From Parafrankia sp. EUN1f (GTDB lineage: Bacteria; Actinomycetota; Actinomycetes; Frankiales; Frankiaceae): a stretch of 64,000 bases of DNA. The notes beneath the pieces were generated by a model, which did not search any database, had not been told where the DNA came from, and was given only the letters and a program-made list of their open reading frames with translations. The stretch is taken from NCBI RefSeq assembly GCF_000177675.1, contig NZ_ADGX01000034.1, positions 1-64,000 of the forward strand. Direction: 5' to 3'. Positions 1 through 64,000 of this stretch are shown piece after piece. A program made the position numbers and the translations under genes. Position 1 is the first letter of the stretch, and every line of letters starts with the position of its first letter.

Positions 1-1173
1 GGGCGCGGCGGGCGCGGCGGCCGCGGCGGCGAGTTCGGGCGCGCGGTCGTAGCCGGCGTCGGTGGGGACGATCTCGCCGCGCCGTCCCGTCGCCTCGCGG
101 TGCGCGAGCTCCTGGCGGACGAGCGGAATGATGTGGCGGGTGTAGTCGAGCGCGTCGTTGAAGTTGTCGTAGCCGCGGATGGAGATCAGGTCCGCGCCAA
201 GGTCGACGTAGTCCAGGATCGCCGCGGCCACCGTCTCCGGCGTGCCGACCAGGGCCGTCGAAGCGCCGCCCGCGTTCGTGGCGATCGCCGGCGCCGTCCA
301 CAGCGCCCGGTCGTGCAGGTCACCGGCGCGGGCCGCGGCCAGCAGCCGCTGTGACCCGACGTTGGGCGGCGGCTCCTTCAGGTTCTGCCGGAGCCCGGGC
401 GTCCGCGGCCGGCTGGCGGTCCGCAGCGCGTCCAGGACCCGGGCGGCCTTCTCCCAGGCCAGCTCCTCGGTGGCGGCGATGATCGGCCGGAAGGTCACCC
501 AGATCCGCGGGCGGTCGGTGCGCCCAGCGAGGCGCGCCTGTTCGCCGACCGCGTCGATCTGCTCCTTCGTCTCCCGCAACGGTTCGCCCCACAGGCCGAA
601 GATGTCGCCCAGCGCGCCACCGACCCGGTACGCCTCCGCGGACGAGCCACCGACGGACACAGGAATCGTCCCGTTCGTCGGGCGGACCGCCGAGACGAAA
701 TCCTCGAACGAGTAATAGGTGCCGGCGTGGTCGAACGGCGTCGTCGAGCTCCAGGCCTTGCGCAGGATCTCGATGTACTCGGCCTGCCGGAGGTAACGCT
801 CGCTCTTGCTCAGCCGGTCACCCTCGCGGGCCTGCTCCTGGTCGCTTCCGCCGGCGATGAAGTGCACCACCACCCGGCCGCCGCTGAGCTGGTCGATCGT
901 CGCCAGCTGCTTGGCGGCGACGGTCGGGTACATGGTGTTCGGCCGCAGCGCGATGATCGGCTTGATGTGCTCGGTGAACTGGGTGAGCGCCGCCGCCACC
1001 GTGAAGGGGTCGTGGCCTGCCGAGTGGTAAGGAACCAGCGTGTAGTCGAAACCACCCTCGTCGAGCAGCCTGGCGTACCGCTTCAGATAGGACGGGTCCA
1101 GCCCGCTCAACCGAAGCTGGTTCAGCTCGTTGGACGGATTGACGTTGATGGCGCTGATGAACTCGACGGTCAC
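1..1173 (-). CDS. LLM-class FMN-dependent monooxygenase (SsuD-like), 3' end outside window
   Basis: The product is a luciferase-like TIM-barrel flavin monooxygenase of the alkanesulfonate/dimethylsulfone type. Such enzymes use reduced FMN from a separate reductase to oxidise small sulfonates, sulfones or similar compounds. The window holds 391 codons from the GTG start, with no stop before the left edge, so the C-terminus is missing. Family features are FISAINVNPS at the N-terminus, RPNTMYPTVAAKQLATIDQLSGGR near residue 80-100 (seen in parts) and the substrate/FMN loop near HFIAGGSDQEQ. The GTG at 1173 was chosen because GGAGG lies about seven bases upstream. The upstream side is a long gene-poor spacer, so this is probably the first gene of a transcript leaving the window. 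The exact substrate cannot be told. Confidence 0.9.
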   Translation of the reverse strand, partial: MTVEFISAINVNPSNELNQLRLSGLDPSYLKRYARLLDEGGFDYTLVPYHSAGHDPFTVAAALTQFTEHIKPIIALRPNTMYPTVAAKQLATIDQLSGGRVVVHFIAGGSDQEQAREGDRLSKSERYLRQAEYIEILRKAWSSTTPFDHAGTYYSFEDFVSAVRPTNGTIPVSVGGSSAEAYRVGGALGDIFGLWGEPLRETKEQIDAVGEQARLAGRTDRPRIWVTFRPIIAATEELAWEKAARVLDALRTASRPRTPGLRQNLKEPPPNVGSQRLLAAARAGDLHDRALWTAPAIATNAGGASTALVGTPETVAAAILDYVDLGADLISIRGYDNFNDALDYTRHIIPLVRQELAHREATGRRGEIVPTDAGYDRAPELAAAAAAPAAP

Positions 1174-1895
1174 GAAATACCTCCGCGAGGCGGGACAGGC
1201 GTCCACGCCTGGACTGACTGCCAGAAGCGAGGGCTGAGGGCGCAGGGTTGAGGGCGCAGGGCTTAGGGCTGAGGGGGAGACGGGCTGGCGAAGAAACGAC
1301 CGGAAGTCGGACACGCTTGGACGCGGGCAGGCACCGGCCTGGCTTCGGCCGCGAGGCAGCCCGATCGGCTCCCGGGGCGCACCGGCCTGCCTGACTCACG
1401 CGGCTTTCGCGGCCTGGGCCCGCGTCCGGACCCTCGGCCTCGGCCCGTCAGCGGCGAATCGCCGGGTGCACTCCAGCGATGGCGGCGGACGAGCGATGGT
1501 GGCGGGCGAGATAGTGGCGGACGAGGTCGATGCGTTCGGTGTGCGCGGCATCGGCGGCCGGCCCGCCTGGCCGCTCAGCGGGGACGACAGCAGGCCGAGG
1601 TGAGAATTCCGAAGTCGACGAACCGCCGCCGGGTCAGCACCCGCCCGGCAACCGCCGGACCTGTCGGACGATGGACGGCAGCACACGCACGACGCGTCCT
1701 GTGCGTTTCCCCTCCAGAGCTCCCCACCATGTCCACCAGAATGGTGGGAATTATCTGCGGTGTCGAGATCGGATTGCTGATCACACCGATAAGGAATCGT
1801 GATAGATCGTTTCACGGGGAGCTCGACTCCCGTCGCCGGCGGCACTCGCCGGTCTCACCGCCCGCGAGCCCAAACGTCAGCGAACCCAACCGCCT

Positions 1896-1965
1896 GCGGG
1901 CCTCGCCACCCGCGGGCCTGCCACCCGCGGGCCTCGCCACCCGCGGGCCTCGCCACCCGCGGGCC
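1896..1965. repeat. 16-bp tandem repeat, four copies plus a partial fifth
   Basis: The unit gcgggcctcgccaccc is repeated head to tail. The second copy lacks one base, and a seven-base partial copy ends the array. The copies are contiguous without spacers, so this is a minisatellite rather than a CRISPR array. The one-base-short unit argues against it being a translated repeat. Confidence 0.85.
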
Positions 1966-2327
1966 ACACTGCCAACCGACCCCACCGCCCGCCGACCAAC
2001 CCCAACACCATCCAGCCCCACCCCCCAGCCCCTGGCGGTACGCCTCAGTAGTTCCTCTTCCACATCTGGTCACGGTGCGTGATGTCGGGTGGCCGCTGGT
2101 AGGACCTCGGGGGCGGTTTCCGGCTGTGGAGCGAGATGACAGTCGAGGTTGCGGGTGTGATCGACTTCGGCGTCGTGGCGCCACGGACAGACAGGGGGTC
2201 CCCTGGGCACCGCAAAAGCCGAGGGTGTCGGACGCCGGGGGTGCCCGCGGCCCGGTTGGAGCTGGTCGCGGTGAAGAGTTGAGAATTTTGGTCGTTCGCG
2301 AGCGCGTAGCGAAGTCTCAAGCCTCGG

Positions 2328-2387
2328 GCTGCGGCGGCTGCTGCTGCTGCGGCGGCGGCGGCGGCTGCTGCTGCTGCTGCTGCTGCC
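2328..2387. repeat. GCTG/CGG trinucleotide run
   Basis: About 60 bases of almost pure CTG and CGG triplets in alternating blocks. It lies immediately before a perfect inverted repeat. On the minus strand it would encode polyalanine, but the frame shows no gene character around it. Confidence 0.85.
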
Positions 2388-2389
2388 AG

Positions 2390-2441
2390 GCAAGTGTTGA
2401 GGATCGTGGTCGTTCTCGCGACCACGATCCTCAACACTTGC
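2390..2441. repeat. 52-bp perfect inverted repeat (23-bp arms, 6-base loop)
   Basis: The left arm begins gcaagtgttgaggatcg and the right arm is its exact complement; the loop is ttctcg. It has no T-run and sits far from any gene end, so a terminator role is doubtful. A diverged version of the left arm (gttgagaattttggtcgttcgcg) lies about 115 bases upstream near 2277-2299. That suggests a dispersed palindromic element or the relic of one. Confidence 0.85.
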
Positions 2442-2630
2442 GGATTGCCAAGTGACTCGTCGCCCCTTTTGTCCCTTTGAGGGGAATTGCTCGCGCTGCG
2501 CGACGGCGCGGGATCCCCGGTGGGTGGCCCTGTGGCGAGCGACACGGACCACCAGCCAATATCGGCGGCCCCGGATCCACCGCTGCTCGGGACTTTGCTG
2601 CACGCTCTCCCGCAGGCAAAATCCCCAGAG

Positions 2631-3143
2631 TTATCGCCGGCAGTTGATGTTGACGGCCGTCGTGGTGAGCTTGCGCGCGTCGTCGGCAACGCCGATGACA
2701 TCGACCTCGACGATGCTGCGCCATCCGGTCAGACCGGTGGTGATGCAGCCGGCACGCTTGTTCGCCCGCCGGTAGGTACCGGAGGCGAGCGTGGCGCTGA
2801 CGGGGCCACCCACGTTCCGCCATTTTCCGTCGCTGTAGAACTCCTGCAGCTGGATTGTGACGACCGCCCTGGTGGCCTTGCAGCTCCGGTTGACCCACCA
2901 GCCGTGCCCGGAGGCCTCACCGGCGGTGACATGGACCCAGTCACCGCGCGTTTCGAAAAGGCAGATAATGGAGCGGCCGCCGTCAACAATCGTTGATTCG
3001 TTCACGATGTCGGTGCCGCCACCGCCGGTCGGCGCGGGCGCGGGGGCGGCAGCAGCCGCGTTCGCCGCCGCCGGCGATGTTCCGAGCAACACAACCACGG
3101 CCACTGCCGCCAGGATCGACAGGTTACGGAAAAAGTGTTTCAA
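2631..3143 (-). CDS. small secreted protein, unknown function
   Basis: 170 residues. The N-terminus is a typical Sec signal peptide: a basic start MKHFFRN, then a hydrophobic stretch LSILAAVAVVVLLG, then an Ala-rich cleavage region (probably after AANA near residue 29-31). An Ala/Pro/Gly linker follows, then a mature domain of about 125 residues with four Cys (CLF, SCK, GCI, NCRR), probably two disulfides. I do not recognise a family. The AT-richer 246-bp region upstream probably holds its promoter. It stands alone, with no operon partner. It is likely an exported structural or inhibitor-like protein, but that is inference only. Confidence 0.75.
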   Translation of the reverse strand: MKHFFRNLSILAAVAVVVLLGTSPAAANAAAAAPAPAPTGGGGTDIVNESTIVDGGRSIICLFETRGDWVHVTAGEASGHGWWVNRSCKATRAVVTIQLQEFYSDGKWRNVGGPVSATLASGTYRRANKRAGCITTGLTGWRSIVEVDVIGVADDARKLTTTAVNINCRR

Positions 3144-3389
3144 GATCTACCTCTTCCCAGACCCGCCCAGACGGCGCGGCCGCCATTTTTCATCGGACAC
3201 AGGAACATAATTCAAATTCCGCGGCGAATTTTCGATGTCGGCATCATTTCGCGAGAGCTCTACGATAGTCAAGCGGGCAAATTCAGTGCACGGACTACGA
3301 ATCGAGTAGACCGAATTCGCCGCGACGACTTTCCGTGCCACGCCAGGAAAATTCCGTCGAACGCCAGGTGAACGGACGAGAGCACCGCG

Positions 3390-3833
3390 GTGAGACCCGC
3401 CACCGGGTATCAGCAGACCAAATGGTCTAGAGTCGACACGGTGAACGCGACGGTGATAGGCCTGGGAGCCTGGTGCGACTACGTACCCGAAAGCGATCCC
3501 CGGGTCCTACGCTTCCAGGTCGAGGAGTTCGCGGTCCTTTCCGACGGGCGCCGCCTGACGTTGACCGCGGACCGAGGCTGGAGCAGCTCGCTCGTGGGCA
3601 GCCCCACCACTGACGACGCGTGGAGTTTTCTGACCCTCGCGGAGGTCACGGAGACGGTGCTCGTCGTGGTCGGGCCGGACGAGGGCGACCAGACGACCGA
3701 CGCGCACCCTTGGGCCTTGCTGGCGGAGCGCCTACGTGCTCAGGATGTCGACACGACCCCGGGGGCTCTTCGGGACCTTCCGTATGAGGTCGTCCTCAGC
3801 GAGCGTCTCCAGGCCAGGATTTCGAGCACCTGA
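3390..3833 (+). CDS. hypothetical protein
   Basis: 147 residues from GTG 3390; a GTG at 3441 would give a 130-residue form starting VNATVIGLGAWCDYVPES and is equally plausible. Neither start has a clear Shine-Dalgarno site. The sequence has balanced composition with alternating strands and helices (VEEFAVLSDGRRLTLTADRGWS, ETVLVVVGPDEGD) and looks like a real small globular cytoplasmic protein. I recognise no family. It is followed within 60 bases by the convergent end of the minus-strand operon. Confidence 0.6.
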   Translation: MRPATGYQQTKWSRVDTVNATVIGLGAWCDYVPESDPRVLRFQVEEFAVLSDGRRLTLTADRGWSSSLVGSPTTDDAWSFLTLAEVTETVLVVVGPDEGDQTTDAHPWALLAERLRAQDVDTTPGALRDLPYEVVLSERLQARISST

Positions 3834-3893
3834 CGAACCTCCTCCCCCACGTGAGCGCAGGGTCGGGGCCTTGGCCGGAAACCAGGTACACCC

Positions 3894-5066
3894 CTACTGG
3901 CCGAGTAGTCGGCGGCCCGCCGCCGACAGCGCGGTGTCCTCCTGCGGCGGATGAACCCGCACGCACAGGACGTCCCGCAGGAGCCGCTCGAACGGGAGAT
4001 GCCTGGTCAGGCCCGGGTTCCCCAGCACAGCGACCGCGGTCTCGACCGCGGCGATCGCCGACCGCGCGATCTGGACCTTCACCAACGGCAGCTGCGGCAG
4101 GTGGGCTGTCTCGCCGGCCTCGGCCCGCAGCTGCACCCCGAACAGCAGCGTCTCGGCCTGCGCGATCTGTGCGTCGATCTCGCCGGCCGCCGTCTGGATC
4201 CGCTCGGTCGTCGCGATCGGACGCCCGAGCGCGGCCGGCACCCGCTCCCGCGCGAACCGCACGAACGCACTGCGGGCGGCCCGCGCCACCCCGACGTAGA
4301 TCGCCGAATAGGCGAAGTTCCCCAGCGTGGTCGTCGTCGACGGATCCCGGTAGACACCGTCGGGCCCGCGCGGGATCTCGACGAACGCGTCGGCCGGCAG
4401 CCGGACGTCGACGTACTCCACATCGTGGGTGTTCGACGCCCGCAGGCCCAGATGGTCCCAGCTGTCACTCCAGCTGATGCCGGGCAGCTCCGCCGGGACG
4501 ATCACCTGACCGACCCGAGGCCGCCGCGGGTCACCGCCGGGTTCGTCCGCCACCGCCCACACCACGTGGTACGCCAGCGCCGCCCCACCGGTGGCGTACG
4601 TCTTGCGGCCGTTGAGCACCCAGCCACCGTCGGGGTGGCGGCTCGCCGTGGTCCTCGGCAGACCGCCGCGGGACGGTGACCCCAGCTCCGGCTCCGAACG
4701 GACGGCATTGGCCAACGCCGGGCCCTGGACGCTGCGCCACAGCAGGTCGGCGTAGGAGGCCACCGGCCAGCTGTCGGCCGCCGCCTGCCGCTGATGGACG
4801 ATGAGGTTGTTGGCTGCGAGCAGCCCGACGGAGGCGTCCCCCTCCCCGAGCGCGACCAGGATGCGCACGGTCTCCAGGGGCCCGAGGCCCGGCCCGCCGT
4901 AGCGTGCGGCAACGGTCCCCGTCAGCAGTCCGGCCTGATGCGCCACCTCCAACCCGCGTACCGGAATCGCCCCCGTGCGGTCGTACTCCGCAGCGCAACC
5001 GGCGATCTGGGCCGTCACAGCCGCCAACGCCTCCGGCGAGAGATCGGGCACGACCAGGTCAGGCAC
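3894..5066 (-). CDS. acyl-CoA-dehydrogenase-fold flavoprotein, last gene of the STM4011-4015 operon
   Basis: 390 residues with the acyl-CoA dehydrogenase fold: an N-terminal helical domain (GLLTGTVAARYGGPGLG), a central beta domain (GGWVLNGRKTYATGGA; SWDHLGLRASNTHDVEYVDVRLP) and a C-terminal helical domain. True dehydrogenases carry a catalytic Glu in an EGT motif after an ERxxRD-like segment. Here the segment reads FERLLRDVLCVRVHPPQED, so that Glu is absent. The HPP-x-D ending is typical of the DszC/SfnB-like flavin monooxygenase branch. An oxygenase or non-dehydrogenase role is therefore more likely than fatty-acid oxidation. GTG 5066 begins two bases after the stop of the STM4011-like gene, which points to translational coupling and membership of the operon. 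Its link to the five-gene system is inferred from position only. Confidence 0.85.
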   Translation of the reverse strand: MPDLVVPDLSPEALAAVTAQIAGCAAEYDRTGAIPVRGLEVAHQAGLLTGTVAARYGGPGLGPLETVRILVALGEGDASVGLLAANNLIVHQRQAAADSWPVASYADLLWRSVQGPALANAVRSEPELGSPSRGGLPRTTASRHPDGGWVLNGRKTYATGGAALAYHVVWAVADEPGGDPRRPRVGQVIVPAELPGISWSDSWDHLGLRASNTHDVEYVDVRLPADAFVEIPRGPDGVYRDPSTTTTLGNFAYSAIYVGVARAARSAFVRFARERVPAALGRPIATTERIQTAAGEIDAQIAQAETLLFGVQLRAEAGETAHLPQLPLVKVQIARSAIAAVETAVAVLGNPGLTRHLPFERLLRDVLCVRVHPPQEDTALSAAGRRLLGQ

Positions 5067-5068
5067 CT

Positions 5069-5929
5069 CTACATCATGGTGCCCTGAGGCCAGAGGGTGG
5101 GGATGCGTTCCAGGACTCCGCCGGCGAAGGTGCGGTACAGATCGAGCGTCTCCAGGTGGACGTAACCGATGTGGCAGTCGCAGACGTCCAGAGGGCACGT
5201 CCGGGATCGCAGCGCTGGGCGGAACGAGCCGTCGTACAGGTTCCCCAGCACGGTCGGGACGAAGTGGCAGCGCCGGACCGTGCCGGCGCCGTCCACGGAC
5301 ACGACGGTCTCGCCGGTGCGGCAGGGCAGGCCGCGGCTGGGATGCGCGGTGCGGCTGTAGGCGAACAGCGGGTCGATCCGCGTCCAGTGGGCGGCCTCGG
5401 TGTCGGTGTAGGTGTGGCCGCTGGCCGCGTTCACCCACAGGTACACATGCCGGGGCAGATCCGCGCGCAGGCTGCGCGCGGCGTCCAGGTGCTCGGGCTG
5501 CCCCACGATGCCAGCACTGAAACGCACCCCGCGCGCGGCCAGGTCGAGGCACCGGCCGACGAAACGTTCGTATGGCACCTGGCTCGGGTGGTAGGTGCCC
5601 CACAGCGCGAGCCGGGACAGATCAGCTTCGCTCGTCCAGTCGACGCGGTGGCTGAGGTTGGTCTGGATCGCGACGCGCTCGACATGCGGGAGGTGGCTGA
5701 GCTCCACCAGCGCCCGCCGGTACCAGGAGCGGGTGAGGCCCTCACCCCACGGCGTGAACAGCACCGAGACGCCGTGTTTCTGCTCCCGGACCCAGCGGGT
5801 GAAACGCTCCAGCGCCGCCCGGTCCGCCCGCAGCTGCGCCGCGGTGTCGCGGCGCTTCGCGAACGGGCAGTAGGAGCAGTCGTAGTCGCAGCTGGCCAGC
5901 GGCCCGCGGTAGAGGATCGTCAGATTCAT
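5069..5929 (-). CDS. STM4011 family radical SAM protein
   Basis: 286 residues. The radical SAM signature CxxxCxxC is present as C14-D-Y-D-C18-S-Y-C21, ligating the [4Fe-4S] cluster that cleaves S-adenosylmethionine. The C-terminal third has further cysteines (GLPC, RRC and the cluster TCPLDVCDC), consistent with an auxiliary SPASM-like iron-sulfur site. Other family-like parts are LFTPWGEG, IQTNLS and LWGTYHPSQVP. It matches what is annotated as the STM4011 family, after the Salmonella locus. The ATG overlaps the STM4012-like stop by one base (TGATG). The substrate is unknown. Together with the neighbouring radical SAM, ATP-grasp and hydrolase genes, it suggests modification of a peptide, protein or small molecule. 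Confidence 0.93.
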   Translation of the reverse strand: MNLTILYRGPLASCDYDCSYCPFAKRRDTAAQLRADRAALERFTRWVREQKHGVSVLFTPWGEGLTRSWYRRALVELSHLPHVERVAIQTNLSHRVDWTSEADLSRLALWGTYHPSQVPYERFVGRCLDLAARGVRFSAGIVGQPEHLDAARSLRADLPRHVYLWVNAASGHTYTDTEAAHWTRIDPLFAYSRTAHPSRGLPCRTGETVVSVDGAGTVRRCHFVPTVLGNLYDGSFRPALRSRTCPLDVCDCHIGYVHLETLDLYRTFAGGVLERIPTLWPQGTMM

Positions 5930-7245
5930 CAGCGTGGGGTGTAGCTGGCCATCAGGGTCTGGACCCGGGGTGAGAAGAGCGCCGGGCCCAGGGCGTCGGA
6001 GTGGGCGAGGCCTTCGGGGGTCAGCCGGAGGGTGGTCGGGGTCTGCTCCAACCAGCCGCGGTCGGCGAAGGCGGTGAGGTCGACGTCCGCCGTGCCGTCG
6101 GTGTGGAAACGCTCCCGGTAGGCGATGCGGTCCAGGCCCTCGGCCTGCAGCAACGACTGGATCAGATGGCGCCGGCGGCGCTCGTCGCCGGTGAGGGTGA
6201 AACCGACCCGGGCAGTGGTGAAGTCCGCCTCGTGCAGGTAGTCGTCCAGGATCGCGCGCACCTGCCGGGTGCCCACCGCGTATTCGAACGAGTAGTGCAG
6301 ATCCGAGGTGTAGGAGCGGGCTCCGCAGCCCAGGCCGACCATACCGTCGGTCTGGCAGCAGTACTCCGGCCCCGACGCACGGCCCGGCGCGGGCTGCTGA
6401 CCGGGTGGGCGGCGGAACATCCGCATGGAGACCTGCTCGTAGCCGTGGGCCAGCAGGTGGTCGCGGCCGAGGCCGTACAGCCGGGTGCGCTGGTCGTCCC
6501 AGTCGGTCTCGCGCCGGGCCAGGCCGGTCAGGGGACGGATGTACAGGGGGTACAGGTAGAGCTCCTCCGGGCGCCAGGCCAGTGCCGCGTCCAGGGAATG
6601 CAGCCAGGTGGTCGCGGTCTGGCCGTCGATTCCGTAGATGAGATCGATGTTCAGCGTGGGGAAACCGGCTCGGCGGATGCGTTCCAGGGCTGCCTCGACC
6701 TCGGCCCGCCGCTGGGGTCTCCCGGCCGCGCGGGCCTCGACGTCCAGGAAGCTCTGCACGCCGATCGAGATGCGGGTGGTGCCGCGTTCACGCAGCACGG
6801 TGAGACGGTCGGCGGTCGCGGTGGCCGGCGAGGTCTCCACCCCGAACGGGATGCCGCCCAGCGGTGCGAGGCGGGCGCTGATGTCGCAGAGCCGTTCCAG
6901 CTCGGGGGCGGTCAGGTAGGTGGGTGTGCCGCCGCCGAAGGCCACCGTGGCGAACGCGGCGTCGCCCAGTGCGCCGGTGACCGCCACGGCCTGGCGTTCG
7001 AGCGCGTCCAGGTAGGCGCCTGTGAACTCCTCGGATGCTCCCGTGCGGGTGAACAGGTTGCAGAAGCCGCAGCGCATCTCGCACAGCGGGACGTGCAGGT
7101 AGAGGAACAGCGCGGACCGGTCCTGCGCGGCCCACACGTCCCGCAGCGCGGGGCGCGGCGACAGCGGCCGGTAGGCCGTCTTGTGCGGGTACGCGTAGAC
7201 GTACTGCTGGTATGGGCCGGTGTACTGCTGGTGTGGGCCTGTCAT
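5929..7245 (-). CDS. STM4012 family radical SAM protein (HemN/HemW-like)
   Basis: 438 residues from ATG 7245, which overlaps the preceding stop as ATGA. The radical SAM motif is C55-E-M-R-C59-G-F-C62 after LYLHVPL, the HemN/HemW-style context. FGGGTPTYLT, FGVETSPATA, ISIGVQSF and LNIDLIYGIDGQT follow as in coproporphyrinogen oxidase-like enzymes, then a C-terminal winged-helix-like HemN domain. The Tyr/Gln-rich N-terminal tail (HQQYTGPYQQYVYAYP) is unusual. The family is annotated separately from true HemN/HemW and occurs with STM4011, 4013, 4014 and 4015. The reaction is unknown. A haem role should not be assumed. Confidence 0.93.
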   Translation of the reverse strand: MTGPHQQYTGPYQQYVYAYPHKTAYRPLSPRPALRDVWAAQDRSALFLYLHVPLCEMRCGFCNLFTRTGASEEFTGAYLDALERQAVAVTGALGDAAFATVAFGGGTPTYLTAPELERLCDISARLAPLGGIPFGVETSPATATADRLTVLRERGTTRISIGVQSFLDVEARAAGRPQRRAEVEAALERIRRAGFPTLNIDLIYGIDGQTATTWLHSLDAALAWRPEELYLYPLYIRPLTGLARRETDWDDQRTRLYGLGRDHLLAHGYEQVSMRMFRRPPGQQPAPGRASGPEYCCQTDGMVGLGCGARSYTSDLHYSFEYAVGTRQVRAILDDYLHEADFTTARVGFTLTGDERRRRHLIQSLLQAEGLDRIAYRERFHTDGTADVDLTAFADRGWLEQTPTTLRLTPEGLAHSDALGPALFSPRVQTLMASYTPR

Positions 7246-8060
7246 GCCAGCACGAACTCCCCGTATGGGACGGTCCAGACGACCTCGTGGCCGAGGCGGT
7301 GGCCGTTGTAGCCGTCCTCGCCGTACGCGGTCCCGTGGTCCGAGCAGACGATCACGAAGCATGGGCGGCGCATCAGCGCGAACAGGCGGCCGAGCTGCCG
7401 GTCGACGTGGCGCAGCGCCGCGGCGTGGGAGTCGCGCGAGTCACCGTGGTTGCGGGTGGCATCGTGGTCGCGGGTGGCACCTGCCAGGTAGAACCAGTTT
7501 GGCTGGTGCAGCGCGGCCACGTTGAGCAGAAGGAACAGCCGCCGGTCGGGCGGGAGGCGCCGCATCACCTCGCCGACCCGGTCGATCTGGTGGGTGAGGG
7601 AGTCGGGGTCGGTCACGCCGAACCGGGGCTCCCAGTGGCTTTCGGTGAACAGGCCCGGCAGAACCGAGCCGAGCGGGCTGAGCTTGTTGAAGAAGCCCAC
7701 ACCGCCTACACAGACCGTGTGATAGCCGATCTTCGCCAGGCCAGCCGGGAGGTCGGGGGCGTCGAACGCCCAGGTGCCGGGTACGGTGGTCTCGCTGCCG
7801 GGGAACTGCCCCGCGAACAGGCGCGGGTGTGGGCCGGGCAGCGCCGGGGTCGGCAGGAAACCGGCGAGCATGGCGGCGTGTGCCGCGTAGGTGAAGCTGC
7901 CCGGAGTGTGGCGGCGTTCCCAGCGGCCGCCGGGCAGCAGGCTGCGGAGGGTGGGTGTCTGCCCGGAGGCGGCGAGTTCGACCGCGACGTCGTAGCGCAG
8001 GGTGTCGAGCGTGATCAGCAGTAGATCATGGGTGCCGATGATCTCGTTCATGTCACGCAT
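7242..8060 (-). CDS. STM4013/SEN3800 family sulfatase-fold hydrolase
   Basis: 272 residues of the alkaline-phosphatase/sulfatase superfamily. Metal-site residues are recognisable at D19 (LLLITLDTLRYD), the nucleophile region TPGSFTYAAHAAMLAGFLP (residues 52-70, Thr or Ser rather than the Cys of formylglycine sulfatases), S-D-H-G at 240-243 and H254/H258. No signal peptide is present, so it acts in the cytoplasm, unlike most sulfatases. It matches the STM4013/SEN3800 hydrolase family. ATG 8060 lies 21 bases after the STM4014-like stop; an ATG at 8051 is an alternative. Its stop overlaps the start of the STM4012-like gene, showing tight coupling. A phospho- or sulfo-ester or phosphonate target is possible but not shown. 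Confidence 0.9.
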   Translation of the reverse strand: MRDMNEIIGTHDLLLITLDTLRYDVAVELAASGQTPTLRSLLPGGRWERRHTPGSFTYAAHAAMLAGFLPTPALPGPHPRLFAGQFPGSETTVPGTWAFDAPDLPAGLAKIGYHTVCVGGVGFFNKLSPLGSVLPGLFTESHWEPRFGVTDPDSLTHQIDRVGEVMRRLPPDRRLFLLLNVAALHQPNWFYLAGATRDHDATRNHGDSRDSHAAALRHVDRQLGRLFALMRRPCFVIVCSDHGTAYGEDGYNGHRLGHEVVWTVPYGEFVLA

Positions 8061-8081
8061 ACCGGCGTCGCCCCCGGCTGC

Positions 8082-9167
8082 TCATGCCGCCACCGCGTGT
8101 GCCGCCAGGGCTGCGTGTACCTGGGCGACGTAGGTATCCAGGCCTTCGGCCCAGGTGCCCGGCAGCCCGGTGATGCCGGGCAGCAGATCACCGAACGCGT
8201 TGACCTCACCGACCGCGACCCGCCGCCAGCCGATCTGCACAAGCAGGTCGACACCGACCATGAGGCTGCCGGGAAAGCACGCGGCGGCCCGCGCGCACAC
8301 GTCGAGCGCACGCTCCCAGCCGGTGGAGCCGAGGGCGTCGCGCACCGCGCCGACCGAGCCCCGCGCCCCGCCGAGGTGCAGGTTGGTCATCGGGGAGCGG
8401 CTCGTCCGCACGACCACATGAGTCGGCTCGCCGGCGATCACCACCACCCGCAGGTCGAGGACACGCCCGCCGAGCGCGGCCTTGGGCAGCCACCGCTCCA
8501 CATGCAGCCCGTCCGGCGCCAGCTCGTCGATCAGCTGGGCCACCTCGGGCTCGGTCTCGTAGGCCCGGACCCGCAGCGCGTTGACGAGGCCGGTGCCGGT
8601 GCGCGCGGCGGAGGTGACGGCTCTGACCCGCCCGCCGCGCGCGGCCCGCAGCGCCACGACGCCGGATGCGGACGAGCCGTGCGCCGGTTTGACGAACACC
8701 TGGTCCATGCCCGCCTGCGCCATCCGCGCCCGCAGGTCGGCATAGTCGTGGACGGGTGGCAGTGCCTCCGGGACGGGCACACCCGCCGACCGCAGCCGGG
8801 CGTGGCAGCGCCTCTTGTCGCACATCACGGCGATCTCGTCGACGTCGCCGAGCAGCCGGGCGCCCGAAGCCGTGGCCGCGGCGGCGGCGGCGACGCGCCC
8901 CAGCCCCGCGGTGAAGGACGCGTACCACCGCGCTCCCCCGCCCACCCGGGTCGGATCACCGGGCCCGCGCAGCAGCCTGTCCACCTCGGGGTCGCCTCCC
9001 GGCGAGTCGATCCGCAGCAGCGAGCCGGGCACGATCGGCAGCTCGCCACCGTGCAGCACCTGCGCCCAGCCGACGACCCGGGGCGCGGCCAGGCCCGCCG
9101 AGCGGCACGCGGCCGTGAACAGTTCGGTGCGCCGGTCGCCCGGTGCCCCCACCACGGTGAACATCAT
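8082..9167 (-). CDS. STM4014 family protein (ATP-grasp-like)
   Basis: 361 residues. The central and C-terminal parts resemble an ATP-grasp ligase of the RimK/glutathione-synthetase type: DKRRCHARLRSAGVPVPE (117-134), an ATP-binding Lys at 160 followed by the flexible loop HGSSASG (163-169), an acidic segment near 205-225 and the metal-binding region GVDLLV...EVNAFGDLLPG with E321 and N323. ATP-grasp enzymes join a carboxylate to an amine or thiol through an acyl phosphate. The start is the first of two consecutive ATGs in GAATGATG, where the upstream stop and this start overlap. The family name follows the Salmonella locus. The substrates are unknown; peptide or amino-acid ligation is the plain inference. 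Confidence 0.9.
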   Translation of the reverse strand: MMFTVVGAPGDRRTELFTAACRSAGLAAPRVVGWAQVLHGGELPIVPGSLLRIDSPGGDPEVDRLLRGPGDPTRVGGGARWYASFTAGLGRVAAAAAATASGARLLGDVDEIAVMCDKRRCHARLRSAGVPVPEALPPVHDYADLRARMAQAGMDQVFVKPAHGSSASGVVALRAARGGRVRAVTSAARTGTGLVNALRVRAYETEPEVAQLIDELAPDGLHVERWLPKAALGGRVLDLRVVVIAGEPTHVVVRTSRSPMTNLHLGGARGSVGAVRDALGSTGWERALDVCARAAACFPGSLMVGVDLLVQIGWRRVAVGEVNAFGDLLPGITGLPGTWAEGLDTYVAQVHAALAAHAVAA

Positions 9168-10129
9168 TCGGAGACCGCGGTGTAGAACCAGTCGTCCTCC
9201 GCCTCCTCCTGCTGACCGAGGTCGATCTCGACGCCGGGCAGCGCGGCGCCGACGCGGTTCATCGCGGCGTCGGTCAGGAAGTGATGGTGCAGGTCGAGCC
9301 GCTCGAGGTGGGTGAGCGGCTGGCCGGACAGCAGCGACTCGGCTCCCCGGTCGGTGAGGGTGCCCAGGGCCAGGCTGAGCGACGTCAGCCGCGCGACGAT
9401 CGGCGCGCCCGCGACAGCCGCGGCGACCTCATCCGCGATCTGGGCGTTCTCCAGGCCCAGATGCCGCAGGGCGGGCAGCCGCTCGCCGCCCAGGATCCCG
9501 GCGAGGTCGGCCACGGTCGCGTCGCCGCCGTAGTTGTCGGTACCCAGCCACAGATCGAGGTGCTCCAGGGCGGGCAGGTCACTCCCGCCGACGGCCCGCA
9601 CCACCGAGGCGGGCAGCCCGCCCGTCTCGAAGCGCAGCGTCCTCAGCGTGCTGCTGCGGACCGGGCGCAGCGCCAACCCGTCGCTCCCGCGGACCCCCAG
9701 GTACTCCAGCGCGGGAAAGGCGCCGAACAGGCGGGTGACATCGGACTGCTCGATCCAGGAGATCTCCGCCTCCTCCAGCACGATGTCGCCCAGGAACAGC
9801 GCGCGCAGCGCGGGCAGCCGGTCGGCCGCACCCACCAGCAGGTCCACCGGATCGACGGTGTTCTTCGTGTCGTAGGACGCGCCCCAGTAGCCGATGACCA
9901 GATGGGTCACCTCCGCGGGCGGGACCTCCGCCAGGAACTTCTGGAAGACGTCGCCGAAGCCGGGGCCCTCGAACCAGGTTCTGACCCGCCAGGCGACGTC
10001 ACCGGGCGAAGCCCGCGTGCCCGAGTCGCCTGACCCGAAGTACCGATCCGACGACTCGCCTTCGTGCTCGTGCCGAAAATCGACCACCGGCTTGCCGGCG
10101 AGCTCGGTGAGGTGCTCGTTGATGGTCAT
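9164..10129 (-). CDS. STM4015 family leucine-rich-repeat protein, first gene of the operon
   Basis: 321 residues from ATG 10129, chosen because GGGGGCC lies just upstream and the frame before it is not coding-like. The N-terminal third contains VTHLVIGYWGASYD and DLLVGAADRLPALRALFLGDI. Irregular leucine-rich repeats follow, of the form LPALEHLDLW, LPALRHLGLENAQI, LTSLSLALGTLTD and LERLDLHHHFLTDAA. The acidic C-terminus (QQEEAEDDWFYTAVSE) stands out. This matches the STM4015 family. LRR proteins bind other proteins or peptides, so it may be a scaffold, a recognition factor or the modified substrate of the radical SAM/ATP-grasp enzymes; none of this is proven. It is the promoter-proximal gene of a six-gene minus-strand unit. 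Confidence 0.9.
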   Translation of the reverse strand: MTINEHLTELAGKPVVDFRHEHEGESSDRYFGSGDSGTRASPGDVAWRVRTWFEGPGFGDVFQKFLAEVPPAEVTHLVIGYWGASYDTKNTVDPVDLLVGAADRLPALRALFLGDIVLEEAEISWIEQSDVTRLFGAFPALEYLGVRGSDGLALRPVRSSTLRTLRFETGGLPASVVRAVGGSDLPALEHLDLWLGTDNYGGDATVADLAGILGGERLPALRHLGLENAQIADEVAAAVAGAPIVARLTSLSLALGTLTDRGAESLLSGQPLTHLERLDLHHHFLTDAAMNRVGAALPGVEIDLGQQEEAEDDWFYTAVSE

Positions 10130-10555
10130 CTGGCCCCCTTCGCGGTGACTGTCGGGAACCGTCCTATCAGCTACCGCCGACATGATCGGGCCGCCGGCCG
10201 CCCCGGCAGCCCCGTCTGAGGCTCGAAGCCGAGGTCACCGGCACAGTCCCGCGGACACTCAGAACACCTCGGATCCGAATTCGTGATCTGCTGGTGCCCG
10301 GAGGGCGGGGATCAGGGCGCCAACCCGCTCGAGCTGGTGGAGCGGGAGGACCGGCGGGGCCACGTCGGGCGCGGACAGCCGAACACGGCGACACCGACCA
10401 TGGTGCGCTTCCAGGGGGAGCGACGGTATGTGACACAAAAACTTGCTGTGCACGGAACACCGAGGCCACAGGGGGCTAACACAACCAGGAACCCAGAAAC
10501 GCCGTTCAAAATCACATTCAGAGCAGCACCAGGACGAGATAGAGGTTTCATCTAG
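10130..10555. other. intergenic region upstream of the STM4015-4011 operon
   Basis: 426 bases between the start of the leucine-rich-repeat gene and the end of the DUF3883 gene. No coding frame is convincing. It must hold the promoter of the six-gene operon (minus strand) and the terminator of the DUF3883 gene. I see no clear hairpin. The right half (10430-10555) is already AT-richer, like the gene to its right. Confidence 0.5.
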
Positions 10556-11464
10556 TCAGGGAATGGCATATTCATACTGCGTAGCTCGAAGATCTTCCGG
10601 CGCGGGCTCCCAGTCTTTGTAGACGTGCACCCTTCCACCGGAAGCCTTGTACGGAGATTCACTTCTATCAACTACAATGTCACTGACAACAATGAGCCAG
10701 GTGGGCTGAAAATCCCTGGCATGCTGAACCTCGTTACGGGTGAGAAAAACGGTCGTGGCAGCACCGGTGCTGCCCTTCACCTCGACATGGAGGATAGTGC
10801 CGTCGCGTTCACAGCTCAGATCATAGGGCTTGCCGACGATCTCGATTTTGGTCCAGCCTTCATCGATCAAGAGCTGCCGAGCAGTTTCGACGGCATGCGC
10901 CTCGACAGCAGCCGTCAGTCGGGAATCCTGACTGCGCGCCGCTCCGCGCCGACGGGTCTTATTCGGAATACTCTCAGGCTCAATACCTCGCGTAGCAGCG
11001 AACGCAACCTGTGACCCAGGGAGCCCCCTCAGAGCAAACAAAGGGGTTGGATCGTAGTCGATGGTTTTCCCGAGGCTTCCATCAACGCCGGACCGACGCA
11101 TCGCGTCGCTTGCACGAGCGCCTAGCGGGCCATCATTGCTCGCAGCCACCTCAGAGAGATCAAACAGAGGTTCAACTCCGAAGCGGACAGGATAGATCAC
11201 CGTGCTCGATTCGACCTCGTCGTCCCAGAGCGGCGCCCGCCCAGTGTAGAAGTCGCCGGTGAACCGGCAGATGTAGAGATAGAGGGTGCCAGCCAGCCAC
11301 GCTTCCGCCTTGGCGCGAGGCCCCAGCGAAGTGCGCTTTGCACCAAAGATCACAAACTGAGGTCGAACATCAGCATCGCGATACTTATCCTTGAAACCCC
11401 AGGTCTGAGCCTCGAGGCCTCGCGCCAAGTTGCCCAGGGCCCTCTCACCCAAGTAGATGAACAT
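10556..11464 (-). CDS. DUF3883 domain protein with EVE/PUA-like N-terminus, possible modified-DNA restriction protein
   Basis: 302 residues. The C-terminal 110 residues (about 190-300) match the DUF3883/NO-VEIN C-terminal domain: TARQLLIDEGW, YDLSCERDGTILHVEVKGSTG and FLTRNEVQHARDF. The D-x-E-x-K-like segment (YDL...HVEVKG) has the look of a PD-(D/E)xK nuclease core. The N-terminal part (WGFKDKYRD, QFVIFGAKR, YICRFTGDFY, TVIYPVRF) may be an EVE/PUA-like module that reads modified bases, but that is a weaker call. Proteins with DUF3883 occur in McrBC-like and other defence loci. Here it stands alone, with no ATPase or methylase next to it. Base composition is clearly less GC-rich than its neighbours, which suggests transfer. 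A TTG at 11491 is an alternative start. Confidence 0.75.
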   Translation of the reverse strand: MFIYLGERALGNLARGLEAQTWGFKDKYRDADVRPQFVIFGAKRTSLGPRAKAEAWLAGTLYLYICRFTGDFYTGRAPLWDDEVESSTVIYPVRFGVEPLFDLSEVAASNDGPLGARASDAMRRSGVDGSLGKTIDYDPTPLFALRGLPGSQVAFAATRGIEPESIPNKTRRRGAARSQDSRLTAAVEAHAVETARQLLIDEGWTKIEIVGKPYDLSCERDGTILHVEVKGSTGAATTVFLTRNEVQHARDFQPTWLIVVSDIVVDRSESPYKASGGRVHVYKDWEPAPEDLRATQYEYAIP

Positions 11465-12053
11465 CGTGGCAGGCAACGTTGATCCGCCCAATCTCGCGAC
11501 TGATGTAGACGAATCATATCAGCAGACGATCTGCAGCTAGGGTTGCCACCCAGAACATCGACCACCACCCGCACCCCCACCCCATGACCGCCCGACAGGC
11601 GGATTGGGAGCCCATCCACACGGCGATCGCAGGTTGTGCCACCACAACCAATGCACATTGACCCAGACGATCTGTGACCTTAGGTAACGATTCGTTACAG
11701 AAAGTAAAAATGAACGGCCCGACCGGCCACGACCTTGAAGCGGAATCGACATCGACAGCACGCCACGCGACGTCCCGCATCTGTGGAAGCCGATCGCCAG
11801 CCCCTAGGGGCCCGACTTCGAACCGCCTTTCACGCTGCGGCTGGACAACGCTCGCCCCCAGGACGTCGCGGGCCCGGAGGACGCTGCTGGCACTGCATCT
11901 CGGCACTGACCGAATTGGGCGGTCACCCAAAGCGCTGGATCAGGCACCGGTGGTGCTCGACGGAGTTTGCGTAAACCGCTATTGTTCCGGTTCCGGGAGG
12001 GGTCCCGACGCGCCGAGTCGTCTCGGCACCGCGATCACGGAGGTTCCTCCCTA
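11465..12053. other. intergenic region of 589 bp, partly AT-richer
   Basis: No credible gene. It separates the divergently transcribed DUF3883 and expansin-like genes and should hold both promoters. A 15-bp palindrome (gtaacgattcgttac, 11684-11698) is a possible operator. Composition changes from AT-richer near 11500-11720 to normal high GC by about 11800, which may mark the edge of an inserted segment. Confidence 0.5.
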
Positions 12054-13091
12054 GTGCGTTCTTCCCCATCCACCGTCGCGCTCTTTCGCCGCACCATAAT
12101 CTGTGCCGCCGTGACGGCTGCTACCGCCCTCGTGATCACCGGGTGCTGGCCCGTCGATGAGGGTGCCTCCGCCGGTCCCCGTGCGGCTGGCACAGGTCCA
12201 AGCGCTACGACCACCGTGACTGCCGCTGGCACAGCGCCCCCTTCCGGCTCCGGCGCGCGGGCTCCGAGCCCTGCAGCCGCCGGCACCGACGGGCTTATAA
12301 CCTCGCCGCGCTCCAATCCGGCGCTCGGTTCGAATCGCCCGGCAGCTCCACAGGCCGGGCCCACAGCGTCTGATTCGACCGCCGGGCGGCCTTCCGTCGT
12401 TACCTCAGCCGCGCCATCGGCCCGACCACCAGCCCAGGCTCCGGACCAGCCAACAGCCGAGCCGCTCGCCGCCCCGGCCGCCGGGCGGATCCAGCCGGGC
12501 ACCGTCTACCGGGGCCGCACGACCCACTACGGCGCGGACGGCGGGGGCAACTGCATGTTCGACCGGCTGACCGACCCGGCGATGCCGGCCGTGGCGATGA
12601 ACGAGGCCGACTACGAGACCGCCCGCGCCTGCGGCGCCTACATCCAGGTCACCGGCCCCGGGGGAAGCGTGGTGGTCAAGGTGACCGACCGCTGCCCCGA
12701 ATGCGCTCCGGGGCAGCTCGACCTGAGCGAGCAGGCGTTCGCCCGCATCGCCGGCGGCGTGCCGGGGCAGGTGGACGTCACCTGGCGCCTGGCCAGCCCG
12801 TCGGGCCTCGGGGCCGTGCAGTACAAGGTGAAGGAGGGTTCGTCGGCCTACTGGCTCGCCCTCCAGGTCCGTCAGCACCGCAACCTGGTCACCTCGCTGG
12901 AGGTGCGGGTGAACGGGACGTGGACGCCGCTGCGGCGCGAGATGTGGAACTACTTCATCGCGCCGAACGGGCTTGGGCCGGGGCCGTTCACCGTCCGGAT
13001 CACCGATGTCTTCGGTGAGCGGCTCGTCCACACCGTCAATCTGTCGCCGGGTACGACCCAGCAGGCCACCGGCCAGTTCGCCCGGCACTGA
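12054..13091 (+). CDS. expansin-like (EXLX) lipoprotein
   Basis: 345 residues. A lipoprotein signal ends in the lipobox ITGC near residue 25, so the protein is exported and membrane-anchored. A disordered Ala/Pro/Ser/Thr linker of about 120 residues follows. The expansin module comes next: domain 1, a double-psi beta-barrel (RTTHYGADGGGNC ... VVVKVTDRCPECAPGQLDLSEQAF, with the conserved TD and DLS segments), then domain 2, a CBM63-like sandwich (EGSSAYWLALQVRQHRNLV ... RREMWNYFIAPNGLGPGPFTVRITD) with the Trp/Tyr of the polysaccharide-binding face. Bacterial expansins loosen cellulose/wall networks without hydrolysis. GTG 12054 was chosen because GGAGG precedes it and it gives a complete signal. 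Whether it acts on plant walls or on the bacterium's own wall is open. Confidence 0.88.
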   Translation: MRSSPSTVALFRRTIICAAVTAATALVITGCWPVDEGASAGPRAAGTGPSATTTVTAAGTAPPSGSGARAPSPAAAGTDGLITSPRSNPALGSNRPAAPQAGPTASDSTAGRPSVVTSAAPSARPPAQAPDQPTAEPLAAPAAGRIQPGTVYRGRTTHYGADGGGNCMFDRLTDPAMPAVAMNEADYETARACGAYIQVTGPGGSVVVKVTDRCPECAPGQLDLSEQAFARIAGGVPGQVDVTWRLASPSGLGAVQYKVKEGSSAYWLALQVRQHRNLVTSLEVRVNGTWTPLRREMWNYFIAPNGLGPGPFTVRITDVFGERLVHTVNLSPGTTQQATGQFARH

Positions 13092-13158
13092 GCCTTTTCC
13101 ATCGTCGGCTCGGACTCACGGCATCGCTGACCGTGGACCGTGAGATGGAAAAGGCTCA
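13089..13158 (+). terminator. long hairpin after the expansin gene
   Basis: Perfect 14-bp arms (tgagccttttccat and its complement) enclose 42 bases that hold a further inner pair (ctcacgg/ccgtgag). It starts at the stop codon of the expansin-like gene. A strong stem without a long T-run is common for actinobacterial terminators. Confidence 0.7.
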
Positions 13159-13175
13159 CTGAGCAACCACCACCT

Positions 13176-13239
13176 GAACCATCGGGCCGGCGCTGGGAGA
13201 TGCGGTCGAACCGCCTTTCCCAGCGCCGGCTGATGGTTC
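13176..13239. terminator. bidirectional hairpin between convergent genes
   Basis: Nearly perfect arms gaaccatc..gccggcgctggga and tcccagcgccggc.gatggttc, just before the stop of the solute-binding protein gene. Its position between two convergent genes suits a shared terminator. Confidence 0.65.
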
Positions 13240-13254
13240 GTGCCGGGTGTCACC

Positions 13255-14490
13255 TCAGGTGGACGGGGTGAGCTCCTTGCCGGTACCGAACTCGCGGAGC
13301 TTGCCGTCCCAGGTGATCTTGCCGTCCTTCACGTGGGCGGTGGTGTAGGCGGGGTTGTAGATCGCGGCGTAGGGCAGCGTGCTCTTGGCGGTGAAGTCGA
13401 CGGGTGCGGTCAGCCCGCCGGTCTCGACCTTGCTGAGCTTCTTGATCCCAGCCAGGATGGACGCTCTGTCCACGGTCTCGACCGAGGACGCCACCTGCGC
13501 GAAGATCTTCACGCCGAGCCAGCTGTTCAGGCTGAGCTCGTCCACCTTCCCGTCGGGCTCATAGGCCTTGATGTCCTCGTTGAACTGCTTGCCGTACGGG
13601 GTGGAGGTGTCCCAGGCCGGCGGGAGAACCAGGCCGATCGTGGCCGGGCCGTCGGTGCCCATGGTCTTGAGCTGATCCTGGTCGAAGGCGCTGCCCGCGA
13701 AGGCGACCGTTCCCTCGTACCCGGTGGCGCGCAGCGCCTTGACGGCCACGCTCGTCTGCGCGGCGAAGGTCAGCCAGACCACCGCGTCCGGCTTGTTCTG
13801 GGTGGCCTGCTGGGCCGGTGCGCTCAGATCCGCCGTGGACGGAGCGAGCTGGACGTTGTTGACCACCTCGACGCCCGCCTTGCTGAAGACGTCGTTGACG
13901 GTCTTGCGGATGACGTCAGCGGTGGGGATGTCCAGGGTGACCAGGCCGATACGCTTGGCCCCGCTCTTCACGACGTCCTGTGCCAGGCCGTGGAAGCCGA
14001 CGACGACCGCGCCGTTGACGTTGAAGGCGAGCGAGTTGGTGAGGTCGAAGCCCGACACCGGGTACTGCCCGATGATCGGCATCTGGGCGGCCTCGATCTG
14101 GGCCTTGGTGGCGTCGTGGTAGTTGTCGGACCCGCCGGCGATCGCGACGATGTCCTTGTCGGCGAGGATCTCGCGGTAGCAGTTCGCGGAGTCCGTCGCG
14201 TTCTGGTGGTTGTCGCAGAGCTTCAGCTCGAGGGGGCGGCCGTCGATCCCGCCGCTCTTGTTGATCGCCGCCACCGCCGCCCGGGCGCCCGTGGCGTACT
14301 CGGGGTTGCTGCTGACCCCGCCGCTCAGGCCCCCGATGGCGGCGATCTTGATCGGCTGACCGGTGAGGCCGCCGGATAAGTCGGCCTTCTCCTCGTCGCC
14401 GCCTCCGCCGCCGCAACCGGCCAGCACCGCCACGAGTGACAGCGCCGCCGCGAGCGCGGCCACGGGCGTCCTCGCGCTTCTTCCGAGCAT
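13255..14490 (-). CDS. branched-chain amino-acid-type ABC transporter solute-binding lipoprotein
   Basis: 411 residues, Leu/Ile/Val-binding (type I periplasmic-binding) fold. A lipoprotein signal ends LVAVLAGC, then a Gly/Asp/Glu linker. IKIAAIGGLSGG, GARAAVAAINKSGGIDGRPLELKLCDN, IIGQYPVSGFD and DAVVWLTFAAQTSVAVKALRATGYEG are typical. ATG 14490 is preferred over 14502 because GGGGA lies six bases upstream and the lipobox then falls near residue 24. It captures substrate outside the cell for the LivF ATPase gene just upstream (62-bp gap, same strand) and the divergent fused LivHMG protein. The ligand could be a branched-chain amino acid, urea or another amide-like compound. Confidence 0.92.
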   Translation of the reverse strand: MLGRSARTPVAALAAALSLVAVLAGCGGGGGDEEKADLSGGLTGQPIKIAAIGGLSGGVSSNPEYATGARAAVAAINKSGGIDGRPLELKLCDNHQNATDSANCYREILADKDIVAIAGGSDNYHDATKAQIEAAQMPIIGQYPVSGFDLTNSLAFNVNGAVVVGFHGLAQDVVKSGAKRIGLVTLDIPTADVIRKTVNDVFSKAGVEVVNNVQLAPSTADLSAPAQQATQNKPDAVVWLTFAAQTSVAVKALRATGYEGTVAFAGSAFDQDQLKTMGTDGPATIGLVLPPAWDTSTPYGKQFNEDIKAYEPDGKVDELSLNSWLGVKIFAQVASSVETVDRASILAGIKKLSKVETGGLTAPVDFTAKSTLPYAAIYNPAYTTAHVKDGKITWDGKLREFGTGKELTPST

Positions 14491-14552
14491 TCCTATCCCC
14501 ATTCTTGTGGACGAGCGAGGTGGTTCAGCAGAGATGGTTCGGGTGAGGTGCT

Positions 14553-15329
14553 TCAGGAGAGGTAGAGGGCGGCCAGGCCGTCGAGGTCGGTGAGCCACCG
14601 GCTCGCGGGGCTTTCGTCGACAATCTCGCCGCGGCGCATCACATAGGCCCGGTCCGCTCGGCTCAGCACTGACCGTGCGTTCTGCTCGACGACGACCACC
14701 GCGACGCCGCGGTCGGCCGTCTCCCGAACGGTGTCAAGTAGGCGTTCACGTATCAGCGGAGCGAGGCCGAGCGACAGCTCGTCGATCAGCAGCAGCCGCG
14801 GAGCGCGGGCGAGCGCCAGCGCGAGGGCGAGCATCTGCTGCTCGCCACCCGACAGCAGCGCGGCGCGGTGCCGGGAGCGGTCCGCGAGCGTCGGGAACAG
14901 CTCGATCGACTCCGCGCCGCCCCGGACGAGCCGCAGTGACTGACGGACGGTCAGCCCCGGGAAGACATGGCGCTCCTCGCCCATGAAGGACACGCCCCGG
15001 CGGGCGCGCCGATAGACGGGAACCCGGTTGCACGGCTCCCCGAACAGGCGGATCTCCCCGCTCGTCGGCCTGCTGTACCCGGCCAGCGTGCGCAGCAGGG
15101 TGGTCTTGCCCGCGCCGTTCGGGCCGAGCAGCGCCACCACCTCGCCGGGGCGCACCTCGATGTCGATGTCGTGTAGAACCGGCACCCGCCCGTAGCCGGC
15201 CGACAGCCCGCGCGCCTCGATCGCGGCCGAAAGTCCGGACTGCGCTGAATCCGCCTGGGACTTCCCGGGAATCGTCGACACGCCACCGCGGCCTCCGCCG
15301 CGGCCGCCACCCGGACCACCATCACCCAT
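14553..15329 (-). CDS. ABC transporter ATP-binding protein, LivF type
   Basis: 258 residues. It has a Walker A motif (GPNGAGKTT), a Q-loop region (GVSFMGEERHVFPGLTV), a signature LSGGEQQML, a Walker B motif (RLLLIDELSLGL) and a switch region VVVVEQNA with Gln/Asn in place of His, as is usual for LivF. A Gly-rich N-terminal tail of about 30 residues precedes the domain. It powers import through the LivH/LivM channel and pairs with the LivG domain of the divergent fusion gene. It is probably co-transcribed with the solute-binding protein gene downstream. Confidence 0.92.
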   Translation of the reverse strand: MGDGGPGGGRGGGRGGVSTIPGKSQADSAQSGLSAAIEARGLSAGYGRVPVLHDIDIEVRPGEVVALLGPNGAGKTTLLRTLAGYSRPTSGEIRLFGEPCNRVPVYRRARRGVSFMGEERHVFPGLTVRQSLRLVRGGAESIELFPTLADRSRHRAALLSGGEQQMLALALALARAPRLLLIDELSLGLAPLIRERLLDTVRETADRGVAVVVVEQNARSVLSRADRAYVMRRGEIVDESPASRWLTDLDGLAALYLS

Positions 15330-15561
15330 CCGTCATCCTCCGTACTCTGAGAGTAAGTGGCAGCGCCGACACCAAAAGCCCGAGGAAAGGGCCTGCCGGG
15401 CCGTCGACATCCGCCCACCGCCGCATCCCACGGGGTCTTGCGAGTGAATGCTCACGACCTTACGCTGCCAAACAGGGGTCCGCAATGGCCTTCGTGGTGG
15501 CCGGCCAGCCGAATGCGCGCGGCCGGCCGGCCGCCACTCGTTCCCGAGCCCTGGGGGTGTC
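15330..15561. promoter_or_regulatory. divergent promoter region of the liv-type transporter
   Basis: 232 bases between the LivF start and the fusion-gene start, read in opposite directions. All transporter parts lie on the two sides, so a shared control region is expected. No operator could be identified by eye; GGGGGT at about 15553 is the ribosome site of the rightward gene. Confidence 0.5.
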
Positions 15562-18240
15562 ATGGATCCGCGGACCATGCTGCAGTTCGCGTTATTAGGC
15601 CTCGGCGTGGGCGGCGTCTACGCGGTCAGCGCGGTCGGAATCGTGGCGATACACCGCGGGTCACGAACAATCAACTTCGCGCACGGCGGCATCGCGCTGT
15701 GGGGCGCGCTTCTCTTCTACTGGATGCGCGACAGCCACGACATACCAAGCATTCCGGCCGCCGTGCTGACCCTGCTGGCGGCGGCGCTGTTCGGCGCCGG
15801 GGTCTACCTGCTCGTCATACGATTCGTCCGGCACCGGACGCAGCTGTCCCGCATGGTCGCGACCCTCGGTCTGCTCGGGCTGCTGATCGGCCTGGCGCAC
15901 ACCCTGTTCGAGAACGCCCCGCGGGTGCCCGACAGCGCCTTCCCCTCCGGCGGGGTGGATGTGTTCGACCAGAAGATCCCGTACGAACGGATCATCATCT
16001 TCCTGATCGCCGTGGTGGTCGTCCTGGGGCTGGCGGCCTGGTCGGCGAGCGCCCGGCTGCCGCTCATGACCAGGGCGATGGCGGAACACGAGTCCGCCGC
16101 CCAGGCACTCGGCGCGTCACCGCACCTGCTGGGCAGCCTCAACTGGGCGCTCGGCTCGGCGCTGGCCGCGGCGAGCGGCATCCTCGTCGCGCCCATCGTG
16201 GGGCAGTTCGACACCGCGATGCTCCAGGTGATGGCGTTCGCGCTGGCCGCGGCCCTGCTCGGGCGGTTCGACAGCTTCGGGCTGGCGCTTGCCGGCGGTG
16301 CCGCGCTCGGCGTCGGCGAGAGCGTGGTGACGCACCTGGTGGCGGAGCATGTGCCGAGCCAGTTCCAGCTGGGCTGGCCGCAGACGGTGCCGTTCGTCGC
16401 AGTCATGGCGATCCTCGTGCTGCGCCGGGACGGCGCGAGCAACCGGCTGCCCGCGGTGCCGGCGGCTCCGGTCGCCGCCGGGCTGTTCCGGCCCGTCCCG
16501 GCGGTGATCGCGCTTGCCGGAGCGGTCGCCGTGCTGCTGTTCGGCAGCGCCCAGTGGCAGGACGCGGCGATCCTCTCCGTGGTCTTCGGCATCCTGGTGT
16601 TGTCGCTGGTCGTCCTGATCGGCTACGCCAACCAGATCAGCCTGGCGCAGATGACCGTGGCCGGTCTCGGCGCCTACGCCGCGGTCCGCCTCGATCTGGA
16701 CATCCATCTGCCGTTCGTGCTCGCCCCGGTCGCCGGTGCCGTGGTCGGAGCCGTCGCCGGCCTCGTCGTCGGCCTTCCCGCGCTGCGGGTCCGGGGCATC
16801 AACCTCGCCATCCTCACCATGGGCCTGGCCGTCGCGGTCTCCGGAGTGCTCTTCGACAGCACCCACTACACCGGCGGCATCGCCGGTTCGCAGCCACATC
16901 CACCGACGCTCTTCGGCCTCGACGTGGACGCGGCGCGCCATCCCGACCGGTACGGGCTCGTCGCACTGTTCTGGCTGGTGGTCGCGGCCGGCGTGGTGGT
17001 CGCCGTCCGGCGCTCGGGGCTCGGGCGCCGGCTGCTCGTCGTGCGGACCAACGAACGCGCCGCCGCGTCCGTCGGGATCAGTGTCGCGCGGGCAAAGCTG
17101 TCCGCCTTCGTGATCTCCTCGGCGATGGCCGGCGCCGCGGGTGTGCTGCTCGGCTTCCGCAGCTCATCGGTCACGTTCACCCAGTTCTCGTTCCTGGAGT
17201 CGATCAACCTGGTGAGCCTCGCCGTCATCGCCGGCGTCACCGCGGTCAGCGGCGGTCTGCTCGGTGGGGTGCTCGCCTTCGGCGGCCTGGTCTACCTGGT
17301 CATCGCCAAGCTGCACATCGGCTTCGTCACGGACAACTACGCGACGATCTTCGGTGCGGCGCTGGTCGTCACGGTGCTCCTGCACGAGAACGGCGTGGCC
17401 TGGCGGCGCAGCTTCCAGCATGACCCGGCACCGATCCCGCCGGGTGAACAGCCGGCGCGGGCCGGTACCGCACTGGTCACCGCGGACGTCTCGGTGCGCT
17501 TCGGTGGTGTCGCGGCCGTCAGCGACGTGTCCCTTCGTGCCCTGCCCGGTACGGTGACCGGCCTGGTCGGCCCGAACGGAGCCGGCAAGACGACCCTGCT
17601 CGACGCGATCGGCGGCTTCGCGGCCACCAGCGGCGGCCAGGTGCTGCTCGGCGACCGGCCCCTCGGTGCGGACGGCGCCGACGCTCGGGCCCGCGGCGGG
17701 CTGGGCCGGGTCTTCCAGGCCGGCGAGCTGTTCGAGGACCTGACCGTCGCGCAGAACCTGCGGGTCGCGGCCGAGAACGCGGGCGGTACCGACGGACGGC
17801 TGACCGCACCGGCCCGGGCAGCCCTGGAGCGCTTCGGGCTGACCGCGGACCTGCCGCGGCTGCCCACCGAGCTCCCGATGGCGAAACGGCGCCTTGTGGG
17901 CATCGTTCGGGCCCTGGCCAGCAATCCCGCGGTGGTGCTCCTCGACGAACCGGGGGCTGGCCTGTCCATCACCGAGATCAGCCAGCTGGCCGCCCACCTG
18001 CGCGACCTCGCCCACGACTGCGGGCTCACCGTGCTGGTCGTCGACCACGACATGGCGCTGGTGATGTCGGCCTGCGACCGGATCGTCGTGCTGCACCAGG
18101 GACGGGTCCTCGCCGAGGGCACCCCCGAGGAGATCCAGGCCGACGCCACGGTCCGGGAGGCGTACCTGGGTGACCCGACAGATCCAGCATCGGTGGACCC
18201 GGCACCAGCGGACCCGGTACCGGATCCGTCCCTGGCCTGA
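15562..18240 (+). CDS. fused LivH-LivM-LivG ABC transporter protein
   Basis: 892 residues in one unbroken frame. Residues 1-300 are a LivH permease (GGVYAVSAVGIVAIHRGSRTINFAHGG), 310-610 a LivM permease (NQISLAQMTVAGLGAYAAV; LRVRGINLAILTMGLAVAV) and 632-870 a LivG ATPase with Walker A GPNGAGKTT (near 670) and Walker B VVLLDEPGAGLS (near 790), followed by an acidic Pro-rich tail. LivHM fusions are known; having the ATPase on the same chain is less usual. The signature loop, normally LSxGQ, reads LPMAKRRL, so ATP hydrolysis by this half may be weak. LivF next door keeps a full signature. ATG 15562 has GGGGGT upstream. The transporter probably works as fusion + LivF + lipoprotein. Confidence 0.92.
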   Translation: MDPRTMLQFALLGLGVGGVYAVSAVGIVAIHRGSRTINFAHGGIALWGALLFYWMRDSHDIPSIPAAVLTLLAAALFGAGVYLLVIRFVRHRTQLSRMVATLGLLGLLIGLAHTLFENAPRVPDSAFPSGGVDVFDQKIPYERIIIFLIAVVVVLGLAAWSASARLPLMTRAMAEHESAAQALGASPHLLGSLNWALGSALAAASGILVAPIVGQFDTAMLQVMAFALAAALLGRFDSFGLALAGGAALGVGESVVTHLVAEHVPSQFQLGWPQTVPFVAVMAILVLRRDGASNRLPAVPAAPVAAGLFRPVPAVIALAGAVAVLLFGSAQWQDAAILSVVFGILVLSLVVLIGYANQISLAQMTVAGLGAYAAVRLDLDIHLPFVLAPVAGAVVGAVAGLVVGLPALRVRGINLAILTMGLAVAVSGVLFDSTHYTGGIAGSQPHPPTLFGLDVDAARHPDRYGLVALFWLVVAAGVVVAVRRSGLGRRLLVVRTNERAAASVGISVARAKLSAFVISSAMAGAAGVLLGFRSSSVTFTQFSFLESINLVSLAVIAGVTAVSGGLLGGVLAFGGLVYLVIAKLHIGFVTDNYATIFGAALVVTVLLHENGVAWRRSFQHDPAPIPPGEQPARAGTALVTADVSVRFGGVAAVSDVSLRALPGTVTGLVGPNGAGKTTLLDAIGGFAATSGGQVLLGDRPLGADGADARARGGLGRVFQAGELFEDLTVAQNLRVAAENAGGTDGRLTAPARAALERFGLTADLPRLPTELPMAKRRLVGIVRALASNPAVVLLDEPGAGLSITEISQLAAHLRDLAHDCGLTVLVVDHDMALVMSACDRIVVLHQGRVLAEGTPEEIQADATVREAYLGDPTDPASVDPAPADPVPDPSLA

Positions 18241-18258
18241 CGCGCGACCACGCATTCT

Positions 18259-19359
18259 TCACGGCGACCGCCGACCGGCGGCCGGCGACGTCGCCGGCCG
18301 GACCGGCTGTTCCGCTGATTCGGGGTCTGTAGGCGGAAGCAGGGAGGAACGCCCATGGTGCCACGCCGTGAGGATTTGTTCTGCGCACCGACCCTCGATC
18401 GCCATGATGGCGCGGGCGCCGAACAGCACGTCGGCGCCGAGCGCCGGCTCAGCGCGCACCAGGCCAGCCGCCAGCTCCTGCGAGGCGACGGTCTGGTGAT
18501 GTGCGTCGGCCACGACATGGACCGCGAAGAAATGTCGAGTGCCAGCCGGGAGGCCGTGCCGACGCAGGGCCGCGTCGTAGGCCGCCATCGGCTCGACAGA
18601 GGTCATCTCGAAGACAGCGAGATGTCCGACGAGCGCGCCGCGCAGCCGGCGGTGCAGGCCGAAGTAGGACGCCAGGTTCACCGACGCGAGGGTCGGACCG
18701 GGCACGCGGTCGAGATAGGCGCCGTAGCGGGCGCTCAGGCCGAGCCCGCGCATCGTCAGGCCGAAAAGAATCTGGTGGATGTCTCGGGTGGCGCCGTTGC
18801 CGTACTCGTCGGCCTGGATCTCGACCAGAGCAGCCTTCGCCGGTCCGGTGAGGCGGGGAATGGCCCAGGAATGCGGGTCGGCTTCCTTGAGCTGCAGGGG
18901 CGAACGGTGGATGGCGAACTCCCGGAAATCGTCAAGGGTGCCGTCGTCGGCGAGATAACGCGACAACGACGGGCCGGACGGCGCCGTGGTGATTTCCCGA
19001 AGCGCCGCGGGAATGGCATCGGCGTCCCGGCTGTCGCACTGTGGCGCGGGAACCGTCGCCGCTTCCTGGCGGATCCGGGACTCCAGCTCGTCCTCCAGCT
19101 CATGGCGCAGCGTGAGCAGCCCGGGCGCCCACTCCCAGCGCTCGTCCACCCCGGCGAAACCGCGGTAGTGCAGCTCGTAGAGGCAGTAGAGGGCCAACGC
19201 CCCGTCCTCGCCGTAAAGGAGATCGTCGCCGGGCCGTGGAACCGGACCGATGTCCGCGCCTGCTCGCGCCGGCTGTCGAAGAGTGCCCGTGACGAAGGCG
19301 CTGAGCGGACCTCGGGGGCGTGGCAGCGGGCCGGGCCGTAGATCTTCCGGCCGCGGCAC
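18259..19359 (-). CDS. iron-containing redox enzyme family protein (haem-oxygenase-like fold)
   Basis: 366 residues. It resembles the iron-containing redox (HDO/TENA-like) family: an all-helical protein with metal ligands in QADEYGNGATRDIHQILF (Glu/His) and HVVADAHH (His/Asp/His). An earlier segment, ELHYRGFAGVDERWEW, carries another Glu/His pair. Members are non-haem di-iron oxygenases or oxidases; some act in natural-product pathways. GTG 19359 is the upstream-most start; the first 40 residues are Pro/Arg-rich and may not belong. It ends 18 bases from the convergent LivHMG stop. A methyltransferase gene lies 108 bases upstream on the same strand. The substrate is unknown. Confidence 0.82.
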   Translation of the reverse strand: MPRPEDLRPGPLPRPRGPLSAFVTGTLRQPARAGADIGPVPRPGDDLLYGEDGALALYCLYELHYRGFAGVDERWEWAPGLLTLRHELEDELESRIRQEAATVPAPQCDSRDADAIPAALREITTAPSGPSLSRYLADDGTLDDFREFAIHRSPLQLKEADPHSWAIPRLTGPAKAALVEIQADEYGNGATRDIHQILFGLTMRGLGLSARYGAYLDRVPGPTLASVNLASYFGLHRRLRGALVGHLAVFEMTSVEPMAAYDAALRRHGLPAGTRHFFAVHVVADAHHQTVASQELAAGLVRAEPALGADVLFGARAIMAIEGRCAEQILTAWHHGRSSLLPPTDPESAEQPVRPATSPAAGRRSP

Positions 19360-19467
19360 GGTTCCGTATGCGCTGTCTGGCGGGGCGTCGTCGATGCCGG
19401 CCGCCGCGGCGCCACCGACTTCCCGACCGCGGGCGGTCCCCGCCCCGGGGGCTGGCGGCAGCCGGGG

Positions 19468-20247
19468 TCACGGGTCCCTCCGCACGCTCGCGCCGGCGGC
19501 CATGACCCCGCGCAGGACGTCCGCGTTCGGGTCGAAGGCGTTTGCGTCCGGGTCAGAGCCATCCGGGCCGGATTCCCGGCCAGCGCTGGTGGGCCTGCCC
19601 CGCTGACGGGCACGCAGCAAGGTGACTCCGGCCAGGAGGTAGCCGGCCTCGGAGCTGAAGGCGCGACCCTCGGCGTGCAGCTCCCCGAGCCGCCGGTGGA
19701 CAGCCGGCTCACGGCTGTGGCGGCCGAAGGGGATGGGCCGGGCGCACCAGTCGACGACGAGATAGCCCAAGCGCGCGGCGTGGTCGATCACCCCGAGGGG
19801 GTCCGCGATCGAGGCCATCATCAGCATGAGGACGTCAAACGGTCCGGACAGCAGCCGGCACGTCACCTCCGCACCGCTTTCACCGCCCCACAGCTCAGGG
19901 GCGGAGGTGTCACCCGTGGGGGCGGCCAGGTAGGGCGGGTTGGCGATCGCGACCCGCTCCGGGCCATCGAAACCCTGGTCGAAGAAGTCACCTGGCTCGA
20001 CGGAGTAGTTGGGCGGCGCCTTCAGCGCCACCAGCCGGCTGGCGATCCGGAATGATTCCGGATCGCGCTCGAAGCCGCGGACCTGAACCGGAGCCTCGCA
20101 GCGCCGCAGCGCCTCGACGATCGGCAGGCCCGACCCGGCCCCGAGTTCGACAACACCGTCGCGCAGGTACGGAGCTGCCGATGCTGACCTCAGCAGACGT
20201 TCGACGCACCAGGCATAAAAGGTGGACTCGACCGGGTCATAGAACAT
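19468..20247 (-). CDS. class I SAM-dependent methyltransferase
   Basis: 259 residues. It has SAM-binding motif I (DGVVELGAGSGLPIVEAL), an acidic residue after the second strand (VRGFERDPES) and NPPY (IANPPYLAAP), the motif of N- or HemK-like methyltransferases that act on amide or amino nitrogens. The C-terminal 40 residues are Pro/Asp-rich and probably disordered. ATG 20247 was chosen for GAGGGGGCAGG upstream and a sensible N-terminus (MFYDPVEST). It may form a two-gene unit with the iron-dependent oxidase downstream. The target is unknown. Confidence 0.82.
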   Translation of the reverse strand: MFYDPVESTFYAWCVERLLRSASAAPYLRDGVVELGAGSGLPIVEALRRCEAPVQVRGFERDPESFRIASRLVALKAPPNYSVEPGDFFDQGFDGPERVAIANPPYLAAPTGDTSAPELWGGESGAEVTCRLLSGPFDVLMLMMASIADPLGVIDHAARLGYLVVDWCARPIPFGRHSREPAVHRRLGELHAEGRAFSSEAGYLLAGVTLLRARQRGRPTSAGRESGPDGSDPDANAFDPNADVLRGVMAAGASVRRDP

Positions 20248-20343
20248 GCCTGCCCCCTCGTCGGCGCACACCCGCAACGGCGCGCACCCGTACCGCAGGC
20301 CTGCCCGGGAACCGGGCGGTAACACCCGGCCGTCATATCTCGG

Positions 20344-21342
20344 TCAGGCGCGGACGGGCTCCTCGGCACCGGCCTGCTCGTCGAGTTCCGAGTTCTGGTC
20401 ACTGGATTCCGGACCGCCGCCCTGGCTGCCGGACGTCGCCGGTACCTGATCGTTCTCGTCGTGGGCGGCCTGTGCGCTTTCGAGGTTCCCCGTCTCCTCC
20501 CCGCCCTCTTCGGAGTCGTCGTCCGGAGAGCGCACGACCTCACCGTCGCGGATCTCGCCCCGCCAGGATCCGGTGGCCTCGCCGCGGAGCGTGATGAAGC
20601 GGCGGAAGTGCTTCAGATCCAGTCGGGCTCGCCGCCCGCCCGCGCGCCACATGTTCCCGGTCTTCTCCATGAAGCCGCTGGGGTAGTACTCCATGGCCAG
20701 CAGCACACGGGTCAGGTCGTCGGCAAGCGGATGGAAGGTGACCGCGCCCTTGACGGAGCCTTTCGCTCCTTCGGAGGTCCAGGCGATCCGGCGGTCGGGG
20801 ACCTGTTCGGTGACCTTTGCCTGCCAGCTGCGCCGGGACTTGAAGACCTTGACCCGCCAGTTCTGCTCGGTCTCGCTCTTGGCTTCGACCGCCTCGACAC
20901 CCTTCATGAACTTGGCGAACTCGGGATACTGGGTCCACTGGTCGAAGGCCACGGATACCGGGACGCCGATGTCCACCGACTCCTCGATGTTCGTCGCCTT
21001 GGGTGGGCCGCCTTTTCCGCCGGCCCGGCCCTTGAGTGAGCCGAGAGCCCCCTTCACCTTGTCCTTGACGTTCGACATGACCGACCCGGCCGCCGCCCTG
21101 AATGGAGACTGACCCTCGGCCAGGCGTCTCGCGCCGTCTATGAGCGACGAGGTCTGCCCGTCGGAGTCGCTCAGGTGATTGAGTCTGTCCGTGCCGGAGG
21201 CGAGACGTTCGCCGATACTGCCGGCCAGCCGGCTGCCGCCCGCCTTCGCAAGGTCCTGCACCTGGTCGGCGAGCCTTCTGGTTGCCGGGTTGTGCAGGAG
21301 CACTCCGGTCAGCCCGTTCGATTGCTCCGTCGGCTGCGTCAT
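20344..21342 (-). CDS. SRPBCC (polyketide cyclase/dehydrase-like) protein of the gas-vesicle cluster
   Basis: 332 residues. An N-terminal helical part (ATRRLADQVQDLAKAGGSRLAGSIGERLA) and a basic linker lead to an SRPBCC/START-like domain (about 115-255: NIEESVDIGVPVSVAFDQWTQYPEFAKFMKGVEAVE ... VLLAMEYYPSGFMEKTGNMW). The tail is long, acidic and disordered. Proteins of this type end actinobacterial gvp clusters; the Streptomyces gvpY/gvpZ pair is the probable counterpart, but I am not certain of the symbol. The ATG overlaps the upstream stop by four bases. A role in vesicle assembly or lipid/cell-surface interaction is inferred. Confidence 0.85.
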   Translation of the reverse strand: MTQPTEQSNGLTGVLLHNPATRRLADQVQDLAKAGGSRLAGSIGERLASGTDRLNHLSDSDGQTSSLIDGARRLAEGQSPFRAAAGSVMSNVKDKVKGALGSLKGRAGGKGGPPKATNIEESVDIGVPVSVAFDQWTQYPEFAKFMKGVEAVEAKSETEQNWRVKVFKSRRSWQAKVTEQVPDRRIAWTSEGAKGSVKGAVTFHPLADDLTRVLLAMEYYPSGFMEKTGNMWRAGGRRARLDLKHFRRFITLRGEATGSWRGEIRDGEVVRSPDDDSEEGGEETGNLESAQAAHDENDQVPATSGSQGGGPESSDQNSELDEQAGAEEPVRA

Positions 21343-21968
21343 CGCGAACCTCCACCGGTCGATGCCTGCGCCGTCCGCTCGCGCGGGCCACGGAGGGCAT
21401 CCCTACGCTGCCCGCCAGACCTGTCGGGAACCCTGCGGTCGGCGGCGTCGTGGCCGTCGCCGGCGCTGCGGTCCTGGCCTGCCTTGTTCTGGCCTGCTTC
21501 GCTCTGGCCTGCCTCGCTCTGGCCGGTCGTGCTCGTGTCGTCGCCGCGGCGCGGCGAACCGCTGTCACCGTTGTGGCTGGTGCCTGGCACCACCGAGGTG
21601 GCGACGTCCTCCACGGCGCCGCGCACTGCCTCGCCCTCGTCGCGGGCGAGCTTCTCCGAGCCGCCCAGTGTGGCTGTCAGCCGCTCGGTTCGCTGCGCCA
21701 GCGTGTCGGAAAGCCGGTTGATCTGGGCCTCGTACATCGCGACCGCGGCACGCCGACCGGCTTCGGTGGCCGGGCCCCGGAGCTGACTGATCAACTTTTC
21801 GCCATCGGTCGAGCGCGTGAGTCGGCCTACCTGGTCGCGCAGGATGTCCTTCGCGTGGTAGTTGCGGCCGGAAAGCCACATGCCCAGGCTGATGGCGGCC
21901 TTGGCCTTCTTCGTCCGGCCAAGGACATAGCCTCCTATCAGTGCCAGGGCGCATTTGACGTTACTCAT
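21339..21968 (-). CDS. gas-vesicle cluster accessory protein with N-terminal membrane-like helix
   Basis: 209 residues. The N-terminus (CALALIGGYVLGRTKKAKAAISLGMWLSG) resembles YtxH-like or GvpT/GvpY accessory proteins: a short hydrophobic helix followed by basic amphipathic helices. A long helical middle (EAQINRLSDTLAQRTERLTATLGGSEKLARDE) and a low-complexity hydrophilic tail with Gln/Ser/Glu/Ala repeats (QSEAGQSEAGQNKAGQ) follow. ATG 21968 has AAAGGAG at proper spacing. It is coupled by ATGA to the SRPBCC gene. Probably the actinobacterial GvpY-type partner; inferred from position. Confidence 0.75.
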   Translation of the reverse strand: MSNVKCALALIGGYVLGRTKKAKAAISLGMWLSGRNYHAKDILRDQVGRLTRSTDGEKLISQLRGPATEAGRRAAVAMYEAQINRLSDTLAQRTERLTATLGGSEKLARDEGEAVRGAVEDVATSVVPGTSHNGDSGSPRRGDDTSTTGQSEAGQSEAGQNKAGQDRSAGDGHDAADRRVPDRSGGQRRDALRGPRERTAQASTGGGSR

Positions 21969-21978
21969 CAGGGCTCCT

Positions 21979-22038
21979 TTCGCTCCCGGTCGTCTCACTC
22001 CCGGTCGTCTCACTCCCGGTCGTCTCACTCCCGGTCGT
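21979..22038. repeat. 15-bp tandem repeat, about four copies
   Basis: The unit cactcccggtcgtct is repeated head to tail across the end of gvpF and the gvpF/accessory-gene gap. On the minus strand the repeat encodes the last residues of GvpF (DDRE) and then continues past the stop, so the array is likely to vary in length between strains. Confidence 0.8.
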
Positions 22039-22912
22039 CGCGCGTGCCGCCGCCGCCCGCGCGGTCGGCGGGCTCGCGGGTGTTCCGCTGTTCGCCTTCC
22101 CCGCCCCAGCCCCATCGGCCCGAACCGCCGAAGGTGTCGCCGGTGGTGTCCACGGCGGGCGCTGTGGTGCGGACGTGGGCCGGGAAGTCGACGAAGTCGA
22201 CCGCCGGCAGCGGTCCGACGTAGTCGACCTTCAGAGACGGACGAGCCGCCCGTACGCGCTCCACGGCCGCGTCGAAATCGGACAACCTGTCAGCAGGCAC
22301 GAGAAACGCCCAGCTGAGCGCCGGATCCTCCGGGCCGCCGTGATGCCGGCGCGGCCGGTCCGCGCGTGCCAGCGGACGCAGGTCATCCAGGATCTCCTCC
22401 GCCTGCGCGGTCCGGCGCGCGACGACGAGGTCCGCGATCCGCTGGCCGAGCTGGATGCGGGCGTCCAGGTCATCCGGAGGCGGAGCGTACGCCAGCGGGG
22501 TCCTGGCCACCGCTTCCGCGAGTTCGGTCTGCTCTGACTCCTCAATGTCGAGATACAGCTCGACCAGGCCGTCGATCGCGTCCAGCTGTTCGGGCAGGCC
22601 GTCCTGGACGGGTTCGAGGACCTCGGTGCGGACCGCTTCGTCGTCCGGGGCGACCGTTCCCAGCCGCACCGGGAGCACCGGGCCGTCGGCGAGCAGCCGC
22701 TGGAGGATCTCCAGATGCCTTATGGCTTCCTGTTCGCCCAGCTCGCCGACGTCCGACGTCTCACTGACGACCGCGGCGAGCGGCCCCGAGCGCACCAGGC
22801 GCAGCGACGCCGCCGGGTGTCCGATGCCAAGTGCAGGGCCGGGTCCCGTGTCCCGCTTCTGGACCGGGAAGGGATGGTCCGCCCGGACTATTCCGTAGAG
22901 CACGACAGGCAT
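22025..22912 (-). CDS. gvpF: gas vesicle protein GvpF/GvpL family (GvpF)
   Basis: 295 residues. The N-terminus MPVVLYGIVRADHP, VLPVRLGTVAPDDEAV, VELYLDIEE, DPALSWAFLVPADRLSDFDAAVERV and LKVDYVGPLPAVDFVDF are all GvpF/L features. The family interacts with GvpA and seeds or caps growing vesicles. The C-terminal 40 residues are Gly/Arg/Asp-rich. It starts three bases after the gvpA stop. Being next to gvpA, it takes the GvpF position of actinobacterial clusters; the second GvpF/L copy lies 1.2 kb upstream. Confidence 0.92.
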   Translation of the reverse strand: MPVVLYGIVRADHPFPVQKRDTGPGPALGIGHPAASLRLVRSGPLAAVVSETSDVGELGEQEAIRHLEILQRLLADGPVLPVRLGTVAPDDEAVRTEVLEPVQDGLPEQLDAIDGLVELYLDIEESEQTELAEAVARTPLAYAPPPDDLDARIQLGQRIADLVVARRTAQAEEILDDLRPLARADRPRRHHGGPEDPALSWAFLVPADRLSDFDAAVERVRAARPSLKVDYVGPLPAVDFVDFPAHVRTTAPAVDTTGDTFGGSGRWGWGGEGEQRNTREPADRAGGGGTRDDRE

Positions 22913-22915
22913 GGC

Positions 22916-23350
22916 TCAGCCTCCCCGGCCACCTCGGCGCTCCGCCGGAGCGGATCGCCCGGCGGGCAGGTCCCGCGCGTCGACGCCGGAGTCGGACGGC
23001 GTCCCGCGCAGGACCTCGGCGACGTCCTCGGCGGTTTCCTTGAGCCCGCCCAGGGCTCCTTTGACCCGGTTGCGGGACGTGCCGTCCGTCACCTCCCGCA
23101 TGAGTCCCGGCAGCCCCTCCACCTGCTCCTTCGGCTGGATGTCCAGCCGGTTCACGGCTTCTGCGAACCGGAGGTACGTGTCGACGCTGGCGATCACGAT
23201 GCGCGCGTCGATCGTGAGGATCTCGATACCGACCAGCGCGACACGCACGTAGGCGTCGATGACGATGCCCTTGTCGAGCACGACGTCGAGGACGTCGGCC
23301 AGTCCACTCGGTCTGGGTGCCCGTCCCATGGGATAGCTGGCGACGGTCAT
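22916..23350 (-). CDS. gvpA: gas vesicle structural protein GvpA
   Basis: 144 residues. The core [50 protein letters not shown] is the signature of the major rib protein that assembles into the hollow, water-repelling vesicle shell (quoted here in overlapping parts: [16 protein letters not shown] and [12 protein letters not shown]). A C-terminal extension of about 75 residues matches long actinobacterial GvpA proteins rather than the 70-residue cyanobacterial form. The ATG overlaps the gvpK stop by four bases. Placing the most abundant protein so late in a coupled operon is odd. Confidence 0.93.
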
Positions 23351-23739
23351 GGCACAGTCCTCGCCTTCTCCCGGGAACCAGCGCCCCGGGGGTTTTCCCA
23401 GGAGGGATCGGCCGCGGCCCGCGGGCCGGGCCAGCCGTCGTCCGCGGCGAGCAGCCGGCCAGCTCGCGCGACGGCGGTCTGCGCCTCCTCCTCCGACAGG
23501 CCCAGCGACTCACGTACCTGCACCAGGCTGGCGCGGATCTCCAACAGTGCACGGCCGAGATCGTCGATCTGCGTGGCGGTCAGCCCACCGCCCTCCATCC
23601 GGCGGATGGCCTGCCGCTCCAGGACCTCCCGGAGCAGCTCCAGGACGACCACCACGAGCTGGCCGAGCCCGCGCCCGACGTCCTCTGGGTCCGCGTCGAG
23701 TCGCAGGCGCTGGCCGTCACGATGCCCGGCGGTCGTCAT
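23347..23739 (-). CDS. gvpK: gas vesicle protein GvpK
   Basis: 130 residues. [39 protein letters not shown] and [18 protein letters not shown] match GvpK, a small helical assembly factor needed for vesicle formation. The C-terminal 40 residues are Pro/Arg-rich. Start and stop both overlap neighbouring genes by four bases (ATGA), so expression is coupled to gvpS and gvpA. Confidence 0.92.
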
Positions 23740-24134
23740 GGCCGGACCTCGCCGGCTCCTTCGAGCGCGGTCTGGACGCCGACCAGAAGCAGGCGGAGAT
23801 CAACCCGGAGGAGGTCCACCCCGGCGAGCGCGACGACCACGTCGCCGCTGACGACCGCGCCGGTGTCGACAAGCCTGTCCAACAGGTCCGCGAGCGGCTG
23901 CGCCGAGGTCCGCGCGGTGCGCCCCGGGCGGCGCGAGGGCGCCGAGGCGGTTCCGCGCGCTGAGCGGCGGGCAGGTCCCTGGTAGTGCTGCGGCAGCCCT
24001 TCCAGCCGCGGGAGCCCTTCCAGCCCCGGCTCACCCGTTCCTGGCGGCCCTCCCACCCGGCCCCGTGGCTGTCGCCGGGCACCGGCGTCACCGCCGCGGT
24101 ACCGCGGTGTCGGGACGAATCGCTGATCAGTCAC
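23736..24134 (-). CDS. gvpS: gas vesicle minor structural protein, GvpS/GvpJ type
   Basis: 132 residues from GTG 24134, which overlaps the gvpL stop by eight bases; an in-frame ATG at 24167 is an alternative. The C-terminal 50 residues form a GvpA-fold core (PLADLLDRLVDTGAVVSGDVVVALAGVDLLRVDLRLLLVG). The first 75 residues are low-complexity and basic, with a short repeat (EGLPRLEGLPQ). GvpJ/M/S proteins are GvpA paralogues that act at vesicle nucleation or tips. The symbol gvpS is given by analogy with actinobacterial clusters. Confidence 0.85.
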   Translation of the reverse strand: MTDQRFVPTPRYRGGDAGARRQPRGRVGGPPGTGEPGLEGLPRLEGLPQHYQGPARRSARGTASAPSRRPGRTARTSAQPLADLLDRLVDTGAVVSGDVVVALAGVDLLRVDLRLLLVGVQTALEGAGEVRP

Positions 24135-25509
24135 GCTCTTCACCTGGTTCGTGCAGTGAACCGTCATCCGGCCACCCGCCGTGCGGGACGGCAAACCGGT
24201 CGGATCGCCTCGCTTCCGCCGCGCCGGAAGCCTCCGCCGAACCCGGTCCGGCTCCCGGCCCGGGTCCGGCTCCAGCACCGGACATCCCGTCCCCGCCGAG
24301 GGTCAGATGGACGAAGGAGTAAGGCGGCCACGGCCCTGTCACCACGGCGGCGTAACCGACCTCCGCCAGCGGCGGGGCCAGCCGCTCGGCCGCGTCGAGG
24401 AACTCCTCCTCCTCGTCGCGGTTGACGAGGTAGGCGCAGTCGAGGATCCGGTCCGGCCGGCTCGGGCGGCGGGCGACGTCACGCGCGTGCGCGAGCAGTT
24501 CCCGGCGCGTCCGGTCCACGAGGCGGGATATCTCCTCGCGCCGTCGTTCCTCCTCGCACAGCTCGTCTCGGCGGGCCGTCAGGTACGCGGTACCCGCGCC
24601 CGGGCTGGTGGTGGTGTCGCCATCCCCGGTCGATCCCGCTCTCGCCAGTTCCGCCGCGTCGGCATAGCCGGTCGGGGTCGGGACCGACTCGTCCGCGGCG
24701 AGGCCGGCCGGGTCAGGTGCGGTCGAGCGATCGGCGTCGATCCGAAAGCCCCACTCGCGCGCGCCGCGCAGCGCGTCGAGCGCGCCGGTCAGCTCGGCCT
24801 CGGGATCGTCGAGGACGCCCATGGCCTCACGCTCGCCGGCGAGAACGGTCCCGAACCGGAGGGGCAGCACCGCGGCGCGGTCCTGCAGCTCCCGCAGAAC
24901 CTGGTCATGGCCGCGCGCCAAGGCGGCGAGACGTCCCGTCTCGGAAAGGTCCTCTTCGATGTCGCTCAGCAGCGCCGGGTCGATGGCCGAGACCACGAGC
25001 GAGACCCCGCCACGCGTGACGGCACGGGCATCGGTGTCCGCGGCGAGGCCCGGCAGGTCGTCGACATCGGTACCGGCAGGGACGATTCCATAGGCGTACA
25101 GCGCCCGATTCCGCTCGCTCCCCACTGGCCGGCCGTCGCGACCGCTGGCCCACCTGCGACCGCTGGCCCACCTGGGTTCGTCGCGGCCTCCAGGCTGAGG
25201 TGTGGCGAGGCGGTCGCCGGTGGCTCGGTGGTCGCCGCGGGACTCCGGCCAGGCAGGGCAGGACACCGATGCGCGGGACGCCCCGGCCGAGGGCGGGCCC
25301 GCGGGAGACGAGAGCGCACCTTCTGCAGCGGAGGGCGGGCCTGCGGCCGTTCGCTCGCAGGCGACTCTGGTGATCTCCTGGGCCAGGAGTTGCGCGAGTT
25401 GCGCACGCGCGACCTCGCGGGCCTCAGCCACGGCGTCGGCCAGCACGGCGGGCGCGAGCCGGGCCGCCAGTTCGTCGAAAGAGCCGAGATCAGCGTCCGC
25501 CGCGTCCAC
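24127..25509 (-). CDS. gvpL: GvpL/GvpF family protein with extra N-terminal domain
   Basis: 460 residues, much longer than a normal GvpL (about 250-300). Residues 1-60 are a helical segment (DELAARLAPAVLADAVAEAREVARAQLAQLLAQEITRVACERTA), 60-130 a Pro/Gly/Arg linker, and from about 132 the GvpF/L domain begins (NRALYAYGIVPAG; LPLRFGTVLAGEREAM; EWGFRIDAD; ILDCAYLVNRDEEEEFLDA; VTGPWPPYSFVHL). The GTG at 25509 has GGAAGGAGG at ideal distance, while no good start exists just before the GvpL domain, so the fusion looks genuine. It overlaps the gvpJ end by 20 bases. The N-terminal part may replace a lost small gvp gene; that is inference. Confidence 0.85.
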   Translation of the reverse strand: MDAADADLGSFDELAARLAPAVLADAVAEAREVARAQLAQLLAQEITRVACERTAAGPPSAAEGALSSPAGPPSAGASRASVSCPAWPESRGDHRATGDRLATPQPGGRDEPRWASGRRWASGRDGRPVGSERNRALYAYGIVPAGTDVDDLPGLAADTDARAVTRGGVSLVVSAIDPALLSDIEEDLSETGRLAALARGHDQVLRELQDRAAVLPLRFGTVLAGEREAMGVLDDPEAELTGALDALRGAREWGFRIDADRSTAPDPAGLAADESVPTPTGYADAAELARAGSTGDGDTTTSPGAGTAYLTARRDELCEEERRREEISRLVDRTRRELLAHARDVARRPSRPDRILDCAYLVNRDEEEEFLDAAERLAPPLAEVGYAAVVTGPWPPYSFVHLTLGGDGMSGAGAGPGPGAGPGSAEASGAAEARRSDRFAVPHGGWPDDGSLHEPGEERD

Positions 25510-26011
25510 GGTCAGACCTCCTTCCCCCGTCCTCCTCCCAGAACGGCCGCGACTCGTCCCGGCGGACCGCCGCCGCCCGGCGCCCGGCGAGCGGCCGCAT
25601 CGAGGACTCGACCGCCTCCGGTTCCCGGTGGGGACGAGCCTGGCCGGCCGAGCCTTCCAACCGGGCGAGCCTGGAGCGCAGTTCATCGTTCTCCGCGTGC
25701 AGCGCCCGTACGGTCTCCTCGCGCAGCTCTCGCTCCTGCTCCTGCTGCAACGACCGTGCCTCACGGCTGTAGAACGGGTCGGTGGTCCACCAGTCCAGGC
25801 CCATCTCGCGGGCGGTGTCGGCGGATGCGATGAAAAGGCGCAGCTTGAGCGTGAGGAGCTCCACGTCGAGAACACTGATGACCACGTCACCGACGATGAC
25901 GACTCCCTTGTCGAGCACCCTCTCCAGCACGTCAGCAAGAGAGTCCGAGTGCCGCCCGCTCAGCGTGCGCAGCCGCGCGGAGCCTGCGAGAGGAGCGCGA
26001 TCTATCGTCAT
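25490..26011 (-). CDS. gvpJ: gas vesicle protein GvpJ
   Basis: 173 residues. The N-terminal half is a GvpA-fold core (SLADVLERVLDKGVVIVGDVVISVLDVELLTLKLRLFIASADTA, seen in DKGVVIVGDVVISVLDVELL). A coiled coil follows (QQEQERELREETVRALHAENDELRSRLARLE), then a charged tail. GvpJ is a minor shell or nucleation component. It lies 87 bases downstream of gvpO and overlaps the extended gvpL. Confidence 0.9.
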   Translation of the reverse strand: MTIDRAPLAGSARLRTLSGRHSDSLADVLERVLDKGVVIVGDVVISVLDVELLTLKLRLFIASADTAREMGLDWWTTDPFYSREARSLQQEQERELREETVRALHAENDELRSRLARLEGSAGQARPHREPEAVESSMRPLAGRRAAAVRRDESRPFWEEDGGRRSDRGRGGR

Positions 26012-26098
26012 GACTCACGATCTTCCGAGGGTCATGCGACCCCGGGTCAAACAAACACGACATCCGGCCTGGACCGCATTCCCGCGGCGGGTCGGCGG

Positions 26099-26401
26099 CT
26101 AGTCGGTGGCGCCACGCACGAACCTCCGCAGCCGCTCGTAGCCCATCAGGCAGCCTGTGTCGTCAACGTCGAGTCGGTAGGTGGCGATCACGCTGGTAGT
26201 CGACGGTATGCGCTCCAGCTCGATCAGATCGACCAGGAACGACCACCCGGAGTCTGTCCTGCGTGCCCCGGTGACCCGCTCGGGAGCCTGGCCCACCAGC
26301 GTTCCGAACTCCTCAAGGCAACGACTTGCGACAGTGGCAAGCCCTCTGCCCGCGGCCATCTGCGATGCCCGTCGCCCGTCCGCCGGATCGTCGGTTGGCA
26401 T
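26099..26401 (-). CDS. gvpO: gas vesicle protein GvpO, first gene of the gvp operon
   Basis: 100 residues from ATG 26401 with TAGGAG at proper spacing; longer upstream frames have no coding character. LEEFGTLVGQAPERVTGARRTDSGWSFLVDLIELERIPSTTSVIATYRLDVDDTGCLMGYERLRRFVRG matches GvpO (key segments GWSFLVDLIELERIP and YERLRRFVRG). GvpO is required for vesicle formation in haloarchaea and leads gvp clusters in Streptomyces. The promoter should lie in the 239-bp divergent region upstream. Confidence 0.88.
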   Translation of the reverse strand: MPTDDPADGRRASQMAAGRGLATVASRCLEEFGTLVGQAPERVTGARRTDSGWSFLVDLIELERIPSTTSVIATYRLDVDDTGCLMGYERLRRFVRGATD

Positions 26402-26640
26402 GGCTCCTACATGAGGTCTGTCGACCCCTCTCGGGTCCGTGGAGGGCAGGTCGACCCGAAACACCCCTGCGTGCGTTCCCATGCCCACTCGATGTCGGCG
26501 CAAACGTGCTGTTCGCGGCGCAGCCTCCCTGCGACCGCGAGAGCGGAGGGACCCCCTCATGGCACGTCCAGGGCGCTCAGCGCAGCCAGCGGTGGTGGTG
26601 GTGCCGGATTAACGAGTCGGGCGAGAGGAATCGGTACTTC
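26402..26640. promoter_or_regulatory. divergent control region between gvpO and the ChaB/Rho-N gene
   Basis: 239 bases separating genes read outward. It contains a small interrupted palindrome gaccc-ctctc-gggtc near 26423-26437 and a related half-site gacccgaa near 26453. These are possible operators, but no known regulator site is recognised. Confidence 0.45.
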
Positions 26641-27096
26641 ATGACCAACAAGAAGACCAACAAGAAGCAGCAGGCGCAACAGGCTCGCTCCGAGGTCCCG
26701 TCGACAGTGGCCCGTTCGGATGACAAAGCCGTGCGTACCTGGAAGAAGACCCACGATTCGGCCGTGGAGACGTACGGGGAGGGAGAGCGGGCGCACCGAG
26801 CGGCATTCGCCTCCCTCAAGCACACCCATGAGAAGGCCGGCGACCACTGGCAGCCGAAGGCAGCTGCCGGCCCATCGGACGAGCAGGCGGCGAAGCCGAC
26901 CGGGCAGGCGCTCAGTCATCCGTCTCCGACGGCGGAAGGCGTCGACGCCAACGCCTCCGTCGCACACCTGCGCGACATCGCGGGAGATCTTGAAATACCA
27001 GGTCGTTCGACAATGCGGAAGGCGGACCTCATCGCGGCCATCAGGAAGGAGAACCGGCGAGCCACCGCAGCGGCCCGCCGCCGCAGCGGCTCGTGA
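26641..27096 (+). CDS. ChaB-like protein with C-terminal Rho N-terminal-like (SAP-type) domain
   Basis: 151 residues. A basic Lys/Gln tail (NKKTNKKQQAQQ) is followed by a ChaB-like segment (VRTWKKTHDSAVETYGEGERAHRAAFASLKHTHEKAGDHWQPK, residues about 30-75) and, after a linker, a Rho-N/SAP-like helix-extended-helix module (VAHLRDIAGDLEIPGRSTMRKADLIAAIRKE, about 110-140). Rho-N domains bind nucleic acid. ChaB-family proteins are small stress or phage-associated proteins of unclear role. It is divergent from the gas-vesicle operon; a regulatory link is possible but unproven. Confidence 0.8.
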   Translation: MTNKKTNKKQQAQQARSEVPSTVARSDDKAVRTWKKTHDSAVETYGEGERAHRAAFASLKHTHEKAGDHWQPKAAAGPSDEQAAKPTGQALSHPSPTAEGVDANASVAHLRDIAGDLEIPGRSTMRKADLIAAIRKENRRATAAARRRSGS

Positions 27097-27267
27097 CGCC
27101 TGAGCTGAGTCGAGGGCGAGGCCTACCGGCTCGCCCTCGCCGCGGAACGTCCACGGAGCGTTCAACATCGCGACCAAGCCCGTGGTCGACAGCCAGCTGC
27201 TCGCCGAGGCCCTGGGCGCCCGCACCGTGTCATTCGGTTCCGGCCGTATCGCTGGTTCCGTCTGGGA

Positions 27268-29055
27268 TCAGCCCCGCCGGGTCAGGAGCTCCTGGGCCTT
27301 GGTCCGCAAACCGGCGGACAGCACACCCCAGCGGTTCTCGTCGCCCTTGAGCAGGGCCGCGGCGGCGTCCCGCGCCTGGTCGAACGTGGCGTGCGGGGGG
27401 ATCGGCGGGAAGTCGGGATCGGTGCGGACGTCCAGCACGGTCGGCCGCCGGGCCGCCAGCGCCCGGTCCCAGGCACTGCCGATCTGCCCCGGCTCGTCGA
27501 CGGCGATCCCGTCGAGCCCGATCGACCGGGCGAAGTCCGCGTAGGACACCTCGGGCAACGTCTGGGACTGGGGGAACTTCGGCGCGCCCTGCATCGCCCG
27601 CATCTCCCAGGTCACCTGGTTCAGGTCGTTGTTGTGCAGCACCGCGATCACCAGCCGCGGGTCCGCCCACTCCTGCCAGTAGCGGGCGACGGTGAGCAGC
27701 TCCGCCATCCCGTTCATCTGCATCGCCCCGTCACCCTCGAAGACAATGACCGGCCGGTCGGGATGGGCGTACTTCGCCCCGATGCCATAGGGCACGCCCG
27801 GGCCCATCGTCGCCAGCGTGCCCGACAGTGATCCCCGCATCTCCCCGCGGAACCGCAGGTCACGCGCGTACCAGTTCGCGGCCGAACCGGAGTCCGCGGC
27901 GAGGATCGCGTTGTGCGGCAGCCGCGACGAGGCCTCCCAGAACAACCGCATGGGATTGATCGGCTTTCCCTCGACGAACGCCTCCCGCTCCACGGTCTCC
28001 CACCAGCGGGCGACGTTGCTCTCCACCGTCTCCCGCCAGCCGCGGTCCTCCTTCCGCCGCAGCTGCGGAATCAGCGCGCGCAGAGTCGCCGCCGCGTCAC
28101 CGACCAGATTCACCTCGTACGGATACCGCATCCCGATGTACTTCGCGTCCACATCGATCTGCACCGCCCGGGCCTGGTCCAGCTCGGGGAGGAACTGGGT
28201 GTACGGGAAGTTCGACCCAACCGTGAGCAGCGTGTCGCAGTCCCGCATCAGCTCATAGCTCGGCCGGGTCCCCAACAGGCCGATCGCCCCGGTGACGAAC
28301 GGCAGGTCGTCCGGAAGCACATCCTTGCCCAGCAGCGCTTTCGCCACCCCCGCGCCCAGCAGGTCGGCGACCTCCACCACCTCCGCCCGCGCACCCCGGG
28401 CGCCCTGCCCCACCAGCATCGCGACCCGCTGCCCGGCGTTGAGAACCTCCGCCGCGGCACGCACCCCGTTGTCATCCGGGGACACCTCCGGCCAGCGGAC
28501 ACCCAGGCTGGAGGGAACCATCTTGAACTCGTGCGACGGTCCCGAATAGGCCAGCTCCTGGACATCCGCCGGAATGATCACGCAGGTCGGCGCACGCTCG
28601 GCGAGCGCAACCCGAAAAGCCCGGTCCAGCACGTTCGGCAGCTGCTGCGGGACGGTCACCATCTGCACGTATTCGCTGGCGACGTCCTTGAACAGGCTGA
28701 GCAGGTCCACCTCCTGCTGATATGACCCACCGATCGCCGAGCGATCGGTCTGGCCGACGATCGCGACCACCGGAACATGGTCGAGCTTCGCGTCGTACAG
28801 CCCGTTGAGAAGGTGAATCGCCCCCGGCCCCGACGTCGCCGCGCAAACCCCCACACGCCCCGAGAACTTCGCGTACCCGACCGCCGCGAACGCCGCCATC
28901 TCCTCATGCCGCGCCTGTACGAAACGCGGACGGTTCCCGGCCCGGCCCCACGCCGCCAGCAATCCGCTGATCCCGTCACCTGGATATGCGAACACCTGCT
29001 CGACACCCCACTCGCACAGACGAGCGAGGACATGGTCTCCGACGGTCTGGCTCAT
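27268..29055 (-). CDS. thiamine-pyrophosphate-requiring enzyme, pyruvate oxidase/dehydrogenase (PoxB)-like
   Basis: 595 residues with the three-domain layout of the acetolactate synthase/pyruvate oxidase family. The N-terminal domain holds the TPP catalytic Glu in RHEEMAAFAAVGYAKFSGRVGVC, the middle domain is the FAD/structural part (VAMLVGQGARGA; LLTVGSNFPYTQFLP) and the C-terminal domain binds TPP-Mg through FEGDGAMQMNGMAELLTVARY...VLHNNDLN. It most resembles TPP-requiring enzymes annotated as PoxB-like, which convert pyruvate to acetate and CO2 with electrons to quinone. Acetolactate synthesis is less likely because no small subunit is nearby. ATG 29055 is preceded by GAGAGGAC. A CBS-protein remnant lies 250 bases away, divergent. 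Confidence 0.9.
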   Translation of the reverse strand: MSQTVGDHVLARLCEWGVEQVFAYPGDGISGLLAAWGRAGNRPRFVQARHEEMAAFAAVGYAKFSGRVGVCAATSGPGAIHLLNGLYDAKLDHVPVVAIVGQTDRSAIGGSYQQEVDLLSLFKDVASEYVQMVTVPQQLPNVLDRAFRVALAERAPTCVIIPADVQELAYSGPSHEFKMVPSSLGVRWPEVSPDDNGVRAAAEVLNAGQRVAMLVGQGARGARAEVVEVADLLGAGVAKALLGKDVLPDDLPFVTGAIGLLGTRPSYELMRDCDTLLTVGSNFPYTQFLPELDQARAVQIDVDAKYIGMRYPYEVNLVGDAAATLRALIPQLRRKEDRGWRETVESNVARWWETVEREAFVEGKPINPMRLFWEASSRLPHNAILAADSGSAANWYARDLRFRGEMRGSLSGTLATMGPGVPYGIGAKYAHPDRPVIVFEGDGAMQMNGMAELLTVARYWQEWADPRLVIAVLHNNDLNQVTWEMRAMQGAPKFPQSQTLPEVSYADFARSIGLDGIAVDEPGQIGSAWDRALAARRPTVLDVRTDPDFPPIPPHATFDQARDAAAALLKGDENRWGVLSAGLRTKAQELLTRRG

Positions 29056-29301
29056 CCCAGGGTGTCCTCTCTCTGGTTCCGGTCTCCTGTTCCGGCCCGC
29101 TGGTTCCGCATGCGGGCGCGCACCGACACAGACGTGCTCCCGGCGGGCATCGCCCGCCTTCGACGGCCGTCCCCGGACCGCGGGTACCAAAACGCATCCG
29201 CCGACAGGGCGATACCGCGGTTTTCCTCCGGCAGTCGGGCTGGACCCCGGATGTCAAAGCCGGGCAGACCGGATAAATCGTGTGGATGAGAGGAGATCGG
29301 A

Positions 29302-29652
29302 ATGGCTACCGCCGTGGCAGGGGTGATGACCCGACAGCCGACCATCGTCCGGCCGGACGAGACCCTCGCCGAGGCCGCACGGGCGACGCGGGAGACCGAG
29401 GCCGGCGACGTCCTCGTCGTTGACGTGCGCGCGGTCCGGCGGCTGCCCGTGGTGGAAGGCACTCAGCCCGTCGGCATCATCAGCCTCGGCGACCTCGCTT
29501 TCACCCGGGACGAGGAGACCGGACCGTCCGCCCCCGCCCAATGCTGGAGCGGGCGGGCCTCCCCCGGCTGCTGGGCACAACGGCCATGTCCGGCCCCGAC
29601 CCGCCGGACCTGTTCACTGCGGCGATCGTCGGCGCGACACGGAATACGGTAG
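29302..29652 (+). pseudogene. CBS-domain protein with the middle deleted
   Basis: The frame starts normally (GAGAGGAG upstream; VMTRQPTIVRPDETLAEAARATRETEAGDVLVVD), which is the first half of CBS domain 1. It then jumps straight to VRAVRRLPVVEGTQPVGIISLGDLAF, the end of CBS domain 2. About 50-55 residues between them are missing in frame, so one hybrid CBS unit remains instead of a pair. The following 40 residues are unlike any CBS protein and look like a frameshifted tail. CBS pairs normally sense adenine nucleotides and are often stress or dormancy proteins. A shortened functional form is possible but unlikely. Confidence 0.75.
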
Positions 29653-29656
29653 AGAA

Positions 29657-29824
29657 ATGCAACAGGGCAGCCCAGGTAAAGAGAGTTTCTGGCTGGATTC
29701 CGGGAATCCAGCGGATCACCGAGACGGAGCCGGCCGGGCAGACCTGGTCGAACAGATGCTGCTACTACTCGGAATCGGACAGAGGCTGCCGGAAGAGGAC
29801 GCACCGGGACCTCGACCTCGGTAG
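29657..29824 (+). CDS. possible small ORF of 55 codons
   Basis: The frame begins MQQGSPGKESFWLDSGNP and ends TAG at 29822. The sequence is less biased than the shadows around it and has a helical end (ADLVEQMLLLLGIGQRL). No strong ribosome site is visible, only AGAGAA. It could equally be the 5' stub of an eroded gene. No family recognised. Confidence 0.25.
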   Translation: MQQGSPGKESFWLDSGNPADHRDGAGRADLVEQMLLLLGIGQRLPEEDAPGPRPR

Positions 29825-29994
29825 CTCGTCGGCCGCGCTCACGCGGGCGGCAGGCACCGAGGTATCACATTCCGCGTTTCGGTATCACATCGTTTCGCAA
29901 CACGTTCCGCGTTTCCACCTGAACGGCATTCATGCGGGATGGAAGCGTGGTTCCGGACCAGCCAGCGGCTCCTCGCAGTAGGGGGAGAGGGCCG

Positions 29995-30513
29995 TCAGAC
30001 GCGGTGAGGCTGTGCGGCGAACGCCTCGTTGACGGCGTGCCCGCGAAGGTCCTCCAACTCGTCGGCCTGCTCCCGGGCGCGATCGAGGAGATGATCGAGG
30101 AGTTCGGGGCTCAGCCTCGCGTCGCGGTTCGCGACGGCCCGCAGCGTCCGCCACAGTCGTGACTTGCCGTTCACGCCGAGCCACAGTGTTTCCAGCTCGA
30201 TCACCGAACTCATCGGCGAGCGCCTCAGCAGCCGGTTGTTCAGCTTGAGCCGGCCCACCTTCTCCGCGACACGCCCGGCCAGCTCCTTGTAGCCCCGTCG
30301 CGGCACTCCGAGCATCCCCATGATCTGTAGCAGGGTCGCCCGATCCTGCTCGACCGCGGCCGCCGTGCGTGCCAGCGCGGGACCGGCTGGAGTGCCGTGG
30401 TGCACCCGCGCCAGCCGATGCGCGAGATCGACGCCAGTGCCGGCACCAGCGAGGTGATCATTGAGATAGGTACCCAACAGTCGCGGATCCGATTCGTTGG
30501 TCACATGACCCAT
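29995..30513 (-). CDS. hypothetical helical protein
   Basis: 172 residues from ATG 30513; a GTG at 30504 is also possible. It is entirely helical in appearance: LLGTYLNDHLAGAGTGVDLAHRLARVHH, LARTAAAVEQDRATLLQIMGMLGV, YKELAGRVAEKVGRLKLNNRLLRRSPMSSVIELETLWLGVNGK, LLDHLLDRAREQADELEDL. The layout of a four-helix bundle with acidic and His residues recalls ferritin-like or hemerythrin-like proteins, but metal ligands cannot be assigned. It stands between a broken CBS gene and a broken F420 gene, near other stress-type genes. Confidence 0.75.
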   Translation of the reverse strand: MGHVTNESDPRLLGTYLNDHLAGAGTGVDLAHRLARVHHGTPAGPALARTAAAVEQDRATLLQIMGMLGVPRRGYKELAGRVAEKVGRLKLNNRLLRRSPMSSVIELETLWLGVNGKSRLWRTLRAVANRDARLSPELLDHLLDRAREQADELEDLRGHAVNEAFAAQPHRV

Positions 30514-30581
30514 GCCCTCGGGTTGCCCGCTGGCCGCCATCCCAAGCCGCCGGAGCCTGTTCCGCCGCCGCGGCGGGCGGG

Positions 30582-30701
30582 GCCCGTGACTGGTGCGGCG
30601 ACCCGCCCGGGCAACGGCTCGCCGCCGCGGTGCTCACGGCGGTCGCCGGCTCCGACATCCTCCATTTCACCCGTACCCGACTGGAGCAGGCAGCGAGGTA
30701 G
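30582..30701 (+). pseudogene. possible C-terminal remnant of an eroded gene
   Basis: A 40-codon open stretch ending in TAG has good protein character (RDWCGDPPGQRLAAAVLTAVAGSDILHF ... LEQAAR, shown in part) but no start codon or ribosome site. It lies directly before the truncated F420 gene. It may be the tail of a gene whose front has gone. Family not recognised. Confidence 0.3.
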
Positions 30702-30837
30702 AACCCGTCTCGCCCCGGCGTGACCTCGGCCCGATTTCGCGCATGCCGGCCGGGCAGGCTCCCGGCGGGAAGGGAACCGGCGGACCGCCTGACTGCGCGG
30801 AACGAGCAGCGCGGCAACGGCGCGGAACGAGCAGGGA

Positions 30838-31188
30838 GTGGCGATGCGAATCGGCTACAAGCTCACGACGGAGGCCTTCGGGCCAAAAGACATTGTCCGA
30901 CAGGCCGTGGCGGCCGAGGAGGCGGGCTTCGACTTCGGCGAGCTCAGCGACCGCCGCTTCACCCTCGGCCTCGGCTCCGGCGAGCGGCTCAACGAAGCAC
31001 GTCGTGGGCCGGAGTATCAGGCGATCACACAGCGGCACGCCATGCTGCGCGAGGCGATCGACATCATCCGCCTGCTGTGGAGTGGCGGCGGCTACCAGTC
31101 ATACGACCGGACGGCACACAGCTTCGAGGAGACCATCCCGCCACGGCCCGGCGTGACTGTACTCGCCTATGCTGAATGCAGTGAGTGA
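30838..31188 (+). pseudogene. F420-dependent LLM-class oxidoreductase with internal deletion and lost C-terminus
   Basis: The start MRIGYKLTTEAFGPKDIVRQAVAAEEAGFDF (seen in part) is that of F420-dependent glucose-6-phosphate-dehydrogenase-like enzymes of about 320 residues. At residue 32 the sequence jumps (GELSDRRFTLGLGSGERLNE) from the SDHFHPW region to the later LLSDGRFTLGVGSGE region, losing about 80 residues including much of the barrel. After HAMLREAIDIIRLLWSGGGYQSYD the frame loses similarity and stops at 116 residues. It has GAGCAGGGAGTG as a ribosome site. It cannot form a TIM barrel, so I call it a remnant. Confidence 0.75.
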
Positions 31189-32461
31189 GCATGGGGTCTT
31201 TGACGCGATGGCGCTGCTGGACGCGATCGAGCGGGCGGCACCGGCCGACGCCGCGGATGTACTCACCACGCGGCTCCAAGAGGACCTGGGAGCCCTCAGC
31301 GCGTCGTTCCTGATCGCTGACTACTCCAGCGACATCCTCGCCAGGTTCTCCAGCCCCCGCGACGGTGCGATGGTCATGGAGAAGGTACGCGTGCACGGCA
31401 CCCTGCAGGGCCGGGTACTGCGCACCCAGCGCCCGTCCTCGGACCTCGACGGTGATCGGCTCCTCATCGTCGCGCCGGTCACCGGTCGTGGCGAGGCGAT
31501 CGGGGTGATCGAGGTCGTTTTCCCCGCGCCCGCGGCCGAAGACGGCGCCGGTGCGGCGCCCGTCGGAACCACCATCGCGGATCACCTCGACCACCTGACG
31601 ACCGAGATCTCCCAGGCCGCACATCTGTTCGCCTACACGGTCGTCCTCAACCGCCGCTACACTGACCTGTTCGAATGGGGACGGCGTTCGGTACCCCTCG
31701 AACTCGCGGCAGAGATCCAGCGCAGGCTGCTGCCGGACTCGTTCACCTGTGAAAGCGCGCAGGCCTCGATCGCCGGCTGGCTGGAACCATCAGCCGCGGT
31801 CGCAGGGGATACCTTCGACTACTCCTTCGAACCGGCCGACCTGTACCTGTCGCTGACGGACGCGATGGGTCATGGGCTGGCCTCCGCCCTCCTGGCCACC
31901 GTGACGGTCAACGGTCTGCGCAACATCCGCCAAGTACCGGCCCCGCGGGATCTGGCGGCCATGGCAGACCACGTGAACGCCCTGATGGTGGAACACTCCA
32001 ACCTGGAGCAGTTCGTCACCGGCCTGTTGTTCCACATCGACCTGCCCAGCGGCGCGTTGCGCGCTGTCAACGCCGGCCACATTCCCTTCTACCTCATGCG
32101 GGGTGGCATGGTCGAACAGATCGGCTGGCCGCCGGAGCCCGCGTTCGGAATGTTCCCGGAAACCGCCTACGCCGTCCGTCATCTGCAGCTGCGCGCAGGC
32201 GACCGCCTCCTTCTCGTCACCGACGGAATGATCGACCGCAACGCCGCCCGGATCGACCTGCCCGCACAACTCTCGGCGAACAGCCACCTGCACCCCCGGG
32301 AACTCGTCCAGCACCTTGCCAGGCTCGTCCTCGACGCCTGCGACGGCGACCTCCAGGACGACGCGACAGTCATGTGCCTGGACTGGCACCAACGCAGCGG
32401 ACCATCGCGCCGGGTCTCCAGCGGGGCCGACCCCAAACGCGCCTCCGGCCCCGAACGGTGA
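31169..32461 (+). CDS. PP2C-type (RsbU/SpoIIE) serine phosphatase with N-terminal GAF-like domain
   Basis: 430 residues. The N-terminal 170 residues look like a GAF-type sensor (DVLTTRLQEDLGALSASFLIADY; RLLIVAPVTGRGEAIGVIEVVF). The C-terminal part is a SpoIIE phosphatase: LAAEIQRRLLPDSF, AVAGDTFDYSFEPADLYLSLTDAMGHGLASALLA with metal-binding Asp residues, NAGHIPFYLMR and LLLVTDGMIDR. Such enzymes dephosphorylate anti-anti-sigma factors and so switch on stress sigma factors. The start overlaps the broken F420 gene by 20 bases; no anti-sigma partner is in this window. The phosphatase core appears complete. Confidence 0.88.
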   Translation: MLNAVSEHGVFDAMALLDAIERAAPADAADVLTTRLQEDLGALSASFLIADYSSDILARFSSPRDGAMVMEKVRVHGTLQGRVLRTQRPSSDLDGDRLLIVAPVTGRGEAIGVIEVVFPAPAAEDGAGAAPVGTTIADHLDHLTTEISQAAHLFAYTVVLNRRYTDLFEWGRRSVPLELAAEIQRRLLPDSFTCESAQASIAGWLEPSAAVAGDTFDYSFEPADLYLSLTDAMGHGLASALLATVTVNGLRNIRQVPAPRDLAAMADHVNALMVEHSNLEQFVTGLLFHIDLPSGALRAVNAGHIPFYLMRGGMVEQIGWPPEPAFGMFPETAYAVRHLQLRAGDRLLLVTDGMIDRNAARIDLPAQLSANSHLHPRELVQHLARLVLDACDGDLQDDATVMCLDWHQRSGPSRRVSSGADPKRASGPER

Positions 32462-32496
32462 CGACACCATCGGCCGCGGTTGGAGCGGCAGGGCTA

Positions 32497-32997
32497 CTAC
32501 TTGATGATGGCGTCGACAGTTTTCTTGAGGGCGCTCGGCTGGGCCGGGCTGTCCGGAGCCTTCCTCTTCGCTTCCAGCAACCGTTCCCCGATCTCGGACA
32601 ACTGCTTGCGGCCAAGCGCCTCCCGAACCCGGGGAAACAACTCCCGTTCTTCCTCGTCGATGTGGCGGGTCACGTTCTCGATCAGAACCGCCGCCTTGGG
32701 ATCGAAACGCTCCGCCTCCGGCGAGAGCGCGGCCAGCTCCGCGGCAAGGAGGTCCGCGACGTGATGCTCCTCGTACGATTCAAGGATGTCGTCCTCCAGC
32801 GTCGGCAGCAGACCACACACCTCCGGATACATGACCTCGTTCTCGATGTAGGTATGCACCGTGAGCAGTTCGATGATCTTATCGACAAGCCTGCCCTTCG
32901 TAGCGTGAGCGTTCTTCCCCGCCTCCTCGAAACGCTTGAACGCAGCCTTGATCGCCTTGTGATCTTCCTTCAGGAGCACGATGGCGTCTGTCGACAT
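32497..32997 (-). CDS. hemerythrin-domain protein
   Basis: 166 residues. The di-iron/oxygen-binding His/Glu pattern is visible as LLKEDHKAIKAAFKRFEE, LLTVHTYIENEVMYPEV, SYEEHHVADLLAAEL and VTRHIDEEERELFPRV. A C-terminal basic helix follows. Bacterial hemerythrins sense or bind O2 or NO or protect iron-sulfur proteins. AGGAG lies directly upstream of the ATG. A 22-bp perfect palindrome sits 41 bases before the start and may be an operator. It is convergent with the phosphatase gene (35-base gap). Confidence 0.9.
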   Translation of the reverse strand: MSTDAIVLLKEDHKAIKAAFKRFEEAGKNAHATKGRLVDKIIELLTVHTYIENEVMYPEVCGLLPTLEDDILESYEEHHVADLLAAELAALSPEAERFDPKAAVLIENVTRHIDEEERELFPRVREALGRKQLSEIGERLLEAKRKAPDSPAQPSALKKTVDAIIK

Positions 32998-33038
32998 TTC
33001 ATCTCCTCCAAATCTTGACGAAGTGAGCTCCGCGCAGC

Positions 33039-33060
33039 CGTTCCCAAGGCCTTGGGAACG
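33039..33060. promoter_or_regulatory. 22-bp perfect palindrome upstream of the hemerythrin gene
   Basis: Two adjoining 11-base halves (cgttcccaagg and its exact complement) lie 41 bases before the hemerythrin ATG. Size, symmetry and location suit a dimeric repressor operator overlapping the promoter. The regulator is not identified. Confidence 0.55.
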
Positions 33061-33079
33061 TCGCGCGACACGTCAGGCA

Positions 33080-33480
33080 TCAGCGTCGCCCGGTGGTGAC
33101 ATAGCCGCGTCCCCGCTCGCCGATCCGAGCCTGCACCGCGCCAAATGTGGCCAGGCTCGCGGGCCGCAGCCCAAGCAGCCGCTCGGGCGGCAGGTCGGGC
33201 ACATTGACATTGAGCAGAAACGGTGGCCCGCCGTACGACACCAGCCACTGATGGCACGGCCGGCGACCATCACCGAGGACTCCCAGTGAGAGGGGTCCGT
33301 CGCGACGGACGAGACCGCCATCGCCGGCAGTCCGTGGGTGACGGCGGTGAGACCCGCTCCGACCGTGCCGGAGTGCAGTACGGCCTGCCCGGCGTTCGGC
33401 CCGTGATTGATTCCGGACAGCACGAGGTCGGGAGCCGGCCCGAACGCGCCGCGGACGCCGACGAAGACAATCAGCGCCGG
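33080..33480 (-). pseudogene. surE-like nucleotidase remnant (frameshifted)
   Basis: On the minus strand one frame reads PALIVFVGVRGAFGPAPDLVLSGINHGPNAGQAVLHSGTVGAG and continues to LPAMAVSSVATDPSHWESS. This is the central part of SurE 5'/3'-nucleotidase with its metal-binding SGIN(H)GxN motif. The continuation GGPPFLLNVNVPDLPPERLLGLRPASLATFG lies in a different frame and stops at 33080, so at least one frameshift splits the gene near 33250. The N-terminal TNDDG region is missing. Nonfunctional. Confidence 0.75.
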
Positions 33481-33880
33481 GGATGCGTCGGCGGCAAGAG
33501 CCGCCGCGTCTGCGATGTGGCCGAGAGCCGCGGCTGCGGCGTGGTAGCCACGACCTCCCGCCGCTCGGCGCGCCGGTCGTGCACATAGCCTCCGTTCTCC
33601 CCGCTCACCGTGACCGGCCGGGCGACGATGCCACTGCGCCTGACCAGCGTCGGGAGCACCGCCCCCGCCTCTCCTCCAAACGGCGCGCACAGCCGGGCCT
33701 CCACGTCCATGATCGCCAGAAGATGCGCGATCCACACGCCTCGCCCACCGGCATGCCCGGTCGCGAACACTCCACGACAAATGCCGTCACCCCCTTGAGG
33801 TTGCCCGCCCACAGCGGGCCCAACCGGGGTCCAGGACAGATCACCGTCAAGATCGCACGGCCCCGTTGCCACACCGGTTG
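33480..33880 (-). pseudogene. pfkB-family sugar kinase remnant (5' part, frameshifted)
   Basis: Minus-strand pieces resemble the start of a 1-phosphofructokinase/PfkB protein: ILTVICPGPRLGPLWAG in one frame, then GGRGVWIAHLLAIMDVEARLCAPFGGEAGAVL and ENGGYVHDRRAERREVVATTPQPRLS in another. The segment ends abruptly where the surE-like remnant begins, so a deletion appears to have joined the front of one gene to the back of another. The kinase active-site region is gone. Confidence 0.6.
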
Positions 33881-33889
33881 CCATAAAAC

Positions 33890-34288
33890 GATCATCCGAT
33901 GATGGAAAAATCCCGCTATTTCCGCAGGTCATGGTGGACAGAACCGGGCACAACCCGAACCGCCAACCCACGATCCCGCCCCCGCGATCTCCATCCCCGA
34001 TCGAATAGACGGGCCGCCTACCACTGGAAACGCGCGGTCACACCGTCGTACGTCCACCACCCACGCACCGGCTGCCACTGCCGGGTGACCCGCACGGGGC
34101 CGCGCTCCGAGCACGGCGCGCGGCCCGACGTCCCGGGCCCACGGCACGCCGATGTCCGGGCCGGCCACCGTCGCCAGACGGACTGGAGCCACAGCTGCGA
34201 TCCGTCCGAACGACCTCGGCCGGTTTCACCGGCGACACGTCCGCCACGAGCCTGTCGCAACAGGACCGCTGCGGTCTCCTCAGTGGGG
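33890..34288. other. intergenic region of about 400 bp
   Basis: Lies between the PfkB/SurE remnants and the end of the phosphotransferase gene. No convincing coding frame, repeat or hairpin. Probably decayed sequence. Confidence 0.4.
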
Positions 34289-35407
34289 TTAGGACTGTTC
34301 GATCGTGGCCAGGGCTGCTTCGGTGTCCAGGTCGACGAAGGCGGCCGCGTAACGCTCCGCGAGGGCCAGGGCCACTTCGTGGCTCTGGTAGCCGTCGGTG
34401 CCGAGGGTCGACAGCCAGATCGTGAGCCCGTAGGCGGCGGAGGCCCGGTAGTGGAGCCACGCGTCGTCGGGGGCTGGGCGGTCTGGTACGTCGAGCGCGG
34501 TGAGGTATTCGTTGATGAGGTCGGCCTCGGCGCGGCGCCGGTCCTCGACGGTCAGCGAGCCTGTGAGGAAGTAGCCGACGTCCTGCGACCATGCGCCGCG
34601 GCGGGCGACCTGCCAGTCGAGGAAGCCCACGTCGTCGCCGGGCAGCACGTAGGTGTTGCCGATGTGGGCGTCGGCGTGCAGCAAGGTCACCGGCCCGCGG
34701 TTCAGCGTGGCGACGTAGCGAGCCCACAGGTCGACGTGGCCGTCGCCGTCGTACGCGGTGACCGCGGCAGGGAGGCGGGACGCGCCGCGTTCGAGACCTC
34801 TCGGTGTGTAGGTCCGCAGCCCCGACTGGAATCCCTGGGTCGGCGCCCAGGTCTGGACCCAGGCGAGATGTGGTTCGGTGACGGCGGAGAAGCCCCAGTA
34901 GCGGCTGTGAAGACGCGCCAGTCCACGTAGGCCGCTGGCGACCTGGTCCACCGTCATGGGACGCGTTGAGTCCCGTGGGTCGCCACCTCGCCTGGTCACG
35001 TCCTCCATGACGATGAGGTAGTCGAGCCCTGGGCGGTCGATGATTACTTTGAAGGCACGTGGATGATCAACGGGAATCGGGACACCCGAGGCGAACAGAT
35101 CAGCCTCGTTGAACAGGTTGCCGTTACGGGCGTGAATGGCCCGGTGTATGCCCTCAGCCTTGAGGAAAACCCTGCTGGGGCCGGAGCCCGCCGCGTAGGT
35201 CAGGTCGAAGCGTGCGCGGCGGTTGGTGCCGTCGTCGCGTGCCGCCAGGGTGGCGTCCTCGACAACCGCGCCCGGACAGCTCTCGGCCAGCGCCGCGGTG
35301 AACCACCCGGGCGTCGCCTCGGCCCAGTCGGCAGGGATCCGTAACGGGACGGCTCCGTTCGAGGCATCGGCATCTCTGAGCGACATACGTGAAAAGTATG
35401 TGCTCAC
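34289..35407 (-). CDS. phosphotransferase family protein (aminoglycoside-phosphotransferase/EcKinase-like)
   Basis: 372 residues with the APH/choline-kinase fold: a nucleotide-binding N-lobe (SRVFLKAEGIHRA; VIDRPGLDYLIVMEDV), then the catalytic loop VTLLHADAHIGNTYV (H-x-D-x-H-x-x-N) and the metal-binding DVGFLDWQVARRG. These enzymes phosphorylate small hydroxyl compounds; in actinobacteria the class often sits with lipid or steroid genes. The aminoglycoside target is not implied. GTG 35407 has AAAGG just before it; ATG 35386 is an alternative. Its own promoter region, partly AT-rich, lies upstream. Confidence 0.88.
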   Translation of the reverse strand: MSTYFSRMSLRDADASNGAVPLRIPADWAEATPGWFTAALAESCPGAVVEDATLAARDDGTNRRARFDLTYAAGSGPSRVFLKAEGIHRAIHARNGNLFNEADLFASGVPIPVDHPRAFKVIIDRPGLDYLIVMEDVTRRGGDPRDSTRPMTVDQVASGLRGLARLHSRYWGFSAVTEPHLAWVQTWAPTQGFQSGLRTYTPRGLERGASRLPAAVTAYDGDGHVDLWARYVATLNRGPVTLLHADAHIGNTYVLPGDDVGFLDWQVARRGAWSQDVGYFLTGSLTVEDRRRAEADLINEYLTALDVPDRPAPDDAWLHYRASAAYGLTIWLSTLGTDGYQSHEVALALAERYAAAFVDLDTEAALATIEQS

Positions 35408-35554
35408 TTACCTTTGGTCAACCGTGCCTTCATGCGGGCCGACGGCGCCGGCTCGTCCAGCGGCTGGGCGGGGCCGGCGCCGCGGAGCGGGCACGTTACG
35501 TCGCCTTTGCCTGCTCCGCGATCGCACTTTGTCCTGTTCGTCCGCCGTCAGGGC

Positions 35555-36466
35555 TCAGTGGTTCGCCTGCGGCTTCTCCGGCGCCGCTGTCCGAGCGTCG
35601 ATGGCCGGGCCTTGCGTGGCCGCCCAGCTAGACAGGAGCCGCAGGCCGTCCGCGTCGGGCGAGCCCGCATCGGCGTAAAAGGCGATCAGGGACAGCCCAG
35701 GGTCAGCGGGTAGCTCCATCACCTCGAAGTCCAGATGCAGATCACCGACGGCCGGATGGTGGATCTGTTTGCGTCCGGTACGGTGCAGCCGGACGTCGTG
35801 GGCCGCCCAGCGGACGCGGAAGGGATCGCTGCGGGTACCGAGCTCCCCGACCAGATCGATGAGTCCCCGATCATGGGGATCGCGCCCGGCCTCGGTGCGC
35901 AGCGTGCTCACGCTGTCGTCGGCGGCGCGTTCCCAGTCGAGCCAGAAGTCGCGGGCGTGGGGGTCGAGAAAAGTGAACCGGGCGTGGTTGACCGGCTGGC
36001 CTGCCGCGCGGACGGGGCTGGTGTAGACGGGCGCGAACAGCGCCCGGCCGAAGGGATTGGCGGCCACGGCATCCAGGCGGGCGTTGTTCACGATCACCGG
36101 GATCTCGACCATCAGATCCAGAAGACGTTCGAGGCCGGGTCGCACCCGCCGGGTCGAGGGCCGGCGGCGCGTTCGGGCGGCGGGGCCGGCGGCACGGGCC
36201 AGATCGAGCAGGTGAGCGTGCTCGGCTTCGTCCAGCTGTAGGGCGCGGGCGACGGCGTCCAGCACGCTGTCCGACACGCCCGCGAGGTCACCGCGCTCGA
36301 TCTGGGCGTAGTACTCGACGCTGACGCCGGCCAGGTCTGCGACCTCGCTGCGCCGCAGTCCCGGTACCCGCCTGCCCCGGCCGTGGGCGGTCAGCCCGGC
36401 CTGACCGGGGGTGAGTTTCGCCCGGCGGGAGGTGAGGAACGCCTTGACCTCGTCACGGTTGCCCAC
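35555..36466 (-). CDS. XRE-family helix-turn-helix regulator with MmyB-like ligand domain
   Basis: 303 residues. Residues 1-85 form an HTH domain (RRVPGLRRSEVADLAGVSVEYYAQIERGDLAGVSDSVLDAVARALQLDE). The C-terminal 180 residues are a MmyB-like sensor (PGLERLLDLMVEIPVIVNNARLDAVAANPFGRALFAPVY; NHARFTFLDPHARDFWLDWE; PFRVRWAAHDVRLHRTGRKQIHHPAVGDL). Such regulators usually control a neighbouring oxidoreductase, and here the divergent neighbour is a truncated aldo/keto reductase, the likely original target. The start is GTG 36466. Confidence 0.92.
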   Translation of the reverse strand: MGNRDEVKAFLTSRRAKLTPGQAGLTAHGRGRRVPGLRRSEVADLAGVSVEYYAQIERGDLAGVSDSVLDAVARALQLDEAEHAHLLDLARAAGPAARTRRRPSTRRVRPGLERLLDLMVEIPVIVNNARLDAVAANPFGRALFAPVYTSPVRAAGQPVNHARFTFLDPHARDFWLDWERAADDSVSTLRTEAGRDPHDRGLIDLVGELGTRSDPFRVRWAAHDVRLHRTGRKQIHHPAVGDLHLDFEVMELPADPGLSLIAFYADAGSPDADGLRLLSSWAATQGPAIDARTAAPEKPQANH

Positions 36467-36672
36467 CAGGCCAGGCTAGGCGCGATCCCGGACTCGAGGA
36501 GTGGGCTGCCGGTACACCTGCCAGCAGCACCTTCTTCGCATGCCCCCGGCCTGGTTGCATCAGTTCGCCGCCCCTGGGCCGCCACGGGGATACCGACTTC
36601 GGGCGTTGCACGCCAATGGCGGCGTTCTGCAGAAAACGCGAGAAATGCAAGAAATGTAAGAAGGAGCCATTG

Positions 36673-36903
36673 ATGAAGCACGTATCTCTCGGGGGTCTCG
36701 ACGTCTCCCGGATCGGCCTGGGAGCGATGACCATGGCCGGCACCTACACCAGCGGCGGAGGTCTCGACGACGCCGAGTCGATCCGCGCGATCCACCCAGG
36801 CAGAATCTCGATGATGTCGCGCGGACGTCGAACCACCCGAAATGGGCGTAGGCCCGGTGCTTATATCAAGTCCCGCGCCCGACAGGAGAAAAGTGATGAG
36901 TAG
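36673..36903 (+). pseudogene. aldo/keto reductase, 5' fragment
   Basis: It has a perfect start (AAGGAG, ATG) and 40 residues typical of the AKR N-terminus (HVSLGGLDVSRIGLGAMTM ... DDAESIRAIH), then abruptly an unrelated Arg-rich tail to a stop. The catalytic Asp/Tyr/Lys/His region of the 330-residue enzyme is missing. It lies next to and divergent from the MmyB-type regulator, the usual arrangement for a regulator and its target. The 3' end overlaps the start of the next gene by eight bases. Confidence 0.75.
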
Positions 36904-37777
36904 TCGCGTGCAGATCGGCGTCGTCTATCCGCAGAACGAACTTCGAGGCGATCCCGACGCCGTCCGGCGAGTGGGCCGGGCCGCCGAGGAACTGGGATTC
37001 GACCATCTCCTCGCCTACGATCACGTGCTCGGTGCCGTCCACGCCGGTCGGACGCCTCCGCTGACAGGCCCCTACACCGAGCATGACCCGTTTCACGACC
37101 CGTTCGTGATGTTCGCCTACCTCGCGGGTATCACCGAGCGAATCGGTTTCGCCACAGGGGTCCTGATCCTTCCGCAGCGCCAGACGGCCCTCGTCGGACG
37201 GCAGGCCGCCGACGTGGACCTGCTGTCCGGTGGTCGGCTGCGCCTCGGTGTCGGGGTCGGCTGGAACCCGGTCGAGTACGACGCCCTCGGCCAGGACTTC
37301 CGTACCCGCGGTGCCCGGCAGGAGGAGCAGATCGAACTGCTGCGCCGGCTGTTCGAAGAACCTGTCGTCGACTTCGCGGGCCGCTTCGACCGAGTGGACA
37401 GGGCCGCGCTCGTGCCGAAACCGGCGTCGCCCGTCCCGATCTGGCTCGGTGGGGCGAGCGAAGCCGCGTTCGACCGGGCCGCCCGGCTCGCGGATGGTTT
37501 CATCTTCTTCGGTGGCGGCGGCGTCGACCACGTCATCGGTGACTGGGAACGGCTCCGTGATCGCGTGACCGGTCTGGGTAGGTCGGTCGACGGTTTCGGC
37601 GCGGAGTACGTGGCGCTCCCACAGGGCGGGGTCAGTGGCCTGACGGCGGAGATCGACGCCTGGCGCGAGGCGGGTGGTACCCACGTCTCGGTGGTCACGA
37701 TGGGCCTCGGCCTGCAGTCCGTCGACGGCCACATCAAATATCTCGCCGCGGTCGCGGACGCGCTCAACCTGTCGTGA
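36896..37777 (+). CDS. LLM-class F420-dependent oxidoreductase
   Basis: 293 residues, full length for the family. VQIGVVYPQNELRGDPDAVRRVGRAAEELGFDHLLAYDHVLG (in part), ITERIGFATGVLILPQRQTALVGRQAADVDLLSGGRLRLGVGVGWNPVEYDALG and IWLGGASEAAFDRAARLADGFIFFG show an intact F420-binding TIM barrel. It should use reduced or oxidised coenzyme F420 on an unknown substrate. ATG 36896 has CAGGAG upstream. It starts inside the tail of the AKR fragment, so it may now be driven from that gene's promoter. Confidence 0.9.
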   Translation: MSSRVQIGVVYPQNELRGDPDAVRRVGRAAEELGFDHLLAYDHVLGAVHAGRTPPLTGPYTEHDPFHDPFVMFAYLAGITERIGFATGVLILPQRQTALVGRQAADVDLLSGGRLRLGVGVGWNPVEYDALGQDFRTRGARQEEQIELLRRLFEEPVVDFAGRFDRVDRAALVPKPASPVPIWLGGASEAAFDRAARLADGFIFFGGGGVDHVIGDWERLRDRVTGLGRSVDGFGAEYVALPQGGVSGLTAEIDAWREAGGTHVSVVTMGLGLQSVDGHIKYLAAVADALNLS

Positions 37778-37800
37778 CGACCACCGATGCGGGGTCGAAC

Positions 37801-37835
37801 CGCCGACCTTCCACCTGTTTGGCGGAAGGTCGGCG
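37801..37835. terminator. bidirectional terminator hairpin
   Basis: Perfect 12-bp arms cgccgaccttcc and ggaaggtcggcg with an 11-base loop containing ctgttt, placed between the convergent F420 enzyme and lipoprotein genes. Confidence 0.75.
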
Positions 37836-37855
37836 AGCGGGGTCGCGGTCGTGGG

Positions 37856-38728
37856 TCAGCTGCCGGGGAACGCACCGGGGTCGACGGAGCTCGTCGACGC
37901 GTTGCCGCTGATGACGCCGTACAGAGTCAGCTCGTAACTCGTGTACCGGTCGTACGAGAGCGTCTCGTCGAACTTGCTGAAGTCGCAGTCGCGGGTGAAG
38001 CGGGCGTTCGCGTCGTCCCAGTCGGTCCCGACCGTGTAGAAGACCTCGTAGTTGCCGTCGGGGATCCCGTCGGCGGTCGTCGATCCGCCCGCCTGCACGT
38101 ACACATTGCGGATGACCTCGGTGCCCTGGGTCAGCTTCACCACCGCGTCCGCGTCCGACGACGCCTTGACGGTCAGCTCACCGCCGCCACCTCCGCGCCC
38201 GCCGGGCAGGCTGCCGTTCGCGGGACGACGGGTCTGGTCCGGCGTGCCGACGGGAAGGAACGCGCCGACCGTGAAGCTCCGACCCGAGTCGGCGGTGGTC
38301 AGCTCCTGCGCCGCCTGGCGCACCTGGTTGGCGCCGTCGGCGCTGGCCGCCCTCGGCAGCCCGGAACCACCCGTGCACAGTTTCTTGTCCTGCGCGTCCT
38401 GGGACAGCGAGGTGAGGTCTGCGGCCAGCTCGTCGAGCGCCGTGCGCAGCTTCCCGTGTGCGGCGTCGACGCTCTCCGGCGGGCGCACCTCCGCGAGCTT
38501 GTCGGCCTGGCTGGTCAGGCTCATGGCGGTGGCGGTGAGCGCGGTCGACAGGTCCTCGGGCGTCAGCGCCGCCCCGACGCCGTCGAAGGCGGGGTCGAGG
38601 GCCTTGTCCAGATCCGTCAGAACGCCCTGGTAGGCGTCGGGTGTCAGCCGCGGTTCGTCGGAGCCGCACGCGACGAGGCCGGTGGCGAGAACCGGAAGCA
38701 GGACGAGCAGGAAGGTGTGGCGTCGCAC
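37856..38728 (-). CDS. lipoprotein of unknown function
   Basis: 290 residues. The lipoprotein signal MRRHTFLLVLLPVLATGLVAC has its lipobox Cys at 21. A helical domain of about 110 residues follows (TPDAYQGVLTDLDKALDPAF; VDAAHGKLRTALDELAADLTSL), then a Gly-rich linker and a beta-rich C-terminal domain (ELTVKASSDADAVVKLTQG; YTSYELTLYGV). It is exported and anchored on the outer side of the membrane. Family not recognised. The region upstream (38729-38800) is AT-rich with two ggtcacctt/tgtcacctt half-repeats that may be promoter elements. Confidence 0.8.
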   Translation of the reverse strand: MRRHTFLLVLLPVLATGLVACGSDEPRLTPDAYQGVLTDLDKALDPAFDGVGAALTPEDLSTALTATAMSLTSQADKLAEVRPPESVDAAHGKLRTALDELAADLTSLSQDAQDKKLCTGGSGLPRAASADGANQVRQAAQELTTADSGRSFTVGAFLPVGTPDQTRRPANGSLPGGRGGGGGELTVKASSDADAVVKLTQGTEVIRNVYVQAGGSTTADGIPDGNYEVFYTVGTDWDDANARFTRDCDFSKFDETLSYDRYTSYELTLYGVISGNASTSSVDPGAFPGS

Positions 38729-38882
38729 CGTTGGAACCCCTCTATGTGCAGTACGGGCACTGAGAGGATATTTTTGGTCACCTTCCGCAGATTAGTTTGT
38801 CACCTTTTCGACACATCAGCCCACGAAAGGTGGCATCGCCGGGACGGCTGATCCGTCCCCGCGAGATCGGAGGACGCCGGAG

Positions 38883-38924
38883 GACGACGGTGCCGCGCGG
38901 CCGGCGTGGCACGGCACCGTCGTC
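38883..38924 (-). terminator. terminator hairpin downstream of the PhoX-like gene
   Basis: Perfect 13-bp arms gacgacggtgccg/cggcaccgtcgtc with a 16-base loop, just past the stop of the PhoX-like gene (minus strand). Two direct copies of agatcacgggctc (about 38925-38950) fill the space between it and the stop. Confidence 0.75.
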
Positions 38925-38948
38925 AGATCACGGGCTCAGATCACGGGC

Positions 38949-40112
38949 TCAGGTCCGGAACGGCCCGGTCACCTCGAAGGTGATGCCACCGGATGACGAT
39001 CCGGTGGTGCCGCGCTGGGAGGAGAAGTAGAGCCGGGTGCCGTCCGGGGAGAACGCCGGGCCGGTGATCTCCGACGAGCCGTGGCCGGAGAGGCGCAGGA
39101 TCGGCGCGACGACCTCGGTCGGCGTGATGATGCAGATCTCCAGGTTGCCGCCGTCCTCGGCGACGTACAGGTCGCCGTAGCTGGAACCGGTGATGTTGTC
39201 CACGCCGGTCAGCGGCGCGCTTCCGCCGGTCACCAGGGAGTCGTCGTAGGTCAGCTCGAACGCGTTGGTGGCGCAGTTCAGCTTCCAGACCCGGTTGTCA
39301 CCCTTGGTGGTCCACCACACGGTGTTGTTCGCATAGTGGACGCCCTCACCGCCGTTGAAGTGCTTGGCGGCGGAGACCTGGTTGCGCGTCGCGGTCGGCG
39401 AGCCGTCCGGGTCGGGGACGGTCTGCCAGGTCGCGGTGCCCGAGGTTCCGGACGAGGCACACAGCACCTCGAGGGTCCCGCTCGACAGGTTCCCCCAGGT
39501 CGTCGGCCGGAACCGGTAGAAGCAGCCGCTCGTGTTGTCCTCCGTCAGGTAGATCACCTGGCGGACGGGGTCGCAGGCCGCGGCCTCGTGGGCGAAGCGG
39601 CCCATGGCCGGCCGGGCGACAGCGGTGGCACCGGTCGCCGGGTAGGTCTCCCACACCCGCCCGGTGGAGGTCTCCTCGCAGGACAGCCAGGTGCCCCACG
39701 GGGTGGCGCCACCGGCGCAGTTGCTGCTCGTGCCGGAAAGGAGGCGCTGGGCCGAGGTGATGGTCCCGGACGAGTTGAAGCGCAGCACCGACGCTCCGCC
39801 GGCGCTGCTGCCGACCTCCGAGTTCGACACGTACATCCAGCCGGTGCCATTCGTGTAGCAGGCACCGCCGTCCGGAGCGTTGTGCCAGGTGTAGCTCGTC
39901 CCGGTCACCGTCTGGCCGGACCTCGCGACAATTCTGCTGGTGAATCCGGACGGTAGCAGAACACCATTGGCATCCGCCGCGAGCAGAGCTCCGTAAGGGC
40001 TCGTTCCGGGCTGCGCGGGGGCCGCCATGGCGACCTCCAAAGCAGTTCCGGAGAAGGCCATAACGCCCGCACCGACAAATGCGGAACGCATGAATGACCG
40101 CCGGTCGACCAT
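38949..40112 (-). CDS. Tat-exported PhoX-like (DUF839) phosphatase/beta-propeller protein
   Basis: 387 residues. The N-terminus VDRRSFMRSAFVGAGVMAFSG carries a Tat-type twin-arginine motif, so it is folded inside and exported. The mature part reads as a PhoX/DUF839 propeller: WHNAPDGGACYTNGTGWMYVSNSE, GTWLSCEETSTGRVWE, GRFAHEAAACDPVRQVIYLTEDN, GGEGVHYANNTVWWTTKGDNRVWKL and LYVAEDGGNLEICI. PhoX is a calcium/iron alkaline phosphatase, but shorter relatives such as this may only share the fold. CAGGAGG precedes the ATG. Confidence 0.85.
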   Translation of the reverse strand: MVDRRSFMRSAFVGAGVMAFSGTALEVAMAAPAQPGTSPYGALLAADANGVLLPSGFTSRIVARSGQTVTGTSYTWHNAPDGGACYTNGTGWMYVSNSEVGSSAGGASVLRFNSSGTITSAQRLLSGTSSNCAGGATPWGTWLSCEETSTGRVWETYPATGATAVARPAMGRFAHEAAACDPVRQVIYLTEDNTSGCFYRFRPTTWGNLSSGTLEVLCASSGTSGTATWQTVPDPDGSPTATRNQVSAAKHFNGGEGVHYANNTVWWTTKGDNRVWKLNCATNAFELTYDDSLVTGGSAPLTGVDNITGSSYGDLYVAEDGGNLEICIITPTEVVAPILRLSGHGSSEITGPAFSPDGTRLYFSSQRGTTGSSSGGITFEVTGPFRT

Positions 40113-40745
40113 CGATCCTCCTGGATTTTGGGCAGCGCTTGTTCACAAAACTCCGGGCCGCCCGAGGGACGATAGTCACCCCGCAATCACGCCACCAGCC
40201 ACCGCCTGGTGAACATTCGGCGGCCTCAACGAAAATCCATTGAAACATCACGCTAATCACCAGCACACACCGAGTTCACCTACTCCGCGCGGCCGAGGCG
40301 TGGCCGGGCGCCGACGCGAGCCGCGAAACCGTGCCGGCGACCGACTGTCTTCCACCCGACACCCCCCTTCCCAGCTGGCACCAGGGCGGCGGATGGGAAG
40401 GACAGGCCACCGAGACACGCCGGCGCGCGCTGGCGCCCGTCGGCGGCAGCCGGGTGCCGCACCGCCGCCGGAACACCGCTTCGGAAGGCCGGCGCGTCGC
40501 CGTGAGTGCAGGTGCGGTCACCAGCGCAAGTTCGATGTCTCGGTCGGCAACAACCCGGGCACCGCAGCGGAAGGCGATTCGGGACAGGTCGGCACGAGCC
40601 CCGCGGAATGAGGCCGCCGCACCGGCGGCGAAACGCTGGCGCACGGCAGCCGGACCGCCACCGGAACCATAATTGGCGAACCCTCACCCGACCTCGGTGC
40701 GGAAAATCACGCGCCCTCACAGCATGACCTGGATAACATGCCCCC
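40113..40745. other. intergenic region of 633 bp
   Basis: Lies between the divergent PhoX-like and idi genes. The first 150 bases are less GC-rich and likely hold the PhoX promoter. The rest has only low-quality frames and no clear repeats. Immediately before idi, ggataacat fits a -10 element 10 bases from the ATG, suggesting a leaderless or nearly leaderless idi message. Confidence 0.4.
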
Positions 40746-41429
40746 ATGGCTACCGCGAATCATCCTGGTTCCCAGGACATGATTTCTCGTCCACGTGACT
40801 CACACAGGTCGGGCGGGGCGGCAGTAAAGGCGCCGGAACTCGTCATCCTGCTCAGCCCGTCCGGCGACATCATCGGTACCACCCCAAAAGCCACCGTCCA
40901 CGGGCCGCAGACTCCGCTGCACCTCGCGTTCTCCTCCTACGTGTTCGACGACCTCGACCGTCTTCTCGTCACGCGGCGAGCGCTGGAGAAGACCACCTGG
41001 CCGGGAGTCCTCACCAACACCTGTTGTGGGCACCCCGCCCCCGGCGAGGATTTCCGCGAGGCCATCACACGCCGGCTCGTGCAGGAACTCGGCCTGCGGG
41101 TGGGGCGCATCGACCTGGCACTGCCGAAGTTCCGCTACCGCTGCGTGATGGACGACGGAATGGTGGAGAACGAAATCTGCCCGGTGTTCTTCACCCGCAC
41201 TTCCGGACCTTTCCAGATCAACCCCGAAGAAGTGGCTGAGGCATTCTGGTTCCCCTGGTCGAACTTCGTCGAGGACGTTATGAGCGGCGCACTCGCGATC
41301 TCGCCCTGGGCGCGGCTTCAGGTCGAGCAGCTCCGCGCGCTGGGCCCCTCACCGCGTAACTGGCCGTCCGCTCCCGACGAGGAGCTGCCCCCGGCCGCCC
41401 GCCAGAACACCGCAAGCCTCGCCAGCTGA
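40746..41429 (+). CDS. idi: isopentenyl-diphosphate delta-isomerase, type 1
   Basis: 227 residues with the Nudix fold of IDI-1. The catalytic Cys is in LTNTCCGHPAPGE and the catalytic Glu in MVENEICPVFF; AFSSYVFDDLDRLLVTRRALEKTTWPGV (in part) and EEVAEAFWFPW are also conserved. The enzyme interconverts isopentenyl and dimethylallyl diphosphate for isoprenoids such as carotenoids, quinones or hopanoids. It is slightly longer than usual at both ends. It stands alone with its own terminator, with no prenyl-synthase neighbour. Confidence 0.93.
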   Translation: MATANHPGSQDMISRPRDSHRSGGAAVKAPELVILLSPSGDIIGTTPKATVHGPQTPLHLAFSSYVFDDLDRLLVTRRALEKTTWPGVLTNTCCGHPAPGEDFREAITRRLVQELGLRVGRIDLALPKFRYRCVMDDGMVENEICPVFFTRTSGPFQINPEEVAEAFWFPWSNFVEDVMSGALAISPWARLQVEQLRALGPSPRNWPSAPDEELPPAARQNTASLAS

Positions 41430-41439
41430 CGACAGACAG

Positions 41440-41479
41440 CGGTCGGGGTCGGGTGCCATAGTCCATCCGACCCCGACCG
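41440..41479 (+). terminator. idi terminator hairpin
   Basis: Perfect 13-bp arms cggtcggggtcgg/ccgaccccgaccg with a 14-base loop, eleven bases after the idi stop. Confidence 0.8.
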
Positions 41480-42008
41480 GCGTCGGATCAGGCTCAGTCG
41501 ACAACGGTGCTGTCGTCGTCGGTCACGAAATCAACGACGATCCGGTAGGCACCTTGCCCTGGTTCTTCACCAGGCCGTCGAAAAGCCAGGCACCGTTGTC
41601 GCGATCACAGCTGCCTGCGACGACCTCCGTGCGAGCGCCCTTCTTCCCCGGCCAGCGCACCGACCGTGAGGACACCGGCCACCGCGGTCGACCCGATCCG
41701 CACCAGGCGCACCCGGGCCGATACCGCCGTCTCCCGCCAGACCCGCTCATCCGTAGCTCCCTACCTCCGCCGCGCACGGCGTCGCCCGTCCGGGGACCCA
41801 GGTCGTTCAGGTCTCCCGGACGGGCATTGCGCGACCAAGTGCCAGCACTCAGAGCGAGTAAACGCCGACCATTTGTAACAGAGCCGGCCGGCTGACCTCG
41901 CCCCACGGCAGGTGACGGCGGGCAACGCCGAGGCCACGGCCCGGTTGGCACTGATTGCCGCACCGCGGCGGACCGGTTAGGTTCCGGGCTGGCGGAGAGG
42001 AGCGCGCG
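41480..42008. other. intergenic region of about 530 bp
   Basis: No credible gene is seen. The frames are Arg/Pro-rich shadows. Its right end (ggagaggagcg) is the ribosome site of the next gene; a promoter for the acyl-CoA dehydrogenase pair should lie here. Confidence 0.4.
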
Positions 42009-42479
42009 GTGTCCCAGACCATGACAGCGCAGGGCCTGACCAGCATCGTCGATGATCTCCTGGCCACACATCCACCGGCGGCCACGGACCCGCGCACGTT
42101 CCTGGGCGCCCGGTTCGACGCCGGCCTCGCATGGGTCTGGGTCGGCCGCGACGGCGGTGGCCGCGGGCGCCCCGGGCCCGAAGGATCGGTGCTGAAGCTG
42201 ACCGGCACCGAGCACAGCAGGCGCGCGGCGGCCTACCTGCTCGATCTGCTGGGCAACGGGGGCGCGCTCGTCCCGGAGTACCGGATGACACGTCCGGCCC
42301 TGCCGCTCGGCGGCGACGGCCCGCGTGACGCCGCCCAGACGTTCCTGCGCTCCCGCGCGAACACCATCGAGGGCGGAACGTCGCAGATCCTGCGCAACAT
42401 CCTGGGTGAGCGGGTGCTGGGCCTGCCTGGCGATGTCGGTGTCGACAAGGGCGTGCCCTGGCGCGACGTCCCCCGCTGA
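42009..42479 (+). pseudogene. acyl-CoA dehydrogenase large subunit with central region deleted
   Basis: 156 residues instead of about 390. The first 50 match an acyl-CoA dehydrogenase front end (SQTMTAQGLTSIVDDLL ... FDAGLAWVWVG). After a Gly-rich junction (GRDGGGRGRPG) the sequence resumes at the C-terminal catalytic end (SVLKLTGTEHSRRAAAYLLDLLG ... RSRANTIEGGTSQILRNILGERVLGLP), which still has the catalytic Glu in IEGGTSQ. The FAD-binding beta domain and two helices are gone in frame. Start and ribosome site are intact. It was probably the Glu-bearing partner of the next gene. Confidence 0.8.
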
Positions 42480-42622
42480 CCTCAGCCCTCACGGGCACCC
42501 CCCGCTTACCGCGACGTCTTCGGCCTGCCGCGGCCGCCTCGGCGACCCCTACCGAGCCGCGCCCGACACCGAGCCCCGAACGAACCCGAACGACGAACTC
42601 ATCAGACCTGTGGAGGAGCACC

Positions 42623-43819
42623 GTGGGCCTCGTGTTCTCCGACGAGCAGGAGGAGCTGCGCCGCACCGTGCGGTCCTTCCTCGAACGCACCTCGCCCGAG
42701 TCCGAGGTCCGTCGCCTGATGGAGACCGCCGACGGCTACGACCCTGCGGTCTGGCGCCAGATGGCCGAGCAGCTCGGGCTGCAGGGGCTGCACGTGCCCG
42801 CGGAGTACGGCGGCTCCGGCTTCGGGTTCGTCGAGCTCGGGATCGTCCTGGAGGAGATGGGCGCGTTCCTGCTGTGCGCGCCGTTCCTCGCCTCCGCGGT
42901 GCTCGCGACCGGCGCCCTGCTGGACGCGGCTGACCCGGCCGCACGCGCGGAGCTGCTCCCCGGGCTCGTCGACGGCTCGTCCATCGGCACGCTCGCCTTC
43001 GCCGGCCCGACCGGACGCGTGGACACCGCACCAGCACCAGCACCGGCCACGACGGCGGGCGGTGGTTCCACCGGGTCCGCGGAGGCCGCGGGGCACGGCG
43101 GGCCGCTGATCGTCGCCACCCGTTCCGGTTCCGGCGACGGTGGCTACACGCTGCGCGGGACCAGGCATTTCGTTCTCGACGGCGCGGTGGCCGACCTCCT
43201 CCTGGTCACCGCCTGGGCCGACGGGGGCCTGTCCCTGTTCGCGGTCAGCGGTGACGCACCGGGGCTGATCCGGTCACCGCTGCCGGTGATGGATCTGACC
43301 CGCAAACAGGCCGATCTGACGTTCAGCGGGACACCGGCCCGGCTGATCGGAGCCGAGGGGGACGCCGGGCCGCTCCTGACCCGAGTTCTGCGGCTCGCCT
43401 GCGTGGCGTTGGCGAACGAAAGCACCGGAGGCGCCCGAGCCGTCCTGGCGCAGGCCGTGCGGTACGCCCGCGAGCGCGTCCAGTTCGGGCGGCCGATCGG
43501 AAGCTATCAGGCCGTGAAGCACAGCTGCGCCGACATGCTGGTCGCGGTCGAAGGCTCCAGGTCGGCCGCGTACCACGCGGCGCAGGTCGCCGCGTCCGGT
43601 GACGCCCGGCTGCTGGCCCGCGCCGCGGCGATGGCGAAGGCCTACGTCGGCGAGGCGTACTTCTCGGCCGCCGCGGAGAACATTCAGATCCACGGCGGCA
43701 TCGGCTTCACCTGGGAGCATCCGGCGCACCTGTACTTCAAGCGGGCGAAGACCTCGGAGCTGCTGTTCGGCGACCCGGTGCATCACCGGGGCCTGCTGGC
43801 CGACGAGCTCGAGATCTAG
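42623..43819 (+). CDS. acyl-CoA dehydrogenase, subunit lacking the catalytic Glu
   Basis: 398 residues, full length. GLVFSDEQEELRRTVRSFLERTSPE, LGLQGLHVPAEYGGSGFGFVELGIVLEEMGAFLLCAPF (in parts), ARERVQFGRPIGSYQAVKH and IQIHGGIGFTWEHPAHLYFKRAKTSELLFGDPVHHRGLLADEL place it in the FadE family. At the catalytic position the usual EGT is replaced by FGDPVHHR, the pattern of the non-catalytic subunit in actinobacterial alpha2-beta2 FadE enzymes acting on steroid or bulky CoA thioesters. Its normal partner is the broken gene just upstream, so the complex may be inactive or use another partner. Confidence 0.9.
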   Translation: MGLVFSDEQEELRRTVRSFLERTSPESEVRRLMETADGYDPAVWRQMAEQLGLQGLHVPAEYGGSGFGFVELGIVLEEMGAFLLCAPFLASAVLATGALLDAADPAARAELLPGLVDGSSIGTLAFAGPTGRVDTAPAPAPATTAGGGSTGSAEAAGHGGPLIVATRSGSGDGGYTLRGTRHFVLDGAVADLLLVTAWADGGLSLFAVSGDAPGLIRSPLPVMDLTRKQADLTFSGTPARLIGAEGDAGPLLTRVLRLACVALANESTGGARAVLAQAVRYARERVQFGRPIGSYQAVKHSCADMLVAVEGSRSAAYHAAQVAASGDARLLARAAAMAKAYVGEAYFSAAAENIQIHGGIGFTWEHPAHLYFKRAKTSELLFGDPVHHRGLLADELEI

Positions 43820-43825
43820 CGGGAG

Positions 43826-44185
43826 TCATCGCCTGCCAGCAGCTGTCAGTACGACGCGGGCTGGACGGTGAGAATCGGCCGTGCGTCGAGGTCGTCGGGC
43901 GGGACGAGGAAGGACAGGTTGGGGACCGGCAGCCCGACGGCCGGTCACGAAGCTCACCCACGGGGTGCAGGCGACGGAATCGGTATCCCGCTCGATATCG
44001 ACTCCGACGACCAGCGCCTCCGCGACAAAACCCCGACGGCGCAGCCGCCGCATCTCGAAGAAAAGTCGGAACGCCCTGGACGTCGCCACGAGCACCACAA
44101 TTCCGAAAAGAATCGAGAGAACGCTGCCCGGCGGACTTCCAAAAAATTCGGCCGGGAGACAACTGTCGGATGCTTCTCTTCGCAC
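43826..44185 (-). pseudogene. membrane protein (DUF3592-like) remnant
   Basis: From GTG 44185 the frame gives one transmembrane helix (VLSILFGIVVLVATSRAFRLFF) and RRGFVAEALVVGVDIERDTDSVACTPWVSFVTG, as at the front of DUF3592-type proteins. It then degenerates into Arg/Pro-rich sequence. A different frame downstream reads PVPNLSFLVPPDDLDARPILTVQPASY and stops near 43853, looking like the tail of another protein. A deletion joining two genes, plus a frameshift, is the simplest reading. Confidence 0.5.
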
Positions 44186-44222
44186 CCATCAGATGGCGGG
44201 CCCGATCCGGTTCGCTCGGCGG

Positions 44223-45302
44223 TTACCAGGCGGGGAAGTCTCGCTTGCGGATCAGGCAGTGCACGCCCTTCACGTCGTCGACCACCTGGCTCACCATGAA
44301 GTCGGCGGCGGCGGAAAGATAGCTGTAGGCGACCATCACCGGCACGTCCCGAACCTGGCTGAGCACCCGCAGCGCCTCCCGGACCGCCAGCCGCATGGCC
44401 TCGTCCAGGTCGGTGTGCAGGCCGACGGCGATCCAGTGCTCGGGCGTCTCACCGAACGGCCCACTCACCCCCGCGCCGAACGGTGCCGCCTCGTCACCGG
44501 TCAGCACGGTGAGGCGCACGGTGGTGCGCAGCGATGCCTCCAGGGCGGTCAGGGAGACCTCTCCATGCCCCTGGGCGAAATGCGGATCACCGGTGTAGAA
44601 GCCCGCGCCCGGGATCTGGACCGGCAGGTAGAGGGCCGTTCCAGTGACGAGGTCGCGAACATCGAGGTTGCCGCCGAACGGACCGGGCGGAACCGTGTTG
44701 AGCGCCTTCTCCCCCACCGGGGTGACGCCGGTGAGGCCCATGAACGGCGCGACGGGGAAGGAGATCTGCCGCCCCGCGCCGTACCGCATCACGGCCCGGC
44801 CAGCCGCCACGTCCACGTCGCAGAACTGGCTGTAGCGGTCGGTGAGGACGCCGTTGTCGTCGATGGGCAGCTCACCGGGCAGCGCGCCCCGGCCGTGCCG
44901 GCTGGAGACGAGCCCGTAGGGAACCCGCGGGGTCAGCTGCAGGTACTCGACCTTGAGGACGTCGCCGGGTCGTGCTCCCTCGATGTGAACCGGCCCGGTC
45001 ACCACGTGCGGGCCGTCCAGCCCGCGGTAGTGCTCGACCTCCCTGGCGATGTCGATCGCGTCCTGGAGCACGGCGTCGCCGGCCACATCATGACCCGCCC
45101 AGAAGGCCTTCGGGTCCCGGCCCTGGTCCTCCATCAGGCCCTCATGGGACAGGGTGTCGATGGTGATCGTGGCACCGGAGGCCACTTGCAGCACCGGCTC
45201 GGTCGCCGCGGTTGGCAGACGGCCCCAGGTAACCGTCTTCGGCGACGAAGGCAGGTAGTGCTGCCCCGGCCATTCCCCGGTTCCACACTGCAGTACGGAC
45301 AT
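44223..45302 (-). CDS. acetamidase/formamidase family protein
   Basis: 359 residues of the FmdA_AmdA family. Features are TITIDTLSHEGLM, GPHVVTGPVHIEGARPGDVLKVEYLQLTPR, PFMGLTGVTP, VPPGPFGGNLDVRDLVTGTALYLPVQIPGAGFYTGDPHFAQGHGEVSLTALE and SYLSAAADFMVSQVVDDVKGVHCLIRK. The enzyme hydrolyses formamide or acetamide to ammonia and the acid, so it feeds nitrogen assimilation. ATG 45302 has AGGGAG upstream. It may share a transcript with the oxidoreductase pair that lies 115 bases upstream. Confidence 0.92.
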   Translation of the reverse strand: MSVLQCGTGEWPGQHYLPSSPKTVTWGRLPTAATEPVLQVASGATITIDTLSHEGLMEDQGRDPKAFWAGHDVAGDAVLQDAIDIAREVEHYRGLDGPHVVTGPVHIEGARPGDVLKVEYLQLTPRVPYGLVSSRHGRGALPGELPIDDNGVLTDRYSQFCDVDVAAGRAVMRYGAGRQISFPVAPFMGLTGVTPVGEKALNTVPPGPFGGNLDVRDLVTGTALYLPVQIPGAGFYTGDPHFAQGHGEVSLTALEASLRTTVRLTVLTGDEAAPFGAGVSGPFGETPEHWIAVGLHTDLDEAMRLAVREALRVLSQVRDVPVMVAYSYLSAAADFMVSQVVDDVKGVHCLIRKRDFPAW

Positions 45303-45417
45303 GATGACGCGCTCCCTAGTAGCTCGTCCGGGCTCGGAGCACAGGCTCACCGACCACGGTCGATCCACCCAATCCCACCAGGAAACCGCACGTCACGTCC
45401 CATATGAGCGCCCCGTC

Positions 45418-46209
45418 TCACACCTTGGAGGGTCCGGTCCCGGCGCTCGAACCACTCGGCCCGAAACGTTCGGTGCGAATCCGTTCGGATGCGTGGCCTA
45501 TCTCGACCAGTGCGTCAGCGACCGCCTCGACGAAGCCGGTCGGGCCGCACACATAACAGGTCGGCTCGAACTCCGGCGGCCAGCCGGCCGCCACCAGATC
45601 CTCGGCGCGCAGCCGGCGCGGCGGCGACGTCCAGTGCTCGGGGACGGCCCTGGTGTAGGCGATGGTCACATCCAGCCCGGGATCACGGCTCGCGCCCGCG
45701 CGCAGCTCGGCCGCGTAGTAGAGATCGCTCGGTGTGCGGACGGAGCAGACCAGGCGGAACGGACTCCTGCTGCCGGCGGCGCGGCGCGCCCGCACCATGG
45801 CCATCAGCGGCACCAGGCCTGAGCCGCCCGCCACCAGCAGCACCGGCGCGGTGTCGGTGGGCCGCCAGACGAACCAGCCGCCGATCGGCCCACGCAGCTC
45901 CACAGGGTCACCGACGGAGTAGATCTCCGTCAGGTACGGGGAGACCTCGCCACCCGGCACCCGCTGCACCGTCAGCTCCAGGCGATCACCGTCGGCCGGT
46001 GCGGCCAGCGAGTAGCTGCGACGGGTGCTGTAGCCGTCGGCGGCGGTGAGGCGCAGATCCACCCGTTGGCCCGCGAGATGCCCCGGCCACCCGGGCGCCT
46101 CCAGAACGAGGGTGCGGGCGGTGTCGGTCTCCGACCGGACCGCCACGAGGCGGGCGACCCGCCAGGCGAGACGCTCGCTCAGTCCCCCTGGTAGCGCTGC
46201 TCCAGCCAC
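45418..46209 (-). CDS. FAD/NAD(P)-binding oxidoreductase (ferredoxin reductase type, no iron-sulfur domain)
   Basis: 263 residues. The FAD domain carries TRRSYSLAAPADGDRLELTV (R-x-Y-S) and the NAD(P) domain VLLVAGGSGLVPLMAMVRARRA and YVCGPTGFVEAVADALVEIG. No 2Fe-2S segment is attached, so it should pass electrons from NAD(P)H to a separate protein. Its GTG lies inside the end of the molybdopterin oxidoreductase gene (31-base overlap), so the two are coupled and probably form one redox pair. Confidence 0.9.
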   Translation of the reverse strand: MAGAALPGGLSERLAWRVARLVAVRSETDTARTLVLEAPGWPGHLAGQRVDLRLTAADGYSTRRSYSLAAPADGDRLELTVQRVPGGEVSPYLTEIYSVGDPVELRGPIGGWFVWRPTDTAPVLLVAGGSGLVPLMAMVRARRAAGSRSPFRLVCSVRTPSDLYYAAELRAGASRDPGLDVTIAYTRAVPEHWTSPPRRLRAEDLVAAGWPPEFEPTCYVCGPTGFVEAVADALVEIGHASERIRTERFGPSGSSAGTGPSKV

Positions 46210-46778
46210 GGATCACCTCGATCATGGTATCCGGCGAGCTCCCAGAAGCCCTGCTCGTCCCGATCCAGCAGGCGGATGCCGCGCACCCACTTCGCCGATT
46301 TCCAGAAGTACAGGTGTGGCACGAGTAGTCGCGCCGGGCCACCGTGCTCGGGTGCCAGCGGGGCGCCGTCGTAGCGGTGCACCACCCAGGCCTGCCCGTC
46401 GAGAAGATCGGCGAGGGGGAGGTTGGTGGTGTACCCACCGTACGAGTGCACCAGCGCATATTCCGCGGCCGTCTCCACGCCGCCGAGCAGGGTGTCGAGG
46501 CTGACGCCCTCCCAGGTGGTGCCGAGCTTCGTCCACTGGGTCACACAGTGGATGTCGACCGTCGGCGACTGGCTGGGCAGCCGCAGGAAGGCGGGCCAGT
46601 CCCAGCGGTGCTCGACGCCGGTCTCCGTCGTGATGGTGAACTCCCAGGCGGCCTGCTCGACCCGGGGAGTGGGCCCGGCGGACAGCACGGGAAAGTCCTC
46701 GGCAATGTACTGGCCGGGCGGCAGCACCGCCCCGGCGGAGCGAGGTCGGCCCTGAAAGCCCGGAGACACGATTCCCAC
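46179..46778 (-). CDS. molybdopterin-dependent oxidoreductase (sulfite-oxidase/MsrP-like core)
   Basis: 199 residues from GTG 46778 with TAGGAGT upstream. It has the sulfite-oxidase fold core with the Mo-ligating Cys in DIHCVTQWTKLGTTWEG, then VHSYGGYTTNLPL, GPARLLVPHLYFWKSAKWVRGIRLLD and WELAGYHDRGDPW. No Tat signal and no dimerisation domain are present, so it is cytoplasmic and minimal. The paired reductase next to it suggests NAD(P)H-driven reduction, or the reverse, of an oxidised sulfur or nitrogen compound. The substrate is unknown. Confidence 0.88.
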   Translation of the reverse strand: MGIVSPGFQGRPRSAGAVLPPGQYIAEDFPVLSAGPTPRVEQAAWEFTITTETGVEHRWDWPAFLRLPSQSPTVDIHCVTQWTKLGTTWEGVSLDTLLGGVETAAEYALVHSYGGYTTNLPLADLLDGQAWVVHRYDGAPLAPEHGGPARLLVPHLYFWKSAKWVRGIRLLDRDEQGFWELAGYHDRGDPWLEQRYQGD

Positions 46779-46847
46779 CTCAGGACTCCTATCACGCAAC
46801 CCGCACCCGAGCTCGGGCCGCTGTGGCGTTGTCACGCGGGCCACTGC

Positions 46848-47018
46848 GGCGCTCAGGCCACTGTGCCGCTCAGGCCACTGTGCCGCTCGAGCCACTGTGA
46901 TGTTGTCGACGGCATTGCCGGCCTTCTGATGAGGTTGTCGACCTCTGATCCGACCGGGCCGCGGCGCGGGGCGTGCCGGCTGCCGGTCAACGCTCGGGAG
47001 CCGGTCAACGCTCGGGAT
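46848..47018. repeat. short tandem repeats upstream of the molybdenum enzyme gene
   Basis: Three imperfect copies of gccgctcaggccactgt (about 46848-46903) and, further right, two direct copies of ccggtcaacgctcggga (about 46983-47017). They lie in the 440-bp gene-free region between two minus-strand genes. Confidence 0.65.
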
Positions 47019-47030
47019 GAGACCCGTCGC

Positions 47031-47060
47031 GTCGCCCGGGGTCGGGGGTCCCCGGGCGAC
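47031..47060 (+). terminator. strong hairpin followed by T-rich stretch
   Basis: Perfect 11-bp GC-rich arms gtcgcccgggg/ccccgggcgac with an eight-base loop, followed on the plus strand by gatcttttc. It looks like an intrinsic terminator reading rightward, yet no plus-strand gene precedes it, so it may end a lost gene or form part of a leader on the minus strand. Confidence 0.55.
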
Positions 47061-47124
47061 GTCTCGATCTTTTCATCACCGAGGGCGCATCGGCAATGAC
47101 AGACAGGTGCGATCCCACTACCTT

Positions 47125-47152
47125 AGGACGTTAGTCCCAGGACGAAGGTCCC
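47125..47152. promoter_or_regulatory. two adjoining DosR/DevR-like boxes
   Basis: Two back-to-back 14-bp near-palindromes: aggacgttagtccc and aggacgaaggtccc (reverse strand GGGACTAACGTCCT and GGGACCTTCGTCCT). They match the GGGACT-N-GTCCC core of the dormancy regulator box of actinobacteria closely. DosR sites usually occur in pairs within about 100 bp of the start. Here the nearest minus-strand gene start is about 350 bases away, and no intact plus-strand gene follows. Confidence 0.65.
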
Positions 47153-47220
47153 CGGTCGACCTTCTGTAGGTCCCATGAAGGCCGCTGTTTGATTCTGATA
47201 GTCGATACGCGACGCAGAAA

Positions 47221-48501
47221 TCAGCTCCCGAGCGTCCCACAGCGCGGCGCCGGCCGCAGCACCTCGAACCGAGTGCCGTCCGAACTCACCCGCATGAAGG
47301 TGTAGCAGCGCCCGAGCTCGCCGAACGACTTGGCGAAGTCGATCGGTTCGGGCAGCAGGCCGTCCGCGGAATAGTCACGCACAGCACGCAGACCCTCGAC
47401 GAAGCGCTGCCGGGTCGGGCACGGACCAGCCACTGAAAGACCACGGATAAACATGTCGGCCGTGATCCACCCGGACAGCGCCGCCTGCTGGTTCGCCGTC
47501 GGCAGGTAGGGCGCGTAACGGGCCATCGCCTCCAGGAACGCCCGATGACCGGGCAGCTCCAGTTCGAACGGCTGGTAATCCACGAACAGATTGACCCCGG
47601 CCAGGATCGTCCCGAAGAGCTTGAGCATGCTCTGGTCGTAGCCGGACGGCGTGAGGATCACCCGTAGCTTCGCCCCGGCGGCGTGGGCTCCCAGCACGAC
47701 CTGGCCGAACGCCGCGCCGGTCACCGCGCCCACCAGGGTGTCGGCCCCGCTGTCGCGCACCTGGTCCCCGATCGCGCGAAGGTTGATGGGGCCGGTCGCG
47801 TCGACGGTGCCGACGACCCGCACGCCCGCGATCTCCAGACTCGCTCTCAGCTCCTCGGCGAACTCGCCGGACGCGGCGGAAAGGCTCGTCACCACGATCA
47901 GCGCCGTCCGGCCGCCCTGCTCCGCGACGAAGTCCCCCCAGGTGGAGACGGAGCTACCGTCCGCAATCATGTTCGAATAGCTGAACATGGTGTCGTAGAC
48001 GGTCCAGGCCGGGTCGAGCGACGTCCCCGTGACCGGGACACCCTTGCTGTGCAGGTACTCGGCGGAGCCCGCGGATGCCGTGGTCGACTCCATGATCCCG
48101 AAGACCTGACGCTGCTCGACGAGCGTCCGGGCGGCCGCGCGGTTCGCGGCGGGCTGTGAACCGTCGTCCTGGCGCAGGTAGGTGACGCGGCGCCCCTGGA
48201 CACCGCCGGCGCTGTTCGCCACGCCGAGACGGGCCTCCACGCCGGCGCGGAACGGAGCGAACAGCGAGGCCGCGTTGCCGGAGTCGGGATACAGCAGCCC
48301 TACCCGCACCTCGTCCGCAGTCACGCCCGGGGTGCCCGGGCAGGCGGCGCCCGTGCCGCTCGGCGACGGTGGCTGCGCGCTGCTCGCGCCGAGAACGCAC
48401 GACGCGGCGGAGCCGCACAGGACCGCGGCGAGCAGCGCGGCCAGCACCGCCCGGGCCCCCCGGCCGCGGACTCGCGGCACCCGGGCGCGGACTCGCGGCA
48501 T
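47221..48501 (-). CDS. ABC-type branched-chain amino-acid solute-binding lipoprotein (second system)
   Basis: 426 residues from ATG 48501, chosen because it gives a proper lipoprotein signal (ARAVLAALLAAVLCGSAASC). A GTG at 48624 would add 41 unlikely residues. The mature domain has the Leu/Ile/Val-binding fold: VRVGLLYPDSGNAASLFAPFRAGVEARLGVANSAGGVQGRRVTYLRQDDGS (in part), IMESTTASAGSAEYLHSKGVPVTGTSLDPAW, RTALIVVTSLSAASGEFAEEL and DTLVGAVTGAAFGQVVLGAHAAGAKLRVILT. No permease or ATPase is next to it, so it is an orphan binding protein. Confidence 0.9.
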   Translation of the reverse strand: MPRVRARVPRVRGRGARAVLAALLAAVLCGSAASCVLGASSAQPPSPSGTGAACPGTPGVTADEVRVGLLYPDSGNAASLFAPFRAGVEARLGVANSAGGVQGRRVTYLRQDDGSQPAANRAAARTLVEQRQVFGIMESTTASAGSAEYLHSKGVPVTGTSLDPAWTVYDTMFSYSNMIADGSSVSTWGDFVAEQGGRTALIVVTSLSAASGEFAEELRASLEIAGVRVVGTVDATGPINLRAIGDQVRDSGADTLVGAVTGAAFGQVVLGAHAAGAKLRVILTPSGYDQSMLKLFGTILAGVNLFVDYQPFELELPGHRAFLEAMARYAPYLPTANQQAALSGWITADMFIRGLSVAGPCPTRQRFVEGLRAVRDYSADGLLPEPIDFAKSFGELGRCYTFMRVSSDGTRFEVLRPAPRCGTLGS

Positions 48502-48863
48502 CCGGTCACGCGCTCGCGGCAGCGGACCGCATGGTCCGGACCCGGCCGTCACAGCGGCCGAGGCATCGGCACGGTTCGTCCCAGGTCTGGTACGCACAGC
48601 ACCACAGTGACCCACCAACGTCACCGCCTTGCGCCAATCCGTGTTATCTGTGAATTTCCACTATCAGGCCATATGTGACGCAACCCTTCGGCAAGGCTCC
48701 GCGTGGGATGTGTCCGCTCGTAGTCGTCGTCGCGCTACGCCGATTTCTGTCGCACCCGCAGGGGACGATCTCCGAGAGCTGATCGACTGGATCTCCCAAG
48801 GAGTGATCATGTCGTTTGCGGCAGTCCGCCCCATCGGCCACGGCAGGTAGGAGGGCAGCGGCG
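48502..48863. other. divergent region of 362 bp between binding protein and ABC exporter
   Basis: The part near 48640-48700 is less GC-rich and likely holds promoters for both outward genes. A short open frame of 14 codons (atgtcgtttgcggcagtc, from 48809) ends at a TAG directly before GTAGGAGGG; it could be a leader peptide but is not supported further. Confidence 0.4.
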
Positions 48864-51191
48864 ATGAACAGCCGAACCTCACCAGCGCCCACCGGTGGTC
48901 GCGGCGAGGAACCCCGCGGCGTGCCCCTGGCACCACGTCTGATGGCTCTGTTGTTGGCCCGCCTCACCGCCAGTCGCAGCGCCCGGCGCGGAGTCCGCTT
49001 CTTCGACGACCAGGGCGGCCGGCTGCTCGCCATCGTCGGGCTCGACCTGGTCGGTGCGTTGTCGATGGCCGTCGCGCCCTTCGTCCTGCGCACCGTCGTC
49101 GACGACGGCCTGCTGGAGGACGGCACCACGCAGGGCCGGGCGGCGCTCGTCGGGCAGGTCGCGTTGCTGCTGCTTGCCTTTCTCCTCCAGGCCGCCCTGA
49201 GCGCGGCCTCGACTCTGGTCGGCGCGGGCGTGGGCGAGCGGGTCTCGATGCGGGCGACCGTCGCTGTTCATGACCACCTGCTCCGTCTCCCGTTCTCCTT
49301 CTTTCCGGGCCAGCGGCACGGTGACGTGCTCACCCTTTTCGGGAACGACATCGCGGAGGTACGCAGCGCGGTGTCGCTGTCGGTTCCGCGCGCGATCAGC
49401 GCGGCGGTGACAGCAGCGGTCGGGCTGGTCAGCATCGCGGTGCTCGAATGGCGCCTCGCTCTGGTCGCCGTGTGTCTTTCGCCGTTGGTCTTCGGGCTGA
49501 TGACGCTCGGCCGGCGGCGAGGTCGCGAACTCACGCGAGAGCACATCAAGCTGCGGTCAGCGCATTTCGCGGTGATCACCGACACGACGGGGGTGTCGGG
49601 GGCACTGCACGTGCGGCTGTTCGGCCGGAGCCTGTATGAGTCCGACCGCCTTGCCGGCATCGCCGCACAGACCAGCCAGGTCGCCCTGGAGCGGATCAAG
49701 GTGTCCGCCAAGGCACAGCTCATGTCCTCCGGCGGTGCGGCCTCGGCCATCGTCGCGGTCATGAGCGTCGGGATCTGGCTCGTCAGCACCGACCGCACGA
49801 CCGTCGGCACCCTGGTCGCCTTCGCGAGCGCGCTGTTGTTCGCCTACCGCCCGGTCACCGGTCTGGCTGAGAGCCGTGCCGATCTCCTCGAGGCCGGCGT
49901 GGCGTTCGACCGGATCTTCGGCCTGCTCGACCTGCGACCTGACCTGCGGAATCTGCCGACCACAACTACCACCGGCGGCGGCCCGGTCGCCCCTGCCCGT
50001 CCCAGGCGGCGCGCCGACCCGGCGGCACCGGGCAGGCGGGCCGTCGGCCCTCCGGCGGCCGGTTCGAGTTCGGGTGCGGCTGTGGGTGGCCACGTGGTTC
50101 CGGCCCCGCGAGCCACGACGACGCCGCGGGTGCGAACGCCGCTCGGCGAGCAGCGGGCCGCACCAGGTCGATCACCCGTGCCGGATCCAGGCGCGATGCC
50201 GGGTGCGGGAAGCCGGAGCCCGGCACCACGCGATTCCGAGCCCACCGGCCCGGCGCTGCGGGCACCGGAGATCACCGTCGACGGGGTGTGGTTCCGCTAT
50301 CTCGGTGGCCGTCAGAATGCCTGGTCCGCGGCAGGGCGAGACGTGCGGCGCCGCTGGTGGTACGTCGAGGATGAGGACGAGGCGGATGCCGAGGCAGAGG
50401 AGCCGGCCGGCGACGAGGTCCGGTGGGCGCTGCGTGATCTGCACCTGACCGCTCGCGCGGGTGAGAAGACGGCGATCGTCGGAGCGAGCGGTGCCGGCAA
50501 GACAACCCTCGGCTACCTGCTGTCCGGAGTGCATCTACCCGACCGGGGGAGGCTGCTGCGCGACGGTGCCGACTTCGCGGAACTCAGCTGGGGCGAGCTC
50601 CGCGCGACCATCGGCGTCGTTCCCCAGGATCCGCACCTGTTCAACGACACCATCGCCGCGAACGTCCGCTACGGGCGGCTGGGCGCGAGCGACGAGGAGA
50701 TCACCGCGGCCGTCACCGACGCGGGCCTCGGTCCGCTGCTGACCCGGCTGCCCAGGGGCATCGCCACGAAGGTCGGGGCTCGGGGCTATCAGCTCTCCGG
50801 CGGTGAACGCCAACGGCTGGCCCTCGCCCGAGTGCTCATCGCCGACCCACCCGTGCTCATCCTGGACGAGGCGACCTCGCAGCTCGACGCGGCGACCGAG
50901 CACACCGTCCAGGAGGCGCTGGGCCGGCTGGGGGCCGGGCGCACCCGCATCGTGATCGCGCATCGCCTGTCCACCATCGTCGACGCCGACCGCATCTACG
51001 TCATGGGCGACGGCTCGGTGGTCGAGCAGGGCCGCCATGTCGATCTCGTTCAGGCTGGCGGTGCCTACGCGCGCCTGTACAACCGTCAGATCCGCGGAGA
51101 TGCGGACGCGGCCGCCGACGATGTCACCAGAGCCGACGATGTCACCAGAGCCGACGATGTCACCAGAGCAGATGAAGCTGGCGTCCCGTGA
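48864..51191 (+). CDS. ABC exporter, fused transmembrane and ATPase domains
   Basis: 775 residues from ATG 48864 with TAGGAGGG upstream. Residues about 40-340 are a six-helix ABC exporter domain (LFGNDIAEVRSAVSLSVPRAISAAVTAAVGLVSIAVLEWRLALVAV in part). An unusual Pro/Arg/Gly-rich linker of about 110 residues (370-480) follows. The ATPase domain then carries an acidic insert (VEDEDEADAEAEE) before its Walker A GASGAGKTT; it also has the Q-loop (VPQDPHLFNDTI), signature LSGGERQRLALAR and Walker B VLILDEATSQLDA. It should act as a homodimer or with a partner to export a lipid, drug or peptide. The C-terminus ends in three DDVTRA repeats. Confidence 0.92.
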   Translation: MNSRTSPAPTGGRGEEPRGVPLAPRLMALLLARLTASRSARRGVRFFDDQGGRLLAIVGLDLVGALSMAVAPFVLRTVVDDGLLEDGTTQGRAALVGQVALLLLAFLLQAALSAASTLVGAGVGERVSMRATVAVHDHLLRLPFSFFPGQRHGDVLTLFGNDIAEVRSAVSLSVPRAISAAVTAAVGLVSIAVLEWRLALVAVCLSPLVFGLMTLGRRRGRELTREHIKLRSAHFAVITDTTGVSGALHVRLFGRSLYESDRLAGIAAQTSQVALERIKVSAKAQLMSSGGAASAIVAVMSVGIWLVSTDRTTVGTLVAFASALLFAYRPVTGLAESRADLLEAGVAFDRIFGLLDLRPDLRNLPTTTTTGGGPVAPARPRRRADPAAPGRRAVGPPAAGSSSGAAVGGHVVPAPRATTTPRVRTPLGEQRAAPGRSPVPDPGAMPGAGSRSPAPRDSEPTGPALRAPEITVDGVWFRYLGGRQNAWSAAGRDVRRRWWYVEDEDEADAEAEEPAGDEVRWALRDLHLTARAGEKTAIVGASGAGKTTLGYLLSGVHLPDRGRLLRDGADFAELSWGELRATIGVVPQDPHLFNDTIAANVRYGRLGASDEEITAAVTDAGLGPLLTRLPRGIATKVGARGYQLSGGERQRLALARVLIADPPVLILDEATSQLDAATEHTVQEALGRLGAGRTRIVIAHRLSTIVDADRIYVMGDGSVVEQGRHVDLVQAGGAYARLYNRQIRGDADAAADDVTRADDVTRADDVTRADEAGVP
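51119..51171. repeat. 18-bp in-frame tandem repeat, three copies
   Basis: Copies of gatgtcaccagagccgac near the end of the ABC exporter gene encode DDVTRA three times. The convergent HelD/HelR gene overlaps the same stretch at its 3' end. Confidence 0.85.
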
Positions 51192-53766
51192 CGGTCTCCT
51201 CGCCCGCTTCGGCCGCCGGCGCCACGCGCCCGAGATCGGTTGCCGCGGTCGCTGTCGCCACGCTGTTTCCGCTCGGCCCCGACCCCAAGCCCGGCCCCGA
51301 CCCCGGGGTTGGGGCGCAGGGCGACAGACTGTGCAGCACCTCGGGAAGGTCCTGGGCATGCACCACGGTGAGAGCCCGGGTGGCCCGGGTCAGGGCCACA
51401 TAGAGGTCGGCCAGGCCCCGCGTCGGCCCAGCCACGATCTCGGCCGGTTCGACCAGGACCACCGCGTCGAACTCCAGCCCCTTGGAATCGGCGACGGTGA
51501 GAACCACGACCGGGGCGTCCAGCAGGTCGGGCTCCGGTCGGGCCCGACCTGCACGTGCGTGGCCCGACTCGTCTGCCTCGGGCTCGTCTGGCTGGCCCGG
51601 TGTCGCGAGCGCCGGTGCCGCGTCGCGCAGAGCCGCCCGGAGGGCCGCGACCCGCCCGGGTGCGCTGATCACCGCGACCCGCCCGCCGGTCACCTCCGCC
51701 GCGGCATCGGTGGCGGCCACGACCACGCCGCGCACAAGCTCGCCCTCGGCCGCCGAACCACCCGCCGCTACCGAGGAACTCCCAGCCGGTACCTCCCCCG
51801 CGCTCACGGCGATCCGCACGACGCGGGGGCGCCGACCCACCGAACGGACCGAGCGCGGCGCCACGGCGGCCGGGTCGGCGGCGGTCAGGACGTCGGCCGC
51901 GACGTCCATGATCTCGCTGGGCGTGCGGTAGTTCACGGTGAGCCGCTCAACGGCGTAGTGGGTCACCGCCGGGCCCAGCAGCTCGCCCCAGCTCGTCGGG
52001 GCCCCCGGGCGGGCACCCTGGGCCAGATCGCCCACGAGGGTCGCCGTCCGGCCGGGGCACCGCCGCCACAGCAGGCGCCACAGCATCGGCGAGACCTCCT
52101 GCGCCTCGTCGACGATGAGGTGCCCGAAGGTCCAGGAGCGATCACCGCTCGCGTGCTCGGCGGCGGCACGGCGCTGCCGCGGTGCCGTCCAGCGCTGCGC
52201 GATCGTGTCCGCGTCGACCCTGTCGTTCAGGCCGAGCATCTCCAGCACCCCGTGGGCGTACTCGCGCTCCGCCGTGCGCTCCGCCTCCGCCCGCCGCTCC
52301 TCCGCCCGGCGGGCCTGTTCGTCGAGGTCGCCGAGCAGTTCCGCCGCCTCGTCGAGCAGCGGAACGTCGGCCGGGGTCCAGCGGACCTCCTCGGCATCGG
52401 CTCGGCGCAGCAGCGCACGCTCGGCCGCGGTGAGATGGGTGCCCGCGGCGCGACCGAGCAGGTCGGGCGAGGCATAGAGGTCGGCCAGCAGCCGGGCAGG
52501 GGTGAGCACCGGCCACAGGGCGTTCAGCGCCCGGCGCACCTCGCGGTCCGTCCACAGGTCCGACCGGATCTCGCCGCGCTCCTCCTGGTCGAACAACCCC
52601 TTCGGCAGCTGGGTCACGACCTGGTTCGTCAGCACGTTCAGCAGCTCGCGCAGGAAGATCCCACGGGCGGAGTTGTGCGGGCGGCGGCTGCGGCGGGCCC
52701 TGGTCCGGGCCCGGGCGATGGTGTCCCGATCGAGCTGGAGCCCGTATTCACCGTGGCGCAGCCGAAGCCCGCGGCCGGGGACTCGCTGCCGGTCCCGGAC
52801 CGCGCCGGCGATCACCGCGGCCATCCGCTCGTCGCCCTTGAGCACGGCCGCCGCGACCGGTTCCTCGCCGGTCGCCTCGATTCCGGGGAACAGCCGCGCC
52901 GGCGTGGCGAACATCACCCCGGTCTCACCGAGGGAAGGCAGCACCTGATCGATGTATCGCAGGAAGACAGGGCTGGGGCCGACCACGAGCACACCGGAAC
53001 GCAGCAACCGGTCGCGGTGGGTGTAAAGCAGGTAGGCCGCCCGGTGCAGAGCCACCGCGGTCTTTCCGGTGCCAGGTCCGCCGTCGACGACCAGCACCGC
53101 GTTCGCGTCGGCACGGATGATCCGGTCCTGCTCCGCCTGCAGGGTCGAGACGATGTCGTGCATGCGTCCGGTGCGGGGAGCGGACAGCGCCTCCAGCAGC
53201 ATCGTGTCCCCCGACTCGGGCACGTCGCTGCCAGCACCGACTCCAGCACCAGTTCCAGCACCGGTTCCGGCGCCGGTTCCGGCGCCGGTTCCGGCGCCGG
53301 TGCTCGCGGCGGCCATGAACGCCTGCGGGTCCAGCGGATCGTCCGCGATGCCGGTGACCCGCCGGCCGCGGGTCCGCAGATGGCGCCGACGCACCAGCCC
53401 GCGCGGGTCGGCGATCGTCGCCTGGTAGAAGGCGGTCGCGACAGGAGCACGCCAGTCCACCAGGATGGGCTCCTGCTCCTGGTCGGAAAGCCCGATCCGG
53501 CCGATGTAGGTACGGCCCCCGTCGACGTTGTCCATCGCTCCGAAGCACAGCCGCCCTTCGGCGGCATCGAGCCGCGAAAGCCGGTCGGCATGCGTCGCGG
53601 CGAACACGTCGCGCTCCACGATCGACTGCGGAGTACCGGTGCCGGCCTCCATCAGGACCTGCCTGAGCTGGGCACGCGTGGTCTCGCGGATCTCGTCGAG
53701 GCGCGTGTAGAGGGTGTCGACGTAGGCCTGCTCGCGCGCAAGCTCCGCGTCACGTGTCGTCGGCAC
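51160..53766 (-). CDS. HelD/HelR-type RNA polymerase recycling ATPase (UvrD-like superfamily 1)
   Basis: 868 residues from GTG 53766, with GGAAGGAAA upstream. The N-terminal coiled coil (RDAELAREQAYVDTLYTRLDEIRETTRAQLRQVL) reaches into RNA polymerase in this family. Then come GRIGLSD ... ILVDWRAPVATAFYQA, Walker A GGPGTGKTAVALHRAAYLLYTHR, LIVDEAQEVSPMLWRLL and VADSKGLEFDAVVLVEP/YVALTRATRALTVVH. HelD proteins release stalled or idle polymerase using ATP; the HelR branch also displaces rifampicin. Which branch this belongs to cannot be settled by eye. Odd features are an in-frame Gly/Ala/Thr repeat (TGAG units) near residue 160 and a 32-base convergent overlap with the ABC exporter gene. Confidence 0.9.
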   Translation of the reverse strand: MPTTRDAELAREQAYVDTLYTRLDEIRETTRAQLRQVLMEAGTGTPQSIVERDVFAATHADRLSRLDAAEGRLCFGAMDNVDGGRTYIGRIGLSDQEQEPILVDWRAPVATAFYQATIADPRGLVRRRHLRTRGRRVTGIADDPLDPQAFMAAASTGAGTGAGTGAGTGAGTGAGVGAGSDVPESGDTMLLEALSAPRTGRMHDIVSTLQAEQDRIIRADANAVLVVDGGPGTGKTAVALHRAAYLLYTHRDRLLRSGVLVVGPSPVFLRYIDQVLPSLGETGVMFATPARLFPGIEATGEEPVAAAVLKGDERMAAVIAGAVRDRQRVPGRGLRLRHGEYGLQLDRDTIARARTRARRSRRPHNSARGIFLRELLNVLTNQVVTQLPKGLFDQEERGEIRSDLWTDREVRRALNALWPVLTPARLLADLYASPDLLGRAAGTHLTAAERALLRRADAEEVRWTPADVPLLDEAAELLGDLDEQARRAEERRAEAERTAEREYAHGVLEMLGLNDRVDADTIAQRWTAPRQRRAAAEHASGDRSWTFGHLIVDEAQEVSPMLWRLLWRRCPGRTATLVGDLAQGARPGAPTSWGELLGPAVTHYAVERLTVNYRTPSEIMDVAADVLTAADPAAVAPRSVRSVGRRPRVVRIAVSAGEVPAGSSSVAAGGSAAEGELVRGVVVAATDAAAEVTGGRVAVISAPGRVAALRAALRDAAPALATPGQPDEPEADESGHARAGRARPEPDLLDAPVVVLTVADSKGLEFDAVVLVEPAEIVAGPTRGLADLYVALTRATRALTVVHAQDLPEVLHSLSPCAPTPGSGPGLGSGPSGNSVATATAATDLGRVAPAAEAGEETVTGRQLHLLW
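53240..53301. repeat. 12-bp in-frame repeat inside the HelD/HelR gene
   Basis: Four to five copies of ggttccggcgcc and variants with agcacc. On the coding strand they encode repeated TGAG in a flexible loop, so copy number can change without breaking the frame. Confidence 0.85.
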
Positions 53767-54113
53767 CTTATTTCCTTCCCCACGGCTGGCTGGCCGAGGT
53801 CGAAACGGGCGGCGGATGGCCGATGGTGGGCCCGTACAGCCCACCACACTCAGATCATCCCGTCTGACGACGCCCCGGCCAGGACGTGTCCTGGAGCCCG
53901 ACCGCCGCCAGGCGGCCGCCCAGGCCAGCACCCCACACACCGACACACCGACCACCGCGGGGCGAGGCATCGACGCGCGGCCGCGGACGCGACTTTCGTC
54001 CCACCACACACGCTACGTCCGTCCGGTCGGCGGGGGACGGACGGAAGACGTGACGATGAACGTTTTCTCCCGGACGCCCGCCCGGCCTCATCCGCCGGCC
54101 TCATCCGCCGGCC
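53767..54113. other. intergenic region of 347 bp
   Basis: Holds the promoter of the HelD/HelR gene. The frame of that gene stays open here, but codon use and the lack of a start with a ribosome site argue against coding. A run of three ctcatccgccggc repeats lies at 54088-54118, next to the stop of the glycosylase gene. Confidence 0.45.
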
Positions 54114-54782
54114 TCATCCTCCATGGGAGGCCGCCTGCCTGCGCACCTCCTCGGCGTCGTGCTCAAGCCGGGTACGCACCAGCGCCGCGACCAGCCGCGG
54201 GATGTCCTCGCGCTCGACCAGCGCGCTCAGTGTCCGGACGTCTCTGGGCAGCCCCAGATCGCCCGCCGACTGCAGCGCACGCTGATCCGCATAGGGCACC
54301 AGCTCGTCCCAGGCCGCCTGGGCTTCGCGCAGGAAGATGTCCGCGCCCACCGGCCCGATCCCCTTGATCTTCTGGAGCAGCAGCCGCTCGCGTTCCGGCG
54401 TGTGGTCCGCCTCGTCCCGCAGGCGCCGGATGTCGCCGTCGTAGGTGTCCAGCAGATAGCCGCACGCGTCGGCGAGGATGCGCGAGGTGCTCTCGTCGTA
54501 GCGCGCGTAGCCGCTCTGGTTGAGCACGCGGGTCCGGTCGGCCCAGCTCGTCTCACTCATCGCGGCAGCCGTGGTGGTCCAGCCCTGATCGCGCAACGCC
54601 CGGAAGGCGGCGACGGCGATCGACGTACGGATCCGCGCGCTCGCCAGCAGCGCGAAGACCAGCAGCTCGAACATCGCCTCGGCCGTGTCGGCGGGGACGT
54701 CCACACCGAGCTCGTCGGCGAAGGTGCGACCGTGCCGCGCGAGCAGCTCTCCCACGACCACCTCGGGGTCTGTTCCAGCCAT
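54114..54782 (-). CDS. HhH-GPD family DNA glycosylase/endonuclease-like protein
   Basis: 222 residues. The helix-hairpin-helix motif is KIKGIGPVGADIFLREAQ near residue 140-157, followed by the Asp-containing region ELVPYADQRALQSAGDLGLP where endonuclease III-type enzymes have their catalytic Asp. The lyase Lys of EndoIII and the [4Fe-4S] cysteines are not seen. SARIRTSIAVAAFRALRDQGWTTTAAAM is the conserved N-lobe. It resembles the short glycosylase-like proteins common in actinobacteria. It probably recognises damaged bases; activity is uncertain. Confidence 0.82.
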   Translation of the reverse strand: MAGTDPEVVVGELLARHGRTFADELGVDVPADTAEAMFELLVFALLASARIRTSIAVAAFRALRDQGWTTTAAAMSETSWADRTRVLNQSGYARYDESTSRILADACGYLLDTYDGDIRRLRDEADHTPERERLLLQKIKGIGPVGADIFLREAQAAWDELVPYADQRALQSAGDLGLPRDVRTLSALVEREDIPRLVAALVRTRLEHDAEEVRRQAASHGG

Positions 54783-54865
54783 GAGGGTGGGTTACCCGCC
54801 GTCAGGCCGGCCGACTCTCGGCTGTCAAGCCCAGGTGGCCCCGATCCCCGGCCAGCCCGGACGTC

Positions 54866-55810
54866 TCAGCCGGCCCAGAAGTCCTCGATCAGCCGGACGA
54901 GCTCGTGCGGCCGGTCGCTCTGCACCGAATGCCCCGCGCCGGCCACCACGACGGTGCGCATCGACGGCAGGCGGCGACGGAACTGCTCGACGTCCTCGTC
55001 GTGCACGAACGGCGACTCGCCACCCCGCACGAGCAGCAGCGGAGCGGTGATCGCGCCCACCTCCTCCCACAGCCGCCCCATGTCGAGGAGACTGTTCTTC
55101 CCTGTGCTGGCATTGCCCAGGTCGTAGCGCCACGCCCACCGGCCGTCGGGCCGCTGGTAGGCGTTGTGGCGCACCCCGCGGCGCACACCCGAGGCCGGGC
55201 GGTGCGGGCTGAGGCTGATCGCGGCCTGCGCCATCTGTTCGAACGAGTCGTAGGTGGGCGGGCCGCCGACGAGTGCCACCGCTCCACGCTGTGCCGTGTT
55301 CATCGCCTGGACCCTGGCGGCCGACTCCGGGGTGACGTCCACGAGCACCACCCGTGGGCACAGCTGCGGCCGGATCGCCGCAAGGCGGATGGCGGTCGCG
55401 CCGCCCAATGACATCCCGACGACGAGCTGGGGTTTCGGCGCGACGGCCAGCATGCCCGCCGCGATCGCGTCGGCGTTCGCCCACGGCCCGTAGTCCCGGT
55501 CCTGGCGCCAGGAGGAGTGTCCGTGCCCGGGCAGGTCGAAGGCGACCGCCGGGCGGCCGAGCGCCAGCACCACCGAATCCCAGGTGTGGGCGTTCTGCCC
55601 ACCGCCGTGCAGGAAGACGACCTCAGGCTCGGCCGAGCCCCACCGCAGGTAGCTCAGCCGGCGCCCCGGCTCGATCTCGAGGTGACCGCGGCGGACGTCC
55701 GGCCGACCATGGTGCGGAAGACCCAGCTCCTCGGCGTTCTCGTGGAGCAGCCCGAACTCGTCGTAGTCGATGGTGGCATCAGGGTGCTCGACACCCGGCG
55801 CATCCGCCAC
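54866..55810 (-). CDS. alpha/beta-fold hydrolase
   Basis: 314 residues. Oxyanion region VVFLHGGGQNAHTWDSV; nucleophile elbow VVGMSLGGATAI with Ser; acid in LLLVRGGESPFVHDEDV; catalytic His in VVVAGAGHSVQSDRPHELV. The triad is complete. The first 45 residues (DYDEFGLLHENAEELGLPHHGRPDV) precede the core and are typical of a group next to acyl-CoA dehydrogenases. It is divergent from an acyl-CoA dehydrogenase gene 165 bases away, so ester or CoA-thioester hydrolysis is plausible. Confidence 0.9.
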   Translation of the reverse strand: MADAPGVEHPDATIDYDEFGLLHENAEELGLPHHGRPDVRRGHLEIEPGRRLSYLRWGSAEPEVVFLHGGGQNAHTWDSVVLALGRPAVAFDLPGHGHSSWRQDRDYGPWANADAIAAGMLAVAPKPQLVVGMSLGGATAIRLAAIRPQLCPRVVLVDVTPESAARVQAMNTAQRGAVALVGGPPTYDSFEQMAQAAISLSPHRPASGVRRGVRHNAYQRPDGRWAWRYDLGNASTGKNSLLDMGRLWEEVGAITAPLLLVRGGESPFVHDEDVEQFRRRLPSMRTVVVAGAGHSVQSDRPHELVRLIEDFWAG

Positions 55811-55975
55811 GTTCCCGCCTCGCTCTCGTCACCGTCAGTTCGGTCGCCGGGAATCGCCGCGCAGGCTACCCGGCGGTAGGTTCAAGGAGTTCAAAGAGAA
55901 TGTAGGACCTGTCGGGCCTTTGACGTGTCGATCCGGGGCGCGCCGGAACGCCGGCCGGGATGGCGGAGGGACACC

Positions 55976-57187
55976 ATGAGCTTCAGTCTCGACCTCACCG
56001 ACGAGCAGACCGAGCTGCGATCGTGGGTACACGGCTTCGCAGCGGAGGTGGTGCGGCCCGCCGCCTCCGAATGGGACGAACGGGAGGAGACTCCCTGGCC
56101 GATCATCCAGGAAGCGGCGAAGATCGGCCTCTACAACTTCGACACGTTGTCCACGCTCTGGTTCGAGCCGACGGGACTGTCCCTGCCGATCCTTTCCGAG
56201 GAGCTGTTCTGGGGCGACGCGGGAATCGGCATGTCCATCATGGGCACCTCCCTCGCGGTCGCCGGGATCGCCTCCTCGGGCACGCTGGAGCAGGTCGGCG
56301 AGTGGGTGCCCGCCTGCTTCGGTGACGCCGCCGATCCGAAGGTGGCCGCGTACTGCGTCTCCGAGCCCCACGCCGGCTCCGACGTCTCGTCGATGCGGGT
56401 CCGGGCCCGTTACGACGAGGCCACCGACGAATGGGTCCTGAACGGCCAGAAGGCGTGGATCACAAACGGCGGCATCGCCAACGTGCACGTGGTCGTCGCC
56501 TCGGTGGACCCGGCGCTGCGGGCGCGCGGCCAGGCGTCGTTCGTGGTCCCCCCGGGCACTCCCGGCCTCAGCGCCACCCGGAAGATCAAGAAGCTGGGCC
56601 TGCGCGCCTCCCACACCGCCGACGTCTTCCTGGACGACGTCCGCGTCCCGGGGCGATGCCTGCTCGGCGGCAAGGAGAAGCTGGACGAACGCCTCGCCCT
56701 CGCCAGGGAGGGCACCCGCTCGGCCGGGCAGACCGCGCTGGCGACCTTCGAGATCAGCCGCCCCACGGTCGGCGCCCAGGCCGTGGGCATCGCCCGCGCC
56801 GCCTACGAGTACGCGCTGGACTACGCCCGCGGCCGCGAGCAGTTCGGGCGCCCGATCATCACGAACCAGGCCGTGTCGTTCGCGCTCGCCGACATGCGGA
56901 TGGAGATCGACGCGGCACGGCTGCTGATCTGGCGCGCGGCCTGGATGGGGCGCAACGAACGCGAGTTCACGGCCGGCGAGGGCTCGATGTCGAAGCTGAA
57001 GGCCGGCGAGGTCGCGGTGTGGGCGACCGAGAAGGCGGTCCAGATCCTCGGCGGAGCCGGCTACAGCCGCGAACACCCCGTCGAAAGAATGTATCGCGAC
57101 GCAAAAATTTACACCATTTTCGAGGGTACGTCGGAAATTCAGCGGCTCGTGGTCGCCCGAGCGATCTCCGGAATGCGTCTGTCCTAG
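55976..57187 (+). CDS. acyl-CoA dehydrogenase
   Basis: 403 residues from ATG 55976 with GGAGGGAC upstream. It has a complete set of family features: AYCVSEPHAGSDVSSMRVRARYD, WVLNGQKAWITNGGIANVHVV, KLGLRASHTADVFLDDVRVP, YARGREQFGRPIITNQAVSFALADM and HPVERMYRDAKIYTIFEGTSEIQR with the catalytic Glu in FEGTSE. It oxidises an acyl-CoA to the enoyl-CoA with FAD, passing electrons to ETF. Unlike the other two dehydrogenase-like genes here, this one should be fully active alone. Confidence 0.95.
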   Translation: MSFSLDLTDEQTELRSWVHGFAAEVVRPAASEWDEREETPWPIIQEAAKIGLYNFDTLSTLWFEPTGLSLPILSEELFWGDAGIGMSIMGTSLAVAGIASSGTLEQVGEWVPACFGDAADPKVAAYCVSEPHAGSDVSSMRVRARYDEATDEWVLNGQKAWITNGGIANVHVVVASVDPALRARGQASFVVPPGTPGLSATRKIKKLGLRASHTADVFLDDVRVPGRCLLGGKEKLDERLALAREGTRSAGQTALATFEISRPTVGAQAVGIARAAYEYALDYARGREQFGRPIITNQAVSFALADMRMEIDAARLLIWRAAWMGRNEREFTAGEGSMSKLKAGEVAVWATEKAVQILGGAGYSREHPVERMYRDAKIYTIFEGTSEIQRLVVARAISGMRLS

Positions 57188-57751
57188 CCCGGAGCACCGC
57201 GACCACCAGGTGCGACACCCACCAACAACACCTGGTCGACGAAAGATCGATCATCCATCCACGGCTACACCTCGGATGCCGTGACAGGGGCGTCACTCGC
57301 CGCACCAGTCGTCGCAGAACAATTTTCCCCGCGAGATAGACAAAAACCGGCAAGCTACGAGGTTCGGTGGCGCAAACCCGTCTTGGATCAGACTTGTCGG
57401 ACCGCCGACGCGGGACGGGGAGGGTGTTCGGGGGCACCTGCCGCGTCGGCGGTCCGACCGAGGCCGACCGCGAAGCACCAGCCCCAGCACCGCTGGTGAC
57501 CGCGGTCGCGCCATCCCCGGCCACCTCGTCCTGGCCAACTCATCCAGGCCATCCAGGCCGCCTCGTTCAGGTCCGCCGCTTTCCCGTGCGCTTCCGCGTC
57601 TGGATGCACCGAAGCCGGCGGGCGCGGGAACCGGTCACCCGAGAGGGATCCGTCCCGCGCAGCGACGAATTGTCGGTGGCGCCCGCTACGTTCACGCCAT
57701 TGGGGAACGGCCCGACCACCAGGAGCATCTGGTGGTCGCCGGTCATGCCAG
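57188..57751. other. intergenic region of 564 bp with a long hairpin
   Basis: Contains a perfect 18-bp inverted repeat (gtcggaccgccgacgcgg and its complement) at 57396-57413 and 57441-57458 with a 27-base loop. It is either a distant terminator of the acyl-CoA dehydrogenase gene or a leader structure for the next gene. Nothing else with coding character is seen. Confidence 0.55.
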
Positions 57752-59257
57752 GTGACGACGATCGGGAGCGATGCGGTGACGGAAACGGCGGCCTTCCCTG
57801 GCCCTCCGGACCCTGCTCGGTACTGGGCGACCCGCAGGCCCCTGCCCCTCGACAGCGGCCCTGCCTCGGCCGCCGATCGGATGCAGGTTCCGGCGCCGGT
57901 GCTGGGTGCTCTCGCGGTGGCCGTCGCGGCGGTGCTGCCGGATCTCGCCGGGCGAGTACCGCCCGGGCCGGCCGCGAAGCTCGGGCGCCTCCGTGTGCAG
58001 GCAACCGAGGCCGGCATCCGGCCGAGATCACGGCGGGCCGGGCCACCTCCGCTGTACCCACGACCATGGCCGCACGGCGTTCAGGCGGGCCAACCGGGGT
58101 CGGTGCCGCCGAGACCCGCACCCACCCCGCGCGTTCCCGGGCCGGAGGTGTTCGTGCCGCCGTGGCCGGCCGGCCCCGCCGAGTCGCCTGTCCTGCGGGC
58201 GCTGCGCGCGCTCGGGTCACCACTCGTCAACCGTCTGCTCGGCGCGCTGGAGCTGGCCGTCGACGGCCTCCCCACCGCGGGCGCCCCGACCGGGGTGGCC
58301 GGGCTCCTGCCGCCTCCGCCGTCGGGCTCGGTCCTCTACGCCGGTGTCTACGTCGGCGAGGACGACGAGGCGGGCCGCGCCGTCACCACTCTCGATCAGG
58401 TCCGTCGCGGCGCGACCACGCTGGTGGCGGACCTGATCTGGGCACTGGCCGAGCATCCTCGGATCGCACCGCTGCTGACCGTCGCACCAGACGCACTCAC
58501 CGCACCCGACGCGGCCGACGCGGCCGACGCGGCCGACGCACCGACCGTGCGGGACGCGGCCGCTGCCGAGGCGGCGGTGGCGGCGCGGCATGGTGCGGTC
58601 CATCTCGCCCTCGGGGTGGCGACCGCCGGCGTGGTGCTGCGCGAGCTGGGCGTGCCCGGCGGCGGAGCCGACGCACCGGCGGTGATCGGCGTCGGGCTGG
58701 GCGCGGCAGTCGAGCTGCTGACCAACACACCGCTGCCGCCTGCCTACGCGCAGGTGGCACTCGCCAGGCGGCGCGCCGAGTACCTGCTGCCACGCACGGC
58801 ACACGGGCAGGTCCACCTGGCGGGGCATTGCTTCGGCATGCTCGAGGGCGCCTTCCCGGTGGCGGCGGTTCCCGGCGACGGTGCCTTCGCCGGCAACGGC
58901 CTGGTTCAGGTGGTTCCTGGTGGTGCCGTCATCCGGGCAGGTTCCGCCGCCGCGGTCGTCAACGTGACCACCACGGTCCTCGCGGGACCACCGGAGCAGG
59001 TCGAGCTCGTCGGGTGGGACGAGGTCGTCGAGGTGAGCTGGACGGCGGCGGCCGGCGGGGCCTCGGTGCTGGGCCCGGCACGGCCCGGGGAACCGGTGGA
59101 GCCGGGCGGTCTCGCGCAGCAGACGCCCCCTGGCCCGGCGAGTACCGGCTACGGGTGCACGCAACGGGCCGGGACGACGCGGTGGAGGCGGCAGACGCGG
59201 GGGCGGCGGACGTTGCCGCGACGCAGGCACTGGCGGCGGCCGGCGGATACATCGTGA
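57752..59257 (+). CDS. large N-terminal half of a frameshifted DUF6461-type protein
   Basis: 501 residues as read; genuine character runs from MTTIGSDAVTET to VELVGWDEVVEVSWTAAAGG (about residue 445), after which the frame is a Pro/Arg shadow. The body contains an Ala/Leu-rich helical part (LGALAVAVAAVLPDLAG), a Pro-rich linker and a domain with LYAGVYVGEDDEAGRAVTTLDQV, VLRELGVPGG and EGAFPVAAVPGDG. It shares no family I can name with certainty. The missing continuation is present in the -1-related frame from about 59130 on (next entry), so the intact gene would be about 720 residues. Confidence 0.6.
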   Translation: MTTIGSDAVTETAAFPGPPDPARYWATRRPLPLDSGPASAADRMQVPAPVLGALAVAVAAVLPDLAGRVPPGPAAKLGRLRVQATEAGIRPRSRRAGPPPLYPRPWPHGVQAGQPGSVPPRPAPTPRVPGPEVFVPPWPAGPAESPVLRALRALGSPLVNRLLGALELAVDGLPTAGAPTGVAGLLPPPPSGSVLYAGVYVGEDDEAGRAVTTLDQVRRGATTLVADLIWALAEHPRIAPLLTVAPDALTAPDAADAADAADAPTVRDAAAAEAAVAARHGAVHLALGVATAGVVLRELGVPGGGADAPAVIGVGLGAAVELLTNTPLPPAYAQVALARRRAEYLLPRTAHGQVHLAGHCFGMLEGAFPVAAVPGDGAFAGNGLVQVVPGGAVIRAGSAAAVVNVTTTVLAGPPEQVELVGWDEVVEVSWTAAAGGASVLGPARPGEPVEPGGLAQQTPPGPASTGYGCTQRAGTTRWRRQTRGRRTLPRRRHWRRPADTS

Positions 59258-59919
59258 GCCGCACCGAGTCATACCTGCTGACAGTGTGGGCCGCGCCGGC
59301 CACCGACCAGATCGTGCACAAGCGGACCGATCGCCTCGGTTACCGGCTTCGCGGCGAGCAGGAGCCGGCGACCCCACCGCGGCCGGAGAAGGCCTACTCC
59401 TGGATCGGGCGGAGCGGCCTGAGCGAGGCCGCCACCATCACCGTGATCACCGGCATGGGTCTCGACGACGTGGTGCGCGCGTTCCAGGCCGACCCGCAGT
59501 CGGCCACGACCCTGCAGTCGGCCCGGGACCAGGCCGGCCACCGCTTCTCGGTGTCCTTCCTCGCCGTGGACGGCGCGGTGCTCGCCGTCGAGGACAACGG
59601 CTTCATGGGCAGCGCCGCCGAGGTGCTGCGCCCGCTGTCGGCGCAGGGCCGGGCGGCCAGCATCTTCTGGAACATCAACGCGGTCCGACGGCTCAACCTG
59701 GCCGAGGGCGGCGAGCTGCTCGCCACGCTGGAGCTTCCCCACGACGGCCCGGTGCCCGCCGCCGCGGACCCCTACCTCGCCGACCTGGACCTGGCCGACT
59801 ACCGCGACGGGGCTGCCAAGGGCCTGGCCGCCGTCGCACGCTTCACCGGGTACCAGGTCCGACCGGCCGATCTCACCCGCATCGAAGAAGCCGACCGCGC
59901 CTACTTCATCCGGTCGTGA
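59155..59919 (+). CDS. DUF6461 domain protein (C-terminal part after a frameshift)
   Basis: 254 residues from GTG 59155; coding character begins slightly before it (WPGEYRLRVHATGRDD). SYSWIGRSGLSEAATITVITGMGLDDVVRAFQAD (in part), FSVSFLAVDGAVLAVEDNGFMGSAAEVLRPLS and ASIFWNINAVRRLNLAEGGELLATLEL match the DUF6461 family of actinobacteria, whose role is unknown. The change of frame falls near a run of five C at about 59126-59130. The preceding segment (DEVVEVSWTAA) looks like the front of the same protein. Either a real mutation, a sequencing indel or, less likely, programmed slippage separates them. Confidence 0.65.
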   Translation: MHATGRDDAVEAADAGAADVAATQALAAAGGYIVSRTESYLLTVWAAPATDQIVHKRTDRLGYRLRGEQEPATPPRPEKAYSWIGRSGLSEAATITVITGMGLDDVVRAFQADPQSATTLQSARDQAGHRFSVSFLAVDGAVLAVEDNGFMGSAAEVLRPLSAQGRAASIFWNINAVRRLNLAEGGELLATLELPHDGPVPAAADPYLADLDLADYRDGAAKGLAAVARFTGYQVRPADLTRIEEADRAYFIRS

Positions 59920-60262
59920 CACCCCGACACCCACCAGAACTCGCCGCCGGCGCCGTGTTCGCCGGCGACGTGCTCCTGCCGGCATCGCCCGCGCGCCGGC
60001 AGGAGGGCGCGAAGAGCCAGCCTGCTCGCGGCGGAACGACTGGCCGCAGACAGCTTCCGGACAGCGGGGTCGGTGCACTGCCATCACCACGCCCGCATAC
60101 AGTGTTGCCTGTTCCCGGCGGTTTCCTTTTCGGATTCCGCCGGAACGGTACGGCGGCCACTTGTGGTGGCATTGTTTACGGCAGGATCAGGAACCGGAAC
60201 GCGGCGGCGGCCCTCCTGCGGTGAGGCACCGACCCCCGCCGCCACAGGTGAGGGTGAATTCG
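59920..60262. other. intergenic region of 343 bp before the kinase gene
   Basis: No coding frame of quality. It should contain the kinase promoter; the stretch near 60100-60190 is the least GC-rich part. An inverted pair cgccggcg/cgccggcg near 59945-59975 could be the terminator of the DUF6461 gene. Confidence 0.4.
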
Positions 60263-62440
60263 ATGTCATCGGATGCGGGCGTGACCGCCCGGACCACTCC
60301 GCTCGGCAGTGGCGACCCTCGCCAGCTGGGTTCCTACCAGCTGCTCGGCAAGCTCGGCCAGGGTGGCATGGGCACGGTCTACCTGGGCCGCTCGCAGCAG
60401 GGCAGACTGGTCGCGATCAAGGTGATCCGTGCCGACGTCGCGGACAATCCCGAGTTCCGTGCCCGGTTCTGGTCGGAGGCCGAGACCGCGCGCAAGGTCG
60501 CCCGGGTCTGCACCGCGGAGGTGCTCGAGGCCGAGCCCCACGCCCCGCAGCCGTACCTCGTCACCGAGTTCATCGAAGGCGAGACGCTGGCCCGGTTCAT
60601 CGCCCGCAACGGCCCGCTGGCCGCCGCCAACCTCGAGCAGCTCGCGGTCGGTGTCGCCGCGGCGCTCACCGCGATCCACCGCGCCGGCATCGTGCACCGC
60701 GACCTCAAGCCGTCGAACGTGGTGCTCTCCCCGTTCGGCCCCCGCGTCATCGACTTCGGCATCGCGCGCGCCCTCGACGCCGCGACGAGCATCACCGGCG
60801 ACCTCCAGCAGCTCGGGACGCCCGCCTTCATGTCCCCGGAGCAGATCCAGGGCGGGGCGGTCACCCCGGCCGTCGACATCTGGGCCTGGGGTGGCCTGGT
60901 CACCTTCGCCGCGACCGGCCGTTACCCGTTCGGGGAGGGCACCTCCCAGGTGCTGCTCTACCGGGCACTGAATGACGATCCCCAGCTCGACGGCATCGAC
61001 CCGGCGCTGCGTCCCATCGTCTGGCAGGCGATGCGCAAGGACCCGGCGGGCCGGCCCTCCGCGCAGCAGCTGATGCTCCGCCTGCTCGGTGACTCCACCG
61101 CAGACCCGGACGCGACCGTCGACCCGAGCCAGGTCACGCACGTTCTCGAAGGCTGGGACCTTCAGGCCGCCGCCGGTTCCGCACTCGGCGCCACACCGAC
61201 GCCCCGGTCGCCGACGACCGACCCGCGGGCAGGCACGGGCCGGCACGCCACGGCCGGCCCGCAGACCCCCGAGGACCGCACCGCCGTCACCGCCCTGGCC
61301 AGCGGCGCCGGAGTCGGGGCCGGCACAGGCCCCGGGCCCGGCACCGAGACCGTGGACGCTCCGACTCAGTCGCGGACCCGGGTCGGTGGATCGTCCACGG
61401 GCGGCAGGCGCCGCACGGCGATCGCCGTCGGCGGGGCGGCCGCGGTCGTGGTGGCGATCGCCGCCATTCTGATCACGCAGGCCGGCGACGACAAGAAGGA
61501 CGACACGACCACCGTCGCCGGCAGCAGCAGCGCACCGCCGCAGAAGTTCGCCCTGCCGCAGGCGAAGGTTCCGCTCGATACCGAGACGATGGTCTTCGCC
61601 ACCAAGGAGAGCGGAAACTACGACCTGTACACCGGCCGGCTGCCGGACCAGGGTCCGCTCACGACCGTCAAGAAGATCACGACCGCGCCCCAGGACGAGC
61701 TGCTGCCCTCGATCAGCAGGGACCGTCGGACGGTCGTCTTCTTCCGCAAGGAATCCGAGACCGAGAACGCCCTGTACGCGGTGGCGGCGGACGGTTCGAA
61801 GGACCCCGTCAAGCTGTTCACCAGCGGGCTGGCCGCGAACCTGACCATCGCCGACGACGCCCGGCCGTCTCTTTCTCCTGATGGGAAGTTCGTGGTCGTC
61901 AGGTCGACGACCAACGATCAGGGCCTGCCGGACGCCGGGCTGTACGTAGCCAGACTCGACGGCAGCAAGGTCTTCCGACTCAACACCGCCCAGCAAGCGA
62001 CCGACCCGGCCTGGTCGCCGAGCGGCGAGCGCATCGCCTACTGGGCCTCCGAGTCGGAGAGCGACCGGGGCTTCATCGTCACGATCCTGGCGACGTCCAC
62101 CTCCACCCCGACACCACTCACGAAGGGGCAGGGCAATCGCGATGCCGACCCGACGTTCTCCCAGGACGGCCAGCGAATCGCCTTCAGTCGCCAAGAGACC
62201 GACGGAGATCTTGAGATCTACCAGATGAACACCGACGGCTCCCACGTCACCCGGGTCACCGCTGAGAAGGGGCAGGACCAGGACCCCGCCTACTCCCCCG
62301 ACGGCAAGTGGCTCGTCTTCACTGGCGAGCGGGGTGGCGCGCCCCGCAGGATCTTCCTCACGGACCCGGCTGACACGACCACGCCGGATCGTCAGCTGAC
62401 GACCGAGCCGAGCTTCCACGTCCGCTGGTCGACCGGCTGA
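60263..62440 (+). CDS. membrane serine/threonine protein kinase with TolB-like extracellular propeller
   Basis: 725 residues. The kinase domain spans about 20-275: LLGKLGQGGMGTVYLG (P-loop), VAIKVIRAD (ATP Lys), GIVHRDLKPSNVVL (catalytic loop), VIDFGIARAL (DFG) and GTPAFMSPEQIQG (activation segment). A low-complexity juxtamembrane region follows, one transmembrane helix (TAIAVGGAAAVVVAIAAILI, about 388-408), then an outer domain with PD40/TolB repeats (DELLPSISRDRRTVVFF; DDARPSLSPDGKFVVV; DPAWSPSGERIAYW; DPTFSQDGQRIAFSR; DPAYSPDGKWLVF). It probably senses an outside ligand and phosphorylates cytoplasmic targets. The substrate is unknown. ATG 60263 chosen for GTGAGGGTG upstream. Confidence 0.92.
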   Translation: MSSDAGVTARTTPLGSGDPRQLGSYQLLGKLGQGGMGTVYLGRSQQGRLVAIKVIRADVADNPEFRARFWSEAETARKVARVCTAEVLEAEPHAPQPYLVTEFIEGETLARFIARNGPLAAANLEQLAVGVAAALTAIHRAGIVHRDLKPSNVVLSPFGPRVIDFGIARALDAATSITGDLQQLGTPAFMSPEQIQGGAVTPAVDIWAWGGLVTFAATGRYPFGEGTSQVLLYRALNDDPQLDGIDPALRPIVWQAMRKDPAGRPSAQQLMLRLLGDSTADPDATVDPSQVTHVLEGWDLQAAAGSALGATPTPRSPTTDPRAGTGRHATAGPQTPEDRTAVTALASGAGVGAGTGPGPGTETVDAPTQSRTRVGGSSTGGRRRTAIAVGGAAAVVVAIAAILITQAGDDKKDDTTTVAGSSSAPPQKFALPQAKVPLDTETMVFATKESGNYDLYTGRLPDQGPLTTVKKITTAPQDELLPSISRDRRTVVFFRKESETENALYAVAADGSKDPVKLFTSGLAANLTIADDARPSLSPDGKFVVVRSTTNDQGLPDAGLYVARLDGSKVFRLNTAQQATDPAWSPSGERIAYWASESESDRGFIVTILATSTSTPTPLTKGQGNRDADPTFSQDGQRIAFSRQETDGDLEIYQMNTDGSHVTRVTAEKGQDQDPAYSPDGKWLVFTGERGGAPRRIFLTDPADTTTPDRQLTTEPSFHVRWSTG

Positions 62441-63179
62441 TCTCGCCACCGCCACGACCGGGCCGGCGCATCTGATCGGCCCGGTCGGCGTCGCCGGGTT
62501 CGGTCAGGCCGGCCTGGACCAGCCGCCAGAACTCCGGGCCGCCACCTGGCCCGGCGCCACCGTCATGGCGGCGCAGGACGGCGTCCTTGAGAGCGACGAA
62601 GTGAGGGGAGGGCTCGGCTCCTGGCCGGCTCTCCCCCACCGGCACGGCGGCCCAAGGTGGGTGCCCGCCGGCTTCCCGCAGCCAGCCGTGGCGCAGCACC
62701 GCCCGCAGCATCGGCACCGCGATCGCCCGATCCAGCCACAGGACGACGTCCTGCAGGGTGCGGTGCACCGCCGTGACGGCGATACCGCCCAGATCGGTCA
62801 CCTCTGCCGGGGCCAGCGTCATGAGGTGGCGGCGGCAGCCGCTCCGGCGCCGCACCGCCACCGCGGGATCCTCGAACGCGACATCCACCGGCTCCGTGGC
62901 CTGCCACGGCGGCAGCCCGGGGACGCCGTGCAGCCGGGCCGCGGTCAGCAGGCAGATCATGCCGCCCGCGGCTGCCAGGGCGGCTCGGGCATACGCGCGC
63001 ACCCGGTCGCGCACGGGCGGGACGAGCAGGGTTCCCCGGATCGGAGCCCACCAGCCACCCGTGCGCCGGCGCGAGGCGATCGCGGCGTCGGACATGCCGA
63101 GCCGCCGGGCCTCGCACCGGGTGACCATGTCGTCCTGCCGGCGGGCGAGGGCGACGACGTGTTCGTAGGCATCGGGCAT
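62358..63179 (-). CDS. AbiEi-type antitoxin-domain protein
   Basis: 273 residues from ATG 63179. The N-terminal 60 residues form the AbiEi_4-like winged helix (QDDMVTRCEARRLGMSDAAIASRRRTGGWWAPIRGTLLVPP), as in many actinobacterial proteins that also carry a DUF559/Vsr-like nuclease tail. The middle (AAGGMICLLTAARLHGVPGLPP; GGIAVTAVHRTLQDVVLWLDRAIAVPMLRAVL) is conserved too. The nuclease motifs are not clear and the last 60 residues are Arg/Gly-rich, so the tail may be lost or replaced. It overlaps the convergent kinase gene by 83 bases. No toxin gene (AbiEii) is adjacent, so a toxin-antitoxin role is not supported. Confidence 0.75.
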   Translation of the reverse strand: MPDAYEHVVALARRQDDMVTRCEARRLGMSDAAIASRRRTGGWWAPIRGTLLVPPVRDRVRAYARAALAAAGGMICLLTAARLHGVPGLPPWQATEPVDVAFEDPAVAVRRRSGCRRHLMTLAPAEVTDLGGIAVTAVHRTLQDVVLWLDRAIAVPMLRAVLRHGWLREAGGHPPWAAVPVGESRPGAEPSPHFVALKDAVLRRHDGGAGPGGGPEFWRLVQAGLTEPGDADRADQMRRPGRGGGEISRSTSGRGSSARSSADDPAWSCQPGP

Positions 63180-63412
63180 GGGCCGAGTCTGCGGCGCCGG
63201 GCTTCGGCCGGGTGGCCGGCGCCGGCCGCTGTGGACGAACGGAAGTGGAACCGGCTTATCCACCGCGCCCACGACCACGCGGCTCGCCGAACAGCGGACA
63301 CCGGCGAACAGCGGACACCGGCGAGCGGCGGACCGGCGACCGGCTCGCCGGACACCGGCTACCCGCTACCCGCTGCCGAACGCCGTCTGCCCGCCGTCCG
63401 GGAGCGGGAACG

Positions 63413-63464
63413 CCGAAGGGGCGACGCCCACCCGCATGGTGCCGGGTGAGCGTCGCCCCTTCGG
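63413..63464 (-). terminator. strong terminator of the ABC-2 permease gene
   Basis: Arms ccgaaggggcgacgc.cacccg and cgggtg.gcgtcgccccttcgg, one mismatch in 22 pairs, loop of eight bases, 60 bases past the stop of the minus-strand permease gene. Confidence 0.85.
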
Positions 63465-63523
63465 ATTCGTTGCTGTGCCCCGCGGGATCCGCGGGCCGGC
63501 GGCCCGCTGCGGGCGCGCCCGCG

Positions 63524-64000
63524 TCAGCGCGTGGGAGTGGCGGCCGGGCGGCGCTTGTTGGTCTTCGGGTCCATCCTGCGGACGAGCAGGGAGGTGATCA
63601 CTACGCAGACGACGCCGACGGCCAGCGCGCCCCCCATGTCGATCGCGAACTGGGTGGTCGTGAACCTGTAGAGCGGGTCTGCCGGGAAGTCCGGGTTCAG
63701 CGGGCTTCCGAAACCGGAGATCTTGTTCAGGTCGATCACCGAGGAAAGCCCCGCGAACCCCCATCGTGCGGGCGCGATCCAGCTGGCCTGCTCCAGGCCG
63801 GCCGTTCCCTCCGCGGGCACCAGACCACCGGAGAACACCAGCTGGGCCATCGTGATGAGCACCAGCAGCGGCATCGTCTTGTCCGCGTTGTCGACCAGCG
63901 CCGAGATGACCAGACCGAGCATGGCGGAAGCCAGCGACAGCGCGATCACGGCGACCATCGCTTCGAAGAACGGGAAGCCGAACAGGCCGTCGCCCATCTT
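63524..64000 (-). CDS. ABC-2 type membrane protein, C-terminal end (5' part outside window)
   Basis: The last 158 codons of a gene that continues past the right edge. Transmembrane helices FFEAMVAVIALSLASAMLGLVISALV, TMPLLVLITMAQLVFSGGLVP and GALAVGVVCVVITSLLV are visible. The segment QLVFSGGLVPAEGTAGLEQASWIAPARWGFAGLSSVIDL (in part) is typical of ABCG-like exporters that carry an ATPase and often an FHA domain on the same chain in actinobacteria. These upstream domains cannot be seen here. It ends in a basic tail (RRMDPKTNKRRP). Confidence 0.85.
   Translation of the reverse strand, partial: KMGDGLFGFPFFEAMVAVIALSLASAMLGLVISALVDNADKTMPLLVLITMAQLVFSGGLVPAEGTAGLEQASWIAPARWGFAGLSSVIDLNKISGFGSPLNPDFPADPLYRFTTTQFAIDMGGALAVGVVCVVITSLLVRRMDPKTNKRRPAATPTR

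What the first reader, a model, noticed from the sequence alone, without database searches (positions are those of the whole stretch)
5069..10129. Complete STM4015-4014-4013-4012-4011 operon: an uncharacterised two-radical-SAM system in an actinobacterium
Five genes occur in strict order with one- to four-base overlaps: LRR protein, ATP-grasp-like protein, cytoplasmic sulfatase-fold hydrolase, HemN-like radical SAM enzyme, and a second radical SAM enzyme with extra Cys. The families are named after Salmonella loci and, to my knowledge, have no assigned reaction. The set resembles a modification or biosynthesis machine. ATP-grasp could activate or ligate, the two radical SAM enzymes could do C-H chemistry, and the hydrolase could release or recycle a phospho/sulfo group. 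The LRR protein could select or be the target. Keeping all five across such distant phyla implies an interdependent pathway.
Basis: partly seen in the sequence, partly recalled or inferred. Interest (0 to 1): 0.85.

Follow-up and report, generated by a model that had tools for sequence, protein, structure and literature searches.

The report
LRR protein with invariant C-terminal glutamate
Five neighbouring genes that bacteria from several phyla keep together probably form a small workshop in which one enzyme attaches something to the very last amino acid, always a glutamate, of a repeat protein and two radical enzymes then alter it; the gene set is named in databases but its job is unknown, and that invariant last glutamate gives the first concrete handle on it.

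Summary
The five genes are real: each exceeds its NCBIfam cut-off, in the order STM4015-4014-4013-4012-4011 on the minus strand (three junctions overlap by 1-4 bases; 4014/4013 has a 21-30 base gap). The same order occurs in Actinomycetota, Deinococcota, Alpha- and Gammaproteobacteria and Bacillota. In 121 Streptomycetaceae genomes STM4014, STM4012 and STM4011 occur in exactly the same 59; STM4015 in those plus three. No paper found assigns a function.

New here: all 205 distinct STM4015 proteins examined end in glutamate, in a tail [YF][VIT]AV[SAG]E-COOH after an acidic linker of variable length. Tandem paralogues (up to six) share it; in five whole genomes no other protein was found to end this way. 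The predicted STM4014 structure matches ArgX-LysW, LysX, RimK-RpsF and PsnB best, ATP-grasp ligases that act on protein or peptide tails. STM4011 looks like a SPASM-type radical SAM enzyme; STM4013 is a Thr-nucleophile phosphohydrolase, not an FGly sulfatase.

Most likely: STM4015 is the substrate. STM4014 ligates a group onto its C-terminal Glu and the radical enzymes elaborate it, as a retained modification or a LysW-like carrier intermediate. All reactions are inferred. The families were already named; the mechanism would be a new variant of known tail-directed chemistry.

The parts
9164..10129 (-). STM4015-family LRR protein (321 aa); proposed substrate. C-terminal tail ...EEAEDDWFYTAVSE-COOH with invariant terminal Glu321
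   Evidence: NF038076 365.9 bits, cut-off 275; 205/205 relatives end in Glu; nearest solved structure 2RA8
8082..9167 (-). STM4014-family ATP-grasp ligase (361 aa); proposed to activate the C-terminal Glu of STM4015 and ligate an amine
   Evidence: NF038074 443.3 bits; AF2 model pLDDT 94.2; best PDB matches ArgX/LysW, LysX, RimK/RpsF, PsnB
7242..8051 (-). STM4013/SEN3800-family compact alkaline-phosphatase-superfamily hydrolase; Thr54 nucleophile, no FGly motif at that site (an upstream in-frame ATG at 8060 is possible)
   Evidence: NF038075 409.1 bits; PDB profile best hits NPP phosphodiesterases; Thr at the site in 96/96
5929..7245 (-). STM4012-family HemN-like radical SAM enzyme (438 aa), CxxxCxxCNLF
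   Evidence: NF006067 624.9 bits, cut-off 380; far below HemN/HemW/HutW cut-offs
5069..5929 (-). STM4011-family radical SAM enzyme (286 aa) with CxxxCxxC (C14, C18, C21) and SPASM/twitch-like C-terminal cysteines C203, C221, C245, C250, C252
   Evidence: NF038073 409.7 bits; Cys invariant in 28 sequences; SkfB auxiliary-domain match E 6e-4
3894..5066 (-). acyl-CoA dehydrogenase-like gene starting 2 bases after the STM4011 stop; probably the same transcription unit here but not a conserved part of the cassette
   Evidence: Pfam Acyl-CoA_dh N/M/1; matches in relatives fall only on other frames of STM4011

Best explanation
STM4015 is the substrate of the other four proteins. Its LRR body is a folded recognition domain, and its acidic tail ending [YF]-x-A-V-[SAG]-Glu-COOH is the working site. 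STM4014, an ATP-grasp ligase of the LysX/RimK/PsnB type, phosphorylates a carboxylate of the C-terminal Glu with ATP and joins an amine (an amino acid or similar) to it. STM4011 (SPASM-type radical SAM) and STM4012 (HemN-like radical SAM, probably a C-methylation or related C-C/C-H step) then change the attached group or the neighbouring tail residues. STM4013, a Thr-nucleophile phosphohydrolase, removes or transfers a phosphoryl or phosphodiester group on the way. The product is either kept on the LRR protein as a shared C-terminal group on several paralogues (slightly preferred, because paralogues are multiple and no releasing peptidase is conserved in the set) or released, making STM4015 a LysW-like carrier. 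Shown: gene content, co-inheritance, the invariant tail and its uniqueness, the predicted fold of STM4014. Inferred: every reaction, their order, the identity of the added group and its fate.
For: 205/205 distinct STM4015 proteins end in Glu, 202/205 with Tyr/Phe at -6, while the distance from the last LRR motif varies from 42 to 65 residues; the last residues of the other four proteins vary. The Glu is also there in E. coli, Salmonella, Paenibacillus, Methylobacterium and Deinococcus and in B. fragilis 2RA8. Tandem copies, up to six per operon, and distant genomic copies keep it; only sub-cut-off outliers lack it. In five whole genomes the tail plus stop codon was found to end no other protein. 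STM4014 model (pLDDT 94.2): top PDB matches ArgX with LysW (Z 24.3, rmsd 2.8, 273 aligned), LysX 24.0, RimK 24.0, RimK with RpsF 23.5; PsnB with its peptide is high in the Foldseek list. LysX/ArgX conjugate the C-terminal Glu of LysW/ArgW (PMC10433800); RimK extends the C-terminus of RpsF (PMC10092738). Strict co-occurrence in 59/121 genomes. ATP-grasp plus SPASM enzymes are frequent partners in peptide-modification loci (PMC8939145).
Against: No biochemical evidence. Fold similarity does not give the substrate: D-Ala-D-Ala ligases, glutathione synthetase and PPIP5K kinases score only 2-4 Z lower. The profile match to LysX is weak (E 6e-6 with the diverse alignment, 0.24 with the actinobacterial one). 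AF2 gives the tail fair confidence (mean pLDDT 97 for 301-310, 85 for 311-320, 52 for 321), so part of it may pack on the LRR body. Three genomes keep a tailed STM4015 without 4014, 4012 and 4011. One locus, L076, has STM4015 but no STM4014 beside it.
Confidence: 0.5

Rival explanations
1. Amino-group-carrier pathway: STM4015 is a LysW-like carrier; STM4014 loads an amino-acid-like building block on the Glu, the radical SAM enzymes and STM4013 transform it, and a small molecule is released by an enzyme encoded elsewhere.
For: C-terminal Glu on an acidic tail and a LysX/ArgX-like ligase; amino-group-carrier pathways to other amino-acid products and the use of charge contacts by their enzymes are summarised in PMC9303977. 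STM4013-like hydrolases elsewhere sit beside radical SAM, Nudix, kinase and nucleotidyltransferase genes, which fits a phosphorylated small-molecule intermediate.
Against: No release hydrolase is conserved in the cassette; known carriers are small proteins, whereas STM4015 is a large LRR protein in up to six tandem copies; no Zn ribbon, no EDWGE motif, and GSWGR occurs in only 1 of 111 STM4014 sequences.
Confidence: 0.2
2. The tail is a binding motif, not a reaction site: STM4015 uses its C-terminal Glu peptide to dock onto one or more of the enzymes as scaffold or substrate selector, and the modified substrate is another molecule.
For: Invariant free C-terminal peptides can be docking motifs; the LRR fold binds proteins; AF2 packs part of the tail; a long body segment (GDIxSEExEISWI) is conserved across phyla as well.
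Against: A docking tail does not explain why the conserved ligase resembles enzymes that act on exactly such tails, nor the many paralogues beside one set of enzymes.
Confidence: 0.2
3. RiPP-like pathway: the LRR domain is an unusual leader, the C-terminal 6-20 residues are a core peptide that is modified by STM4014/4011/4012, cut off and exported.
For: ATP-grasp plus SPASM radical SAM is a common RiPP pairing (PMC8939145); PsnB with its precursor is among the structural matches; tandem precursor genes.
Against: No peptidase or exporter recurs in the cassette; the core would be nearly invariant over phyla, unlike most RiPPs; no Cys in the window's STM4015.
Confidence: 0.08

Closest known systems
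LysX/ArgX with carrier LysW/ArgW (amino-group carrier protein system)
   Same: ATP-grasp ligase of the same fold (top PDB match to the STM4014 model, Z 24.3) next to a protein with an acidic tail and invariant C-terminal Glu
   Different: The protein here is a ~300-residue LRR protein without Zn ribbon and without EDWGE; partners are two radical SAM enzymes and a phosphohydrolase, not LysZ/Y/J/K
RimK and ribosomal protein RpsF (S6)
   Same: RimK-type fold; modification at the C-terminal end of a folded protein
   Different: RimK adds poly-glutamate and has no radical SAM partners; RpsF is ribosomal
Graspetide / SPASM RiPP loci (PsnB, SkfB-type maturases)
   Same: ATP-grasp and SPASM-type radical SAM enzymes encoded together with a gene-encoded polypeptide
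   Different: The polypeptide is a large LRR protein, no leader/core cleavage signature, no exporter or peptidase conserved
Pearlin pathways (TglA/TglB, TmoA/TmoB)
   Same: Building on the C-terminus of a carrier polypeptide, with radical SAM chemistry afterwards
   Different: Loading there is by a tRNA-dependent peptide ligase, not ATP-grasp; a protease releases the product
2RA8 (B. fragilis Q64V53) LRR protein
   Same: Profile E 9e-80 and Foldseek E 6e-19 to STM4015; its native C-terminus also ends in Glu
   Different: Has an extra N-terminal stretch; no function found in the papers searched; its gene neighbourhood could not be inspected here

Membership tests
STM4011-4015 cassette (NCBIfam NF038073-76, NF006067) | each protein above the curated cut-off, conserved gene order | tested here: met
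   order compared
LysW-type amino-group carrier system | C-terminal Glu on an acidic tail of the carrier | tested here: met
   205/205 end in Glu, mean acidic fraction of linker 0.37
LysW-type amino-group carrier system | EDWGE motif and Zn-binding Cys in the carrier | tested here: not met
   Tail is [YF]xAV[SAG]E; the window's STM4015 has no Cys
LysW-type amino-group carrier system | GSWGR motif in the ligase that recognises EDWGE (PMC10433800) | tested here: not met
   present in 1 of 111 STM4014 sequences
LysX/RimK-type ATP-grasp ligase | fold and conserved ATP-grasp residues | tested here: met
   invariant K118, K160, E224, R254, D307, N323; the roles of single residues are inference
LysX/RimK-type ATP-grasp ligase | ligation to the C-terminal Glu of a protein | not testable with these tools
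   needs mass spectrometry
Sulfatase (FGly-dependent) | C/S-x-P/A-x-R at the nucleophile site | tested here: not met
   site is [SN]FT[YW]..H with Thr in 96/96; profile hits NPP phosphodiesterases first
SPASM/twitch radical SAM enzyme (STM4011) | CxxxCxxC plus C-terminal auxiliary-cluster cysteines | tested here: inconclusive
   cysteines invariant, SkfB match E 6e-4 with the diverse profile but none with the narrower one; cluster not shown
HemN/HemW/HutW (for STM4012) | score above family cut-off | tested here: not met
   112 vs 325, 134 vs 205, 132 vs 400 bits
RiPP/graspetide | cleavable leader, exporter or peptidase nearby | tested here: not met
   not among annotated conserved neighbours; a remote gene is not excluded
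Pearlin | tRNA-dependent peptide ligase (PEARL) | tested here: not met
   the ligase of the cassette is ATP-grasp
Anti-phage defence system | match to PADLOC models | tested here: not met
   only one weak hit of the HemN-like protein, E 5e-5

The most novel reading that the evidence does not exclude
A dedicated, widespread post-translational system that builds a new prosthetic group in place on the C-terminal glutamate of leucine-rich-repeat proteins (ATP-grasp loading followed by two radical SAM steps), so that one enzyme set equips several LRR paralogues with the same warhead or cofactor.
Probability: 0.25. Interest if true: 0.88.

Novelty: new variant of a known kind. Interest (0 to 1): 0.62.

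Why it matters
The cassette is present in about half of the sampled Streptomycetaceae, in Deinococcus, Paenibacillus, Methylobacterium and Salmonella, and (by its STM4012 gene) in 154 of 5426 complete E. coli genomes, yet no paper found gives it a function. Recognising that the LRR protein always ends in the same Glu tail, and that the ATP-grasp partner has the fold of ligases acting on such tails, turns an orphan five-gene set into one simple experiment: weigh STM4015 with and without STM4014. If right, it adds a large folded carrier or a permanent C-terminal group to a chemistry known from LysW and RpsF.

Tried and rejected
STM4011 as an anaerobic sulfatase maturase for STM4013 (anSME-like hits): rejected, because STM4013 has an invariant Thr and no FGly motif at the nucleophile site. 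Heme-related function of STM4012: rejected on scores. Phage defence: no PADLOC support. Phage-borne cassette: the 'phage' records found are Salmonella-like contigs or other HemN relatives. The acyl-CoA dehydrogenase as sixth component: not conserved. DUF6745 plus the ~100-aa TGHSH protein as obligatory parts: adjacent in 69-70 of 80 actinobacterial loci, but the small protein is absent from the window's own genome, the pair is not beside the operon in Salmonella, E. coli and Paenibacillus, and the small protein occurs without the cassette in 3 of 121 genomes. Conservation of body versus tail in tandem paralogues (61% vs 73%) was too weak to use. Promoter and terminator scans and Rfam gave nothing useful.
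Full report
Observation. The five ORFs lie on the minus strand at 9164-10129 (STM4015), 8082-9167 (STM4014), 7242-8051 or -8060 (STM4013), 5929-7245 (STM4012) and 5069-5929 (STM4011), each far above its NCBIfam cut-off. A sixth gene, acyl-CoA dehydrogenase-like (3894-5066), starts 2 bases after STM4011 but has no counterpart in relatives. The window's genome is 9.35 Mb in 396 contigs; the nearest STM4012 is from Parafrankia colletiae, 84% identical.

Spread and co-inheritance. Annotated plasmid and chromosome records show the same five genes in the same order in Streptomyces, Deinococcus, Methylobacterium, Paenibacillus, Salmonella and E. coli O83:H1; 154 of 5426 complete E. coli genomes carry STM4012. 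Of 80 actinobacterial loci fetched with STM4012, 77 hold all five; the exceptions are one cut contig (L050), L076 without STM4014 and L077 without STM4013. In 121 Streptomycetaceae genomes STM4014, STM4011 and STM4012 occur in the same 59, and STM4015 in these plus G301, G317 and G351. If presence were independent, identical sets of 59 in 121 would have a chance of about 10^-35; shared ancestry makes that figure only indicative. STM4013 also has a second subfamily outside the cassette (69 genomes in all), beside a MoaA-like radical SAM enzyme, Nudix, dTMP-kinase-like, HAD or nucleotidyltransferase genes. STM4012-family enzymes also pair with a class I methyltransferase on Rhizobium and Cupriavidus plasmids (the Rhizobium tropici one scores 444.8 against a cut-off of 380). 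So two of the five families have other uses, two showed none here, and STM4015 is rarely alone.

The tail. The first alignment showed an invariant residue at the extreme C-terminus of STM4015. Extended to 152 and then 205 distinct sequences, every one ends in Glu, with Val at -3 in 189, Ala at -4 in 162 and Tyr/Phe at -6 in 202. The linker before it is acidic (37% Asp/Glu) and its length varies, so conservation is anchored to the C-terminus and not to the LRR. E. coli ends ...YMNPMFTE and the native end of B. fragilis 2RA8 is ...YSYPMITE. The four enzymes of the cassette have no such fixed terminal residue, although the neighbouring ~100-aa protein always ends in Asp. Tandem STM4015 copies, up to six, and copies far from the operon keep the tail; two sub-cut-off relatives without it are the exceptions (L164, L169). 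A DNA pattern for the tail plus stop, searched in five whole genomes (about 45 Mb), found as protein ends only the STM4015 genes; the one other match with a stop codon is in a 24-codon open frame. This pattern does not cover every tail variant (for example ...FTSVSE).

The enzymes. STM4014: confident model (pLDDT 94.2). Foldseek ranks ArgX-LysW, LysX, the LysX/ArgX of Thermococcus with LysW-gamma-AAA, RimK-RpsF and PsnB with precursor first; VIA-align gives Z 24.3, 24.0, 24.0 and 23.5 for ArgX, LysX, RimK and RimK-RpsF, with glutathione synthetase at 22.3 and other ATP-grasp enzymes at 20-22, so the ranking is suggestive and not exclusive. The sequence profile agrees weakly (LysX E 6e-6; 0.24 with the narrower profile). 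In LysW/ArgW the amino acid is attached to the C-terminal Glu, and the Glu-to-Ala mutant is an arginine auxotroph (PMC10433800). STM4011: CxxxCxxC plus five invariant C-terminal cysteines in a CxxG...C...C-x4-C-x-C arrangement, best read as a SPASM/twitch auxiliary-cluster domain; weak SkfB match, not repeated with the narrower profile. STM4012: HemN-like but well below HemN, HemW and HutW cut-offs. STM4013: invariant Asp16, Thr54, Asp238, His239 and His251, Thr in 96/96, nearest profiles nucleotide pyrophosphatase/phosphodiesterases; by analogy with that superfamily a phospho-hydrolase or -transferase. STM4015: confident LRR model (pLDDT 94.7) with the end of the tail less certain (85 for 311-320, 52 for 321), closest solved fold 2RA8.

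Mechanism. The simplest reading that uses all parts is that STM4015 is the substrate: recognised by its LRR body, loaded at its C-terminal Glu by STM4014, and altered by the two radical SAM enzymes with STM4013 handling a phosphorylated group. Whether the product stays is open. Multiple LRR paralogues and the lack of a conserved peptidase or exporter favour a retained group; the LysX similarity favours a carrier. A tail used only for docking is the main non-covalent rival. None of the reactions has been shown.

Relation to what is known. The families are curated in NCBIfam ('hypoth_equivalog', 'subfamily' and 'equivalog' models), but of the papers in the library only two name any of the five Salmonella loci; the one read lists STM4013 as a RpoN binding site, and neither has them in title or abstract. 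STM4014/STM4015 is not a LysX/LysW pair by membership: Zn ribbon, EDWGE and GSWGR are missing. It may work like one.

Noticed in passing
L032 3127-4749, L034 10079-11376, L036 3652-4977 and 69-70 of the 80 loci L042-L121: A DUF6745 protein and a ~100-aa protein with GEVTGHxH...HEEH...RQREY, always ending in Asp, form a two-gene module usually divergent from the cassette; the Deinococcus DUF6745 has LRR-like repeats. The pair also occurs without the cassette (L171, L172).
   Followed up: partly
L180-L183, L186, L177: A second STM4013 subfamily sits beside a MoaA-like radical SAM enzyme (CNxxCxFCHNEG, ending AAFTEG[TIR]L), a ~165-aa protein with weak phosphomannomutase similarity, Nudix, dTMP-kinase-like and HAD genes; in L177 beside a sugar nucleotidyltransferase. 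Looks like an unrecognised radical SAM pathway on phosphorylated substrates.
   Followed up: partly
L174 7992-10309, L175 7917-10252, L176 7989-10306: STM4012-family enzyme plus class I methyltransferase, on Rhizobium plasmids next to pseudoazurin and fixNOQP/ccoG and on a Cupriavidus plasmid; the pairing recalls two-component HemN-like cyclopropanases (mentioned in PMC9062424).
   Followed up: no
L038 9685-10419, L173 9075-9773: In Salmonella and E. coli a Cof-type HAD-IIB phosphatase gene overlaps the end of STM4011 and typA follows on the other strand.
   Followed up: no
L167 (G306), L168 (G393), L045: STM4011 is split by frameshifts in some genomes that otherwise keep the operon: sequencing errors or recent decay.
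   Followed up: no
window 10556-11491 (-): Protein with a NOV_C (NO VEIN C-terminal) domain upstream of the cassette.
   Followed up: no
window 24127-25938 (-): Gas vesicle protein GvpL/GvpF homologue.
   Followed up: no
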